This document shows positions 1-64,000 of a stretch of DNA of 64,000 bases, piece after piece. The stretch's first letter is position 1; each line of letters begins with the position of its first letter. This DNA comes from Siphonodentalium dalli. Taxonomy: Eukaryota; Mollusca; Scaphopoda; Gadilida; Siphonodentaliidae. The position numbers were made by a program, and so were the translations under genes. The notes beneath the pieces were generated by a model. That model was given only the letters and a program-made list of their open reading frames with translations, ran no database searches and was not told the DNA's origin. The stretch spans positions 205,021,934-205,085,933 of the forward strand of contig CP136063.1 of assembly GCA_032622095.1 (NCBI GenBank). The letters are read 5' to 3'.

Positions 1-127
1 AAACGACTCGTAGTGAATTGTCAATTACCAGAGTACTGATCAGCGCGCGTTCACTATTAGTACTCATATTGTGATCACAGTAATGCGCGACACGTGACTT
101 CATACAGATCTGTATACAGTTCTATAT

Positions 128-343
128 CAGTGTAAATGCACCCTTATATATTGAGTTTCACATAGGGAGCATCGCATATATAAGGTAATACATTGGCCCA
201 GCAATCATTATTTTGAACTTGTAAGCCAGTGCATTCCCTTATTTATGCGAGGCTACCTATGGGAGACTCGTATATATAAGATAATGCACTGACACATGAT
301 ACTTAATGGGGCACCAGCGAAGCTTCCGCCATTAAAGTGTTAA
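128..343. mobile_element. Double-palindrome TTAA-type MITE, diverged copy
   Basis: Two imperfect palindromes built on TGCA..CTTATATAT..GCGAG (about 130-197 and 221-295) are separated by a short AT-rich spacer. The right flank runs to a TTAA at 340-343 through an arm (CACTTTAATGGCGGAAGC on the reverse strand) that resembles the arms at 24694 and 63617. The left outer arm is not clear. It belongs to the palindrome-core family seen at 12463, 52037, 57240 and 61468. Confidence 0.6.
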
Positions 344-379
344 GACTGTTGTCGGTTACAATTCATTCTGCTTTATTCT

Positions 380-505
380 GAGAAACCGAACTGTCCATAT
401 CGATTTGAAAATTGACTAGATCAAGCCAGAATGAATTGTAACTGACAAAACACTTAAATAAAAATATGCTAGATTTAATTACAAAAATATACATGATGGC
501 AGCGG
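380..505. repeat. Dispersed repeat, partner at 31130-31262
   Basis: This stretch (GAAACCGAACTGTCCATAT... to ...GATGGCAGCG) matches 31130-31262 in the same orientation with scattered substitutions. An inverted pair of ATTCATTCTG-like arms surrounds it. No coding capacity is seen. Confidence 0.5.
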
Positions 506-772
506 TCAGATCAGCAAGCTATCTATTTTAGACACATGGAGGTCAAAATAGCCCCAGACGAACTGAAGATAGCAAGACGACCCCTCGAACTGATGAAATG
601 CAAAACTCTTTAATATATTCCTTTCCATAAAATACTTTTGCAAAAAAAAGAAGAAAAAAAGAAGAGCTATTTATGTTCAGATTTAGTATTAAAATAAGAA
701 GCCAATTTGCATGCAATGAGAGGCTTATGTAATGTACTGACATGACATGATATTATACATACTATACAATGC
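506..772. other. No feature recognised
   Basis: AT-rich sequence with an A-rich run near 643-662. The minus-strand open frame here is low-complexity and I do not consider it a gene. Confidence 0.5.
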
Positions 773-1039
773 TATAAACGAGATCACCGAGACGCTACCG
801 TATTGGATCCATCGAGCCCCCATTTCGCGGTTTGAGTGATACAGATCAAATTTCTAGAGTAGCATGCATTCCATATATGGAGTTTTGAATATTCATGCAT
901 TCCATATATGGAATTCGTAAATATTCAAAGGCTCTATATATGGAAATGCTACTCCATAACTTTGACCCGTGGCACTGAATGAGCGGAATGGTGGCTGGAT
1001 GTATGCAATATGGTGGCGAGCCAGTGATCTCGCTTATTG
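773..1039. mobile_element. Fold-back MITE with CCATATATGG palindromes, copy 1
   Basis: Terminal inverted arms of about 80 bp (ATAAACGAGATCAC at the left; GTGATCTCGCTTATT at the right) enclose several short palindromes of the form TCCATATATGGA. The same architecture and sequence recur at 3082-3405. A TA target site is possible but was not established. Confidence 0.6.
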
Positions 1040-1060
1040 ACATTTGCAATCCAATATATA

Positions 1061-1274
1061 CAGTAATGCCCATAGTAATTGACCACTTAACCAAGCAGAA
1101 TTATTGGTAATTTTTCAGGATTTAGTCGGAAATATGGCTTGTTGTCATTCATCGGAAAGCTCTCACCGAGAGCTTTCCGATGAATGGCAACAAGCCATAT
1201 TTCCGACTAAATCCTGAAAAATTACCCATAATTATATGCTGTGGTTAAGTGGTCAATTACTTTGGGAATTACTG
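1061..1274. mobile_element. Full-length TA-flanked hairpin MITE, copy 1
   Basis: The element is almost a complete palindrome. Outer arms CAGTAATGCCC.. / ..AATTACTG are flanked by TA on both sides (1059-1060 and 1275-1276). The centre (about 1117-1227) is an essentially perfect inverted repeat containing GGATTTAGTCGGAAATATGG and its complement. TA duplication and CAGT-type ends fit a Tc1/mariner-like non-autonomous element by general knowledge; no transposase is present. Copies lie at 41070-41280 and, half deleted, at 44020-44140. Confidence 0.75.
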
Positions 1275-1289
1275 TATAGCGCAACGAAC

Positions 1290-1520
1290 GATCCAAAATG
1301 GAAATCAATTCCAGAGCGGAATAAAATCTCTGAAGTTTTAACAAGAATATCTTATTTATTCCCCGGAATCCAACATCAGCTATGTACTTGTGTGAGACCA
1401 AAAAAACCCCAGAAAACGAAGATTCCTGATATCCAGACATGTTAGCGAACGCGCCGAGAACGCACTTCTATAATGCACGACGATAGACAACTTTCGAAAT
1501 GAACTATATACACAGTGGTG
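1290..1520. repeat. Dispersed repeat, partner at 14130-14345
   Basis: The stretch from AATAAAATCTCTGAA through the CAACATCAG..ATGTACTTG..GAGA region to the ATAATGCA..GACA region aligns along its length with 14130-14345 in the same orientation, with substitutions and small gaps. No reading frame is conserved between the two copies, so it is treated as a non-coding repeat. Confidence 0.5.
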
Positions 1521-3081
1521 CAAGATCGGTGGAGAAAACGGTGTAGATGATCCAATATGTTTTGATGAGTATGTGGGTTGTAAATCGTGGTATTAGTGGT
1601 ATATTTCGGACAGTATAGTAACCGCACATTTCCGCAACTTTACTGGTTATAAATTGGCTGTTAGGGGGATGCAAAATAATTGACGTTTTTCTTCACTGTT
1701 AATGTTAGAAACAGGTTCGAATCCAACATTCATGAAATTGCTAAAATTTGAGGTGGAATTAAATTGTTATTTTACCGTATTATTTGGTCAGGATGTTGTT
1801 AATGTGCGTGAAACGTCACCGGAATGTATATTTGATGGTTCTAGATACACAGGAGTAAGTTACTTCGCATGGTCACCTTCAAAATCGGTTGAATTTACAT
1901 CAATATAAACAACCATTTTTGGCGGTGCAGATGAATGTTTATGACGGTGCAGAATGTTGCCTGGTTACTGCGAATAACAATTAGTAATGATGGTGCAGAT
2001 GAAATACACGATGATGGTGTAGATGATATTTAGACATGGTGGTGTTGGGGAAAATCGTGATACAAATGGCCATAATCGAAAGCTGTCATCTTCATCCAGT
2101 TCTCAAGACATAGCAGATGTGCTAGATGTATCTGCGATCCGGCTATTATAAGGTATGTACATGGATGTCGTGTCTTATCATAATTCTACACCCCAGTAGC
2201 TATTCCCGCCTGTCTAATATAAACGACGTGATGTCACTTGCCTAACACTGTCAATTAATTTCGAGAACACGAAAAATCCCCTTTCTTCCATATTCTGGTG
2301 AATACATTGAGAAAGAAATTTGTTCATTGGGGTGGATACCAGTGTATCATGTTTCCGAAAACCACACAACCCATAATATTTGTTTGACGACTGCTACGTT
2401 AGTATTGGAATAGGTTCGAAATTGAAATAGTTGAAAAAGCAGAAAACAAAATTGAGATAATCTACAGTGGAATGCGTGGTACATATAGGTAGATATATTT
2501 CATGAAAAAATGACCGGTGACGCTCGATTAGATATGCATAACAAACAACTCCAAACACCACAAGGATGTGTGTCTTAATGTAAATATAAACTCCGCATTA
2601 AGATATTTTGGTCCCAAATTATAATGTTCCATGGTGAATCAACTGAAGCTCTAGTCGATTGTCACAAAGTCATGACATTCTTCGTAAAAATGATGCCATA
2701 GCTACAATTAATATACATACAATATAATTTACTCCATTGCAAGGATCATCAATTCTATTTAGAAGAGCGCACACATCTTAAACGAAAGCTTAAAAGTGGG
2801 AAAGTGTCACAGCCAGAGGAACCATGCAGCGAGAAACCCATTTCCTGTGAGAGAATTTCACCGTGTCCATGCAGGAATAAAAAATATTTGCAGATATCAG
2901 GCGGGGACTAAACTTTCAGAATATATAAAGAATAAACACACGATTTGTATAATATATGTTGCCCTTCCTGTTTACCCCCACTCATCGGAAAGAATGGTAG
3001 CTCTGCAATTCGTGAATTCTTATAAGGCTTATTTCGTTCCCCGTAGGGCATGATATATTTTCCAATGTATATTGACATATA
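1521..3081. other. Gene-free AT-rich stretch
   Basis: No ORF with recognisable domains, no RNA gene and no clear transposon end is seen. Around 1919-2045 a loose GATGGTGCAGATGA-like phrase recurs several times. A B-box-like GGTTCGAATCC lies at 1713-1724 without a partner A box (see rejected items). Confidence 0.5.
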
Positions 3082-3405
3082 TAATAAGCCTTGGCACTGA
3101 TTCGCTGCCATATTGGATCCATCCAGCCCCGTTCCGTTTAGTGATACGTACAATGTCAAAGTTAATTCTAGAGTAGCATTCCATATATGGAATTCATGAA
3201 CATTCAGAAGCTCCATAAATTACTCTTAATAAAAATATTTATTTATATTTGTCATATATGGAGCTTCTGTTAAGTTCTGAATGTTCATGAATTCCATATA
3301 TGGAATGCTACTCCAGAACTGTGACCTGTATCACTAAAACAATAGAACGGGTCTGAACGGGTCTGGATTGATGGTCTCGACTCAGTGACAAGGCTTATAT
3401 AATTA
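3082..3405. mobile_element. Fold-back MITE with CCATATATGG palindromes, copy 2
   Basis: Outer arms ATAATAAGCCTTGGCACTGA and its complement TCAGTGACAAGGCTTATATAA enclose inverted arms carrying AGTAGCATTCCATATATGGA and GAACATTCAGAAGCTCC, with an AT-rich loop near 3225-3250. It is closely related to 773-1039. Confidence 0.65.
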
Positions 3406-3486
3406 CAGGCTATGGTATTTTTGTGACAACTTCCCTTTTTTTGAATAAAGACCATTCAAAGTATAAACAAAGTAGACCCTGCCTGT

Positions 3487-3795
3487 TGAAAAGGGCATTT
3501 CCGCCCCGATAATTTTGAGACATGTATATTCGATCGATATACAGTTTCATCATTGTGCGGTCTTTTTTCAATCCCGAAATTTGTACTCAATTTCGATGTA
3601 TACACCAGATTTTTCGATGTTTTAATGACATTTGACCTGTTATCTTCTTTTTTGCTGCATCCTATACATAAAAATGCAAAAACCAGAAAAGTTTATTTTT
3701 TCAAGACCGCTGTGGATGTTTCGACCGCACAATGATGAAATTATATATCGACAGAATATACATGTCTCAAAACTAACGGGGCTGAAATGCCTTTA
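3487..3795. mobile_element. Fold-back repeat with 40-bp arms
   Basis: The left arm (AAGGGCATTTCCGCCCCG..TTTTGAGACATGTATATTC) and the right arm (GAATATACATGTCTCAAAA..CGGGGCTGAAATGCCTTT) are complementary. The complementarity continues inward through CATTGTGCGGTC. The internal 85 bp is unrelated AT-rich DNA. No target duplication could be fixed. Confidence 0.55.
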
Positions 3796-4017
3796 ACAAT
3801 TTTTTTTTTCAATCCCATCATTTTATAGACAAAAGACAACCTAAATCGGTTGAACAAGGAGAGGTGTTAACAATTATAGCCCCAGATAACTAGTTGTGAC
3901 TGACATGCAAAAAGTAGGCAGACCGGATTTGGTCTGCATAATGTCACAGTCTGCCTAATGATGGTCAATGGTCCTCTTAGAATTAGGCAGACCTGAGAAT
4001 TTGTATATTTCATATTA

Positions 4018-4066
4018 CTTGAGGATTGTGTGTCTGTGTGTGTGTCTGTGTGTGTGTCTGTCTGTA
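4018..4066 (+). repeat. (TGTG/TCTG) microsatellite leading into a dispersed repeat
   Basis: A TGTGTCTG-type simple repeat runs into AACGGCCGAGCCGATTTCGA. A (TCTG)n tract followed by ACCGATTTC..CAAATTTGGT at 27015-27090, and a weaker version near 60095, look like the same dispersed unit. Confidence 0.6.
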
Positions 4067-4089
4067 ATCGATGGACTCAAAAACGGCCG

Positions 4090-4755
4090 AGCCGATTTCG
4101 ATGAAACTTGGTATGTGTGGGTATTTTCGACCGGGGAGTGACATGGGCCTATTAATTTGCCCGTGCGACGTGACCTTGATCTTGAAATCGGGTAATTTCA
4201 AGGTCAAACGCCCGAATATCTCGGGATTTCGATGAAACTTGGTATGTGGGTGTATTTTCGGCCGGGGAGTGGCATAAACCTATTAATTTGCCCGTGCGAC
4301 GTGACCTTGACCTTGAAATCGGGTCATTTCCAGGTCAAACGCCCGAATATCACGGGATTTCGATGAAACTTGGTATGTGGGGGTACTTTCGTATGGGGAG
4401 TCTCATAATCATATTCATTTACCCGTGCGACGTGACCTTGACCTTGAAATCGGGTCAATTCAAGGTAAAATCGCCAATTTTGATGGTATTTCGACGAAAT
4501 TTTATACATAGGGTTACTTTTGTCCACTTGGTGTTTTGGACGGGTCAAGTCGTGACCCCGACCTGACCTTGACCTTCAAAATTATCAATTCAAGGTCAAA
4601 TCGGATAAAACCGGATGGATTTCGACGGGTACTTTTGTCGGGTACTTTTGTTCGGGCAGTGTTTTGGACGGGTCAAATTGTGACCCCACTTGACCTTGGC
4701 CTTCAAAATAGACAATTCAAGGTCAAAGCCCGGACGAAGTCGGGTCACCTTCTAG
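4090..4755 (+). repeat. About five tandem 131-bp units rich in TGACCTTG motifs
   Basis: The phrase GATTTCGATGAAACTTGG recurs at about 4094, 4225 and 4356 and in decayed form near 4482 and 4613, giving a period near 131 bp. Each unit carries TGACCTTGACCTTGAAATC and, nearby, TCAAGGTCAAA in opposite orientation. The open frame across it (4246-4566) is a by-product of the repeat. Confidence 0.7.
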
Positions 4756-4923
4756 TATATATATATATATATTTACTCTCAAAAAGATCAATTCCAATCT
4801 TCAAAACATAATAACAACATAAATGTTTGTGGTTTTTTCATGCATACTACTGTGTCTATAAATGTCCGTTGTCAGTAAGTGACACATGTCAACGTGTGCA
4901 GACAGGGCTGCGCGCCAGATATA

Positions 4924-5364
4924 CTATCCCGCAGCTGAGCTGCGGCATCGATGAAGAACGTCCTTGTCGTGTACAGCTTTCGTGTGATTTATTAAGGTAT
5001 CCTTCCTGGTAAATACAGAACCGCATTTATCACAATGTGTACCAGTTTCCAATTTGGTGACTTTCTATATGGTGATTCAAAGTGTACTTGCGAGAAAACA
5101 TTTTGGGCCATTTGTCGCATTCAAATTTAGATCCACCACCGTGCTTTACACGATGTGCAAATTTTCTCAATAAACTTTTGGCCTCCATCACCACACGGGA
5201 GTGGTTGTGAATTTGTGTGTGTATTCTCATGCTTTTTCATGTTGAAGGAATTTGCACAATATGCACAAACATGTCTGAATCGCTTGTCTGAGTCCGATTG
5301 ACCACTCGTTATCTGAGACGTTGAGCCTGATTCTTCGTTGAAGGATTCTTCGATTGCTTCAACT
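4924..5364 (-). pseudogene. Decayed C2H2 zinc-finger exon
   Basis: Read on the minus strand, a strong splice acceptor (T-rich tract then ATTTCAG, just upstream of 5364) opens a frame with an acidic linker (VEAIEESFNEESGSTSQ). A damaged finger follows (HVCAYC..F..HENTH), then a region that shifts frame near 5160. A second finger has C-x2-W in place of C-x2-C (FECDKWPKMFSRKYTLNHH). After another frameshift near 5047 comes an intact-looking last finger (HCDKCGSVFTRKDTLINHT..VH, about 5037-4970) and a stop at 4924. The fingers are recognisable from the C-x2-C-x12-H-x(3-5)-H pattern. Two frameshifts and a lost zinc ligand argue for a pseudogene or a dead paralogue. Upstream exons, if any, were not found on the minus strand above 5364. 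A working gene with sequencing errors is the alternative. Confidence 0.65.
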
Positions 5365-5741
5365 CTGAAATAAAAAAAACAATCACAAGTGAGGTTATGG
5401 AGAGCAAAGTTCAATATATGTATACAGGGACGTGGCGAAAGAGATACGGTACCAAATTACTCTTAATACACATAATTTCTTATATTTGTCATCTCTAATA
5501 AGTAGGCATAATAATGGCTATTATACATGTAGTTATAAATTCCACTATAGAAGCAATGCATGGTCTTCATGACCTTCATCCATGATGACCGGACACCGAT
5601 ACAATCCAATTGATCATATCTAGACCCTTTAATGTTTTAATTTTTTAAAATTCATTAGGTTTCATTAAAAAGACTCTTCCGAGCATAAATTCAAATTGAT
5701 GGTATATTTTTGCTCTGTGTGCTAGACAATATAATTATGGT
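5365..5741. other. Possible intron sequence upstream of the zinc-finger relic
   Basis: Only the acceptor tract at 5365-5385 is interpretable. A short CAGGGACGTGGCGAAAG phrase at 5426 resembles the hAT-type terminus found elsewhere but lacks a partner. Confidence 0.4.
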
Positions 5742-5875
5742 ATCAACGTCGTTTGCGATGTCATTTACGCAGAGGGCCGAAATTGCCGTACAAAATAGCC
5801 TATACCGTATGCATATAATGCCTGACATTGATAATTAGGTCTACGCCCGAAATGACATCACAAACGACGTTGATT
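5742..5875. mobile_element. Short inverted-repeat element
   Basis: ATCAACGTCGTTTGCGATGT at the left is complementary to ACATCACAAACGACGTTGAT at the right, with a loop of about 75 bp. It has MITE-like geometry. The target duplication is unresolved. Confidence 0.5.
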
Positions 5876-6807
5876 GCTTATAATTACATCCAGGTATTTG
5901 AATTATTCAGAAAATACTCTACACCATCATAAATATTGTACTCTACACCATCGTCATTATTGTGTAAATTGTCTTCATCTGCACCGCCATTTTGACAATT
6001 TGGAAAATAATTTCAGATTTACCAATTTAATTAGTCCTAAGTGCGATGTTAAGTTACCCTCACACCATAGCGTATGCTGAAACCTATGAGTTGCGTGTAA
6101 AAAATATTTGTATACGCACCAAACACAAGCGAAATCAACAATTTTGTCAATGCTGTAACCTATTCGACCTATGGATTGCGTGTGAGTTGCGTGTGGGTTG
6201 CGTGTGGGTTGCGAACTGAACTTATGATCCCCCAATATCTGCGATCGCCGGCATACGAGTTGCGTGCGAGTTGTGTGTGAGTTGCGTGCAGAACTTACGA
6301 GTTGCGTTTGAGTTGCGTTCAAAACTTTCAAGTTGCGTTTGACCTGCGTGCTAGTTGCGTGGTATTTGCGACCAGATTAAACTGATGTCCAATAACAGCA
6401 AGAGGTAGCTCCGTGTTGTCACCTCGGAGGTCCACCAACAACTGACACGGATCTAGAAAAGGCCCACTATTTATACCATTTCTCAACACGCATGTAGTAC
6501 GCAACTAACACGCAACTCACACGCAACTGATATGTTGGATACGCAGGGCATAGGTTGGGGATACGCTGGGAATAAGCACAATATGTTGGGGGTACGCTAC
6601 ACACGCAACAGGATCACAACAGGCACGCAACACGATCGCAAAATGATCGCAACAGGGACGCAACACGATCGCAAAATGATCGCAACATGTACGGTACCAA
6701 AACCTGGCCAGATACTTCAAATTTGGACCTGCAATCACCTGCGTTCATAACTTATGAGTTGCGTACCTGTTGCGATCGTGTTGCGTGCTTAGCGTACCTG
6801 TTGCGTC

Positions 6808-7996
6808 CAGGGATGTGGCTAGAGGGGGGGGGGTGGGGGGGGTGTCTCACCCCCAGCAGAGAGCTATATTTTCAATAGTTGGAAATTTCATACCTGCCAC
6901 AACGAAATTTCACACCAACAATAGGTTGAAAATGTTCTCGTAGTTTGATTATAATACAATTTATTGGGGGAATTTATTGTTTTTCGACCAATATTTGCAT
7001 ATGTTCCTATTTTTGGTCAATTTTTTTTTACAGAAATCGTCATCAGTTGGAAATTTTCCAACCTTAGGGGGGTGACAGGTTGGAAATTTCCAACACTTGG
7101 AAAGCTTGTGTCCTGGTCTCTCCCCCGTGGCCAGTCAAAAACTTCTAGTTAATTTAAGAAAACAATATTGTCATACAATTGGTCAACATTGTCATTGGAA
7201 TTGTCATCAGTTGGAAAATTTCCAACCTAAGTGGGGGTGTAGGGTTTGAAATTTCCAACAGTAGGAAGGCTTGAGGCTAGTCTAGATGTTAGGATTTTGC
7301 GATTTTCTTGTTCAGATTTCAAAATTTTCGCACACCGGGCCGAACCATGGTCGGCCCGGTGTGTCATTGCCCCATCCACATGGCCAATACAAAACTGCTA
7401 ATTAGTTTAGCAAAACAATATTTTACTACATTTGGTCAAACTTGTAGACATAAATGGTCATCAGTTGAAGAATTTTCCAACCTGAGGGGGAGTATGAGGT
7501 TTGAAATTTCCAACACTAGGAAAGCTTCAGTTGAGGCCAGTCTAGATGCTAGGATTTGCGATTTTCTTGTATAGTTTTCAAAATTTTCTCACACCGGGCC
7601 GAACAACTATGATCGGCCCGGTGTTTCCTGGTCTGTTGTCGGTAGATGTGTGCATTTGTCTGGAATTAGATCACTAGTTGTTTTTTTGGGGCAATTTTCA
7701 GGTTAAAATATCTTAATGTTCTCATACTGGGAAAATAGAAGCATGGCTTATGAATATATAGGAAATTAGGCCTGAGCATGAGGTACAAGGGGGGGGGGGG
7801 GTGCAAATGGAATTATGCAAAAAGTTGTGTTGTACGATTCCGACTCAAGGGGGGGGGGGTGCAAATGGAATTATGCAAAAAGTTGTGTTGGTGTGATTCC
7901 AACACAAGGGGGGGGGGGTGCAAATGGAATTATGTGCAGTTGGAAATTCCCAAGGTGGACACCCCCCCCAGCGGAGACCCTCTAGCCACATCCCTG
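6808..7996 (+). mobile_element. Non-autonomous hAT-type element, copy 1
   Basis: The left terminus CAGGGATGTGGCTAGAGG is the exact complement of the right terminus CCTCTAGCCACATCCCTG. The element is flanked by an 8-bp duplication, GTTGCGTC (6800-6807 and 7997-8004). CAGGG-type ends with 8-bp TSDs are the hallmark of the hAT superfamily. The interior holds recurring TTGGAAATTTCCAAC phrases, two GC-rich hairpins (about 7332-7364 and 7588-7625) and a G-rich tandem repeat at 7790-7930. No transposase is seen, so it is non-autonomous. An open frame of 88 codons at 7308-7574 is identical in the second copy but resembles no protein; its conservation reflects the recent duplication. Confidence 0.85.
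7790..7935 (+). repeat. G-rich ~62-bp tandem repeat, three units
   Basis: Units start with AAGGGGGGGGG and continue GTGCAAATGGAATTATGC AAAAAGTTGTG; the third is shorter. The same array appears on the other strand in the second hAT copy (about 35815-36005). Confidence 0.7.
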
Positions 7997-8230
7997 GTTG
8001 CGTCCCTGTTGCGTATATATTGATCGCAGGCATTCGCAGAGAATTATTGAACATGTTCAAAATTTCGAACTTACTCTGCGTGTGTCTGCGATCACCTGCG
8101 TGCTTGTTGCGTACTTCAAACCTATAAAACTTATTAGTTGCGTGTGAGTTGCGTTCGGAACTTATGGCCACTATTTTTTATTCGCAACCATACGCAACTG
8201 GTGATCGCTATGGTGTGAGGGTAGCTTTAA

Positions 8231-8643
8231 GTATAAATTCCATTACTCGTGTAACAAAAACTTCATATCCTCTAGCAAACACATCCGTTAGGGTTTCATC
8301 TGAATCCCGTCGGATTTACAATTTATGCACAAAAATGCACGAATCTCGCCACCTCAAAAAGTAAACAAAATTTTTCACCACATGTTGACCTTTCTAGCAC
8401 ATTTAAAATACTTAATATCAATTGAACAACATGCCGAATATATTCCACACACAATTCGACTGCCCGTGCAACTTTGTTGTAGTGAAATGAATTACTTAAA
8501 TGAGAGAAAACATTCATTGAGTAGAACCACGTACCTTACGCTAAATTTGTCTGTCGCCATCTTGAAACTCTCCACCGTTTTCTCCGCCGATCTTGCACCA
8601 CTGTGATATATACTGATAAGAATTTCGAACAGCTAATACTAGT
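8231..8643. other. No gene recognised
   Basis: Short overlapping open frames exist on both strands without conserved residues or splice context. Nothing else stands out. Confidence 0.5.
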
Positions 8644-9621
8644 CGGCCCATAAACTTTTTCGCATAATTGACGACTACTGGTCATGCAGTAACTGGTTAT
8701 GAGAAAATCGTGCTGTTCAAACTTCTTGCCACTCACAGTAACGTCGTTTGGTTCTGTTTGTCGTGAATATTATATAGATAATGAATGGCTTGGAGTTGAC
8801 TATGCAAAAATAGTGGTCCGAGAGGAGGAATAGTCCACGAGCCACAGGCGAGTGGACTATTCCTCCTCGAGGACCACTATTTTGGCATAGTCAACGACAA
8901 GACATTCATTATTTATTATATTATATCGAACATTGGTGCCAATTCTCACACAATTTCTCTGTCTGATTTGTCACAATTGTATTTACGGTGAATATTGGAA
9001 ATCGGTCTCAGATTTTACAATTTACCGCAATCTTTTGACGATGGCAGGGGAGCATAAATATGTTATTAGTTACATCTAACAGCATCTCTTCATTATTCAT
9101 GCATTTATTTCTATAAATACGTCATTAGCAAAGACATTTTGGCAAAATTTTAAAAGTTAAATTGCTTAACTTTGATTAAAACGGAAATAACGTCCACTGG
9201 TATAACAAAATTAGGACTGGCCGCTTGCTAAACGGACAAACTATTAAATACACTGGATAGCTATGATTGGACAGTTGTAAGATCATTACAGTTCACCAAT
9301 AAATCTAATGATATACTGATATTGCAACAAGTATCACACAAGGTATAGTTTAAGATTGGCCATATCTTCAGGCGGCAACCCAATTTCGCGAAATGAGTTT
9401 GTTACTATAAATAGAAAAAGAATAGTAGGCATGTAGGAATCCTACTGGGTACTATCGTAAAATAGTATAGCAGTGTGCAGCCAATCAGAATGCGAGAATG
9501 TCACGTGAGATATAATATTGTGTAATAATTATATTGTTATCAGGTCGTAGTCAGTGGTAGTCTCGATGGTTGTATGCAAAGCTTGAATGTCCATGGATGC
9601 GTGGCCGTAATCGTAACTACG
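8644..9621 (+). repeat. 980-bp direct duplication, copy 1
   Basis: This is near-identical to 10918-11897, from CGGCCCATAAACTTTTTCGC to TCGTAACTACG, with only a handful of differences. It contains a strong palindrome at 8778-8911 (GTTGACTATGC..AATAGTGGTCC.. / ..GGACCACTATT..GCATAGTCAAC) with an 11-bp loop. The ends are not TG..CA and no coding region lies between the copies, so it is not read as a retrotransposon LTR. A recent segmental duplication, or two insertions of one element, explains it. Confidence 0.8.
8778..8911. repeat. Long hairpin inside duplication copy 1
   Basis: Inverted arms ATAATGAATG..GTTGACTATGC and GCATAGTCAAC..CATTCATTAT contain GAGGAGGAATAGTCCAC and its complement, separated by GAGCCACAGGC. 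The equivalent in copy 2 lies at about 11053-11186. Transcription through it would give a strong RNA stem. Confidence 0.75.
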
Positions 9622-10917
9622 CTTTACTCTCAGATAATCAATCTAATCTGTCTCGCTTGCTCGTTAGGACAACAGCATTATGTGGAAACGGTTTCACTTT
9701 GATAATGGTTAACTAAGTGATCAGCACTCTTTAGGAGTAGAATAGCGTTAATTTTCCATTAATACATTTACTGTTAGTTGGTAAATTATCTATGTCACAG
9801 CATTTGCCAATTCAGTACCATGCATCCTTCAGCCAAATATGCATATATTTCAAATTACCCATATTTCCTTCATTTGTTCACTATTTACAGTTTACGTACT
9901 ATACACTTCACATAGCCTCACTTCATCGGACGTCCATGAATCTTAGTATTCTCCCGGATGCATGATCACACAAACCATACCCATGTGTATTCTCCCGGAT
10001 GCACGATCACACAAGCCATACCCATGTGTAATTGTACATGTGTATACATATGTATGCGTGAATATATATATACATGTGTATATGTGTATACATATTCAAG
10101 TGTATATATTGTTATGTATATTCATGCCATATAACTTTCGCAATTATCCAAACTTTAGAGTTATCCCGCTTGCACTTAAGATAACAGTCTTAACAAAGTA
10201 TAACCTTTCTTTAAACATGGCAATAAACGTCCCGCTTCAGTTCAACGCAAATTTTCCATACCCTTAACTTCCGCATACAGCCATGTACCATTTATGATTT
10301 GGTGTATATTTAATCAGATATGCATGCACATATAATCGTGCACATATAGTTACTTGACCGTTACATATGTATTCATATGTGTGTGTGTTGGTGTGTGTGT
10401 CTACGTGGATGTATGTGTATGTATATATGCATATATATTTATACGAACATTTATATATATGTATATAACCATGCATATATTCACGAGTGCTGGCGCGGCT
10501 GTGCACGTGCACGTGCGCGCGCGCTCCCCCTCTCTCTCTCTCTGGTGCGCATGTATATGTGTATGCATGTATATCTTTGTATATACATATATGTCAGTAT
10601 ATGTGTATGTACATGTTTGTATACATGTATATGTGTGTGTGGGTGGGCGTGTATGTGGGTGTGCAGGTGTGTGGTCGTGTCGGTGCTCGTGAGGGTATGC
10701 ATGCTTATATGCACTCAAATATGTTCGTATTTGTCTCTTTGTCAGGCAAATTGTATAACCCTGTATATTGCATAGCCAAATTCCTGCATGCAGGATGTAT
10801 TTGTGTTCTCAAATTGGATGTATTTGTGTTAACAATTTATTTATAATGTTTATATATATGCTCTTCATTATATAGAGGAATAAAGATATATATAATACTA
10901 GTCGTACAATTTTCGGA
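9622..10917. other. Spacer between the direct copies, largely microsatellite
   Basis: A 45-bp phrase with ATTCTCCCGGATGCA occurs twice at about 9950-10030. From about 10025 to 10720 the DNA is (TG/TA)-rich with TATATG, TGTGTG and CTCTCTCT runs. The open frames over 100 codons in this interval are low-complexity translations of these repeats. Confidence 0.7.
10370..10720 (+). repeat. (TG)n/(TA)n compound microsatellite
   Basis: Alternating TGTGTG, ATATAT, GTGCACGTGCGCGCGC and CTCTCTCT tracts. The purine-pyrimidine alternation at about 10500-10522 could adopt Z-form DNA. Confidence 0.8.
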
Positions 10918-11897
10918 CGGCCCATAAACTTTTTCGCATAATTGACGACTACTTGTCATGCAGTAACTGGTTGTGAGAAAATCGTGCTGTTCAAACTTCT
11001 TGCCACTCACAGTAACGTCGTTTGGTTCTGTTTGTCGTGAATATTATATAGATAATGAATGGCTTGGAGTTGACTATGCCAAAATAGTGGTCCGAGAGGA
11101 GGAATAGTCCACGAGCCACAGGCGAGTGGACTATTCCTCCTCGAGGACCACTATTTTGGCATAGTCAACGACAAGACATTCATTATTTATTATATTATAT
11201 CGAACATTGGTGCCAATTCTCACACAATTTCTCTGTCTGATTTGTCACAATTTTATTTACGGTGAATATTGGAAATCGGTCTCAGATTTTACAATTTACC
11301 GCAATCTTTTGACGATGGCAGGGGAGCATACATATGTTATTAGTTACATCTAACAGCATCTCTTCATTATTCATGCATTTATTTCTATAAATACGTCATT
11401 AGCAAAGACATTTTGGCAAAATTTTAAAAGTTAACTTGCTTAACTTTGATTAAAACGGAAATAACGTCCACTGGTATAACAAAATTAGGACTGGCCGCTT
11501 GCTAAACGGACAAACTATTAAATACACTGGATAGCTATGATTGGACAGTTGTAAGATCATTACAGTTCACCAATAAATCTAATGATATACTGATATTGCA
11601 ACAAGTATCACACAAGGTATAGTTTAAGATTGGCCATATCTTCAGGCGGCAACCCAATTTCGCGAAATGAGTTTGTTACTATAAATAGAAAAAGAATAGT
11701 AGGCATGTAGGAATCCTACTGGGGTACTATCGTAAAAATAGTATAGCAGTGTGCAGCCAATCAGAATGCGAGAATGTCACGTGAGATATAATATTGTGTA
11801 ATAATTATATTGTTATCATGTCGTAGTCAGTGGTAGTCTCGATGGTTGTATGCAAAGCTTGAATGTCCATGGATGCGTGGCCGTAATCGTAACTACG
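10918..11897 (+). repeat. 980-bp direct duplication, copy 2
   Basis: Second copy of 8644-9621 in the same orientation. Small indels exist, for example near 11720-11740. The downstream flank differs immediately after AACTACG, marking a sharp boundary. Confidence 0.8.
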
Positions 11898-12462
11898 GAT
11901 ATGGAAAAACGACAACTGATAGAAAATGTTTTCATGGACTCTTGTCAATAGAAAATATCTCTCGTTTGAAACAACTCTCTATTTTCCTAAAAATTGCCTT
12001 TAGAGAAGTTTCTTAATTTCAATTCATTATATACCTTGTGGAAGGCAGCTGAATTAGTTCATTGCATGGTCAATAATTCAAACTGATAATCAAAATGACA
12101 TTGAAGACATAAGGAAGAATATAACTTATGTGATTACACGATTTTTTAAAGAACAAAATAAGGAACAAGGAAAAAAAGAAGAACAAACTACACGTTTGTA
12201 GGCAGGGGTCTCATTTTCATCATGTATATATTGTATATAACATATTGTATATATGTTTTGCATGTTACTCATTAATTTGGGTCTTCGCAATAAAGCATTC
12301 ATAGAAAGAACACAATTTGTTGTGATGTAATTCTTATCAGTTGTAGTTCATTATGCGAAATGTGTATACTGGCAATTACGAACATGTACGAACACTTCAT
12401 CAACATACTAGAATTGTTTACTTCAACTTGTCTGTGGACTATTATGGTCGGGGAAAATGTGA
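11898..12462. other. No feature recognised
   Basis: AT-rich sequence with an A/G-rich tract near 12140-12190. No conserved frame or transposon end is seen. Confidence 0.5.
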
Positions 12463-12862
12463 TTAACCCTTTACCCAACAAACCGGCCAAAACCGGCCAA
12501 ATAAAGCTTCAACAGCCTAAAATATCTTCGGTCTGTCTCAATAGAACCATACAAATATGGATATCATTGGAACCGGCTCCTTGACCACATTGTGATAGTT
12601 ACAGTTATACCCTGTGCCAATGCATTCTCTTATATATGCGAGTCGACCATAGGTCGCCTCGCATATATAAGAGAATGCATTGGCCTAAAAAAATAATTGT
12701 TTTAACACTTTTTACCATTTTTTCTTACATTCTTTAACAATTTTATAATTGTTAATGTGTTAAGCCAATGCATTCTCTTATATATGCGAGGCGACCTATG
12801 GTCGACTCGCATATATAAGAGAATGCATTGGCACAGGGCCCTTCTGTTGGGTAAAGGGTTAA
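12463..12862 (+). mobile_element. Double-palindrome TTAA MITE, subfamily A
   Basis: It is bounded by TTAACCCTTTACCCAACA (12463) and TGTTGGGTAAAGGGTTAA (to 12862), a perfect 18-bp inverted pair that includes the TTAA site. A unique arm with CTAAAATATCTTCGGTCTG lies on the left only. Two palindromes follow (about 12617-12686 and 12767-12833), each containing TGCATTCTCTTATATATGCG and its complement, with an AT-rich spacer between. TTAA targets with CCC..GGG ends are what piggyBac-type transposons leave; that assignment is inferred from the ends only. Confidence 0.8.
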
Positions 12863-12901
12863 CAGCATAAATTACATAACATAAGCACGCTCTTTAAAGA
12901 T

Positions 12902-13265
12902 ACGGGAGGCGTTGGCGGTGGGTATGTTGTTAAAATATACACCTCCGTCAAAAACGGCCCTAAATAGAAATAATAGTAAAATATAGACATACCTTGTTCT
13001 TATACCAATCAGAAATATGGCATAAACAGTATGTTATTGTCAAATGTTTTTCATTTGTTGTGTAAACAAAATCAAAAAACGTTACAGAACCTGGCTTTTG
13101 TTTAGATCCGGATATGGTAAACATAAAGAACGTTATTTGTTACTGTTTTCCTGATATGTAAATAATAAAGAGCGTTTATATCATTTGTGTGTGATTAACC
13201 AATAGAATTGCGCTCTGTTATGTAAACAGAAGCAAAACTTCTGTAACACGACCAGGCGCTTGTTT
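12902..13265 (-). repeat. Diverged copy of the 27162/41553 TTAA repeat
   Basis: On the minus strand the phrases ATGTAAACA..AATAAAGAGCG, CATAAACAGTATGTTATTGTCA and CGTTGGCGGTGGGTAT match the 27162-27665 and 41553-42054 repeats, with heavy divergence. The ends are not preserved well enough to place exactly. Confidence 0.45.
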
Positions 13266-13326
13266 AAATACACCATCGTACGTCTTGACGACAATATACT
13301 ATTTACGCGCTGATTATGTTTGGCAT

Positions 13327-13494
13327 ATGAACAAAACTATATATATTTTAATATTCCTTCTGTTGATGGCGATTTTAACAAATATGAATATTTATGCAAC
13401 GAACGCCGCCCGTACCTTTAAAATGTTTGTGGAAAACGGATGCAGAAACACGCTTCATGAAATGTACACCTGTTGTAGTTGGGGCACAGTGTGA
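13327..13494 (+). CDS. Candidate small secreted peptide (hypothetical)
   Basis: The ATG at 13327 opens a 55-codon frame ending in TGA at 13492-13494. Residues 1-24 (MNKTIYILIFLLLMAILTNM...) form a textbook hydrophobic signal peptide with a plausible cut after IYA. The mature part is about 31 residues, with basic and acidic residues and three cysteines, two of them adjacent near the C-terminus (TCCSWGTV). No dibasic processing site or amidation signal is visible. I recognise no family. It sits alone between a decayed TTAA repeat and gene-free DNA, with no visible promoter or splice site. In AT-rich DNA a chance hydrophobic ORF is possible, so this is a candidate only. The start is preferred over an in-frame upstream TTG because only the ATG gives a signal-like N-terminus. 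Confidence 0.3.
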   Translation: MNKTIYILIFLLLMAILTNMNIYATNAARTFKMFVENGCRNTLHEMYTCCSWGTV

Positions 13495-14129
13495 TGCTAA
13501 ACACCCTACACGTAATCCATGCTATCACGTTCGCGAGTCAGTCCTATACTGAAATAATCTGTTCTCTTATGATAGCTATTGTGATGTGACATGATATGCC
13601 ATCGGTATTTTTCTTATATATTCTTAATGATATGGGGAGCCCACTGGGTAACTTATTTGGACCATATACCCATGGACATTGTTTTTACAGACTGTTGTGT
13701 TGCTTTGTGTTGTGGTGATATATATTGGCCTTACAGTTTCATTAACCCTTTCTATGCTAAAGTAGTTATCACAAGGGAAATAGGTCGTTTGTTGTCACAT
13801 GGGAAATAGGTCTTTTGTTGAACTTGCTATCTAAAAATGTCCCGCAATAAATACAAATCATTCTGCCTTTTTATGTATCTGTCGTCTGCTTTTGTCACCT
13901 TAACATCCCTCCAAATGAACAATAGACTGGTCCAATAAATTCTGTTATAACTGAGTGTGAGAATCCATTTAGTTTAGAAGGGGTTTATGAACAGTGCACA
14001 GCTGCAAAATATGATGAATATTGCATGAGTTAACTCCTAGCAAAAATAAAAATTGGAGTCCCCTGATCCTTAATGGTATGAGTAGTTTTATGATACCTCT
14101 ACAAATCCATCATACAATCCAATACCACA
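13495..14129. other. No feature recognised
   Basis: The repeated phrase GGGAAATAGGTC (about 13777 and 13800) is the only local structure noticed. The 72-codon frame at 13591-13809 shows no recognisable features. Confidence 0.5.
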
Positions 14130-14345
14130 GCGAATGCGCGAAAATGAAAATGAATTCCCGAGCTGAATAAAATCTCTGAAATATTAACACCAATTCCTGA
14201 TTTATTCCTCGGAACCCGCATCAGATATGCATTTGGGTGAGAAAAAGAAAGAAAACGAAAATTCCGATATCCAAACACGTTATCTAACACAGAGCACACA
14301 TTCCTATAACAGAAGCTGTTGTGTAATGCACCACAGTGGCCATTA
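14130..14345. repeat. Dispersed repeat, partner at 1290-1520
   Basis: Same-orientation homologue of 1290-1520 (AATAAAATCTCTGAA, CGCATCAGATATGCA, CCGATATCCAAACACG). No coding sense is shared. Confidence 0.5.
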
Positions 14346-15439
14346 TATCATGCGCGAATCACTTCACCAATACTATAATTCTTTACCTCAACTTGTCTAT
14401 GGTTTAGCTTGTGGTCGAATGAGAATGCGTTTGTGTTGTGAATAACACAAATGACCTTGCCAACATATATACGTACCACCCGGTGCGAGATCTTTGCTTC
14501 ATAAATGACGATTGTTTGGAATCCATTCGTGCGAACAATAATAGGACACAGTCTTCAGTAAATATTTTGATGATGTTACGAGACTCTACAAGCGATGTGT
14601 ATATACGCATCATATTTAGTGGATGAAATTCACAAGTGCCCGACGTTCGGGGTATATGACTAAAACGGTGTTAGGTTGTTGTTACTTATATACGTGATAT
14701 TTTATCAGCAATAACGGGGGGGGGGTCGTGAGAAAATTTACACATACAGGGCCCAAAAAAATTACAGCCCTTTTGCTACCCACCCACCCTTTTTGTGCAA
14801 AAAAAAATATTTTTTTCCGCCTGATTTTTTTGGACCCACCCCCTAAAATAAGAAAAAAAAATCATTTTAAATATATTCAAGACCAAATCAAACAGAATCA
14901 AAAGTAAGTTTTAAATTGGTCCGTTTCTGGCAGATTCCAAGTGTTCAAACAATTGAAAAACTATCAACGGTTATGATGTTGTTTTCGACATTGAAAAATA
15001 CATTTTGAAATAAAAAGTGTTTTATTCTACAGTATGCACAGATATTGTGAGGTAATATTTATAGTGCCAATAAGCCAACATTGTGTTTAATTTTTACATA
15101 AATAGCCCAGTTACTAATTAATGACTTCTTCACTGTTGTTCCCAAAAAAGGTGCCACCAACCATCATATCAGAACACCTTATAGCCATACCCGCAATGAC
15201 AGTTATATATTATATAAGTATCACTCTTCGGAGCCAAATAAACAGGCTGGCATGTTTATTTTTTAATTTGAGGTATTTTGTTAGCCAGCACTCTGCAGCA
15301 CTAGTATTATTTTGTCATTAGACATGCCAGAGTGAAAATGCCAGCACTATCAGGCACTATTCAATATTAATTTGAGGTGAAATGCAAACCAGCACTCCTA
15401 TTCAGTTATCACTTTTATTTGGCACCAGAGAGTGCTTTA
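14346..15439. other. Gene-free stretch with homopolymer tracts
   Basis: A G run (14716-14725) and poly-A/poly-T runs (14800-14860) lie in otherwise featureless AT-rich DNA. Short CCAGCACT phrases recur at 15285-15390. Confidence 0.5.
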
Positions 15440-15858
15440 TCTTATACCTACATATGTTCTTAAGTGTTGGTTAAGGTCATAATCTATGTTAGAACACATT
15501 TATTAGTGAAAACAACTTAGAACAATGTCCATAATGTAGGTTGAAAAATATTTGCACAAACAATTTTTTTCAGGCCTCTGAGATGCACCCACCCCGCCCG
15601 GTATAGGTATGTTTTTGGAAGATCTCCCCTGTATTACTTATATCTTATACCTACCCTGTTCCTAAGTGCCTGTAAAGGCGATAACCTGCCTTAGAACACA
15701 ATTATTAATGAATATATTTGAAAACAACTTAAAACAAGGGCAAAAATGTGAATAGAAAAATATTTGCACAAACTCATTTTTTCGGGCCTCTTCGGACCCA
15801 CCCACGCCGGCTCTGTGTGATAAAACTTTTGTGAGACTCCCCCCCCCCCCCCCCCCCG
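15440..15858. repeat. Diverged ~195-bp tandem duplication with terminal C run
   Basis: 15440-15605 and 15640-15840 share CTTATACCTAC, TTAGAACACA, AAACAACTTA and AAAATATTTGCACAAAC in order. The second unit ends in a C run at about 15840-15857. A third, weaker version may lie around 14740-14830. Confidence 0.6.
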
Positions 15859-15960
15859 GCAATAAGTAGAAAAAATGTCATATATCTGGACATTCACAAT
15901 GCCGCTATGACATGAATTAGTGATATCATATCGGCAATTAGAACACAAGTCATAGATCTG

Positions 15961-17415
15961 GGCCCTGTTTCATGAAGCAAGGTCATAAGATTATCTTAAG
16001 ATGGACTTAATCTAAGATCTAAGGTGGATCTTATGATGTAACTTTTCCGTTTCAAGAACGCGTTTCACAAAACAAGATTAAGTCCTACTTAAGTAGTAAG
16101 TTAAGTTCCCGCTCCTTTAGACTGGTTATCGACAATTTCCTACAGTCCGGAACAAAAAAGTGTGGGCTTGTGCAATCTGTATGTACGGTATTGATAGGTT
16201 ATCGAGAAAGAGCCGAGTCCGAGTTGACATTATTGTGTGACAGGGATGCTGGATAGCGGCTGTGGTGGGGTGGGCGAATCAGCGCATGTATCTTAGTGTC
16301 TATAGTCAGTGGCCTTATATTCGCATATGGATCTTAGCCTTGCATGGGTTCCACCATCGATCTATATACGTCGATGGTTCCACGATGTAAATTCGAACAT
16401 GAGTACATAGCAGGCTCTTAAAATGACGATCTTTGCGTTTACTGGTGTGGCGTTGTCAGAAATAAGACAATATAATTATATGGATCGATGCATGACTGCG
16501 ACCATGCATTCACGCCGAGTTAATCCACTGGGAGCAATGATCAGGCGGTGATTTTTTTATGTGAGCCGAAATAACACGTGTATTATCGACCATCGCTCTC
16601 TACGTGTAGCAATAATCAAAATAAATCTGCGATGTCATCAGAACAAACATAGGTCAACGTCTGTTTGACAATAGGGCTATTTAGTTTGATGATTAGAGTA
16701 TAGATTTCGGTGATTTAGTTGTTGGATTGTTTGATTTTTTTTATTTTTCATTGGACGAAAGGGAAATGAAAAATATTTGTTAGAGTAAATTTTTTATTAT
16801 TTTTATGCAGATGTATATCTATCGGTTGTCATACCATGGGTATATATATATAACTACGTTTTCATTAGCACACTCGCATTAAGGGGTGTTATCGTTACGG
16901 GTGTGTATATCATATATACAATATGTTGTACAATGGTCATCCTACCCCTGAAAAAAAAAACATGACAAAAATTTGGACAGCCTTGAAAATCACGACATGT
17001 GCGTGGGCATTTAATGTCCAAAAAGCACCACGTGATAATGTTCCACCATTTCGAATATGATAATATTGTCACTAGACGCACTGCTTCCGAAATGTCAGCA
17101 ACGAAAAGAAATCCTAATTTGTCCATGTAATCCAGTGGATTGTTTATGTCCCTAAATAGCCTTTGTCGTCGTAGATCTCTCCTTAATTGCAAAATAACAT
17201 AGGCCGCCATATTTGTGATCGATATGCCACTTATCACGTGGGTCTTAACTTTAAGATTATCTTAAGACACCTCGCACCAGTCTTAAAGTTAAGACCAACG
17301 TTAAGACCATCTTAAGTTATGACCTTGTTCGTGAAACGCACTTATGAATGAAGTTTGAACTTATGACCATCTTAAGTCCCAACTATGTCATAAGTTGCTT
17401 TCATGAAACAGGGCC
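15961..17415 (+). mobile_element. PIF/Harbinger-type element, copy 1
   Basis: The ends GGCCCTGTTTCATGAA and TTCATGAAACAGGGCC are exact complements and are flanked by CTG on both sides (15958-15960 and 17416-17418). A 3-bp duplication fits PIF/Harbinger. The subterminal regions are dense in TTAAGAT/ATCTTAA phrases. The interior carries a minus-strand reading frame at about 16854-17237 that includes MAAYVILQLRRDLRRQRLF followed by NNPLDYM, resembling the N-terminus of Harbinger transposase-like (HARBI1-like) proteins. The rest of a transposase is absent. The copy at 28656-30910 is in the opposite orientation. Confidence 0.75.
16854..17237 (-). pseudogene. Harbinger transposase N-terminal remnant
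   Basis: The frame reads MISGISITNMAAYVILQLRR then DLRRQRLFRDINNPLDYMD, which resembles the start of HARBI1-like nucleases (basic LRRxLRRxRLFRDRxNPLD). The hydrophobic continuation to about residue 60 is shared with the 28833-29060 copy. After that the frame runs through the region equivalent to a T-rich splice acceptor in the other copy. The catalytic DDE domain is missing. The assignment rests on N-terminal resemblance from memory and on the Harbinger-like ends of the host element. Confidence 0.5.
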
Positions 17416-17418
17416 CTG

Positions 17419-18110
17419 GACATTCACAATGCTGCAATACAATATATTGTGCGTACACATGGCGGGCAAGAAAATATCAGGTATGCCCCATGTGACTTAC
17501 TTGACCAATCAAATAAATAATACCGGAAAATATCCGACGAAGGCAGCGCGCTGATATTTTATCGCCAGTTGGTGATATGTGTTCACCTTGATTGGTGGCC
17601 ATCGGTATCCGTTAACTAATCTCTATAAGGGACACGCTGGTAACCGTTCACGCACTCGAGTTATGATCCATCAATATTATCGCCTGTTTCAACAATTGAC
17701 TTCGTAATTCCATTTTGGATTGTTTCACATAATCGCTGAGCTACTATATGGATATGTCTGGGGACATATATCTTTTGAGGGTTGCCGCTGACGGAGGATG
17801 TCCATGGATTTCCAACTGCACCCCCTCTTGAAACGGACCAAAGACCCAAGATCACATAATTGAATTTGCACACCTCCCATCGTCTTTGAATATCCTATAT
17901 GGTACCTCACATACCTTGAATTTTGACTGGACACCGGGGAGGGAGGGGCCTAGAAGAAATTCCAAACCAATAATTTGACCAAAGTAGGATAAATGCAAAT
18001 GTTGGTCTAAAACCACTAACCCCACATACATTAATGGTTGAAAAATCAGACTACAAGAACAATTTCAAACCATTATTGGTGTGAAATTTCCAACTAATAT
18101 TGTTCCCAAG
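17419..18110. other. Fragments related to the CAGGGACGTGG hAT family
   Basis: Phrases such as CCAACTGCACCCCCTCTTGA, TTCCAAACCAATAATTTGACC and GTGTGAAATTTCCAAC match the interior of the hAT-type elements at 6808 and 35753, but no intact ends are present. Probably an old, broken member. Confidence 0.45.
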
Positions 18111-18300
18111 TTGGCGGGGGTCTCATGGCCCCACATGTACCCATGTAAATTCCGTAACGTAATGTACACCACAGCCCCAGAAATTTACAACTAATATTGT
18201 TTCCAACTGGTAAAAACTGTTACCATAGTTGGCGAGGGTCTCATGTTCCCGCATGTACCCATGTAAGTTCGGTAACGTAATATACACCACAGCCCCACGA
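18111..18300 (+). repeat. 118-bp tandem duplication
   Basis: TTGGCGGGGGTCTCATG at 18111 and TTGGCGAGGGTCTCATG at 18229 begin two units that share CATGTACCCATGTAA and TACACCACAGCCCC. The second unit is incomplete. Confidence 0.65.
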
Positions 18301-18746
18301 ACCAAGCAACAATCTCCTGAAAACTTCATATGGGGTCTCAAAGCACATTTTGCCACCCCACATATACATGCACTATGAAATTATAAAATTTCCAAATTTC
18401 CAAATAACGTGACCACTTTCTCATTATGCAGAAGGCCTTTATGCATGAGATCAGCAACGTTGCTACAGGTCGGTGGGTGTCTAATCCCACCGATTTCGGT
18501 AATACATGTCTACAGTTGGAAATTTCCCAAAGCTATATATGAATTGCCAAAATGGACTATAGGTTATTTACCGGATGCAATTCACTTGAACCAGCATGAC
18601 TAATACTGTTCTGATTGAGCTCAATCAACGCCATCTAAACCGCTCGTTCTCACGGGCGTAATCTTTGCAGCAAGAAAATATCAGTGTGCAATTTTACCTG
18701 ATATTTTCTTGCAGATATTTTCTTGCAGCTTCATGTGTACGCGCCC
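18301..18746. other. No gene; one small hairpin
   Basis: GCAAGAAAATATCAG / CTGATATTTTCTTGC forms a hairpin at about 18673-18717, followed by a second partial copy of the right arm. The rest is featureless. Confidence 0.5.
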
Positions 18747-19070
18747 TTAATGTCGGTTTCAGCAACTAAGTCCATAACACGACATTGCCAGTTTTAGTGG
18801 TGGAGGAACAGGTGAACTGGAATAACCCGGAAATCCGCACACTTACGGCTAATCTGACAGTGATTTCAATGGCTTATAAACTCGTCGACCATGTGCGGCA
18901 AACCATCGGTTATCGGCGAGTAATTGGCAACTCCTCCATATAACGATTTCGAGTTACAAAGTCCACGATGGGAACATGTGGATTTAAACCCTTATCGCCA
19001 GCGCTGGAGGGGGAAACGGCTTGGATTTGTATACCCCTAACAGATTGAGCCACCGAGCCCCCCCCCCCCC
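18747..19070 (-). mobile_element. tRNA-derived SINE, full-length
   Basis: On the minus strand the element begins at about 19070 with a G run and GGTGGCTCAATCTGTTAGG, an A-box-like RNA polymerase III promoter. It continues to GGTTTAAATCC (18990-18980), a B-box-like motif at tRNA-like spacing. The tRNA-related head is followed by a body containing GGTTTGCCGCACATGG, TTGAAATCACTGTCAGATTA and CCACCACTAAAACTGGCAA, and ends near CTGAAACCGACATTAA. The body is homologous to 45330-45495, where the 3' end carries a (CAAT)n tail. Spacing suits a tRNA with a long variable arm (Ser/Leu type), which is inference. Confidence 0.7.
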
Positions 19071-19879
19071 TGCAATACATTAGAAATTAAATAGTCATCA
19101 TTGAGGGACATCACAATATATTTACACTCACGCTTGCATTTGCGTGGTGAAACATGAATGCAGGACATACCTGAGCTTGAAAAAGAAATACGTCTGAAGG
19201 AATTCAATTCATCCACAACCCTGCCAATCATTGAAACACGCGCGAAGAGAGGTTATACAATAATATTAATTTCGAAGAGCGGCCACAATAAACATGAAAA
19301 CACAGACTTGAGCTAAAGGTGTGGGACCAGCAACACAGTGTATTAACGAAAGTAAACGTCAATCTTCCGGTAAACTGTTTTAACAAGTTATGGAGGCGGC
19401 TAGTTCGCTTCGATCAGATACGGTGAATATTTCTTTTCACAAATTCCGTCATTCGAATGGATATTTTACCCGCGAGCCCTACACCATTCTATCAGCCGTG
19501 ATTTCCGACACATTCCTGTCGTATTCTTGTTTTGGAATCGATCATAGTTTAGTGGTAAATAGATATTGAGCACTATATTTGCGCTTTAAAAATAAAACGT
19601 TAACATGCACTTTTCTAAAACTTCGAACACACCATTTTCTCACCGAAAACGTATTTTGTATACACTATTATCCCATTGGTAATGCTTTAAAGGTTTAGCA
19701 TTTATCGAGAAATTTATCGATACACAGCTCGATTGTTTTGACGTGGTGCACGATAGAAATTGAACGGTTGGTAAACACAGCGTCCACAGGCACTGAACGG
19801 TTGTTATTTTGTTCAACATCTATTGAGCGGTTGGTAAACATCCCAACCAATGGACAAATGCCGACTGCTTTGTCATGCC

Positions 19880-19945
19880 ATTATTTATTATTTATGCCAT
19901 TACTTATTATTTATGCCATTACTTATTATTTATGCCATTACTTAT
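19880..19945 (+). repeat. 21-bp minisatellite, about four units
   Basis: ATGCCATTACTTATTATTT is repeated about three and a half times with perfect later units. Confidence 0.8.
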
Positions 19946-20385
19946 TATTTATTTTTCAGTGTAATAACATATGGGAGAGGGGGTACCCATAAGTGAGTCA
20001 GCACTTGTCCTCCAATCTCATTGTATGTATAAAAATGTATGTGTTATATATCATGCGTTGTATGAATTAGACAAATAAATATGTTTAAACTATAGCTGGG
20101 TTTGGTCACCCTAATCGCGAATTTTACCAACATAGGTGCTGTTGGTGATGATTATTTTCTTTAAAATGACTCACCCATTGAAACAATTTAAAAAAAAACA
20201 ACCCACCCAGTCATCTCAAATATATATATATCCAATTTGTTATTTTTTTCTTCTAATCTGCCTTGAACTGTCAAAACTTCAGTCGTGGTGACAGGGATGG
20301 GGAGTCCCCCCTCCAGAGACGTTTTGACCAGGGGGTTGGTGTTGTCTAACGTCAATATTCCAGTAAACTGTTTTAACAAGTTATG

Positions 20386-20600
20386 GAGGCTGTTGGTGAT
20401 GATTATTTATTTAAAATGACCCACTCAGTGATATAGTCTTTAAAAAATAACAAAACAAATAAAACACCTCACCCAGTCATCTCAACTAGCAAATTGGTTA
20501 TTTTTGTTATAATCTGCCTTGATCTGTCAAAACGTTAGACGGGGACGTTGTGACAGGGGGCGAGGGCGCTACAACCTACCCAAACAGACAGGGACTTGGC
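20386..20600 (+). repeat. Second copy of an arm segment (partner 20130-20330)
   Basis: GCTGTTGGTGATGATTATTT, AATGACCCACTCAGTGA and ATAATCTGCCTTGATCTGTC repeat the order found at 20130-20330 in the same orientation. The inverted counterpart is at 22992-23180. Confidence 0.6.
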
Positions 20601-21023
20601 GACAGTGAGGTTTCGTGTGTGCACCCTCTAACTTTAGTAAAAATGTTTAACAGAAATATCATGCCCGACACAACCACATGTAGGATGAAATTATTCTCAT
20701 CATTTGATTTTACAACAAGTAATTAGTGTAAATTTTGTTGTTTTTAGACCAACAGTAAGATATTGTCTACTTTGTAATCTGAAATGGCCATCAGTCGGAA
20801 TGTTTCAAATTTAGTGCGGGGTGTCACGTTTACAATGCCCAACATTTTGAAAGTTTGAGGTATCCAACCCAGCAGGAGTGTAAATGGTATTGGCCGTGAA
20901 CATAGAGGAGTTGGGTCTGGTTGAACGGGGGAGGGGGTTGGACTTTTTCAAAGTGGACACCCCCAACGGAGACCCTCAAGCCACGTCCTCCACAAATCTG
21001 GTCAAAGTTTTCCAACAGTTATA
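20601..21023. other. hAT-family-like fragment
   Basis: TTGGACTTTTTCAAAGTGGA, CCCAACGGAGACCCTCAAG and CCACGTCC near 20935-20993 resemble one terminus of the CAGGGACGTGG family. The other end is not visible. Confidence 0.45.
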
Positions 21024-21474
21024 AAATACAGGTGCATAATCCGAATTAACGCTCCCAAATTACTATTTCTTTGGTTTCTGGGGTATTTTTTTTTTATTCG
21101 AGTCGAGGAACCCACCAATCAAAGCTCAGAGTGATCAGATATCGATTGTTGAAATTTTTTATTTCTCGAAATGAGTACTTATTTGTGGCCCAGAAAAAAG
21201 TCGTCAAACCGACGGTCTCGGACATAATTGCGGATGAAGATGGATAAACCAAGTGGTAATACAGCGAAATTTCGTGATAATGTGGCCGTATCCCGTTGAA
21301 CAACCTGTTGATAAATAACAAGTTTTGGAAAATTTTATACCATAGTTGACAGTGGTTGGCATTATTTTGTTGTAATTAATCGATTTTGATAACTAGAGCG
21401 TATTTTGAAGAAATGCTGTTGTTGTAACTTGATAATATGGGAACCGTCTGGTCGGATTGAGTACCTTTAAGCTT
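21024..21474 (+). mobile_element. TTAA-ended MITE, copy 1
   Basis: It matches 54052-54480 in the same orientation along its whole length (GTGCATAATCCGAATT..., TTCGAGTCGAGGAACCCACC, TTTTTTATTTCTCGAAATG, ...CGGATTGAGTACCTTTAA). In the second copy the ends are TTAAAGATGCATAATCCG and CGGATTGAGTACCTTTAA, an imperfect inverted pair touching TTAA. The left end of this copy has drifted. Confidence 0.65.
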
Positions 21475-22105
21475 ACCATTTGAGTTTATAGGATTCGTCC
21501 ATCTGAAATGAAAAGTAGAAATAAAACCGGGGTGTGGCCCAAGAGCAATTTTTGACACCTGGGGGCAATGATGGCCACTTCAGTACAAAAATAGGACCTA
21601 AATTAAGATAATATGTTACAAGTCTGTGGTCTAAAACAAAGTTTAACAAAAAATTAATACTAAAGAGAACAATTTCGAGAGATGTTGTGTCAGGCTGCAT
21701 GATATTTCCAAATGTTGACAATTGGGGGAGGATGAGGGACGTGGCTAGAGGGTCTCAGTTTGGGGGAACTCCAATTGCACCCTCCCCCTGAACCAGACCA
21801 AACTCCTCTATGTTCGCCAATAACATTTAATTGCACACCCTGGGTTGGAACTCTCCAACTGGTACCTAAAACTTTCCAACTGTTAAGAATGTCCAACCTG
21901 ACCAAAATTTTGACAAAACGTAGAGAAATATGCTACTGTTAGTCTAAAAAGATTTTTGTTTACACTAATTACTTGTTGGAAATCAAACTATGAGAACAAT
22001 TTCAACCTACATGTGGTGTAAAATATTCAAGCAACGTTGTATCAGGCATAACATTTCCAAATGTTTAACATTTTGACCAATGCCAAGTTAGATACCCCCA
22101 CCTCC
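21475..22105. other. Broken hAT-family member
   Basis: A terminus-like AGGGACGTGGCTAGAGGGTC lies at 21737-21756, followed by family interior phrases (CCAATTGCACCC, TTCCAACTG, ATGAGAACAATTTCAACCTA). The element appears to be cut at its right end by the insertion at 22106 or by deletion. Confidence 0.45.
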
Positions 22106-22990
22106 CACTGTCGGATACCCGTTTAGGTTCGTACGTTTCAAGATGGCGGCGCCCATGCAGTGGACAGGCTAAACGGTAAGTGTTTATATTGTCTTCAAGC
22201 ATCAATTAACGACATCTTTCGGTGAGACACCTTTAAACAGTTATGTAGGAATTTGTATGCCCAACACCTACTTAACATGCCTTTCACGTGACAGGCATGT
22301 GGAATGTTGCATTTGGCGTGTCAAGTCGTCATAAAATTTCGAAATTTTATCAAGGCGGCGAAATGTTCGCTTTTTCGTAATTTTTTGGCCCTGGGTTCAT
22401 GGATCCGCAAATTTATGCATTGTCGTGGGTAGATTAGGTTACCAAACATCTTCGGCGAGGTTTTGATGCGTCCGAACCTGAACGAAAATTGTCTGAACCC
22501 GAACGAAAATTGTGTCTGAACCTGAACAAAATCATCAGAAATATTGCGAATCTGAACCTGACCATTTTGAAATTTTCAAAGGTCGTTTTTCGGAGTTAGA
22601 CAATAAAAATATCGCCGGTTTTGCATTCCGAAGATGTTTGGTAACCTAATCTACCCACGACAATGTTTGATAACCTAATCTACCCACGACAATGCATAAC
22701 TTTGCGGCTCCTTGAGTCCAGGGCCAAACAATTTCGCCGCCTCGATAAAATTTCGAAACTTTATGACGACTTGACACGCCAAATGCAACATTTTACATGC
22801 CTGTCATGCGAAAGGCATGTTACGTAGGTGTTGTGCATACCAATTCCTACATAACTGTTTAAAGGTGAGTCACCGAAAGATGTCGTTAATTGATGCTTGA
22901 AGACAATATAAACACTTACCGTTTACCCTGTCCACTGCGATGGGCGCCGCCATCTTGAAACGTACGAACCTAAACGGGTATCCGACAGTG
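22106..22990. mobile_element. 885-bp inverted-repeat element with CACTG ends and possible 5-bp TSD
   Basis: The left end CACTGTCGGATACCCGTTTA and its exact complement at the right start arms of roughly 340 bp, carrying AAGATGGCGGCGCCCAT and GGCGTGTCAAGTCGTCATAA with complements. The loop (about 22450-22610) holds a short TGAACCTGAACGAAAATTG-type repeat. The flanks read CCTCC on both sides (22101-22105 and 22991-22995), and the joined flank resembles neighbouring unoccupied sequence. A GC-rich 5-bp duplication with CAC-type ends is what Transib elements make. CACTG ends also occur in other superfamilies, so the assignment is open. No coding region is seen. Confidence 0.6.
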
Positions 22991-23545
22991 CCTCCTGTCG
23001 CCACGTTCCTGGTGGTGATAACTCCCTCACCCCCTGTCGCCACGACTTAAATTCTGGCACATCAAGGCAGATTAGAAAAAATTAGCAAATTGGATATATA
23101 TAGTTGAGATGACTGGGTGAGGTGTTTTTAAAGATTATTGAGTATGTCATTTAAAGAAATAATCATGACCAACAGCACCTTTGTTGATAAAAATAGTGTT
23201 AAAATTCGCGATTATGGTGCAACGCGCCCAGAAAATTGGGCTGTATTTCGAGAAATTTATCGAAAAAAGCTAAAATCTTTAAAGCATCATTTCCATTGGA
23301 TAATAGTTATGGAAAATGCGTTTTCGTGCAGAAAACGATGCTTTCGAAGTTTTAGAAAAATCCATTTTAATGCAAGCGCTAATGTTTTTATTGCGAAAAT
23401 ATGGTGTTGAGCAGCGATTTATCAATATAAACAATGATCAATTCCAAAATAAGAACATGACAGGAATGTGTCGAACTGATCAAACGGTGTAGGGCTGGCT
23501 GGTAAAATATTCACAAGAAAGACGAAAACATACTTACCGGATCTT

Positions 23546-24693
23546 ATCGAATCGAGCATTAATTTTGAAAACTTCGGTTAACACATTGTGGGCCGCCGAC
23601 TATAACACAAAACCATCACTTTGTTGTGTATTTTTATTCTGTATTTGCACTGTTACCATCCTGCCATTGTCATATTGTTTGAGCGTTGATATATTCGGCA
23701 GAGGAGGTCCATCTAACTGGCTGGAGCTTATTATTTAAATCAAACCTTTTCAATTAAGTCATCGGGAGTCCATTTTGACATGTTCGCGCGGGTTTGGTAT
23801 ACTATAACCGACATACGCTGACAATGGTTATCTAATGGTCGCGGTCACCTCGCACGACGCGTCAATGTGATATTAATATCATTCAACCAACTGTATATAA
23901 ATTGACAGCGATAACTGTTGAAAAGCTCGAAAAGTAGCAATGACCGTCGGGTGACCATTGTGTTTAGCGGGTCACACTTAGACATTACAATGTACTAATA
24001 GTAGCGCTCTTGGTTGAACAGGTGAAGTATAATTGGCCAACTATTCTATTTGCGGCTATCGTAACCTTAAAATAGCACCATAAGTATATTAAAGGTCCGA
24101 CGAATAATTACAATTACCTCGCATGAACAATGGCTGCGGACCACAGTAGCGATGGCATAGGAGGTGAAGCAGTGTTATTCTGAGGTCAAATTTGTTCGGT
24201 ATATACAGTTGTAAAGGTACGATCCTATCGTATCCAACATGCCCCAATTGACACATGGAGGTATCGACAGGCAGGGATAATTGGAATTTCCAATCCCCGC
24301 CTTCAACCAGACCAAACTCACAGGTTTGCGTAATCCCGTTGGCCTTGATATGCAAATGTTGATTTAAAAACAAATTCCCAATAACAAATTATGGGGAAAC
24401 AATTGCAACCATGTTGGTGTGATATTTCTGACTAATGTATCGGGTATGAAATTTCCAATTGTTGAATATTTTGACAACAGTTGGGGAAAGAGACACCCCC
24501 CAAACACCATGTCGCTACATCCATGTGTGCAGTCGGACATTTCAAGGTTGACACTCGCCAGCGGAGAGCCTGTAGCCACGTCAGGGGGGTTTGGCTAGAC
24601 TCCAACAATCCTGGAAACAATTTCCAATAGTTCGAAATTTCATGTTTGAAACAACAACATTTAGGAATTTCACGGTGGAAGTTTTTCGATACT
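23546..24693. other. No gene recognised; hAT-family fragment at 24330-24600
   Basis: GGAAACAATTGCAACC, GTGTGATATTTCTGAC and ACACTCGCCAGCGGAGA..CTGTAGCCACGTCAGGG resemble the interior and right end of the CAGGGACGTGG family. The rest shows nothing. Confidence 0.45.
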
Positions 24694-25204
24694 TTAACCC
24701 TTTAACCCTGGAGCGTCCTGGTTTTTGTTTGCGAAAACCCTGTGCCAATGCATTCTCTTATATATGCGAGTCGACCATATGTCGCCTCGCATATATAAGG
24801 GAATGCATTGGCCTAACACATTTTATATTAATTTTTATAATTGTTATAGAATGTAAAAAAAATGATAAAAAATTGTTAAAGAATGTAAGAAATAATGTTA
24901 AAAATGATAAAAATTGTTAAAGAATGTAAGAAAAAAATTATAAAACGTTATAAAGAATGTAAGGAAAAGTGATAAATAATGATCAAATTGCTAAAGAATG
25001 TAAGAAAAAATTATGAAAAATGATAGAAATTGTAAAAGAATGTAAGAAAAATTGATAACAAATTATACAAAATTGTTAGGCAAATGCATTCTCTTATATA
25101 AGCGAGGCGACCTACATGTATGATCGCATATATAAGAGAATGCATTGGCACAGGGACTTTAATGTTGCGCCGGCGCAGCTCCCGTCGTGAAAGGATCAAT
25201 TTAA
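24694..25204 (+). mobile_element. Double-palindrome TTAA MITE, subfamily B
   Basis: TTAA at 24694 and TTAA at 25201 bracket outer arms different from subfamily A (CCCTGGAGCGTCCTGG on the left; a GCGCCGGCGCAGCTCCCG region on the right). The palindromic core is the same (about 24745-24813 and 25077-25152). The spacer has expanded to about 230 bp of loosely tandem ATTGTTAAAGAATGTAAGAA phrases. Confidence 0.65.
24840..25072 (+). repeat. AT-rich tandem phrases inside the MITE spacer
   Basis: AATTGTTAAAGAATGTAAG recurs about seven times with variable A runs. Single or few copies occupy the same place in the other family members. Confidence 0.65.
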
Positions 25205-26178
25205 TTTTCCAACGAATATTCTGTGTAAAGTGTCTGGTATTAGACCAACAGTTGGGCATATTCCTATTTTGGCTCGATTAAACATCGTTGCTTTCTACAC
25301 AGTTTGAAGAAAAAAAAATTCTGCATGTGAATCGGGGAGTCTTCCTCGAATCGAATCACCATTCGGATATCGATATCAACATCGAATCGCGAATCGGAAT
25401 ATTTCTTAACTTATTTTTCTCTTGACTCAACTGCAGAGTACATCACAGGTTACAAATTGATACTTTTACACATAGCTTAATTTTGTCGCAAATGGCATGC
25501 AAAGTAGACACATGCTCAAAAAGTCATTTGCAAGATTCTTCTCCGTTTGACATATCTATTTCATTTATATATATTAGTTCAAAAGATGTATTTTTCATAA
25601 GTGTCCGAAAATACGTTCGAAGGTACCGAAAAGTGTTCGCAAATTTAAAGGGACCAAATGCCTTCGAAGTGGGTTAATGTGCATAACAATAAAAGACTGT
25701 AAAACATCATCACCAACAATAATAGGGGGAATATATCTACTTTGTTCTTATATCCATTATTAATAGTTCTCCAATAACGAAATTTCGCGTGTTGATACCA
25801 TTATTATATAAACAAAACTGTTACAGTGATTTGTTTAACAAACATAACTTATCGTGTAGTAATTTAAGTTCAATAATTTATTCTGAATATGATTTTCAGA
25901 ATATTTTTCAACGATTAACCCTTTTCAATGTTTAGGGTCAAGTTTTTATAAAACGTTCGTATCTTGTTCAATTCTATTTATTACTCTTCATCGTGTTAGA
26001 TATCACAGAGTATGTGCATAATTACAATATAACAATACATATATTATATAGTGTGCGATGCATGAGGAGTTCTGAGTTATTATTATGTGCAAGATTGTAC
26101 ACAATATATATTGAAATTCAACAGTTATTTAATTCAACAACCCATGGTGGTGTCCTAACGTGGGCGGTATTGTATGCC
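25205..26178. other. No gene recognised
   Basis: AT-rich. A short CGAATCG-rich patch (25325-25402) is present. 26040-26178 may be the 3' untranslated part of the adjoining minus-strand LINE. Confidence 0.4.
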
Positions 26179-26900
26179 TCAGGAGAGCCTAAAGAATGGC
26201 ATAACCCTTTTAATGAATAAAGAAAGATTTTGTGTTCTCTTCCCCTTTCCCGAATTGAATAGTTCATTCAATTTAATAATATTCGGTTTTCGGTAGAAGT
26301 AGGGTTTTATATATCTCTCTCGTAGAGTCTGCAATACAGGGCATATTAAAATTACATGGAATTCATCACCGAGTTCTAAGTTACATAGAGTACACTTTCT
26401 GTCTGAGTAATCTGAACCTACCCATGATCCCGATTCAACTGGTAAGTAGTGATTTCTGCTCCTGAACCGTAACATGGCGGTTACTAAGTTATTGTATATA
26501 CTCGATATGTATGTCTCACGACCGAAGTTTATCTTAATAATTCGGTAGAATGCATATTTATTTGATATGGACATGGTGCCTCTCCATTCTTGAATAAAAA
26601 CATCTTCTAGTCGTTTTTTAACATTTGTGGTGAATAATATCGATTCAAAGAATTCAGGGACTGATCTTTCCAGATGTATCCCATGCCAAGTTTGTTAACA
26701 GTGTGTTCTATGTTTTTGATCCATGGGTTGTTGCATTTATTATTTAAATACATTGAATATAGAACATAATACAATATTAAAGGCATTCGATGGCATTCCA
26801 TAGTTAATATTCTTCCCCAATATGACAGGGCGCGAAGTTTCAGTTTAAGGGTAATTGGGAACATGCCAGTTTCGCCATATACAAATGCTGAGGGCGTTGA
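26179..26900 (-). pseudogene. 5'-truncated non-LTR retrotransposon, ORF2 C-terminus
   Basis: On the minus strand, translation from about 26885 reads VYGETGMFPITLKLKLRALS, then YWGRIL, a phrase typical of the thumb/linker region downstream of the reverse transcriptase in CR1/L2-like LINEs. It continues through a W-rich stretch, shifts frame once near 26605, and resumes with WRGTMSISNKYAFYRIIKIN. It ends in the cysteine motif CTLCNLELGDEFHVILICP, the CCHC-like C-terminal signature (C-x2-C ... H-x(4-5)-C) of these proteins. The stop is at 26179. Catalytic reverse transcriptase motifs are absent, so this is a typical 5'-truncated insertion. The class is established by motif; the clade is uncertain. 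Confidence 0.7.
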
Positions 26901-26984
26901 AGTTTTTGGACTTGTATTGGTAATTCTATTATTACATCAATGCTTTCATAACAAAGGTTTAGACATGCGAAATTTCATTATTGG

Positions 26985-27110
26985 AGAATCTACATATATA
27001 TAAAAAAGTAGGATCTGTCTGTTTGTCTGTCTCTCTGTTTGCGAGTTTTCTCCCAGACCCCTGGACCGATTTCAACCAAATTTGGTGTGGTAATTCGTGG
27101 TACCCAGGCG
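26985..27110 (+). repeat. (TCTG)n dispersed repeat
   Basis: CTGTCTGTTTGTCTGTCTCT is followed by CCAGACCCCTGGACCGATTT and CAACCAAATTTGGTGTGG. It resembles the leader of the repeat at 4060-4120. Confidence 0.5.
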
Positions 27111-27161
27111 GATGTTATAGCGGCGATATAGTTTAAAAAAAATATTGATTAAAAAAAATTG

Positions 27162-27665
27162 TTAAAGGCACGTGAGGCCTTAGTTGTCGAAAATATTCAT
27201 ATTTGTTCCAATCACCGTAAACAGAAAAACATTAAAACGCATACAGTTTCGTTCATATATATACCATGACCATCGCGTAAACAGCATGTTATCATAAAGA
27301 TTTACTATATTTTACATAAGCAAGAGTCTGATTGTGTTACAGAAGACAGCACAATGCTGCTGGCTAATCACACACAAATGTCATAAACGCTCTTTATTCG
27401 TTCCATATCAAGAATTCACCAACAAAGAACGCCCTTTATGTTTACCATCATAATATAAACAAACACGAGAAAAGTTACTTTTTATGCTTTTGTTTACATA
27501 ACAATGGTGAAAGATATGACAATAACATACTGTTTATGCGATATTTCTTATTTGTATACGGACAAAGTCTGTCTACATTTTGTTGTTCTTTCTGTTTGTG
27601 GCGGTTTTTGACGGGTGGAAATATTTTCACAGGATACCCACCGCCAAGGCCAACCGTACCTTTAA
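27162..27665 (+). mobile_element. TTAA-ended MITE, copy 1
   Basis: Ends TTAAAGGCACGTGAGGCCTT and AAGGCCAACCGTACCTTTAA form an imperfect inverted pair including TTAA. The interior (CCTTAGTTGTCGAAAATATT ... GATACCCACCGCC) matches 41553-42054 in the same orientation at high identity. Non-coding. Confidence 0.7.
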
Positions 27666-27716
27666 TTGATCTGGGAGTTCAATCTAAAACAAAATTTAAT
27701 TAAAAACAAATGTTAA

Positions 27717-27718
<2 letters not shown>

Positions 27719-27750
<32 letters not shown>
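27719..27750. repeat. (TA)n microsatellite
   Basis: About fifteen TA dinucleotides. Confidence 0.9.
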
Positions 27751-27753
<3 letters not shown>

Positions 27754-28655
27754 TCAAAATGTTGAAACGATCAAAATGTGCGATAAACGCACACAGGGAC
27801 AACATTCCTGTTTGTACAGGGGCCCCTGGCCTCTCCGACGCTGCATAGAGGTGCCCGAAGGGAGCTTGTTTCAGCAACATATAGTTTAACCAGTCAAGGA
27901 CGTCACGCGCGCCTTGTTTCAGCTAGTTATACTAATGAAGAAAATAAGAACAAAGTCAGTCCATTTTTTATGTACTTGGTGATGCTATATTATTATATAG
28001 TTGTTGTACAAACTTTAATTTTTCACATTTACCCATGCACTGAGATTGCCTTAAGTCCATTTTAAATATATACACCCATGTATTAAATGTTGTATGAACT
28101 ATTATATACACGAGAACGGCTATTCCAAATCGGCCACAAAAAATAAGTCCTTTCTTTCAAGAAGAAAATAAAATTTGATATATTCATGACATCCCCTCGT
28201 CACATTTGTGTACGGTTTATCTCAGGCGACTAATAATTCATTTAAATGACAGGAAGGGGTTTTAATAATATGTTTTCCAGATATATCTGAATATACTATC
28301 GCGAAAATAGTTATTTTAACCCAACGTTAGTGGTAATAAATCCCCCAACATGCATTAGTTGATTTGACCGAATAATTAACTAATTATTCACCCAATATTC
28401 GGTAAAAAAAAAATGAAAAAAAACGCCCAACGCAAAAGGGAAATTAATATTGGGTAAATTGTTACCCTGCGTTCAGTAAAATTATTGCCCATCATTGGGC
28501 AAAATTTGCCCAAATTGAGGTAACATATGTTTTACCCAACAAAGAAGTTAATAAGAGAGAGAGATAATTTATTACTCCATATCAACGGAAATGACATATA
28601 ATACAAATATATACAACAAAATAATCTTACACATAATTTGTTAGTTAAAGCTCTG
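27751..28655. other. No gene recognised
   Basis: 28320-28545 contains several TTGGGTAAA / TTTACCCAA phrases in both orientations around a poly-A tract, suggesting an old inverted-repeat element. No ends could be fixed. Confidence 0.4.
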
Positions 28656-28832
28656 GGCCCTGTTTCATGAAAGCAACTTATGACATAGTTGGGACTTAAG
28701 ATGTCATAAGTTCAAACTTCAGTCATAAGTGCGTTTCACGAACAAGGTCTTAACTTAAGATGGTCTTAACTTTGGTCTTAATTTTAAGACTAGTGTGAGG
28801 TGTCTTAAGATAATCTTAAAGTTAAGACCCAC

Positions 28833-29060
28833 GTGATAAGTGGCATATCGATCACAAATATGGCGGCATATGTTATTTTGCAATTACGGAGAGATCTACG
28901 ACGACAAAGACTATTTGGGGACAGAAACAATCCACTGGAATACATGGGGAAATTAGGATTTATTTTCGTTGCTGACATTTCGGAAGCAATGCGTCTAGTG
29001 ACAATATTATCATATTCTAAATGGTTGGACAATTATCACGTGGTGCTTTTTGGACATTAA
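28833..29060 (+). pseudogene. Harbinger transposase N-terminal remnant, copy 2
   Basis: The ATG frame with MAAYVILQLRRDLRRQRLFG and NNPLEYMGKLGF is the homologue of the 16854-17237 frame. It stops after VVLFGH. A T-rich tract ending in TTTTTTTTTCAG at about 29109-29121 followed by GGGTGGG could be a splice acceptor of the original intron-containing gene. Nothing downstream encodes the catalytic domain. Confidence 0.5.
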
Positions 29061-29216
29061 ATGCCCACGCACATGTCGTGATTTTCAAGGCTGTCCAAAT
29101 TTTTGTCATGTTTTTTTTTCAGGGGTGGGATGACCATTGTACAGCATACTGTATATATTATATACACACCCGTAACGATAACACCCCTTAATGCGAGTGT
29201 GCTAATGAAAACGTAG

Positions 29217-29293
<77 letters not shown>
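29217..29293. repeat. (TA)n microsatellite, about 77 bp
   Basis: Uninterrupted AT dinucleotides. The matching position in Harbinger copy 1 (about 16842-16852) has only a few TA units, so the tract expanded after duplication. Confidence 0.95.
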
Positions 29294-29296
<3 letters not shown>

Positions 29297-29985
29297 ATGA
29301 TATGACAACCGATAGATATACATCTGCATAAAAATAATAAAAAAATTACTCTAACAAATATTTTTCATTTCCCTTTGAATCGACAAATGACCTATGTGTG
29401 TCCTGCTGACATCGCAGATTTATTTTGATTATTGCTACACGTAGCAATAGCGATGGTCGATAATACACGTGTTATGTCGGCTCACATAAAAAACATCGCC
29501 GCCTGATCATTGCTCTCAGTGGATTAACTCGGCGTGAATGTATGGTCACAGTCATGCACCGATCCATATAATTATATTGTCTTATGTCTGACACCGCCAC
29601 TCACCAGTAAACGCAACGCTCGTCGTACTCATGTTCGAATTTACATCGTGGAACCCATGCAAGTCTAAGATCCATATGCGAATATAAGGCCACTGACTAT
29701 ATACACTAAGATACATGCGATGATTCGCCCACCCACCCCAACCGCTATCCAGCATCCCTGTCACACAATAATGTCAACTCGGACTCGGCTCTTTCTCGAT
29801 AACCTCTCAATGCCGTATATACAGATTACACAAGCCCACATTTTTTTGTTCCGGACTGTAGAAAATTGTCGATAACCAGTCTAAATGAGCGGGAACTTAA
29901 CTTACTACTTAAGTAGGACTTAATCTTGTTTTGTGAAACGCGTTCTTGAAACGGAAAAGTTACATCATAAGATCCACCTTATATC

Positions 29986-30847
29986 CAGTGTTCGCGCTGG
30001 ACCGAAAAAAACTTTAGCCAAAAGTTTAGCAAAATGAAAATTTTATTAGCCAAATGAAATAAACTTTAGCCAAATGTTGTTTGGCCAAATTAAAAAAAAC
30101 TATGGCCAAATTAAATCATCGTTTTCTGGTCGGTTCACAATTAATGAATAAAACGTCAAATCTAAGGGGGGGGGGGGGGGGGGGGGGGGTAACCCGGGAT
30201 TGTCCTTCTTAATGTCATTATTTTTTTGTTTTAAATCAATATCTTTTTTTAAATCATTAAATATTAATTATCCTTGCGAACATATCTAAGTGACATCTGG
30301 AAACTAATAACTTAATCATATGATATTGTTACGCCATTATCAAATTACAATCTGTCATAAAAGCATGCATATTATTTTGACTGTATCAGTATTGACGACA
30401 ATTAGCCACAAAATATATGTCTTGATTCACATTTGGCTGATTAAGCTATTGTCTTACACTTGGTGCTCATAAACCTTGACCGTCATAAATACAATGTCAT
30501 CATAAACATGCATTGTACAGGAGCCCCGTGAGTGACCAGACAGACAATGGGGGATTAGCGTATTAAATGTAAAATGATGACCTTTTGCTGTTTCGTACAG
30601 AGTGACCGCTTTCCCGTTGTACTGTCCGCGATCGGGTTTCCCTTTGTACAGTCGGCGATATATTCCCACTTACGATGTTTTCGGACTAGATCGTTCACAT
30701 CACAGAATTGAAAATCCACTTGCCAAACATTCATGCTTTCAGTCTCCATTTGGGGTAAAAAAAAGTTTAGCCAAATTAAATTTTTATTAGCCAAATTCGA
30801 AAAAGATTAGCCATTGGCTAATTTGGCTACCGACAGCGCGAACACTG
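29986..30847. mobile_element. Non-autonomous hAT-type element nested in Harbinger copy 2
   Basis: Ends CAGTGTTCGCGCTG and CAGCGCGAACACTG are inverted, and the element is flanked by the 8-bp duplication CTTATATC (29978-29985 and 30848-30855). Subterminal AACTTTAGCCAAA / TTTTATTAGCCAAAT phrases repeat several times in both halves. A run of about 26 G lies near 30165-30190. Minus-strand open frames at 30454-30794 have no recognisable domain. It is a different hAT family from the CAGGGATGTGG one. Confidence 0.85.
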
Positions 30848-30913
30848 CTTATATCTTAGATTAAGTCCATCTTAAGATAATCTTATGACCTTGCTTCATG
30901 AAACAGGGCCCTG

Positions 30914-31129
30914 CAGAAGCTTGGCGCTTAAAACAAATTTGCTAAATTTCAGTGCCATTATACTGCCAGTATAGTGAACAGTGCTCAACACAGACGCATT
31001 TGGTATTCAACGCAAAATGTTCGATATGCACCATTCAAGCTCCATGCAGAGTTGTCCCCTACGCAGGACTGCCCACACCTACACGCAATGTGCAGAAATG
31101 TCGCATTTATTTATTTGAGAATTTTCTAT
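30914..31129. other. No feature recognised
   Basis: Short stretch after the Harbinger element. Nothing supported. Confidence 0.5.
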
Positions 31130-31262
31130 GTTAAAAACTGAAATGTCCATATTCATTTGAAATTGTTTAGATCAATTATAAGTCAGAATAAATTGTAACT
31201 GACAAAGCACTTCAATAAAAAATGTTCGATTTAATTAAGAAAATACACGTGCCGGCAGCGTT
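31130..31262. repeat. Dispersed repeat, partner at 380-505
   Basis: GAAATGTCCATATTCATTTG through GTGCCGGCAGCG corresponds to 380-505 with substitutions. Confidence 0.5.
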
Positions 31263-31799
31263 CATACATCGTGCAGAGAAGGGACTGAACTCTGTTTTGC
31301 AGCTTGTGCACCATTGCGTTCCCAATGCGATTTAGGGTGCACAGCATCCATGTTATCCAATTGGCGACGATGAAAGCAAAAGGCGGCGACGATGAAAGCT
31401 ATAGGCACTAGTGTTTTTGCTAATCTTTTCCTGTGCTCGTTTGATAGATTTCCATTGCGAGTTATCTGCAATCTCGAATTGCCTGAGTCAACACCAACTC
31501 AGATGAATCAAGCGAGAGGCTGACACTATCTTCAAGCTACGCTGGCTTATTTGGAATGAATAAGGAGAAGCGTGGCATCTACAATTTAGGACTGATTTTG
31601 ATAGCGGCTTTAATTCTTTGATATTAGTTCCACTTTCCTCATATGATCGCGGTTATGCACTAAAGTCTGTCTAAAGGTCAGGATAATTTCACAACAGACA
31701 ATCCCCGCACCGAACCGACATACAGTGGTCATGCATGATGCCTCATCCCAAAACTTGATCAAAATGTTCAATTTTGGATATTTCATCTAAATTTTATTG
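31263..31799. other. No gene recognised
   Basis: A short local duplication around GGCGACGATGAAAGC (31362-31400) is the only structure seen. Confidence 0.5.
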
Positions 31800-32140
31800 G
31801 AAATTTAAAATCAAGCATAGGTTGAAATTATTCTCAGTCTGATTAACCAATCAGTATTAAGTGTGAAATTTGTTGTTGGAACAAGAGTCGCATAATTTCC
31901 TACTTTTTTGAAAAGTCTATCAAATCGAAAATGTCCAACCTTATGGGGGGGGGGGGGGGTGTCAATGCCCAAAAGTTGTAAAGCTTGATGCATCAGTTGG
32001 ACAATTCCAACACAATGACCACCGGGGTGGGTTGGGGTGGGGTGCATATGGATTCATTTCACAAGTTGGGAATTCGGTCTGGATCAAGGTGGGGTGTAGT
32101 TAAACACACCACAGCGTAGACCCTCAAACCACGTCCCTGA
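31800..32140. mobile_element. Fragment of the CAGGGACGTGG hAT family
   Basis: Interior phrases (GGTTGAAATTATTCTCA, GTGTGAAATTTGTTG, AAAATGTCCAACCTTATGGG) lead to ACCCTCAAACCACGTCCCTG at 32113-32138, a diverged right terminus. No left terminus is seen. Confidence 0.5.
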
Positions 32141-32990
32141 CGGCATATATTATACAAACCTCAAATGAACCTACATAGTCATCGCATGCTTTTGTACGAT
32201 CTGATGAAAATAGGTCAACATATACACGCATTACCTAACCTACAATCAAATTCATCGCAGATGTACATGTATATCTATTGCACAATTTTGTCTTGGGATG
32301 TTTTATGGCTTATCAGAGGGTACCTAGAAATTTGTTCGAATAGATTCCTATTGGTAGAAAAAAATGTCTTTTGAAAACCAGACAATTTATTTTTCAAAGA
32401 GATGTACATACTTTATCTAAAATTAACTTTTCTCACAAATAGCCCAATTCCTATTTAGTATTTGAAAAATGTGACTTGATTATTATATTAATCCGTTTTT
32501 GTATTCTTATGACGTGCGACGAGGGAAATGGCCACAGTGCAAGGACAAACGTCGGTAGTGTGAGATTGTGTTTTGTTTCTCAAAAGCTAACTTCAAATTA
32601 GATTACGCTTAGCGAGTCACATGATATATAGAGCACTATAGTTAACCAGCATTATACAGGTACAAGAAAACGATAGTCAGAAATGGTAACGCGCTCAAGA
32701 TCATATATTATATACCCATGATTGTAATATAGAATAAAAAATATATTAGTTTCACCAATGACCAACTCATAGAATTAATCGCCTTGCACTTCTTGGCATC
32801 CGAATAAAAAACAATTGAAATTGAAATTCCCAACTACACCTTTTACCGGACTCGGCCTCCGGGTCGCAGTTCGACTTTTAATCCGTCCAAAAAACCCCTT
32901 TCTATAAATAAAACTCCCATGCGCCCACTGTATATTTCAAGAAACAGCGAAACATTATAAACACGGAGCGCGAAACAATATAGTATCAAC
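32141..32990. other. No feature recognised
   Basis: AT-rich DNA without supported genes or repeats. Confidence 0.5.
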
Positions 32991-33070
32991 CATATTAGTC
33001 CGGATCACCCATATTAGTCCGGATCACCCATATTAGTCCGGATCACCCATATTAGTCCGGATCAGCCAGA
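32991..33070 (+). repeat. 20-bp minisatellite, four units
   Basis: CATATTAGTCCGGATCACCC is repeated four times; the last unit has one change (CAGCC). Confidence 0.95.
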
Positions 33071-33369
33071 CTTACCTAGAAACGATTGTTTCCATTGCCA
33101 ATGAACTAACGTGGAAAATTCTGCCGACATGTATATATATCTTTATTGCCTCCAGTATTGAAGATTTAACAAAAGACATAGGGTACATGAATGTAACATA
33201 TAAACAATTAGCAATAAAAAAGACGTAATGAAAATACAGGCAAGAGAACAATCAACCGAGGAAAATAATATTCTAATTGTATGTACATGAACACGGCCTT
33301 ACATATGTGAGAGACCACATCAACAGACAACACACACCCTCTCGACCACACCCGTACGCATACACAATC
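33071..33369. other. No feature recognised
   Basis: Nothing beyond an AT-rich patch. Confidence 0.5.
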
Positions 33370-33532
33370 TAACACATTACACAGACACACACACACACAC
33401 ACCCACACACCCCACCCACCCACACACACACACACACCCTCCCTCACACACACACACGCACCCCCACACACACACCCTCACACACACACACACACACACC
33501 CTCACACACACACACACACACACACACAACCG
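33370..33532 (-). repeat. (CA)n microsatellite with CCC interruptions
   Basis: CACACA tracts are broken by CCCAC and CCCTCA. The valine/cysteine-rich open frames on the minus strand are translations of this repeat. Confidence 0.95.
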
Positions 33533-34527
33533 TACATACATACGCTAGGATGTACTGTTGCAACAGCACTCCATCAAGCTCATTCACATAGGGCAAGAGC
33601 ATATAGCATTGCCGTTTTTCCCACATATACACAAACACATATATTCAAGTCAACCCACAAACATCAGACAAATTCATTTCACGCACTTTCTCACCACCAA
33701 TCACGCGCTCGCTTCCTTTTTATGTAGAACGTGTAGCAGATATACTCAACTTTTAGCAAAGAGGCGCAATAATATCTCATAATAACCAAATGAGTAACCA
33801 GCGCTATGTATATATATAGGCAATGGGAGAATGGGATTTGCATGCGCGTGATATTATTTTGATTGAATCAAATTAAGCGTATCTCTGGTCGTTGTGTGGA
33901 CAGCTTGTCCACACCACCCGACTGGGCCGACTATTGTTTATATGATTTCCTACACATTGGACCGATATTAATAAAAGCGTATGCTGGAATCGTAAAATCA
34001 CTTGACTTTTCGCGGCAGATGCATTTCCATAGCAATACCATATTAACACACGTTATAAGTTACGCGTATACGTGTGGCTAAACCTGGCTAGTATCGCCAA
34101 CATGCAATATGCCAGTGACAAGGCGGGAGTAACACGAGCTCTAATTATTTGGTAGCAACTAGTTATCCATGACGAAATCCGCCGTTGTGTCGGCGACAGC
34201 ATGAATTCTAACTTCAGTTTGAATAAAATATACATAACATATTTACCCAAATGATTATTCTCTTTCGCTCTGAAGCATATAGACACGGATTGTTTTATGT
34301 ATATTTATGCTCTATCTTTGATGCATGTTCGTGCGCGGATAGATGCATATATATATTTTCCCAATCGCAATCCTGAATTATTGATGAATATAGAAATGTG
34401 ATAACACCATACTGATTACACGTGCAGTTTGATGTTTGCTTATATTTTTTGGCAACACGTGTTGGGAATTTCCCTGTACGAGTCTGAAATCACCATATTT
34501 GGAGTTTGTCAACGACACTCGTTCGCC
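33533..34527. other. No gene recognised
   Basis: Several 65-78 codon open frames exist without domain features, splice context or repeats. Confidence 0.5.
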
Positions 34528-34534
34528 GTTCAAA

Positions 34535-34605
34535 CGGCCATTAACACGATAGTATATAACATGGCAACTACACTAACACGATAGTATATAACATGGCAAC
34601 TACAC
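34535..34605 (+). repeat. 32-bp tandem duplication
   Basis: AACACGATAGTATATAACAT followed by GGCAACTACAC occurs twice in tandem. Confidence 0.85.
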
Positions 34606-34608
34606 AGA

Positions 34609-34698
34609 GGATCTCAAATGAGTCGCAATTCTATACGAAATTTAGTGGACGAGGTTAATAAATTTCGTATATATAGAATTGCGACTCATTTGAGATCC
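34609..34698. mobile_element. 90-bp hairpin
   Basis: GGATCTCAAATGAGTCGCAA..ATACGAAATTTA and its complement TAAATTTCGTAT..TTGCGACTCATTTGAGATCC enclose a short GTGGACGAGGT loop. It is related by sequence to the fold-back at 49930-50115. Confidence 0.7.
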
Positions 34699-35256
34699 AT
34701 TTTTATCACATAATCACAGTTTAGCAAGGAAAAACTAAACGGCTGGGGTTAACACAAATTAATAGTGATTTCCTTATCACAACCACAGAGGAAGGAAATA
34801 AATCATCAAGAAAATATATTGTTGCATGTTAAATGTGTCTTTTCATGTTGACACCCTTATCACTCGTGTTTATCTCAGAGTCAACACTAAATAACCCAAC
34901 ACAAATCGAATATCATAATTATATTCTAATTAACATAATGATTAAGTTCCGGCGTTGACATTGACGTCATTTCGCCAATCCCTTACGTCACTGCTCGTGC
35001 CTATAATACACGAGTGTCTTATTAAAAAATATGAGGCCGGGTTTAGGAGCTAATTATGTGATTGATAAATGTATACGGTGAACCGTACTTGGCATTGTTG
35101 TAAATATTTTTTAGTAGTAAGCTAAATTTGAACCATGCGGCTTTTGCTAAGATACCGTTGTTGTACCGTAACTGAATGCTACGCCCACGGGTACTCTCGA
35201 ATCGGACGGTACATCTTTAACGCATTGGTAAAGCATACCACCGAGAACACAAACCC
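34699..35256. other. No feature recognised
   Basis: AT-rich. The open frame beginning at 35135 runs into the transposon terminus at 35260 and is not considered a gene. Confidence 0.5.
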
Positions 35257-35752
35257 TAAGGGTGGATACACACATGCATGTAATCTCTGTAATTATCGTG
35301 TATTTGGCGTTTTACATGGCTCATACAGACCATGTAATATGTGTCCGTTGACAACCCAATCATTGCGGCTATGGTTGACCACAGTGAGCCAAGCTCTGAG
35401 CGTGCAGAGAACCGTTGACTGAACGAAGTCGTCAGGCCACTTAGAATAATTGTTCGCGCGATAACCCAAATGTTGGACTTTCTGTTTAAATCATTGTCAG
35501 TCTTCTCTTGATCTTTATACCGATGATGGCCCCAGGAGTTCCCCAACACAGGGGCTGTGATCCCCAACATGGGGGCAATATTATCAGGATTTCCTGACGC
35601 AGGGGCTAAATATGACACCCGACTTGGGGCTATATATGATCCCGAAAGCTACCAGACGGGGTGGCTAACTCTGAGCTATTTAAGTAAAACATACATTGTA
35701 CCTTCTTGCCCAGATTATTCCGACCGATACATTCAACTAAGTCACTTAGGGA

Positions 35753-36957
35753 CAGGGATGTGGCTAGAGGGTCTCCGCTGGGGGGGTGTCCACCTTGGGA
35801 ATTTCCAACTGCACCCCCCCTTGAGTCGCAATCACACAAACACAACTTTTTGCATAATTCCATTTGCACCCCCCCCCCACTTGAGTCGAAATCACACCGA
35901 CACAACTTTTTGCATAATTCCATTTGCACCCCCCCCCCCTTGAGTCGGAATCGTACCAACACAACTTTTTGCATATTTCCATTTGCACCCCCCCCCTTGT
36001 ACCTCATGCTCAGGCCTAATTTCCTATATATTCATAAGCCATGCTTCTATTTTCCCAGTAACCTGAAAATTGCCCCCAAAAAAACAACTAGTGATCTAAT
36101 TCCAGACAAATGCACACAGCTACCGACAACAGACCAGGAAACACCGGGCCGACCATGGTTGTTCGGCCCGGTGTGAGAAAATTTTGAAAACTATACAAGA
36201 AAATCGCAAATCCTAGCATCAAGACTGGCCTCAACTGAAGCTTTCCTAGTGTTCGAAATTTCAAACCTCATACTCCCCCTCAGGTTGGAAAATTCTTCAA
36301 CTGATGACCATTTATGTCTACAAGTTTGACCAAATGTAGTAAAATATTGTTTTGCTAAACTAATTAGCAGTTTTGTATTGGCCATGTGAATGGGGCAATG
36401 ACACACCGGGCCGACCATGGTTCGGCCCGGTGTGCGAAAATTTTGAAATCTGAACAAGAAAATCGCAAAATCCTAACATCTAGACTAGCCTCAAGCCTTC
36501 CTACTGTTCGAAATTTCAAACCCTACACCCCCACTTAGGTTGGAAATTTTCCAACTAATGACAATTCCAATGACAATGTTGACCAATTGTATGACAATAT
36601 TGTTTTCTTAAATTAACTAGAAGTTTTTGACTGGCCACGGGGGAGAGACCAGGACACAAGCTTTCCAAGTGTTGGAAATTTCCAACCTGTCACCCCCCTA
36701 AGGTTGGAAAATTTCCAACTGATGACCATTTCTGTCAAAATTTTTGACCAAAAATAGGAACATATGCAAATATTGGTCGAAAAACAATAAATTCCCCCAA
36801 TAAATTGTTTTATAATCAAACTACAAGAACATTTTCAACCTATTGTTGGTGTGAAATTTCGTTGTGGCAGGTATGAAATTTCCAACTATTGAAAATATAG
36901 CTCTCTGCTGGGGGGGTGAGACACCCCCCCACACCCCCCCCTCTAGCCACATCCCTG
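35753..36957 (-). mobile_element. Non-autonomous hAT-type element, copy 2
   Basis: The ends are identical to the 6808 copy, in opposite orientation, flanked by its own 8-bp duplication CTTAGGGA (35745-35752 and 36958-36965). The interior includes the G/C-rich tandem repeat (35815-36005) and both GC-rich hairpins (about 36141-36173 and 36402-36434). The two copies are nearly identical, including the meaningless 88-codon frame at 36191-36457, so both insertions are recent. It interrupts the Harbinger-like unit. Confidence 0.85.
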
Positions 36958-37237
36958 CTTAGGGATTTGAAGCTTTCGAAACCCCACGCCAAGCAAACAT
37001 CATGGTCGAAACTGTTCTATATCAAGCCTGTATACACCAGATGTGTCGCTTCTGGTGGTGTGCATTAATAAAATGTCAGATATCACACAGACTTTACTAA
37101 TTGCCACATTCGTAAGAGAAGACATGTTATGGACTGGCCTTAAATGTCCTGATAGCAGAGAGTTTGATTTCGCTTATGACTACTCACTTGTCTGGCCTGG
37201 TAATAATGAACCGCTCGCGCGCAGGTGATTAATGTTG

Positions 37238-37386
37238 TCAATTATTGGTGTGGCCATGTAAAATACATGTATTTTACATACATAGATTACATGCATGTGT
37301 GTATCCACCCTAAGGGTGGATACACACATGCATGTAATGTCTGTATGTAAAATACATGTATTTTACATGACCACACCAATAATTGA
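37238..37386. repeat. Near-perfect 149-bp palindrome at the junction of two elements
   Basis: AATTATTGGTGTGG..CATGTAAAATACATG runs into the two abutting GGGTGGATACACACATGCAT ends and is mirrored on the other side. It contains the inner palindrome CATGTAAAATACATGTATTTTACATG on each arm. The inverted homology extends outward more weakly to about 37130 and 37495. Confidence 0.8.
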
Positions 37387-37495
37387 CAAAATTAATCACC
37401 TGCGGGCGAGAGGTCAATTTCACCAGTGAGTAGTTATAAGCCATTATCAAACAAACTGCCATCAAGAAATTTCAGGCCAGTCATAAACATGTCTT

Positions 37496-38364
37496 CTTTC
37501 ATGAATGCCGAAATGAGTAATTCTTGTCTGATATATGTTGCTGTTTTTCACGAGTTATAATTCATTTCGAAAAGTGGATTAGAGCCGGTCGATTTTATAC
37601 TTGATTTGTTTTTGTCATTTCTTGGAAACAGGGTCATCCAAAACAAAAATAAAATATGCAGAATTCTTTTATAGGATGATACCGGCTTGTTGAGATTTCT
37701 CTGATAATTTGAGAGCGAGCTCATGTGATAACATTAATTCAATTGGGATTGCAAATATTCATTATAGCGCCAAAAAATAATGCAGGTACAGCGTTGAAAT
37801 TAAAAAGAGTGACACCCCCCCCCATTTATATATATGTTTCTCAAGCCAAAGGTTGAACAAGCTCCTAACTGTCACAAGCTTGAATTATAACATTTTCGAC
37901 CATAATCCATGATTGGGGGAGGGGCTGGTTCTCGAAAGCTTCCAATAACTAAGAGAGTTAATTGAATGTATCAGCCGGGATTATCTGGGCAAGAATTACA
38001 ATATAATGTTTTATTTAAATATTCCATAGTTGTAAATTTTGCGTATACATGCATGTCTAACTGTATAACACAAGAGAGGAAAGGTGACGTAGTTGGGAAC
38101 TCGTAGCTAGGCAACCCTTTCGCCGAATGAAGACAAACAGCAACACCATGCATTCAAATTTAAAGCTGTATAATATGTTCATAATTATATGAATAGCATA
38201 AATTACTGCATATTAGATTAATCACTCGTAGAAAACAGACACGACAGACATGACTACGATATTTATAAAGCAGGGTGTCAGGACTCAGGGTGTTGCATGC
38301 ACACACCCGTCGAGGAAATATGCAATGGTGAATTCGGTAACTTCTATGATAATATAGCTCCCCG
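37496..38364. other. Interior of the right Harbinger-like unit
   Basis: No coding region is recognised. A short C run lies near 37815. Confidence 0.45.
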
Positions 38365-38711
38365 TGCATGTTGGGGGTCATAGCCCCCTGCGTTGGGGAA
38401 GAGGCCATCACTGGTATTAACATCAATAGAAGACTGACAATGATTTAAACAGAATGTCGACCATTTGAGTTATCGCGCGAATAATTATTTTAAGCGGCCT
38501 GACGGCTTTGTCCCAGTCAATGGCTCTTCGGCGGTTCAGAGTTTAACTCACTGTGGTCAAACACAGTCGCAATGATTGGGTTGTCAGCGGACACATATTA
38601 CACGGTGTGTATGATCCATGTAAAACTCCAAATACACGATATTTACAGAGATTACATGCATGTGTGTATCCACCCTAACCTTGTGCATTATTGGCCTTTT
38701 ATCATTGGATC

Positions 38712-39165
38712 AAGTTAATAGTGGAGCAACCACACATGATGTGCCTCAAATTTGCCTTTTTTCGGCGACATAACGATAAGAATAATTTATGTAACATCAT
38801 GCAATGGTCACGACGGAGACGACATGCCAAATTGACAAGACAAAATCTTGTCTGGATTATCGTCATGACTTCTTCCTTTTTAGTTTTCATTAAGCTATCC
38901 AACGAAATTGGTATAAATTAAATTAATAGACTTAAATCACATGTGAATTCTTCGTAAGTGAAGTAGTTACCTTAATTTTTATCGCGATGCTTCATTTCCA
39001 ATTCCACGTTTTTTGCAATCTCTATATGTTGCTAACCGGAAGTCACGTGACAATTTCTCCAAAACCTATACCCGCGATCTTGAAAAATCACTGATGGATA
39101 TAGAAAAATGATATGACGTCATTCACCTGCCTTAGGTATAAGCACCCTTGGTGGTTACTATTAAC
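38712..39165 (+). repeat. 450-bp dispersed repeat, inverted partner at 56693-57135
   Basis: It matches 56693-57135 on the opposite strand (landmarks GAGCAACCACACATGATGTG, ATGTAACATCATGCA, GGTATAAGCACCCTTGGTGG). No terminal repeats or conserved frame are seen, so it may be part of a larger, unrecognised element or a segmental duplication. Confidence 0.65.
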
Positions 39166-40717
39166 GTCGGAAAGCATCCATGCGTCCTTTTCAGGGCTAT
39201 CATCCTCGTCCCATGTGGATGCAGAATGTCTCTTTCACAATCCCTAAACTAAATGAATTCTCCCGAAAAGTTATAATAAAAGTATACACTGGCATGGCTT
39301 ATTATTCATCTGAAGGGTTTTCAGGAAAAGTAAGCAGCCGACAGATTATAAATTATCTGAATATAACCTTGATTCTTCGCCCGGGGCTTCGAATGTTTAA
39401 CATATATATCAAACTCGGAGGGTGAACCATTAAACATGGTACCTTTGGTCGTAAGTGAAAAAGAAGTTGATGCTAATACCACAGGCGATGTGTCATTCGT
39501 GCATGAAACTTAGTATTCTTGTGCAGACAATAAAATACTTAACGCTTTAGGCCTCATGCGTGTGACCTGCTACTATGAAGGGCAACCATGTATCATCTTA
39601 ATATTTAAATAGACCATGTTTTTATTTTTTTGTTGTAAATATTGTATATATAGGTGTGTGTACTCTAGTTAAATGCTCAACTCTGCTAGGTCAGTTACAC
39701 TCTTAAACTTTTTGGTTAAAAACAAAAAATTGGTTTTGAACTTGGTCGTATATTTGTAACCGATTTTGGTTTTGAACTTTGTCCAATATACGGGCCAAGT
39801 AATAATCGTTTACAAATAAGGATCAGGGAATCCCGATTTGTTTCCTAAGATTTCACCAAAGCAATATTCATCATATAGTGTATTTTTGCATTGCTGAATA
39901 GAGATATTGGCTAAAATATTAGCGCAAAATGAGCAAAGAATTCTGGAAAAAATAATTGCCATGTGGTACAAACAAGTCACAAAATTTCAAGGTAAACATT
40001 GTGGTCCCTTGACCCTTTTACCATTGTTTAATAAATAAATACTTATAAATTTACCGCGTGCCGTTGATGTATTCCATTGAAATATAACCCAAAGTCCACA
40101 ATTGTCCAAAATATAAGAGAAATCGGAGTCCATTTATTAGACGTTTTGTCTTAATGCGGCGTAAACATATACACATTGTATTGGCAGACATTTGTCATCG
40201 CACGTGGAAATAATGATCACCTGATCACGGGATATGTGTTTGATTGGTTGAGAACTCCAGAAGTAAACTGTGTAGATACGAAATTCACGCAGGAGAATCC
40301 AAATTTTTCAGAAGTTTTGCGGGGAAATATCCTAATTTCGTAAACAAATACATGTGGCAATTTATAAATGCAATTTACGCGGTTATAACTGACTCTTTTC
40401 AGGGTCCGATTATGAGGATATTGTTATGGATAATAGTTCTCTATTGTACATAGCATTTGATCACGCTTATAACCCCTAGTTTCTTATTTACAATTTATCA
40501 ATAGGGGACATACGCAACCACCTCAGAGGACACATGCATGCATTATATCTGGTACAACGTAACTAGTGTATACATATGCAACTACTCCATATATATATCA
40601 TATTTTTGTGTGAAAAAAAACAGAACACACTTACCCATCATCTGTCGAACATCTTGTCACTATATGCTACCTTCCCAGTCACTGTCCTGAAATTATATAA
40701 TATATTCCTTGTTGCAG
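39166..40717. other. No gene recognised
   Basis: An 81-codon frame at 39180-39425 begins with a pyrimidine tract ending in TTTTCAG, which could be a splice acceptor, but the encoded sequence shows no domain. 39700-39800 repeats TTGGTTTTGAACTT twice. Nothing else is supported. Confidence 0.45.
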
Positions 40718-40837
40718 TACATGCTTGGTCATGATGTATACATTCGCCGCAATTCCTGTGAATTCATCGAAGCGTCCGCGGTGTTTCGGTGTCCATGGAA
40801 ATACTTTACTTGCACTCTTGGTAGCAAGGGAAGCTAA
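40718..40837 (+). CDS. Possible terminal exon of an unknown gene
   Basis: A strong acceptor-like tract (TATATTCCTTGTTGCAG, ending 40717) opens a 39-codon frame to a TAA at 40835-40837. It begins YMLGHDVYIRRNSCEFIEAS and ends CTLGSKGS, with four cysteines or aromatic-cysteine pairs near FRCPWKYFTC. The composition is protein-like and distinct from the AT-rich flanks. I recognise no family, and no upstream partner exon was identified, so chance remains possible. Confidence 0.25.
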   Translation, partial: YMLGHDVYIRRNSCEFIEASAVFRCPWKYFTCTLGSKGS

Positions 40838-41027
40838 CTCTATTCAATTATTAATTGTCTTCATCATATATCTAATAATCAATATAGTTGTGTACAAACG
40901 CACCAGTCTCCGGCTTCTGACCCTCGGTATATAATAATTTTATTGATATGTATTGTTATTAAAATCGTATTCTATATATATGTTCATATACGTATATTAT
41001 CCCGGGGTCCATATCCATAGATACCCC

Positions 41028-41312
41028 AGGGATATAGCTCAGTTGGTTAGTGGGCCGACATCTGAGCTACATTAATGCTCTAAGTAATCGACTCCTTAAC
41101 ACCAGCAGAATTATGGCTACTTTTCAGGATTTAGTCGGAAATATGGCTTGTTGCCATTCATCGGAAAGCTCTCGGGAGTGCTTTCCGATGAATGGCAACA
41201 AGCCATATTTCCGACTAAATCCTGAAAAGTTACCCATAATTCTGCTGGGGTTAAGGAGTCGATTACTTAGAGCATTAGTGTACATCTTGGACACGGTCTG
41301 GTGTTCTAATCC
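41028..41312 (+). mobile_element. tRNA-derived SINE head split by a hairpin MITE
   Basis: GGGATATAGCTCAGTTGGTT carries a near-consensus A box (41034-41047). After the insert at 41070-41280, the sequence continues with CATCTTGGACACGGTCTGGT and a B-box-like GGTGTTCTAATCC (41300-41312). Removing the insert and one TA brings the two boxes to tRNA-like spacing. It could instead be a tRNA pseudogene. It differs from the 18747 SINE. Confidence 0.55.
41070..41280. mobile_element. TA-flanked hairpin MITE, copy 2
   Basis: Nearly a complete palindrome of 211 bp. Ends CATTAATGCTCTAAGTAATC / GATTACTTAGAGCATTAGTG are flanked by TA (41068-41069 and 41281-41282). The core is the same as 1061-1274. It interrupts the SINE head. 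Confidence 0.8.
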
Positions 41313-41552
41313 ATGGCTTTATACGGACTTTGCGTCGCCACCTGCTACCCATCGAATCGACAATCGATGTCATGATCAATGCTCTGAAAATTATTCCAGG
41401 AGCAAAAGAATCTCAAACACAACGGATTAAAGTGGTACTGTACTCAAATGTTGTTGTTGGTTTATATAGTCTCTGAGTCGTAGGATAAGGTAACCAGATT
41501 TCCATTAATTGAAAGTCTGTTGAGTACGTATAGTAATGTTACGGATGGCAGA

Positions 41553-42054
41553 TTAAAGGCACGATTGGCCTTAGTTGTCGAAAATATTCATATTTGTTCC
41601 AAACACCATAAACAGACAAACATTAAAACGCATACAGTTTCGTTCATATATACCATTACCATCGCGTAAACAGCATGCTATCATAAAGACTTATTATATT
41701 TTACATAAGCAAGGGCCTGATTATGTTACAGAAGACAACACAGTGTCACTGGCTAATCACACACAAATGATATAAACGCTCTTTATTACTTCCATATCAG
41801 GAATTCAGCAACAAAGAACGCTCTTTATGTTTACCATCATAATATAAACAAACACCAGAAAAGTAACTTTTTATGCTTTTATTTACATAACAATGGTCAA
41901 ACAAATGACAATAACATACTGTTTATGCAATATTTCTTATTTGTATACGGACAAAGTCTGTCTAAATTTTGATGTTCTATCTGTTTGTGGCGGTTTTTGA
42001 TGGGTGGAAATATTTTCACAGGATACCCACCGCCAAGGCCAACCGTACCTTTAA
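41553..42054 (+). mobile_element. TTAA-ended MITE, copy 2
   Basis: TTAAAGGCACGATTGGCCTT and AAGGCCAACCGTACCTTTAA form the inverted ends. The interior is nearly the same as 27162-27665. Confidence 0.75.
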
Positions 42055-43110
42055 CCGTAATGCGAAAATACACATTGTCGTTTTTGCAGTTTTCAAGCAA
42101 ATGTATCAAATAAAAGTTATATTATATGCATGCTATTCCCATAATACTGTTTTAAGTTATTGTATAGTCAATAGTCAGTGAGTGGATTGAGTTTACGCTC
42201 CGTATCAAAATAATTTTTTGCACGATCATGTGTTCCACGCGTTGCCCAATCCACTATCCGTTAATTAATTTGATTACGTCTTATACTCGGAAATTCGTAA
42301 TTTAATTTATGGCTCCAGTCATAAATTAAATTGATATCAAATTTTTAACTTTGATTTTAAGATAACCTATTAACCTGAACGTTTACAGAATACATCATCG
42401 ACTTAAATTACTTATATTTCTATATATTATCGATATTAGATCGTTATTATTATCGGGAATTTATTGAAAATAGCGTACAGTACCCCTTTAACGTAGTGAA
42501 TAAATTTCGTATATGCGCATGAACCACCACTCCTCTCATTACGCCCTATTAGTGTGTATATTGACAAGCATATCTGGCCCTGTTATAGGAGGTGATGGAC
42601 TAAATATGATTAAAAACGTACTCGGTATTTGCGTACTTGAACCATGTAACGAAGATCGACAATTTTTGGCCTAATTATTATTCTGCATGATATTTCATGC
42701 ACTATTCAGATAGTATGTAAATTAATGATGATACTGTGTATCATCATTAAAACACAAAAAATCGGTATTAATAGTAAAAAGGGATATAGTGTTGAACCCA
42801 CAGAGAGCCTATGAAAATTAATATATGACCAATCGGGAGCCTGTGGATTCGTGAAGTTTGAACAAACAGTGAATTGTGGGTATTTTAATTCGAGTGCGCA
42901 CGCTCAGTCTTAGCGTCTTCACTTGGAGAAACAAATTACATATTAAAGCTCCAATATATTTGATATAAGCCTAATAATATGATCCTGAGGTCGTTACCAT
43001 TTCTGTCTATGGTTATCTTGTATTGCCATGTCCAGGGAGAACACGTTATAGTTAGGCATATATGGTCGGATCTGGAACCGGCTGTCCAGTGCGCGACAAT
43101 GAGCGCACGT
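42055..43110. other. No gene; two small hairpins
   Basis: ATTTAATTTATGGCTCCAGTCATAAATTAAAT-type inverted repeat at 42300-42333 and AATGATGATAC/GTATCATCATT at 42725-42748. The rest is featureless. Confidence 0.5.
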
Positions 43111-43113
43111 TAA

Positions 43114-43529
43114 GGGTACGTTCATACGCTGGCAAGTTTGCACGGTTTGTTTTTGCGGGCATTTCGTCATAGAAAACCACATGGTGCCAGAATATGAACG
43201 GAAAGATGCACATAACATGCATCTTTACCAACGCGAAAGACATGAGAAGTAAAATTTATGTAGTTCCACTTGTAACGGTGCTACTGGAATTTGCCTTCAA
43301 ATACCTGTATGATTTATTCTTGCTAGATAATTGCATGATATTTATAAGCAAATTCCGGTAGCATCGCTACAGGTGGAACTATATAGATTTTACTTCGCAC
43401 GTATAGTTAGCTGTGGCACAGATGCACTGTGTGTGCTTGTTTCAGTTCATATTCTGGCACAATATCGTTTTCTACGACAAAATGCCTGCAAACCATACAG
43501 TGCAAACTTGCCAGTGTATGAACGTACCC
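43114..43529. mobile_element. Harbinger-like MITE with TAA TSD, copy 1
   Basis: GGGTACGTTCATACGCTGGC and its complement near the right end, flanked by TAA (43111-43113 and 43530-43532). The arms extend about 150 bp inward (AAGTTTGCAC, GGCATTTCGTC, GTGCCAGAATATGAAC, ACATCTGTGCC). TAA matches the TWA target of PIF/Harbinger. Same orientation as 49031-49443. Confidence 0.8.
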
Positions 43530-43532
43530 TAA

Positions 43533-44019
43533 AGAACCATCGTAAAAGTCGCACGTAAATGGCAAAATTACATGGGCAAATCCGAATTATCGGACAACGG
43601 GACCACAGTGGAAATAAGGCACTGTGCCATCCCTGTCTTTTGGGCAGAATAAACTCACCAAATTTATTTCTGTCACTTCTGCTGATAAGCAACTAGCAAA
43701 GAACATCGAAGTCAAAGGGGTACAATTTACTTTCAGACAACACTTTTACAGTCAATAGTCATCAATCAACCAATTTCATTTGTAGTTCTGGAACTTACCA
43801 GAAATCAATGGTTGCAAACAGCTTTGATTGATGTTTGGTGTGTAAGAACAGAGAAGATGGAAGAGATGATAAAGTTAAATAAAATTGGTTTCATTTAAGA
43901 AAATTGACCACGATCGTCAGTGTATAGCGGGAAAAGGTTTCCTTTTTTTTACTGTTGGGATATAATCAACCAGACCGCAATGCTGATTCAGAGAACGAAC
44001 CTAAGGCAGAATGAAACTA
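43533..44019. other. No feature recognised
   Basis: Nothing supported in this stretch. Confidence 0.5.
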
Positions 44020-44140
44020 CAGTAATGCCCTACTGAGAGTTTCCCGATGAATGGCAACAAGCCATATTTCCCACTAAATCCTGAAAAATTACCCATAATT
44101 CTGCTGTGGTTAAGGAGTCGATTATTTAGGGTATTATACT
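44020..44140. mobile_element. TA-flanked hairpin MITE, copy 3, left half deleted
   Basis: CAGTAATGCCCT is followed directly by GAGAGTTTCCCGATGAATGG, so most of the left arm is missing. The right arm (ATTACCCATAATTCTGCTGT..GGAGTCGATTATTTAGGG) is retained. It shows how the palindrome degenerates. Confidence 0.65.
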
Positions 44141-44410
44141 CTATCATTTTATGCATGCAGGATTGAGATTAAGTTGTAATAATCTACATGGACATATATT
44201 CGAATGTTTCCTGACTGAAAATCCAAGATGCCAATCTCGAGCTGAGACTTTCACCAACTATGGAATAGACTATTAAAGGGGTACTGTACACTAAATCCGG
44301 CCATTTATGGGACCATCTCCTTTTATACTCAACAGAATATATGCAACGAATGAATGAATTTGAGCCACGGTTAGTGCAAAATACATTCGAGTCATAAACT
44401 CATTTTCATT

Positions 44411-44849
44411 ATCACCCTATGTGTGCCGATCGGTGTATTGCTGTGGGTCGGTGTAGAGCTGTTAACCGCGGGAATTCCCGTACGAGGGGTAGATTGGAAA
44501 ACGTGGTTTGTCAAAGCACAGAATGAAATTTTCTTAACTGTTTTTTGCTTTAATTATCGAACAAAGGACCCAACAAACAGTAAGTATGATTGCCTAGTTA
44601 ATAATATCGCATAATCGCGTCCCTTCAATACTTTTATCACAGCTTTTGCCTCGAAAAAGGTAAAATTCCTGTTTAAATCTCCATAACTTTTGCAAACCAA
44701 GACCTTTACTTCGGGAAACCAATTGAAATTATATTCAAATATATTGAGAATCGATTTGGTTGCGTAAACCCAACCATCAAAGCTATATTTCTTGGTGAAA
44801 ATTTAGTTTGACGGAGGGCACTACCGAGAAAAAATGGACCGAATATAGC
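44411..44849 (+). repeat. 440-bp inverted copy of 47003-47431, with broken exon
   Basis: Near-identical complement of 47003-47431. It includes most of the membrane-anchor exon (44423-44577) and the GTAAGT donor. One extra T near 44540 puts the C-terminal part out of frame, and the upstream boundary removes the original start region. Homology ends sharply at about 44410 and 44850. Confidence 0.8.
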
Positions 44850-45046
44850 AATGAGAAAACATAGTATGATCGGGAAAAAGCTGTCAAAGACCGGATGATA
44901 GCTGAAATTAAACCTTCATATATGCTGGTATTTTAACAGGTTTAGGCGGTGTTATTCTCAGGACATTCTTCGAACATATATGGGACTGATTGATCATGAC
45001 TAAACATATCGTATAAACATTTACGTCAGGTGCATATATCGTTTTA

Positions 45047-46380
45047 TTATGACTTAGCCATAGTTGCATTAGCTTTTAGAATTATGTTGGTCTCAACGAG
45101 TCTTGTGATGATGTGTTGTATTATCTCGACTAATTCCGAAGATGCAGAAGATAAGACTGACTCCAAGTAATCGATTCCACAGGCCTCACAATCTTCTATA
45201 ATTTCCAAACATCTTGACACTGCTTCTTTGTCCTTCTCCAGTGTTTTCCGTCTGTCTTCCAGAGTTGGCTCGGTCTCTCTTCCCCAACAATCAACATCAC
45301 CAAGAACTTTGACTTTTCCTCTGCATATCCACCGATGGCCGGTGGTTTGCCGCACATGGTTGACGAGTTTATCAGCCATTGAAATCACTGTTAGATTAGT
45401 CGCAAGTGTGCGGATTTCCCCCACCACTAAAACTGACAATGTCGTGATATGGCCTTAGTGGCTAAAGCGACAATAACCCCCAATCAATCAATCAATCCTC
45501 TGCATATCTTTTGTCCGTCGACTGTTATCTTAACTCCAAACACATGTGCTACTTGCTGGATAACGTCTTGGCGAATACCAGGAAGATAACCCTTAGATTC
45601 TTGGTCCTTTGTCATAAGGTTGAGTCTATGAGGTAAGGCAACATTCAGCTTAGCTGTTAGAGGGTCATAATAGTTTTTCTCTGTTAATCCTTGAGTTATG
45701 TCGCCAATGTGTTGAGGACCCCGCATGAAACGAAGAAATTCTCCTCTAAATAGCCGATATCCATCTAACCAGAACGTTTTGGATTCTCTTGGAAATCGCA
45801 TCATCGATGTAGTTGGCAAAGAAAATAACCGGACTAAGTCCAAGAATAACAAATAACATATATTGTCTAAGGGCAGTGAGCCATGAGCGATCAGTCGATT
45901 CATCTCCATATACAGATCGACATGCCCTCACCTTATAACTGTTGTAGCACTTTTGGCAGCAGGTTTGTTAGTTCCTCAATCTCAACTTCAAATTCCGTTT
46001 CGTCTATTGGGATACTATTGCCACTGGTATCATCCATTGAACTGTCTTCTCGTTCATCAACTATTTCTGATTCATAGTTTAGTTTTCGCTTGACAGGTGT
46101 GTTGAGTTTTTTTTACTTTCGATTTCACATTGACAATGAATATTGACTCGTCCTTAACATCGACCCTTCTCCCTCTGAGACTAGGTATGTTGGAATGACA
46201 ACACGATGAACTTTCAGCGCGTATTTCTCTGTCCCTGTTGCATGGTCCAAACACTTTTCCAAATAGCGCAACTCACATTGTCCGTGATCTGTGACATTGT
46301 GATCTACAATATCACTCAGGTTCGTCCACTTTGATCCACAGTGAAAGTATTTAAACGCCTGCACCATCCCCGAAACGACG
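45047..46380 (-). pseudogene. Decayed intronless unknown gene, interrupted by a SINE
   Basis: Minus-strand frames join into one protein-like sequence of roughly 380 residues. From the N-terminal side: FKYFHCGSKWTNLSDIVDHN (46357 downward); an acidic segment (SEIVDEREDSSMDD, about 46070-46030); YGDESTDRSWLTALRQYMLF (about 45910); FWLDGYRLFRGEFLRFMRGP (about 45765); PHRLNLMTKDQ; VDGQKICRG (45496). After a 166-bp SINE it resumes in frame with KVKVLGDVDCWGRETEPTL and an acidic, helical C-terminus to 45047. Frames change near 46165, at the A run near 46110, near 45936 and near 45810. It loosely recalls uncharacterised multicopy invertebrate proteins, but I cannot name the family. It may be a retrocopy or part of a mobile unit, since inverted 440-bp arms flank it. 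Confidence 0.6.
45330..45495 (+). mobile_element. 5'-truncated SINE with 13-bp target duplication
   Basis: Sequence from CACCGATGGCCGGTGGTTTG to (CAAT)n matches the body of the 18747-19070 SINE in the opposite genomic orientation. It is flanked by TCCTCTGCATATC at 45317-45329 and 45496-45508. Both duplication copies read ICRG in the same frame of the host sequence, so the insertion split a continuous frame. The tRNA head is missing, the usual result of incomplete reverse transcription. Confidence 0.85.
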
Positions 46381-46394
46381 AGAGAAATCACCAT

Positions 46395-47002
46395 GTAAAT
46401 GAATACTATGGAACTTACTTATATTGAGATCAATCAACTGGATTCAATGATTACGTGATATACGTCACAAGGTGGATGGACCTGACAGAAACCCGAATGA
46501 AGGAGTTTACAAGTTAGTACAGCTACTGAGTGCGTTATATCACGTAATCATCGCAGCCTGTTGATTATTCTGTTTATTACATATACCAGCTAGAAATTTG
46601 GCAGCTTGGTGTGTGGTTTAAATTGTCGGGAACAACTTTTAAAAGACAATTTATGCACGAAATTTCACAAAAAGAAATTAAACGTCAAAGGGGAAATGAC
46701 GTCTATTTCGGCAGTGGCAATATACATATATAGGCCTACCTGATAATTAACTGGGAAATATGTATAAATCACACATATATACTAGATAGGTAATAAATAC
46801 AATGTTGTAGGTTATTACAGACATGCCATATCGATATTAGATCAATTGCATATTCCAACAGATCATCGAATAAGGAAACAGCTGCATTTAGTTCAAATTC
46901 CATTAAAATCTCAATGAAACTGGAATGTCAATAATTTGCTATTTCCCGGACATTTACGGTAAAACCGTAACTATCAGATGATCTTCTCGTGCTATAGTCG
47001 TG
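46395..47002. other. No feature recognised
   Basis: Would be intronic if the first exon at 47246-47455 belonged to the decayed gene. No evidence links them beyond strand and proximity. Confidence 0.4.
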
Positions 47003-47431
47003 CCATTTTTTCTCGGTAGTGCCCTCCGTCAAACTAAATTTTCACCAAGAAATATAGCTTTGATGGTTGGGTTTACGCAACCAAATCGATTCTCAATATA
47101 TTTGCCTATAATTTCAATTGGTTTCCCGAAGTAATGGTCTTGGTTTGCAAAAGTTATGGAGATTTAAACAGGAATTTTACCTTTTTCGAGGCAAAAGCTG
47201 TGTTAAAAGTATTGAAGGGACGCGATTATGCGATATTATTAACTAGGCAATCTTACTTACTGTTTGTTGGGTCCTTTGTTCGATGATTAAAGCAAAAACA
47301 GTTAAGAAAATTTCATTCTGTGCTTTGACAAACCACGTTTTCCAATCTACCCCTCGTACGGGAATTCCCGCGGTTAACAGCTCTACACCGACCCACAGCA
47401 ATACACCGATCGACACACATAGGGTGATTAT
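47003..47431 (-). repeat. 440-bp inverted copy, partner 44411-44849
   Basis: This is the arm that retains the undamaged exon. The two arms face each other across 2.15 kb that contains the decayed gene. No target duplication was found at the outer boundaries. Confidence 0.8.
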
Positions 47432-47455
47432 AATTACCCATGTCCCAGAACTCAT
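47246..47455 (-). CDS. Candidate first exon encoding a membrane anchor
   Basis: The minus-strand ATG at 47455 opens a frame with MSSGTWVIIITLCVSIGVLL continuing WVGVELLTAG, a clear N-terminal transmembrane or signal-anchor segment of about 24 residues. A polar stretch follows (PVRGVDWKTWFVKAQNEIFL) and then VFALIIEQRTQQT. Directly after ACAAACA comes GTAAGTAAG, a consensus splice donor, at about 47259-47267, so this looks like a real first coding exon. The next exon is unknown. The inverted copy at 44411-44849 preserves the donor but has a 1-bp frameshift. Function is not recognised. Confidence 0.5.
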
Positions 47456-48289
47456 ATCAGCCCGATTGTTAATTGATCATCAGGCATGACATGAAAATTC
47501 TCAAATATAGAACATTATTTACGAGTAGTTGCCTTTCTATATGAAAATAATCATTAAATTTCACATATCAAGAATAATTAAGTCTCCTCTCATGATCGTC
47601 ACATAAGATATCATGGGTATATGGACTGCACTTAAAAAAAAATATCTATTCTGCAGAAGTTCTTAGAATAATTATGGCAACTTAAAATGATAAAGTTTAA
47701 ACCACTTGGCGGTTTTCGCCCCAAAATACACCTATAATAATATTCGGTTTTGAAATGTTCCCTGCACAGCAAATACATGAATACGTATACATTTCTACAA
47801 ACATTATACGTCCCAGATAGATACATTGAAGTCATTATACTTCGAACACAAAACATGTGCATTTGTATTTATTGGAATTCTCGAATCGGAAACGGAAGAA
47901 CGCGCGACTGTCCGAAATAGGTATGTTGCGTTACTTTAATATATTTACACACTAAGTGTTGTCATCACTAAATCCAACATTCTGATTGGTCGGCGCCCAC
48001 GTGGCTAGTTGCAGTTATTTCTCGGTGAATGCGTAACGCCTCATAACACCAAGCTCATAACACCATCGATACGTCATTGGGTTTGGAAAGACGAACGCGT
48101 AATGTTTTGGGCGCATTTGGACTCGCGCAGGATTGACTTAATACATCATCGGGTTTCAATATGAAGAGAAATTGTTCCTATTAACTTTGCCAAGGGTGCT
48201 ATTTGGGTATTTTTGGCTGATCTTGTCACGATACACTTTTCGATTTAAATACATTTACAAAAGTGGCTTTTTCGCTAAATGTATATAAA
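47456..48289. other. No gene recognised
   Basis: Possible upstream region of the minus-strand exon. No promoter motif could be supported. Confidence 0.45.
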
Positions 48290-48452
48290 TATAAGGATTA
48301 ACTGTCATGTGGACTATTTTTATGGAGATGTAACCGTGAGGTAAGTGGTCATAACTTGTATGTAAAACCCTTCGGGTTTTACACAAGTTATGTCCACTTA
48401 CCTCACGGTTACATCTCCATAAAAACAGTCCACATGACAGTTAATCCTTATA
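48290..48452. mobile_element. 163-bp TA-type hairpin
   Basis: TATAAGGATTAACTGTCATG and its complement begin arms of about 78 bp that pair almost perfectly through CTTATGTAAAACCC-like sequence to a TTCG loop (about 48371-48374). The flanks are TA-rich. A single copy in this window. Confidence 0.8.
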
Positions 48453-49027
48453 TGACACTATTTAATACCTTCACGCACTGCTCATCGTTGATTAGAATGG
48501 GAAGGAAAGGCTCAGTATCGCCCATAAACTCCCAAGACTGTCTTGTCTGAAAAGCTACTTTATATATACAAACCAGGAGACATTTAAACAAAACTCGTCA
48601 ACTTATTAATCGTCAATGTATAAATATAATTGCACATCAGTCTCTACGCCACACACACACACCTCTCTCCTCTTGCTACAGCCAACCCTCTCCCCTCTCT
48701 CTCTCCCGCGCTTTCTCCGACTCTCATGTATCACTCCGCTTTAGACTGCTAAAAAACTAAAATATGCAATGACAAATGTTTTATTTATTTTCTCACAGTC
48801 ATGATTTCAGATGGTAGACTGAGTGAATACCCTATACCCTAGTTGGGTTCATAGTCTATATAATGCAGTGTGTGTTTTTAAAATGTTCCTGTCAAACACT
48901 TTATCGCCCTTCATGAATAAATTATTGTGTTTATTTTTTTAAACCACATTTTTTTCATAATTCGAGCATCTCTTTCATATTGTGAGGATAAACACGTGTG
49001 TTATAATACTATAACATACATTGGTTA
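48453..49027. other. No gene; CT/CA-rich tract
   Basis: 48650-48720 has ACACACAC and CTCTCTCC tracts. Otherwise featureless. Confidence 0.5.
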
Positions 49028-49030
49028 TAA

Positions 49031-49443
49031 GGGTACTTTCATACGCTGGCAAGTTTGCATGGTATGTTTTTGCGGGCATTTCGTCATAGAAAACCACATG
49101 GTGCCAGAATATGAACGGAAACATGCACATAACATGCATCTTTACCAAAGCTAACGACATGAGAAGTAAAAGTTATCTAGTTCCACATGTAATGGTGCTA
49201 CTGTAATTTACCTTCAAATACCTGTGTGATTTATTCTTGCGAGATAATTGCATGCTGTTTACAGGAAAATTCCGGTAGCATCGCTACAGGTGGAACTACA
49301 GAGATTTTACTTCGCAAGTAGTTAGCTGTGGTACAGATGCATCTTATATGCTTTTTCCGTTCATATTCTGGCACCATATCGTTTTCTATGACAAAATGCC
49401 TGCAAACCATACCGTGCAAACTTGCCAGTGTATGAACGTACCC
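49031..49443. mobile_element. Harbinger-like MITE with TAA TSD, copy 2
   Basis: Same ends and interior as 43114-43529, flanked by TAA (49028-49030 and 49444-49446). Confidence 0.8.
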
Positions 49444-49446
49444 TAA

Positions 49447-49929
49447 AGGATACTGATTTCCCCCTTCAAATTGATTGTTTGATATTGAGATTTTTGAAAA
49501 TTCACGAATGGGGCGCCTCCGTAATGCTGGTATAATGTATTGATTTAAGTTTGTTGCGTAAGAACAGAGAGGATGTAGGAGATGATGTAGCTGAAGAAAA
49601 CTGGTTTCATTTAGAGATGTCCTGTGCTATTTGACATCATGGTGCATAAATCTACCAATTGTACGTTTTCTACGTCAAAATATTAGATCGGACAAATGAT
49701 CTCATTGACCCTTTTATACTAAATACTCATTGACCCGAAAACCCCTACATGTGAATAATATACCATTCCAATGTAATTTTTTTATAACTGGTTGACAGAA
49801 TCCATTTAGTATAGAAAGGATTAATAGCTAGGATACGTCGATCCTGTACTTAAGTCAACCTGAAGCCACACTACAACTATTTTGAGACACGGACAATAGG
49901 GTCTATACATTTAACTAGCACGTTACGTA
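49447..49929. other. No feature recognised
   Basis: The phrase GAACAGAGAGGATG..GAGATGAT near 49562 also occurs near 43845, just beyond the other copy of this MITE, so the flank may be part of a larger shared repeat. Confidence 0.45.
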
Positions 49930-50115
49930 GAGGATCTCCAACGAGCTATGTTGGGATATATAGAGGATCTCACATGAGTTTCTATTTTATACGGAATTTA
50001 TCAACCAAGTTCACTAAATTCGATTTGAGCCGAGGTTTACCGAGGCTCAAATAGAATTTAGAGGACGAGGTTGATAAATTACGTATAAAATAGCACGAGT
50101 GTGAGATACCTTTTA
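49930..50115. mobile_element. Fold-back element related to 34609-34698
   Basis: GAGGATCTCACATGAGTTTC..ATTTTATACGGAATTTATCAAC pairs with GTTGATAAATTACGTATAAAAT..GTGTGAGATACC. The inner arms CTAAATTCGATTTGAG / CTCAAATAGAATTTAG are also inverted. Confidence 0.65.
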
Positions 50116-50261
50116 TCACATGATCAAATAAACCCGAAGCAACGCGAAATATTCATCGAAAACAACAATCATAAACTACAGCGATCGCAAGTTATTTGAA
50201 GAACGCCGTGACGTCATCGCACGCGCTGATATTAAACGTGTCTATTACCGAAAATTATGAA

Positions 50262-50392
50262 ACTGCTTTTATGGCCAAATTATGTGATAAAAGAATTTAT
50301 GAAACGGGTTTGATAACTTTGAATCATAACGAGTCGGAGACGAGTTGTGAATCAAATTTATCAAACCTGTTTCATAAAATCTTATTTCCCAA
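50262..50392. mobile_element. Inverted-repeat element
   Basis: AATTTATGAAACGGGTTTGATAA..TTGAATCATAAC pairs with GTTGTGAATCAA..TTATCAAACCTGTTTCATAAAAT around GAGTCGGAGACGA. Confidence 0.65.
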
Positions 50393-52036
50393 CATAACGA
50401 GGTGAAGATCTTGTATAGCACATGAAAAAACTAGAGCTTTATGCCTTTTTAACCAATCAAAATCCTTAAAAGAAGCTTAAAAATGCACACATTTCCATAG
50501 TTGCCTGTGACGCTTCACAATCGTATACGACAGTATTGCGCGCTAGAGCTGCCGACGGAAAATATAGTCCCCCAATTTGCCTCTTTGTTTTTGTGTCTAT
50601 TTGGGTTAGTGCAACGAAGTTGGACAATAATTTAACTTCAATAACAAAGAAATTATGCGGCTTTACGAAATAGTATTCATCCGCCTGATTCAATCTAAAG
50701 TCATTTGTTAGTGCGCTGCGAAGTTGGAGGGAAACCCGCGCTTATTATTCACTAGTGAGATATAAGAAAATATCTAATGGCTTTTTGAATGACATAATAG
50801 GGGATTCATGTGATATAAGAATATCTCTCATATTGTTCTATGGCAGTGGTTTGATGTTGTAGATATCAAAATAAATGGTATCGGTCACAATCGTGAGACT
50901 GCTCTGAGTACAAATATTTCAGCTTATGGAAAAGGTCACATAATCAATAATCCCAACTAAATCCCATTTAACTGTTTAATTACTCATATATCTCACGATT
51001 CAAAGATAAACAGTACATATATAACTGCGTCATTTATCCGTCTCGGGGCGCCCAAAAGCCACAATTTAACCGTTGTATGAGACCCTGCTTTCGCTTGATC
51101 TCTCGTAAGATATATCAGAGAGAATTCGTACATCTCTCATCAAAATGTTTTCTTACACTCTGCACCCATTTTAACTCGCACTATTATAGCGTTTGTTCAC
51201 TCTTATATGATTAGCTATCCAAGTCTGCACCCAATGTAAATTTAATTCGATTTTGTCCATTTTTGCGGCCATTTTGGACAGACATTCTGAGATACAGATA
51301 TGATATACGACTAAGCATTGTTTGTGTAGATTTCAATTTATTACGAACTTGGCATTGATTTAACACCTACATCAGATTATTTTCATTTTCCGATTTTCCA
51401 ATACCAACGGCCATTTTGGACGTCACCATAGGTCCTGAATTTTCCCATTGGCAGATTTTTGCTGATTTTGGATATGTTGTTCCTTGTGTTTTCCGCGTCG
51501 AATGACACCAAACTCAGCTTGTATCGAATTTCTTCCGGGTTCAATTCTCTCACTACCACACTATATTGAGATATCTGCAGTGAGCTCATTGGTTGAGCCT
51601 CAAATTAGAAATATCCTTTATAGGGATTCTTAAATTAAATGGAGCAGCTCTGTCCTTTGCCTTTCGTTGATATGTCGGTTTTGTTTCCCCCGCTAGGAAG
51701 ATGTTAGGATATTTCTGACACCGTCACAATGAATCACCGAATAATGCCCATCGAGCCACGTTTTAATTTCACGAGTTAGTGCATTTAGAAACGAGCTGTC
51801 GACAAGAATAGAACAACAGCATCTTATTTCTCATTGATCTTCAAGAGAAAGCTAATTTTCCACAGTTTGTGTGTACTATAGCGACATACCAACATACACC
51901 GTATAGCTCAGTAACACCGTAATAGTAATATGCGGGGTACACCAGACAAAGATTGACCCGACCGAAACACTATTCGCACCCACATAAAAAACTTCAACGA
52001 ACAATATAACCTTCAAATAAAGATCCACGGTCTGGT
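50393..52036. other. Gene-free stretch
   Basis: No supported genes or transposon ends. Short open frames only. Confidence 0.5.
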
Positions 52037-52491
52037 TTAACCCTTTACCCAACAGAACGACCCTGTGCCAATGCATTCTCTTATATATGCGAGTCGACCG
52101 TAGGTCGCCTCGCATATATAAGAGAATGCATTGGCTTAACACATATTAAAAATGATAAAATTGTCAAAGAATGTAGAAAAATATTATAAAAATTGTTAAA
52201 AAATGTAAGAAAAAATTATAAAATTGTTAAAGAATGTAAGAAAAAATGGTAAAAAGTGTTAAAAAAATAATTTATTTAGGCCAATGCATTCTCTTATATA
52301 TGCGAGGCGACCTATGATCGACTCGCATATATAAGAGAATGCATTGGCACAGGGCATAACTGTAACCATCACAATGTGGTCAATGCACCGGTTCCAATGA
52401 TATCCATATTTGTATGGTGTTATTGAGACAGACTGAAGATATTTTAGGCTGTTGAAGCTTTATTTGGGCGTTTTGTTGGGTAAAGGGTTAA
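52037..52491 (-). mobile_element. Double-palindrome TTAA MITE, subfamily A
   Basis: TTAACCCTTTACCCAACA and TGTTGGGTAAAGGGTTAA ends. The unique arm (CAGACTGAAGATATTTTAGG) is on the right, so it is inverted relative to 12463-12862. Both palindromes are intact (about 52067-52134 and 52280-52348). The spacer has several AAAATTGTTAAAGAATGTAAG phrases. Confidence 0.8.
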
Positions 52492-53987
52492 GCTGCTTTC
52501 TCAGACCTGCGTTATATAAGATGCCCTCACAGACCTGCGTTATATAAGATGCCCTCACAGACCTGCGTTATATAAGATGCCCTCACAGACCTGCGTTATA
52601 TAAGATGCCCTCACAGACCTGCGTTATATAAGATGCCCTCACAGACCTGCGTTATATAAGATGCCCTCACAGACCTGCGTTATATAAGATGCCCTCACAG
52701 ACCTGCGTTATATAAGATGCCCTCACAGATCTGCATTATATAAGATGCCCTCACAGACCTGCGTTATATAAGATGCCCTCACAGACCTGCGTTATATAAG
52801 ATGCCCTCACAGACCTGCGTTATATAAGATGCCCTCACAGACCTGCGTTATATAAGATGCCCTCACAGACCTGCGTTATATAAGATGCCCTCACAGACCT
52901 GCGTTATATAAGATGCCCTCACAGACCTGCGTTATATAAGATGCCCTCACAGACCTGCGTTATATAAGATGTCCTCACAGACCTGCGTTATATAAGATGC
53001 CCTCACATACCTGCGTTATATAAGATGCCCTCACAGACCTGCGTTATATAAGATGCCCTCACAGACTTGCGTTATATAAGATGCCCTCACAGACCTGCGT
53101 TATATAAGATGCCCTCACAGACCTGCGTTATATAAGATGCCCTCACAGACCTGCGTTATATAAGATGCCCTCACAGACCTGCGTTATATAAGATGCCCTC
53201 ACAGACCTGCGTTATATAAGATGCCCTCACATACCTGCGTTATATAAGATGCCCTCACAGACCTGCGTTATATAAGATGCCCTCACAGACCTGCGTTATA
53301 TAAGATGCCCTCACAGACCTGCGTTATATAAGATGCCCTCACAGACCTGCGTTATATAAGATGCCCTCACAGACCTGCGTTATATAAGATGCCCTCACAG
53401 ACCTGCGTTATATAAGATGCCCTCACAGACCTGCGTTATATAAGATGCCCTCACAGACCTGCGTTATATAAGATGCCCTCACAGACCTGCGTTATATAAG
53501 ATGCCCTCACAGACCTGCGTTATATAAGATGTCCTCACAGACCTGCGTTATATAAGATGCCCTCACATACCTGCGTTATATAAGATGCCCTCACAGACAT
53601 GCGTTATATAAGATGCCCTCACAGACTTGCGTTATATAAGATGCCCTCACAGACCTGCGTTATATAAGATGCCCTCACAGACCTGCGTTATATAAGATGC
53701 CCTCACAGACCTGCGTTATATGAGATGCCCTCACGAACCTGCTGCTGACGCATGTGGCTATCGGGTTATGTGCGCAACGTTTCCATTAAACCATACATAT
53801 ATCGCCGGGGTTGCGGCTGACACATTTAAATGCAACAGATTTCAAAACTTTTTGAATTCGGATGCGTTTAACTGCGTCAGCCGCAATCCGGCGATATAAT
53901 TACTAATGGTTTGAAACGTTGCGCCGAACACGATAACCGAATGCGTTGGTCGTATAATGCGTCAGCCGCAGGTCTGTGAAAGCAGCT
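52491..53987. mobile_element. MITE containing a satellite array, TTA TSD
   Basis: The left end AGCTGCTTTCTCAGACCTGC and the right end complement AGCTGCTTTCACAGACCTGC are inverted termini, flanked by TTA (52488-52490, shared with the TTAA of the adjoining MITE, and 53988-53990). Beyond the array the two arms pair again (GCTGACGCAT, GCGCAACGTTTC, AAACCAT, ATCGCCGG, GCGGCTGAC with complements, 53735-53980). The array therefore lies entirely inside the left arm. TTA suits the TWA target of PIF/Harbinger. Confidence 0.75.
52502..53734 (+). repeat. 28-bp satellite, about 44 units
   Basis: The unit runs from CAGACCTGCG through TTATATAAGA to TGCCCTCA with very few changes. Variant units mark an internal duplication: GATGTCCTC at 52971 and again at 53531, CACATACC at about 53005 and 53565, and GACTTGCG in each block. 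The offset is 560 bp, exactly 20 units. Every unit contains TTATATAA. There are no unique spacers, so it is not a CRISPR array. Confidence 0.95.
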
Positions 53988-54051
53988 TTACCGCCGAAAT
54001 TACCGGGCAAATGAAACAGGAAAATACTTGCAATCACACAGGGGCATGTCA

Positions 54052-54480
54052 TTAAAGATGCATAATCCGAATTTACGCTCCCAAATGGCTATTTCTTTGG
54101 CTTCGGGGTGAAAAATATTTTATTCGAGTCGAGGAACCCACCCATCAAAGCTCAGAGTCATCAGATCTCGATTTTTGAAATTTTTTATTTCTCGAAATGT
54201 GTAATTAGTTGTGGCCGAGAAACGAGTCGTCAAACCGATTGTCTCGTACAAAATTGCGGAGAAGATGGATAACACTAAAATCAAATGGTAATACGGCCAA
54301 ATTTCGTGATAGGCATATGATAATACGGTCATATTTCATTTTAGGAAATTTTATATTATAGTTAGTGTTTACATTATGTTGTTGTAGTTAATCGATTCTG
54401 ATAACAGAAGAGTATTTTGAAGAAAGGTTGTTGTAACTTGATGATATGGGGACCGTCTGATCGGATTGAGTACCTTTAAA
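54052..54480 (+). mobile_element. TTAA-ended MITE, copy 2 (partner 21024-21474)
   Basis: Ends TTAAAGATGCATAATCCG and CGGATTGAGTACCTTTAA with TTAA at both. The interior matches 21024-21474 in the same orientation. Confidence 0.7.
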
Positions 54481-54557
54481 AACGAAAACAAAAATATTTT
54501 TAAAAACATCCGAATTATAAACGCGCGCGCCACTTTGAGAAACGAATCTTTATTGAT

Positions 54558-55198
54558 ATGATACGTTATAAGGGAGTTTTCAAAATCGAATACGTCCTCA
54601 CTTCTGACGGGCATTATTCACAAACGCCTGAACCGATTCCTAAAATTCCAACGCCAATCGATCGAATAAACGCTTTATTGATATATAAATTCTATAAAAC
54701 AGACGACGAACAAAAGATTCACAGAGAGCACCGGCTAGCTGGCCTCACTTTAGCACAGGAAAATATTTATCGAAAAAAAATAAATAGACTCCATATTTAT
54801 CGAAAAAAAAAACACATTTTGAACAAAACTTCTACATATATCGACAGATCTAATGTTAATCTGCTCAAATCAATCGCAAATTTGAATCCAAGCCTCCACT
54901 CATTTCCAATATTTAAGCAATAATTATTATGAAAATGATCTCAATGACATGCTTGGCGACAACACACTGGATTGTCTGATCGCTGATTGGTTAAACCGGC
55001 ATCACACATATTTTGTCTACCACGAAATCACATCGCAATTATCTTTATATATAGGAAAAGCTGCTGCCCATGGTAGGTTTTTCAACGAATTATCGACCAA
55101 AATCGGTTGAAATTATAGTCACCGTGTATGCCTTGATTTCATAATGCATTTGTGTGCAGATCGAGTCTCTGTAACACTTAATCTATATCAGGGACGTG
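54558..55198 (+). pseudogene. Possible decayed coding region, cut by a hAT MITE
   Basis: A 121-codon frame (54558-54923) contains protein-like phrases (IEYVLTSDGHYSQTPEPIPK; EHRLAGLTLAQENIYRKK). It ends at a stop immediately followed, one base out of frame, by another long open stretch (YYENDLNDMLGDNTLDCLIA ... GKAAAHGRFFNEL) to a TGA at about 55126. Reading on past that TGA stays open to the hAT element at 55199. One frameshift, one stop and one insertion would explain it. No domain is recognised. Chance open frames of this length are expected a few times in the window, so confidence is low. Confidence 0.3.
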
Positions 55199-55601
55199 GC
55201 TAGAGGGGTATCTGTTGCAATGGTGGTGACCACCTGAGAATTTTCAACTACACCCCCTTGAACCTGACCCAAATATCCAAGTCCGGGAGATTCCACTTGC
55301 ACACCACCTTGTGATGGAATTTTCCAACTGATAATCAAGCTTTCCAACTGTTGGACATTTCAAACTTGACTGAAGCTGGAATTTCCAAACAAATTACCTA
55401 AATTATAAGAAAATATGCGACTTTCGGTTGAAAAACAACAATTTTCACGCTAAATACTGGATGGGAACTATCAGAACAATTTGAACTTATTTTAGCTTTA
55501 ACTTTCCAACAGATACATGTATTGTGTCAGGCATTCCAACTGTTGAATTTGTTTTTACCAAAGTTTGTGGGGGGGGGGGACGCAGCGTCGACACGTCCCT
55601 G
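55199..55601 (+). mobile_element. Short non-autonomous hAT-type element
   Basis: CAGGGACGTGGCTAGAGG at the left and a partly eroded ACACGTCCCTG at the right, flanked by ATCTATAT and ATCTACAT (55191-55198 and 55602-55609), an 8-bp duplication with one change. It is a short relative of the 6808/35753 family with TTCCAACTG phrases inside. Confidence 0.75.
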
Positions 55602-55984
55602 ATCTACATAATCCCAGGCAAACGACGTCATACACATGTCATTGATATATATATATCACCTAGTACAAACGCTATCGCATGCCAAATGGGGTGGGATGCT
55701 GAAAAATCGCAAGCCAATTTGCGCGCGATTTAGTTTGCCGTGTCCCGCGTGACTCAGCATCGCATGCGAATATGTTTCGATTGTAAAATTCAAAGAAATG
55801 TAACTCTAACATACCCGTTATTTAGTAAAAAATCATACCAAAAGAATGACACCACAAAGAGACACGTTTCAAAAACACTTTAGGAAAAATCACTTTTAGG
55901 ATGGGTGGGCTTGGGGGAGGCGGACGGCACTGTCTAAGACCTGTTGGGAAACAAAATTCAAACTTAAGCAACGTCACCCGCGGG
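55602..55984. other. No feature recognised
   Basis: A hyphenated palindrome (TCGCATGCCAAATGGGGTGG..GCGCGCGATT..ACTCAGCATCGCATGCGA) lies near 55673-55770. No gene is supported. Confidence 0.4.
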
Positions 55985-56011
55985 GGGGCCTGATGGCTCA
56001 TAAAAACAACT

Positions 56012-56054
56012 CTATATATAAGCGCCCGCGGCTACCACTTTATAGCATCAAGGG
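56012..56054 (+). promoter_or_regulatory. Core-promoter-like TATA element
   Basis: CTATATATAAGCGCCCGCGG has a TATA box followed about 30 bp later by TATAGCATCAAGG, where an initiator would be expected. The next open frame starts at 56151. TATA-like strings are common in this AT-rich window, so support is weak. Confidence 0.25.
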
Positions 56055-56150
56055 TAGACTGAGCAAATCGAGACATATCAAAACGCATGCGATTCTCGCC
56101 TATCGTATCCGTATTTGGACGAGATTGTAAGACCATAGCCTGATATATAT

Positions 56151-56519
56151 ATGCCCAGACTGATGGAATCATTTATATATAACCACCATCGCGCATTTGA
56201 CTTATACACCAAAGTCAAACTTCTAACAACGCTCAGACAGAACATGACCTTGAAAATCGACGTCCATTTGGACATTGGCGGTAAATTATTGATGAGCTCA
56301 TACATCTTTGGTTCGTTGTCTCACATAAAATCTGTAAGCAACGAATTAAGCCAGTCTATGTATGCGAGGCACACACTGATGTTTTCGCCGCTTCTATATA
56401 GACTGGTGCCAGTGGGGGTTCCGAACAATATGTTAGATCATGCCACGATTCTCTACGCCCGTAAAGATCATACTCCATCAGTTCAAAACCTGGAAACTTT
56501 TTGATGTTCTGACGGGGAA
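56151..56519. pseudogene. Coding-like segment; strand uncertain
   Basis: Plus strand: 117 codons (56151-56504) with protein-like phrases (NMTLKIDVHLDIGGKLLMSS; LVPVGVPNNMLDHATILYAR). Minus strand: 56519-56356 reads KVPRQNIKKFPGFELMEYDL then YGRRESWHDL. A second region, 58504 downward on the minus strand, reads KVPCQNFKEFQGFVMVEYDL then NRR and stops. The minus-strand similarity between the two favours that strand as the ancestral coding sense, and 58504 has a good acceptor (TTTTACTTTAG). No family is recognised. Confidence 0.35.
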
Positions 56520-56529
56520 CTTTAATAAT

Positions 56530-56692
56530 GTGTTTCATAGTTCGTGAAGGTTCCAGTTCGAGATTACTCGATTTATGTAATTTTCGCCGGTAAATTTTGC
56601 TTTGCGTCGCTCACAATCATGGAATTTCCCCCGGGTAATCAATTCAATGTTTACTGCGAAATCGGCTAACAAAAGTCACCTAAATATTATAG
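56530..56692. mobile_element. Relative of the 58560-58760 fold-back
   Basis: GTGAAGGTTCCAGTTCGAGA at the left and TTTTGCTTTGCGTCGCTCAC..GGTAATC inside are shared with 58560-58760, the inner part in opposite orientation, as expected for two insertions of an inverted-repeat element. Confidence 0.45.
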
Positions 56693-57135
56693 CAACCACC
56701 AAGGGTGCTTATACCTAAGGCAGGTGAATGACGTCATATCATTTTTTCTATATCCATCAGTGATTTTATCAAGATCGCGGGTATAGATTTTGGAGAAATT
56801 ATCACGTGACGTCCGGTTAGAAACCGTGTGGAGATTGCAAAAAACGCGGAATTGGAAATGAAGTATAAAAAATGAAAGTAACTACTTCACACCTTACGAA
56901 GAATTCACAATTGATTTAAGTCTATTAATTTCATTTAGACCAATTTCGTTGGTCAGCTTAATGAAAACGAAAAATTAAGAAAACGATAATCCAGACAAGA
57001 TTTTACAATCCACGACACGCCTTGTCAATTTGGCATGTCGTTTCCGTCGTGACCACTGCATGATGTTACATAAATTATTCTTAGCGTTATGTCGCCGAAA
57101 AAAGGCAAATTTGAGGCACATCATGTGTGGTTGCT
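56693..57135 (-). repeat. 450-bp dispersed repeat, inverted partner of 38712-39165
   Basis: Opposite-strand match to 38712-39165 with about the same boundaries and scattered substitutions. Confidence 0.65.
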
Positions 57136-57239
57136 CCACTACGTGTCACGTACGATTCATATTATTCTCGAGCTGGGTCCATCCCTACTATGAAATAGTA
57201 TTAACTAAGAAATGTATCTCCGGCGTTGTTTTTTCGATG

Positions 57240-57638
57240 TTAACCCTTTACCCAACAAACCGGCCAAAACCGCCCAAATAAAGCCTCAACAGCCTAAAAT
57301 ATCTTCGGTCTGTCTCAATAGAACCATACAAATATGGATATCATTGGAACCGGCTCCTTGACCACATTGTGATAGTTACAGTTATGCCCTGTGCCAATGC
57401 ATTCTCTTATATATGCGAGTCGACCATAGGTCGCCTCGCATATATAAGAGAATGCATTGGCCTAAACAAAATCTTTTTTAAACACTTTTTACCATTTGTT
57501 CTTACATTCTTTAACAATTTTATAATTTTAATGTGTTAAGCCAATGCATTCTCTTATATATGCGAGGCGACCTATGGTCGACTCGCATATATAAGAGAAT
57601 GCATTGGCACAGGGCCCTTCTGTTGGGTAAAGGGTTAA
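57240..57638 (+). mobile_element. Double-palindrome TTAA MITE, subfamily A
   Basis: Same ends, orientation and near-identical sequence as 12463-12862, bounded by TTAA at 57240 and 57635. Confidence 0.85.
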
Positions 57639-57754
57639 AATGTTTACTGTGGTATATAAATATGTGGGCATTATTCTCATCAGTCTGTCAACTCCCAACT
57701 GGAATTTTAGAGATGTCGTTGGTGGGTGGGTGCATCACCATTCCACTTTGGTAA

Positions 57755-57840
57755 ACTAGTTTGGTCTGGATTAAGGGGGTGCTGTTGGAAAAATGAATTA
57801 GGTGGACATCCGCCTCAACGGAGACCACTCTAGTCACGCC
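57755..57840. mobile_element. hAT-family terminus fragment
   Basis: GGTCTGGATTAAGGGGGTGC, GGTGGACATCCGCCTCAACG and GAGACCACTCTAGTCACG correspond to the right end of the CAGGGACGTGG family. The outermost bases are eroded. Confidence 0.5.
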
Positions 57841-58359
57841 AATTCGCTCATCACACCCTGAAATTTAAAGCAACCATTCATACAGAGAAAATAAACTTCT
57901 TGAAACTTGTTAATGAACATTTTGGTAAATTGCTGATCAGCTGCTGTCAGCATTCCCGTTTGTAAATTCCTGTTCGACAACAATGCCTGATTCAGCATTT
58001 TAATATCATCCCACAAGGTGGGTTAAATCTGAATGACTCGCATTGAACATTGATAGATTGGCAATTTGGCACTTGACAGAATCTCTATCGGCGATCAAAC
58101 GTCATGTGTACATAGCCCGAGTGCATACATGGCGCGATATGAGATTGGAACGTCCACAGAGAGATACATGGTGCCGTCCAGTTGCCGTGACAAAGAGACC
58201 TGTTCTCCCTGTATTTGTTCAGAACACATTCCTTCTTCTAATCATAAAGCAGGTCTATATTGATAATGTATAAATTCTATTCTGCGATGGGATATTATCT
58301 CGACTTCGGTATTCGTTCACATGTCATATTTGAATATATTCTCATTACCTGAAACTGCT
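57841..58359. other. No gene recognised
   Basis: A minus-strand frame (58016-57834; MLNQALLSNRNLQTGMLTAA) and two overlapping plus-strand frames (58043-58273) are protein-like in places but lack confirming motifs. Confidence 0.35.
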
Positions 58360-58504
58360 TACAATGCATGCTTATCGTGATTGGTAGTATAGCCCGTGTT
58401 TCCCCAGATCATGCCATGAATATCAAATCTGGCTAACGCCTGTTGAGATCATATTCCACCATTACAAAACCTTGGAACTCTTTAAAGTTTTGACAGGGAA
58501 CCTT
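58360..58504 (-). pseudogene. Exon-like fragment similar to 56356-56519
   Basis: The acceptor TTTTTTTTACTTTAG opens a frame KVPCQNFKEFQGFVMVEYDL, NRR, stop, then PDLIFMA, stop, SGETRAILPIT. The first 23 residues align with the minus-strand frame at 56519. Two stops show decay. Confidence 0.35.
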
Positions 58505-58559
58505 CTAAAGTAAAAAAAATAATAACACGGGAATATATTTCTTCGTTATTATTTGTTCC

Positions 58560-58760
58560 TTTATTTAATGTACTTCACTGTAGGTGAAGGTCCCAACTCG
58601 AAATTGCATACTTTTCTGTGACTTTTGTTAGCCGATATCGTAATAAAGAATGAATGAATTACCCAGGAGAATTTCCACAATTGTAAGCGACGCAAAGCAA
58701 ACACAAAGTCACTTTAATCGTGAAATTTCGAGTTGGCCGGGACCTTCACTCACAATACAT
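58560..58760. mobile_element. Fold-back element
   Basis: GTGAAGGTCCCAACTCGAAATT and its complement AATTTCGAGTTGGCCGGGACCTTCAC enclose about 150 bp. A related copy is at 56530-56692. Confidence 0.6.
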
Positions 58761-58810
58761 AATTAAACAGATACTGATATAAGAAATATATTCCCCGCGT
58801 AATTTTTCGA

Positions 58811-59150
58811 TATCAGTTTAACCTGTTTCAGAAGCTGTTTTATTAAAAAAGAAGAAGGTTAATACAGGCAAATGTGAAGATTTTTTCAAATACTGGCTGA
58901 TAGGCATTTATCTAACACATCCATGCATTGGAGTTTCTCGGTCAGTGTGTGATAGGAGCATGCTAGGTCTACCTGTGTAGTCAAATTCAATACTGCTAAA
59001 TGAAAATTAATCGAATTCATCAATGTACGTAGTGGAAAAATACAGTAACCCACTAGAAGCTGATATGTGCCATTAAAACACCAGTATAAGTTATATTTTA
59101 CAGCAACAAATTATGCATATCCAGTGAGAAATCATTTCCCCTGCAAGCTA
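58811..59150. other. No feature recognised
   Basis: Nothing supported. Confidence 0.5.
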
Positions 59151-59400
59151 TATTCACAGTGCAGAAACCGTACACACAACTGATCGGAAGATGCTGTCGC
59201 AATCAAAATATTGCAAAATATTGCAAAATAACAAAAATAACAACATAAAACAAGTTTTCTGACTGAATAGACGGATCACCAACAACTATAAACGTAAGTA
59301 TTTATTGTAAATATACATATACCGATTGCAAGAGTGCTCCATTTGAGCGAACGACATTTGGTCACTTCAGAAAATAAATTTCTCGCAAAAACCTATACGT
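59151..59400 (+). repeat. 250-bp inverted repeat, left arm (partner 62600-62850)
   Basis: AACTGATCGGAAGATGCTGT, AAAACAAGTTTTCTGACTGA, AACAACTATAAACGTAAGTA and TGCTCCATTTGAGCGAACGA match the complement of 62600-62850. The intervening 3.2 kb contains two TTAA MITEs. The pair could be the arms of an old transposon. Confidence 0.65.
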
Positions 59401-60427
59401 GTATAGGTGTATACGTGTGGATTTACTAAAAAACACAGCACGTATGTGCACATCACCGTATATGTGCAGTGATGTGGCGAAGGGGTCACGATTTGGAATG
59501 CCTCCTTGGGTATCACGATTTCGGATGGCGAGTCCCGAAAAGTCCAACAAGTGTTAGCTTCGAGTTGCACCTCTTGGGTTGGATTTTCCGACAGGGACTC
59601 ACTGGCAAACGATTGGACAAAATGATTTACCCCCTCTCCATTGGTAAATCGGTCTAGTTTCATATTTAAAATGTCCAAATGTGAGCTAAATATCAGTCGG
59701 AAACATCAGCTTTCAACTGCATGATACTATAGTGTCAAGTATGGAATCTGAAACCGGAGTCTCCACATTTTTTAACTAAGCAGCTTTTAGATCCAAGAAA
59801 ATGTGGGGGTAGCAGACAGCGCTCCCATATTACAAAGTCCCTGCATGGATGCACGACTATTTATTTATGCCCACATTTTAGATAAAATATGGGCGTATTT
59901 TGACCAGGCCCACTGGTGATTTTAATATCTTTTTTAATTAATGTCTTTGTAACAAATGTATTCTGGCATTTTTACTCGAAATTATACATTACCCTACAAC
60001 ATTTCGAGTAAAACTTCCAGCATATATTGTTTACAAAATAGCTAATTAAAGAAATAGTATCGCTACTCGTACTATATAAAAGCCATGCAATTGTGTGTCC
60101 GTCTGTAACGATTTGTGACAGTGTCTCCAATAAACCAACATATGACCACATACGTAGACATGGCTAAGATAATTATGTCTGGATAAGACAAACTGTGTCA
60201 CAATTGGGACCGACGATATCACAATTGTCAATGTTCGTTAACTGGAGAAACATAGATGGTAGATTGATCATTTACTAACAATAAACACTTATCACGAAGT
60301 AGTGAGATATATATGTTAAAGTGGCATAGAACATTTCGCTGGGGTTGGTCAAATTGGAAGAGGGAATAATCTTCCTCAAAGCAGTAACTGTAATCCCCGG
60401 AACGAAGTGATGTGGATATGATATATG
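59401..60427. other. No gene recognised
   Basis: The minus-strand frame 59367-59678 lies in sequence that partly resembles hAT-family interior (ACCCAAGAGGTGCAACTCGA, CCCTGTCGGAAAATCC). A GTGATGTGGCGAAGGGGTC phrase at 59469 resembles a hAT-family terminus. Confidence 0.4.
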
Positions 60428-60861
60428 TGACCCGCCATATTAAATCCAGTCGTCAGTCGGGATTTTTGTACCCTGTGCCAATGCATTCTCTTATATATGC
60501 GAGTCGAACATAGGTCGCCTCGCATAAATAAGAGAATGCATTGGCCTAACAATGTTTTACAATTTTAATAATTTTTTTCTTGTATTCTTTAACAATTTTA
60601 TAATTTCACCCATACAGAGCCCCAGACAAACATGAGCAGACGACACTCTTCTATATGCTTCTATATATGTGTGGGCTCCCTGCAGGGTAATGGATGTTTT
60701 TTATTTTATGTCCTAAAAATTGTAAGAAACATTTATTTAAAAAAAATGGTAAAACATTGTTAGGCCAATGCATTCTCTTATATATGCGAGGCGACCTATG
60801 GAATGTATTGGCACAGGGTTAAAAAATCCCGACTTACGACTGGATTTGATATGGCGGGTCA
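60428..60861 (+). mobile_element. Palindrome-core element in a third outer frame, one palindrome collapsed
   Basis: Outer inverted arms TGACCCGCCATATTAAATCC..CGGGATTTTT and AAAAATCCCG..GGATTTGATATGGCGGGTCA (about 45 bp) differ from the TTAA subfamilies, but the left palindrome (60475-60545) is the same core. The right palindrome (60763-60812) has lost its second half. An unrelated 85-bp segment (CCATACAGAGCCCCAGACAA ... GGGCTCCCTGCAGGG) sits in the spacer at about 60608-60690. Confidence 0.65.
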
Positions 60862-61467
60862 CATTTTATGGTTCACTTTGACTAAATATGTCTTTTGATC
60901 ATAATATCGATCTAAAAAGCATGTTACGTACGGTACGCATCCCTTTAAGAGAGATGGCATGCATGAGATGTCGATTTTGGTTGTACATGTATATTTCAGT
61001 TTCCTATCGCTAAAGTGAAACAAGTCACTTCACTGAAAACGACCATTCAAGCCTTGAGGTTTTATGTTTTGCTTTAAGTTTAATTCTACATTATTATATT
61101 ATTTGAAACGCTTTTGATACATATATTCAGAAGATTGAGTCTCATCTATTGAGTCACCGGAAACCTTGAGAAGTAATATGCATAATATGTATACATGTAG
61201 ACCAGAAGTCTTCAATTGCCTACCATGCTTTTCGATGAACTACATCATGTACTTCTTTACTGATAATATATTTTAAAATATATCTAAAATATAATTATAT
61301 TTAGCACGGTATGTATTGTTTCAACATAGTTATGTTAGGTGCATCCTTGAAGAAGAACATATTTTGAATATTCGGAAAACGGATGTAGAACGGAACAGTG
61401 CATGCACGTCTTCATTCGTGTGGTTCGTGAAGGTTACTAATAATAACCATCTGGAGGTGGAACATGT
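60862..61467. other. No feature recognised
   Basis: Featureless AT-rich DNA. Confidence 0.5.
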
Positions 61468-62317
61468 TTAACCCTTTACCCAACAAAGCGGCCAAAAACG
61501 CCCAAATAAAGCTTCAACAGCCTAAAATATCTTCGGTCTGTCTCAATAACACCATACAAATATGGATATCATTCGAACCGGTTCATTGACCACATTGTGA
61601 TGGTTACAGTTATGCCCTGTGCCAATGCATTCTCTTATATATGCGAGTCGACCATTGGTCGCCTCGCATATATAAGAGAATGCATTGGCCTAAAAAAAAA
61701 CTTTTTTTAACACTTTTTACCATTTTTTCTTACATTCTTTAACAATTTTATAATTTTTTCTTACATTTTTTATAATATTTTTCTACATTCTTTGACAATT
61801 TTATCATTTTTAATATGTGTTAAGCCAATGCATTCTCTTATATTATTTATTTATTTATATATTTATTGGGGTTTAACCCTTTCAGTGCCAGGGGCCGATC
61901 TCATCGGCCCTAATTTACGGTCTGTAAAATCGGCCCTTTTTTTTATAGATTTTTTTGGGTTGAATTTTTTTGGGGTATGCTTAAGCATGTTATAGCGAAT
62001 TTAAAAACAAACTGGATAAAACCTTAGGGGCATGTTTTAACTCAAAACTATACCAAGTATTCATAGTAATAATTTTGATGCCCATGAAAAACGTAAGATT
62101 CCCTGGCACTAAACCTACAAAATAAGTCTGGCACTGAAAGAGATAAAGAATATAAGAAAAAATTATTAAAATTGTAAAAAATTGTAAAAAATAATAACAA
62201 ATGATGAAAAATTGTTAGGCCAATGCATTCTCTTATATATGCGAGGCGACCTATGGTCGACTCGCATATATAAGAGAATGCATTGGCACAGGGCCGTTCT
62301 GTTGGGTAAAGGGTTAA
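61468..62317 (+). mobile_element. Double-palindrome TTAA MITE, subfamily A, with internal insertion
   Basis: TTAA ends and the unique arm are as in 12463-12862. The left palindrome (61620-61689) is intact. A truncated start of a second palindrome at about 61823-61843 is followed by inserted DNA (61844-62150), then more spacer and a complete right palindrome (62219-62287). The inserted part includes a separate TTAA-ended element. Confidence 0.75.
61873..62150. mobile_element. Nested TTAA-type element with another terminus
   Basis: TTAACCCTTTCAGTGCCAGG at the left and CTGGCACTGAAAGAGATAAAG at the right are inverted. The start contains the small palindrome GGGCCGATCTCATCGGCCC. It is non-coding. 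A right-hand TTAA is not clean. Confidence 0.5.
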
Positions 62318-62599
62318 TATGGAAACCTCGTTCATGTTTTCGTCTTTGCACACAAAACCCATCATCAATATTAGACGTACATATTTTCGACAACTGGTGA
62401 CCAGTAACTTAAGCAACTAGACGTACAGTGACTGACGAGTGGGGTGTCCAAATAAATAGTGTCCATTTTCAGATTGTGAACACACCTGAGCCAAGGTAAT
62501 GTAACTTTATGCTGCAGACATAATGACCTTTCCGCTGCAATACAGTGGGATTTCAGACAGAAGCTGTGTATGTGTTAACATGCCATATGAAGAGGGAAA

Positions 62600-62850
62600 T
62601 TTTGCGAGAAAATTATTTTCTGAAGCGATCAAAGGCTGTTTTTATCTATAAAAAAGTCGTTCGCTCAAATGGAGCACGCATGCGACCGGCAAATATGTAC
62701 TTACGTTTATAGTTGTTGGTGAACCGTCTGTTCAGTCAGTAAACTTGTTTTATGTTGTTATTTTTGTTATTCTGCAATATTTTGATCTATAAAAAGAATT
62801 GTCTCGCCTCGGCGACAGCAACTTCCGATCAGTTGTTTGTATGGTTTATA
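62600..62850 (-). repeat. 250-bp inverted repeat, right arm (partner 59151-59400)
   Basis: Complement of 59151-59400 with about one change in ten by eye, and small indels such as the extra CTATAAAAAGAATT block. Confidence 0.65.
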
Positions 62851-63615
62851 CACTTTGATATTGCATGAACCGAACATATGATTTGGATATTTGGCTGTAA
62901 TACATTTTAATCTGATAACCGCTTAGGGCAGTGAACTCAATCTTTACTTTCGAGTCACTGTTTTGACATTTTGTAGACATACCCATGACATTAGTTGTTT
63001 AGCTCCAATTCTTAAACTAAAGTTGACATACTTTGAAAATAAATACATAGTGAGGATATTTACCAGGCTGCAATTGGAAATATTAGTTTTTATAAATTCC
63101 TGATATCTGCAAACCCAGGCCACTGTGAAGGATACACACAATTCCATTTCCTGACTAACCAGACCATTATCCATATTATTCTATACCACTTGTGTTAGTA
63201 TACTAAATTTATATGCAACATGCCATAGCTTAATGTCATCTCCACCAAGGCCCACATGAGGTCACAGTAACATAAATATGGGGCTTTGCAGTTATATGTT
63301 TTAAACTGTTACAAATGTTAAATATGGGTGCACACAATTTCTGTAATAAAAAAAATTGCACGATGTTGTAAAAAATGCTAGTTTTGCCATTCGGACCACC
63401 ACCACCCCGGCAAACCTTCCCTCAATGTTTTTATTACTAACCCCCTGAAGTGACACCCGGAAACTGCGTTTAATATTTCTCATCTAAGCATATTTTTCTG
63501 TATCGTGCAAAGTAACGTAATCTTATCTTGAGAGAAAAACATCCTGTTACAAACAAATTATACTTATATACCAGCCTCAATTCAAAATTTACATAACATC
63601 ACTGTTTTGTTATTT
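62851..63615. other. No gene recognised
   Basis: Open frames at 62944-63174 and 63301-63483 (minus) lack domain features. Confidence 0.5.
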
Positions 63616-63616
63616 T

Positions 63617-63835
63617 AACCCTTCCATTACTGGAGCTTCCTGAATTTTTTCGAAAAAACCCTGTGCCAGTGCATTAAATTATATATGCGAGTCCACCATA
63701 GGGAGCCTCACATATATATAAGAACATGCATTTGCCTAACAATATTTATATTGCCATTGTAAGCCATGCATTCTCTTAATACGCGAAGCCCCCTATGGGG
63801 AAACTCGCATATATTAGCGAATGCACTGGCACATG
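63617..63835 (+). mobile_element. Double-palindrome TTAA MITE, subfamily B, diverged
   Basis: TTAACCCTTCCATTACTGGA begins the left arm. Two decayed palindromes follow (63665-63738 and 63761-63830). The right arm (GATCTTTAACGCTGCACC) resembles the 128-343 and 24694-25204 copies. The end is not resolved. Confidence 0.6.
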
Positions 63836-63887
63836 ATCTTTAACGCTGCACCATTCAGGTGCACACAGCACCTGAATACTAACTTAG

Positions 63888-63916
63888 AATATAATAGAAT
63901 AGAATAGAATATTTAT
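63888..63916 (+). repeat. (AATAG)n microsatellite
   Basis: About four to five AATAG units next to TATTTATTG, possibly the tail of a retroelement extending past the window. Confidence 0.7.
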
Positions 63917-64000
63917 TGTAATACACCAGATATATAGGCAGTTGCAAGTTACATATTGAGTTAAAACTTAAAACATATAAATACACACGAACATAAATTG

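Follow-up and report, generated by a model that had tools for sequence, protein, structure and literature searches.

The 28-bp tandem array in the stretch of Siphonodentalium dalli DNA analysed here (64,000 nucleotides, hereafter the window) is likely to be a minisatellite private to its locus, which consists of stacked MITE tips and was amplified in place from a MITE end that carried two tips. The TRF score of the array was the highest in the window, with a period of 28 and 98% matches. The features of the locus are the following:

52502-53742, plus strand: 28-bp tandem array of 44.3 copies (TRF)
52491-52511, plus strand: outermost left tip, AGCTGCTTTCTCAGACCTGCG, with 1 mismatch to the family consensus tip (sequence comparison)
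53723-53987, no strand assigned: full-length, near-palindromic MITE, the last array unit serving as its left tip (profile match, BLAST family copies)
53967-53987, minus strand: right tip, intact and identical to the family consensus tip (sequence comparison)

Each unit is composed of a 7-bp spacer, TTATATA, followed by a 21-bp copy of the outermost MITE tip, AGATGCCCTCACAGACCTGCG. An exhaustive scan revealed the tip in 44/44 units, with 3 mismatches to the 21-bp consensus tip in 34 of them, 4 in eight, 5 in one and 6 in one. In an inverted-repeat search the unit paired with the right MITE tip over 22 bp at 86%. The right tip was found to read CACAGACCTGCGGCTGACGCAT on the minus strand, as a previous reading of the sequence alone (the sequence-only reading) had claimed. 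A profile made from 20 family copies matched the window at 53724-53987 over model positions 2-268. The last array unit is therefore the left tip of a full-length MITE, and the array represents extra tips stacked outside a complete element. Thus, the 44 units of 28 bp described in the sequence-only reading were recovered by TRF, whereas their placement within the left arm of the MITE was not, the profile putting all units but the last outside the element. The array does start at CAGACCTGCG; that it also ends at this point is an approximation, as the last copy reads CACGAACCTGCTGCTGACG.

The MITE in the window is decayed. It diverges by 11-12% from the family consensus (220/250 aligned bases identical, or 225/252 in the other orientation, with the element taken from 53725, two bases late), while the mean divergence among the array units is 1.7%. 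Because of this difference the array must be younger than the insertion or have been homogenised since, and to judge from the sequences the MITE probably inserted first, with amplification or homogenisation of the array following in place. The variants within the array are distributed in two corresponding blocks:

52950-53089, plus strand: units 17-21, with variants at units 17, 19 and 21 (unit table)
53510-53649, plus strand: units 37-41, a repeat of the variant block of units 17-21, with a private change in unit 40 (unit table)

The variants of units 17, 19 and 21 reappear in units 37, 39 and 41, displaced by 20 units or 560 bp (permutation p 0.003). A large block must hence have been copied at least once, at a late stage, which speaks for unequal exchange or for slippage of a block.

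The 28-bp unit was searched for in the genome (2.23 Gb, 9 contigs). A 54-bp dimer of the unit gave 43 matches at ≤3 mismatches and a 26-bp word of the unit plus the tip gave 44 at the same threshold; all of them (43/43 and 44/44) were inside this array, and both reversed controls gave 0. At ≤3 mismatches the unit was thus absent from MITE-free loci, and with the 26-bp word no other family copy was found that carries the same 28-bp two-tip seed. As the unit is confined to one locus at this threshold it has seeded no other arrays, contrary to the suggestion in the sequence-only reading that it could give rise to satellites elsewhere. MITE copies that never contain the satellite had been named there as an observation that would speak against such an origin, and for the exact 28-bp unit this is what was observed. 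A dispersed satellite family has its unit in arrays at several loci; here all matches belong to a single array, for which minisatellite is a better word than satellite.

The flanks of the locus are complicated by a neighbouring insertion, a MITE that we take to be piggyBac-like from its ends:

53988-53990, plus strand: right flank TTA, a putative 3-bp target-site duplication (TTA/TAA flanks in the family)
52488-52490: left partner TTA, within the TTAA of the neighbouring element (sequence)
52037-52491, no strand assigned: separate piggyBac-like MITE with TTAACCCTTTACCCAACA ends, abutting the outer tip (sequence, inverted-repeat search)

The TTAA at 52488-52491 is made up of the target TTA and the first A of the tip. 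TTAA is the target of piggyBac, and the neighbouring element appears to have inserted exactly at the TTAA so formed. If the abutting MITE is read across, the window MITE would have TTA on both sides; when scored from the inner tip its flanks are unequal (ATA vs TTA). When the two flanks were joined (119 bases) and compared with the genome, only the flanks themselves were retrieved and no empty site, so that the TTA target duplication depends on reading across the neighbouring insertion.

The family to which the window MITE belongs has a consensus of about 268 bp, the arms of which match in inverted orientation at 130/132 aligned positions. Identity to this consensus is 88-95% among the 20 copies from which it was derived. 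At least 82 BLAST matches were obtained (40 scored of 654 candidates), and among the matches listed the best-scoring one besides the window copy was 82% identical to the query (260 positions) from position 12 to position 258. The tip word, with ≤1 mismatch, had 275+267 matches in the genome and 0 in the reversed control. The element is thus short, bounded by terminal inverted repeats and present in many copies, as is expected of a MITE. At the tip boundary the 3-bp flanks were identical in 17/40 pairs (redundant loci included), compared with 0-5/40 at the other offsets and lengths tried. The exhaustive scan covered 59 non-redundant loci and yielded 32 tip-to-tip pairs, of which 13 had identical 3-bp flanks; both flanks were TTA or TAA in 20/32, seven of these pairs being unequal. 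A target-site duplication is therefore weakly indicated for the family, with only a minority of the pairs agreeing. PIF/Harbinger elements have a TWA target duplication. Family tips (≤6 mismatches) were absent from 12 loci of about 3.5 kb each, cut from at least 150 matches to PF13359 (DDE_Tnp_4); 150 of 910 candidates had been scored, and 12 of these 150 were scanned for the tips of an autonomous partner. A 135-bp version of the MITE with the constant flank ACAGTTGA was encountered at 31 of the loci L056-L115 (L056-L060, L062, L063 and 24 more). These copies are apparently passengers of a larger dispersed repeat.

Stacked tips were also present in other copies of the family. Tips in the same direction and 15-130 bp apart occurred at 4 of 68 sampled loci when ≤5 mismatches were allowed (L018, L024, L079 and L105), and same-direction runs at six when ≤6 were allowed (L030 and L084 only at 6). 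The sample comprised 39 loci from the BLAST list and 29 found by the exact tip word. The latter were left from 60 after removal of the 31 passenger loci, the 60 having been taken in order from the 100 listed of 542 matches, minus loci fetched earlier. As regular-expression scans can miss tips, the counts given are those of the exhaustive scan wherever the two differ. Among loci selected for stacked words the exhaustive scan found runs in 10/10 of L040-L049 and in 16/20 of L128-L147 (the former selected from the matches of the two repeated-word patterns described below, the latter from 75 matches); being hand-picked, these loci demonstrate the existence of such runs and not their frequency. Three tips 56 bp apart were seen in L129, and runs of two and four tips in both L130 and L044, the run of four in L044 being at the right end. 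A large stack outside the window lies at L040:660-1242, where 15 tips are spaced mostly 37 bp apart. About 1.06 kb past this stack two further tips were found (L149:703-1049), the second of which opens a match to model positions 3-268. L040 and L149 together (~17 tips) look like another large stack of tips that lies outside a complete MITE and was interrupted by DNA that came in later. L040 had been considered as a tip array without a MITE, and was rejected as such in view of the two additional tips and the full-length MITE about 1 kb further on. Intermediate repeat numbers, which the sequence-only reading had proposed to look for at other loci, thus exist, as relatives with 2, 3, 4 and ~17 stacked tips, the last with 37-bp units. 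A few runs end inwardly in a 'tip' that is really an inner module of the MITE (with TGGTGC as its head in L046 and L140, and TGGCAC in L135). Inverted arms with variable tandem repeats, as in foldback elements, were present in L044, L129, L130, L134, L079 and others, a minority of the family; the stacking affects one end of the copy or both. Inside the stacked-tip MITE of L130 an array of 27-bp units (576-715, 5.2 copies) resembles an inner arm segment.

The outer and inner tips of the stacked runs differ in their surroundings. TTA or TAA flanked 24 of 34 outer tips and 2 of 47 inner tips (L018, L040 and L049 excluded). In most inner tips ATCTGC is preceded by TCT or by some other short word of subterminal sequence, TCT-ATCTGC being typical; in L128-L147 this TCT context is partly imposed by the search word, a bias of which the outer flanks are free. 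Runs on both strands were present at seven loci; their outer flanks agreed as a target duplication in L079, L134 and L136 and disagreed in L042, L044, L130 and L144. With TTA or TAA usually next to the outer tips and rarely next to the inner ones, this hand-chosen sample suggests inheritance of the stacked ends, with transposition by way of the outer tip.

From these observations the following course of events is proposed. The window MITE would have had, or gained, a two-tip end in which CACAGACCTGCG was repeated 28 bp apart. Two tips in direct order place CACAGACCTGCG twice within tens of bases, so that slippage or unequal exchange can multiply the interval; slippage in replication, or unequal exchange, between these direct repeats would then have multiplied the 28-bp segment in place, and at least one late step would have duplicated a block of about 20 units. 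The 28-bp seed is one that we infer and did not observe, because in the other stacked-tip copies the junction is TCT, unlike the array spacer TTATATA, and because no other copy with the seed was found. That amplification started from the terminus, as held by the sequence-only reading, agrees with the tip-built unit; its view of the unit as an inner piece of the arm does not, the unit being the whole outermost tip plus a spacer.

The array requires no function. In principle the additional tips might serve as binding sites for transposase, although the element has decayed. It might further be supposed that the family possesses a heritable stacked-tip design and transposes by the outer tip, with copies that repeatedly run away into private minisatellites and with the window array, through its 44 extra tips, acting as a local transposase sink. 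At each stacking step the end recognised by the transposase would then be left behind in direct repeats. We regard this wider interpretation as unlikely.

Equally improbable in our view, though a reasonable alternative for the origin of the spacer, is a tandem duplication over the transposon boundary. TTATATA would on this view be a remnant of the former flank, duplicated in one block with the tip, as by polymerase slippage at a short shared word. Events of this type have left their mark elsewhere in the family: L049 contains 2.1 copies of a 45-bp unit (20 bp of tip and 25 bp of flank) with 100% matches and GCAGG at both unit ends, and L018 contains 2.0 copies of 91 bp of tip and flank at 97%. 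In the window, however, the flank beyond the outermost tip is GGTTTA when the neighbouring insertion is discounted, and not TTATATA. Besides, the outer tip and the array-unit tip differ at 4/21 positions, so that the former is no copy of the latter.

An expansion inside the arm, with an inner segment of the terminal inverted repeat as the unit, was the view taken in the sequence-only reading. The position of the array between the outer tip and the MITE body is what it would predict. Nevertheless, it must be considered very unlikely, as the profile lets the full-length element begin in the last array unit and the outer half of the tip is present in every unit (AAGATGCCCT vs AAGCTGCTTT, 7/10 identical outside the 12-bp core, P ~0.0035 at fixed alignment).

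Least credible of all is a chance encounter of the MITE with an unrelated minisatellite, the two having only the 12-bp core in common: minisatellites are indeed plentiful (TRF arrays of period ≥14 occupy 5.7% of the window, including 1.9% from the 28-bp array), and arrays elsewhere share just a short word with the tip, but parts of one MITE flank the array on both sides, in register, and the homology reaches the end of the tip.

Tandem arrays are frequent in the S. dalli genome. At the 59 non-redundant loci, with nine near-duplicate loci excluded from the overlap counts, 4 of 102 tips fell in TRF arrays and 2.4 were expected from random shifts (p ~0.2). As this overlap is not above background, a role of the tips as hot spots is unsupported. 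Repetition of a 9-10 bp tip word retrieved the arrays L050-L054. They were rejected as tip-derived, the profile giving E ≥6.3 for L050 and nothing at E ≤10 for the other four. The first repeated-word pattern had 72+6 matches and was outnumbered by its reversed control (128+15); the second had 34+9 against 2 in the control. Two of the retrieved arrays, L051:218-2828 (42 bp x 62) and L050:594-1543 (32 bp x 31), are large minisatellites that share a word of 11-13 bases with the tip.

Repeats that have grown from transposon ends have already been published for other animals, and the literature was compared on this general subject. Tetris/TIR-220 is a foldback element with tandem repeats in its TIRs, proposed to stem from a duplicated part of the outer TIR domain, and long arrays have grown from these TIR repeats, partly without the element (610 repeats on 69 contigs). 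Its units are ~220 bp long, whereas those of S. dalli are 28 bp and occupy one locus; common to both are repeats that derive from the terminus of an element. In Galileo of Drosophila mojavensis the number of direct tandem repeats in the TIRs differs between copies and between ends, and secondary transposase-binding sites have been proposed (PMC3573991). Galileo belongs to the P-element superfamily and has repeats of ~210 bp, two or three copies of which lie inside a long TIR, unlike the S. dalli array. The Xstir satellite of a Xenopus MITE (Hikosaka and Kawahara 2004) is tabulated in a review as TIR-derived, and by this table entry it resembles the S. dalli array in its MITE-TIR source (PMC9659126). 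The coral CMITEs, related to piggyBac, form tandem arrays of MITE sequence; the repeated unit is the whole MITE, in contrast to the tip plus spacer of S. dalli (PMC2872659). In the S. dalli genome one transposon end is available in 1, 2, 3, 4, ~17 and 45 tandem copies, which allows the stages that lead to a minisatellite to be compared side by side. An array may thus arise from a transposon end without spreading, as is illustrated by the present unit, for which no second locus turned up.

The piggyBac-like MITE that abuts the outer tip is one of four copies in the window with exact TTAACCCTTTACCCAACA at both ends (12463-12862, 52037-52491, 57240-57638 and 61468-62317). The copy at 52037 contains nested palindromes.
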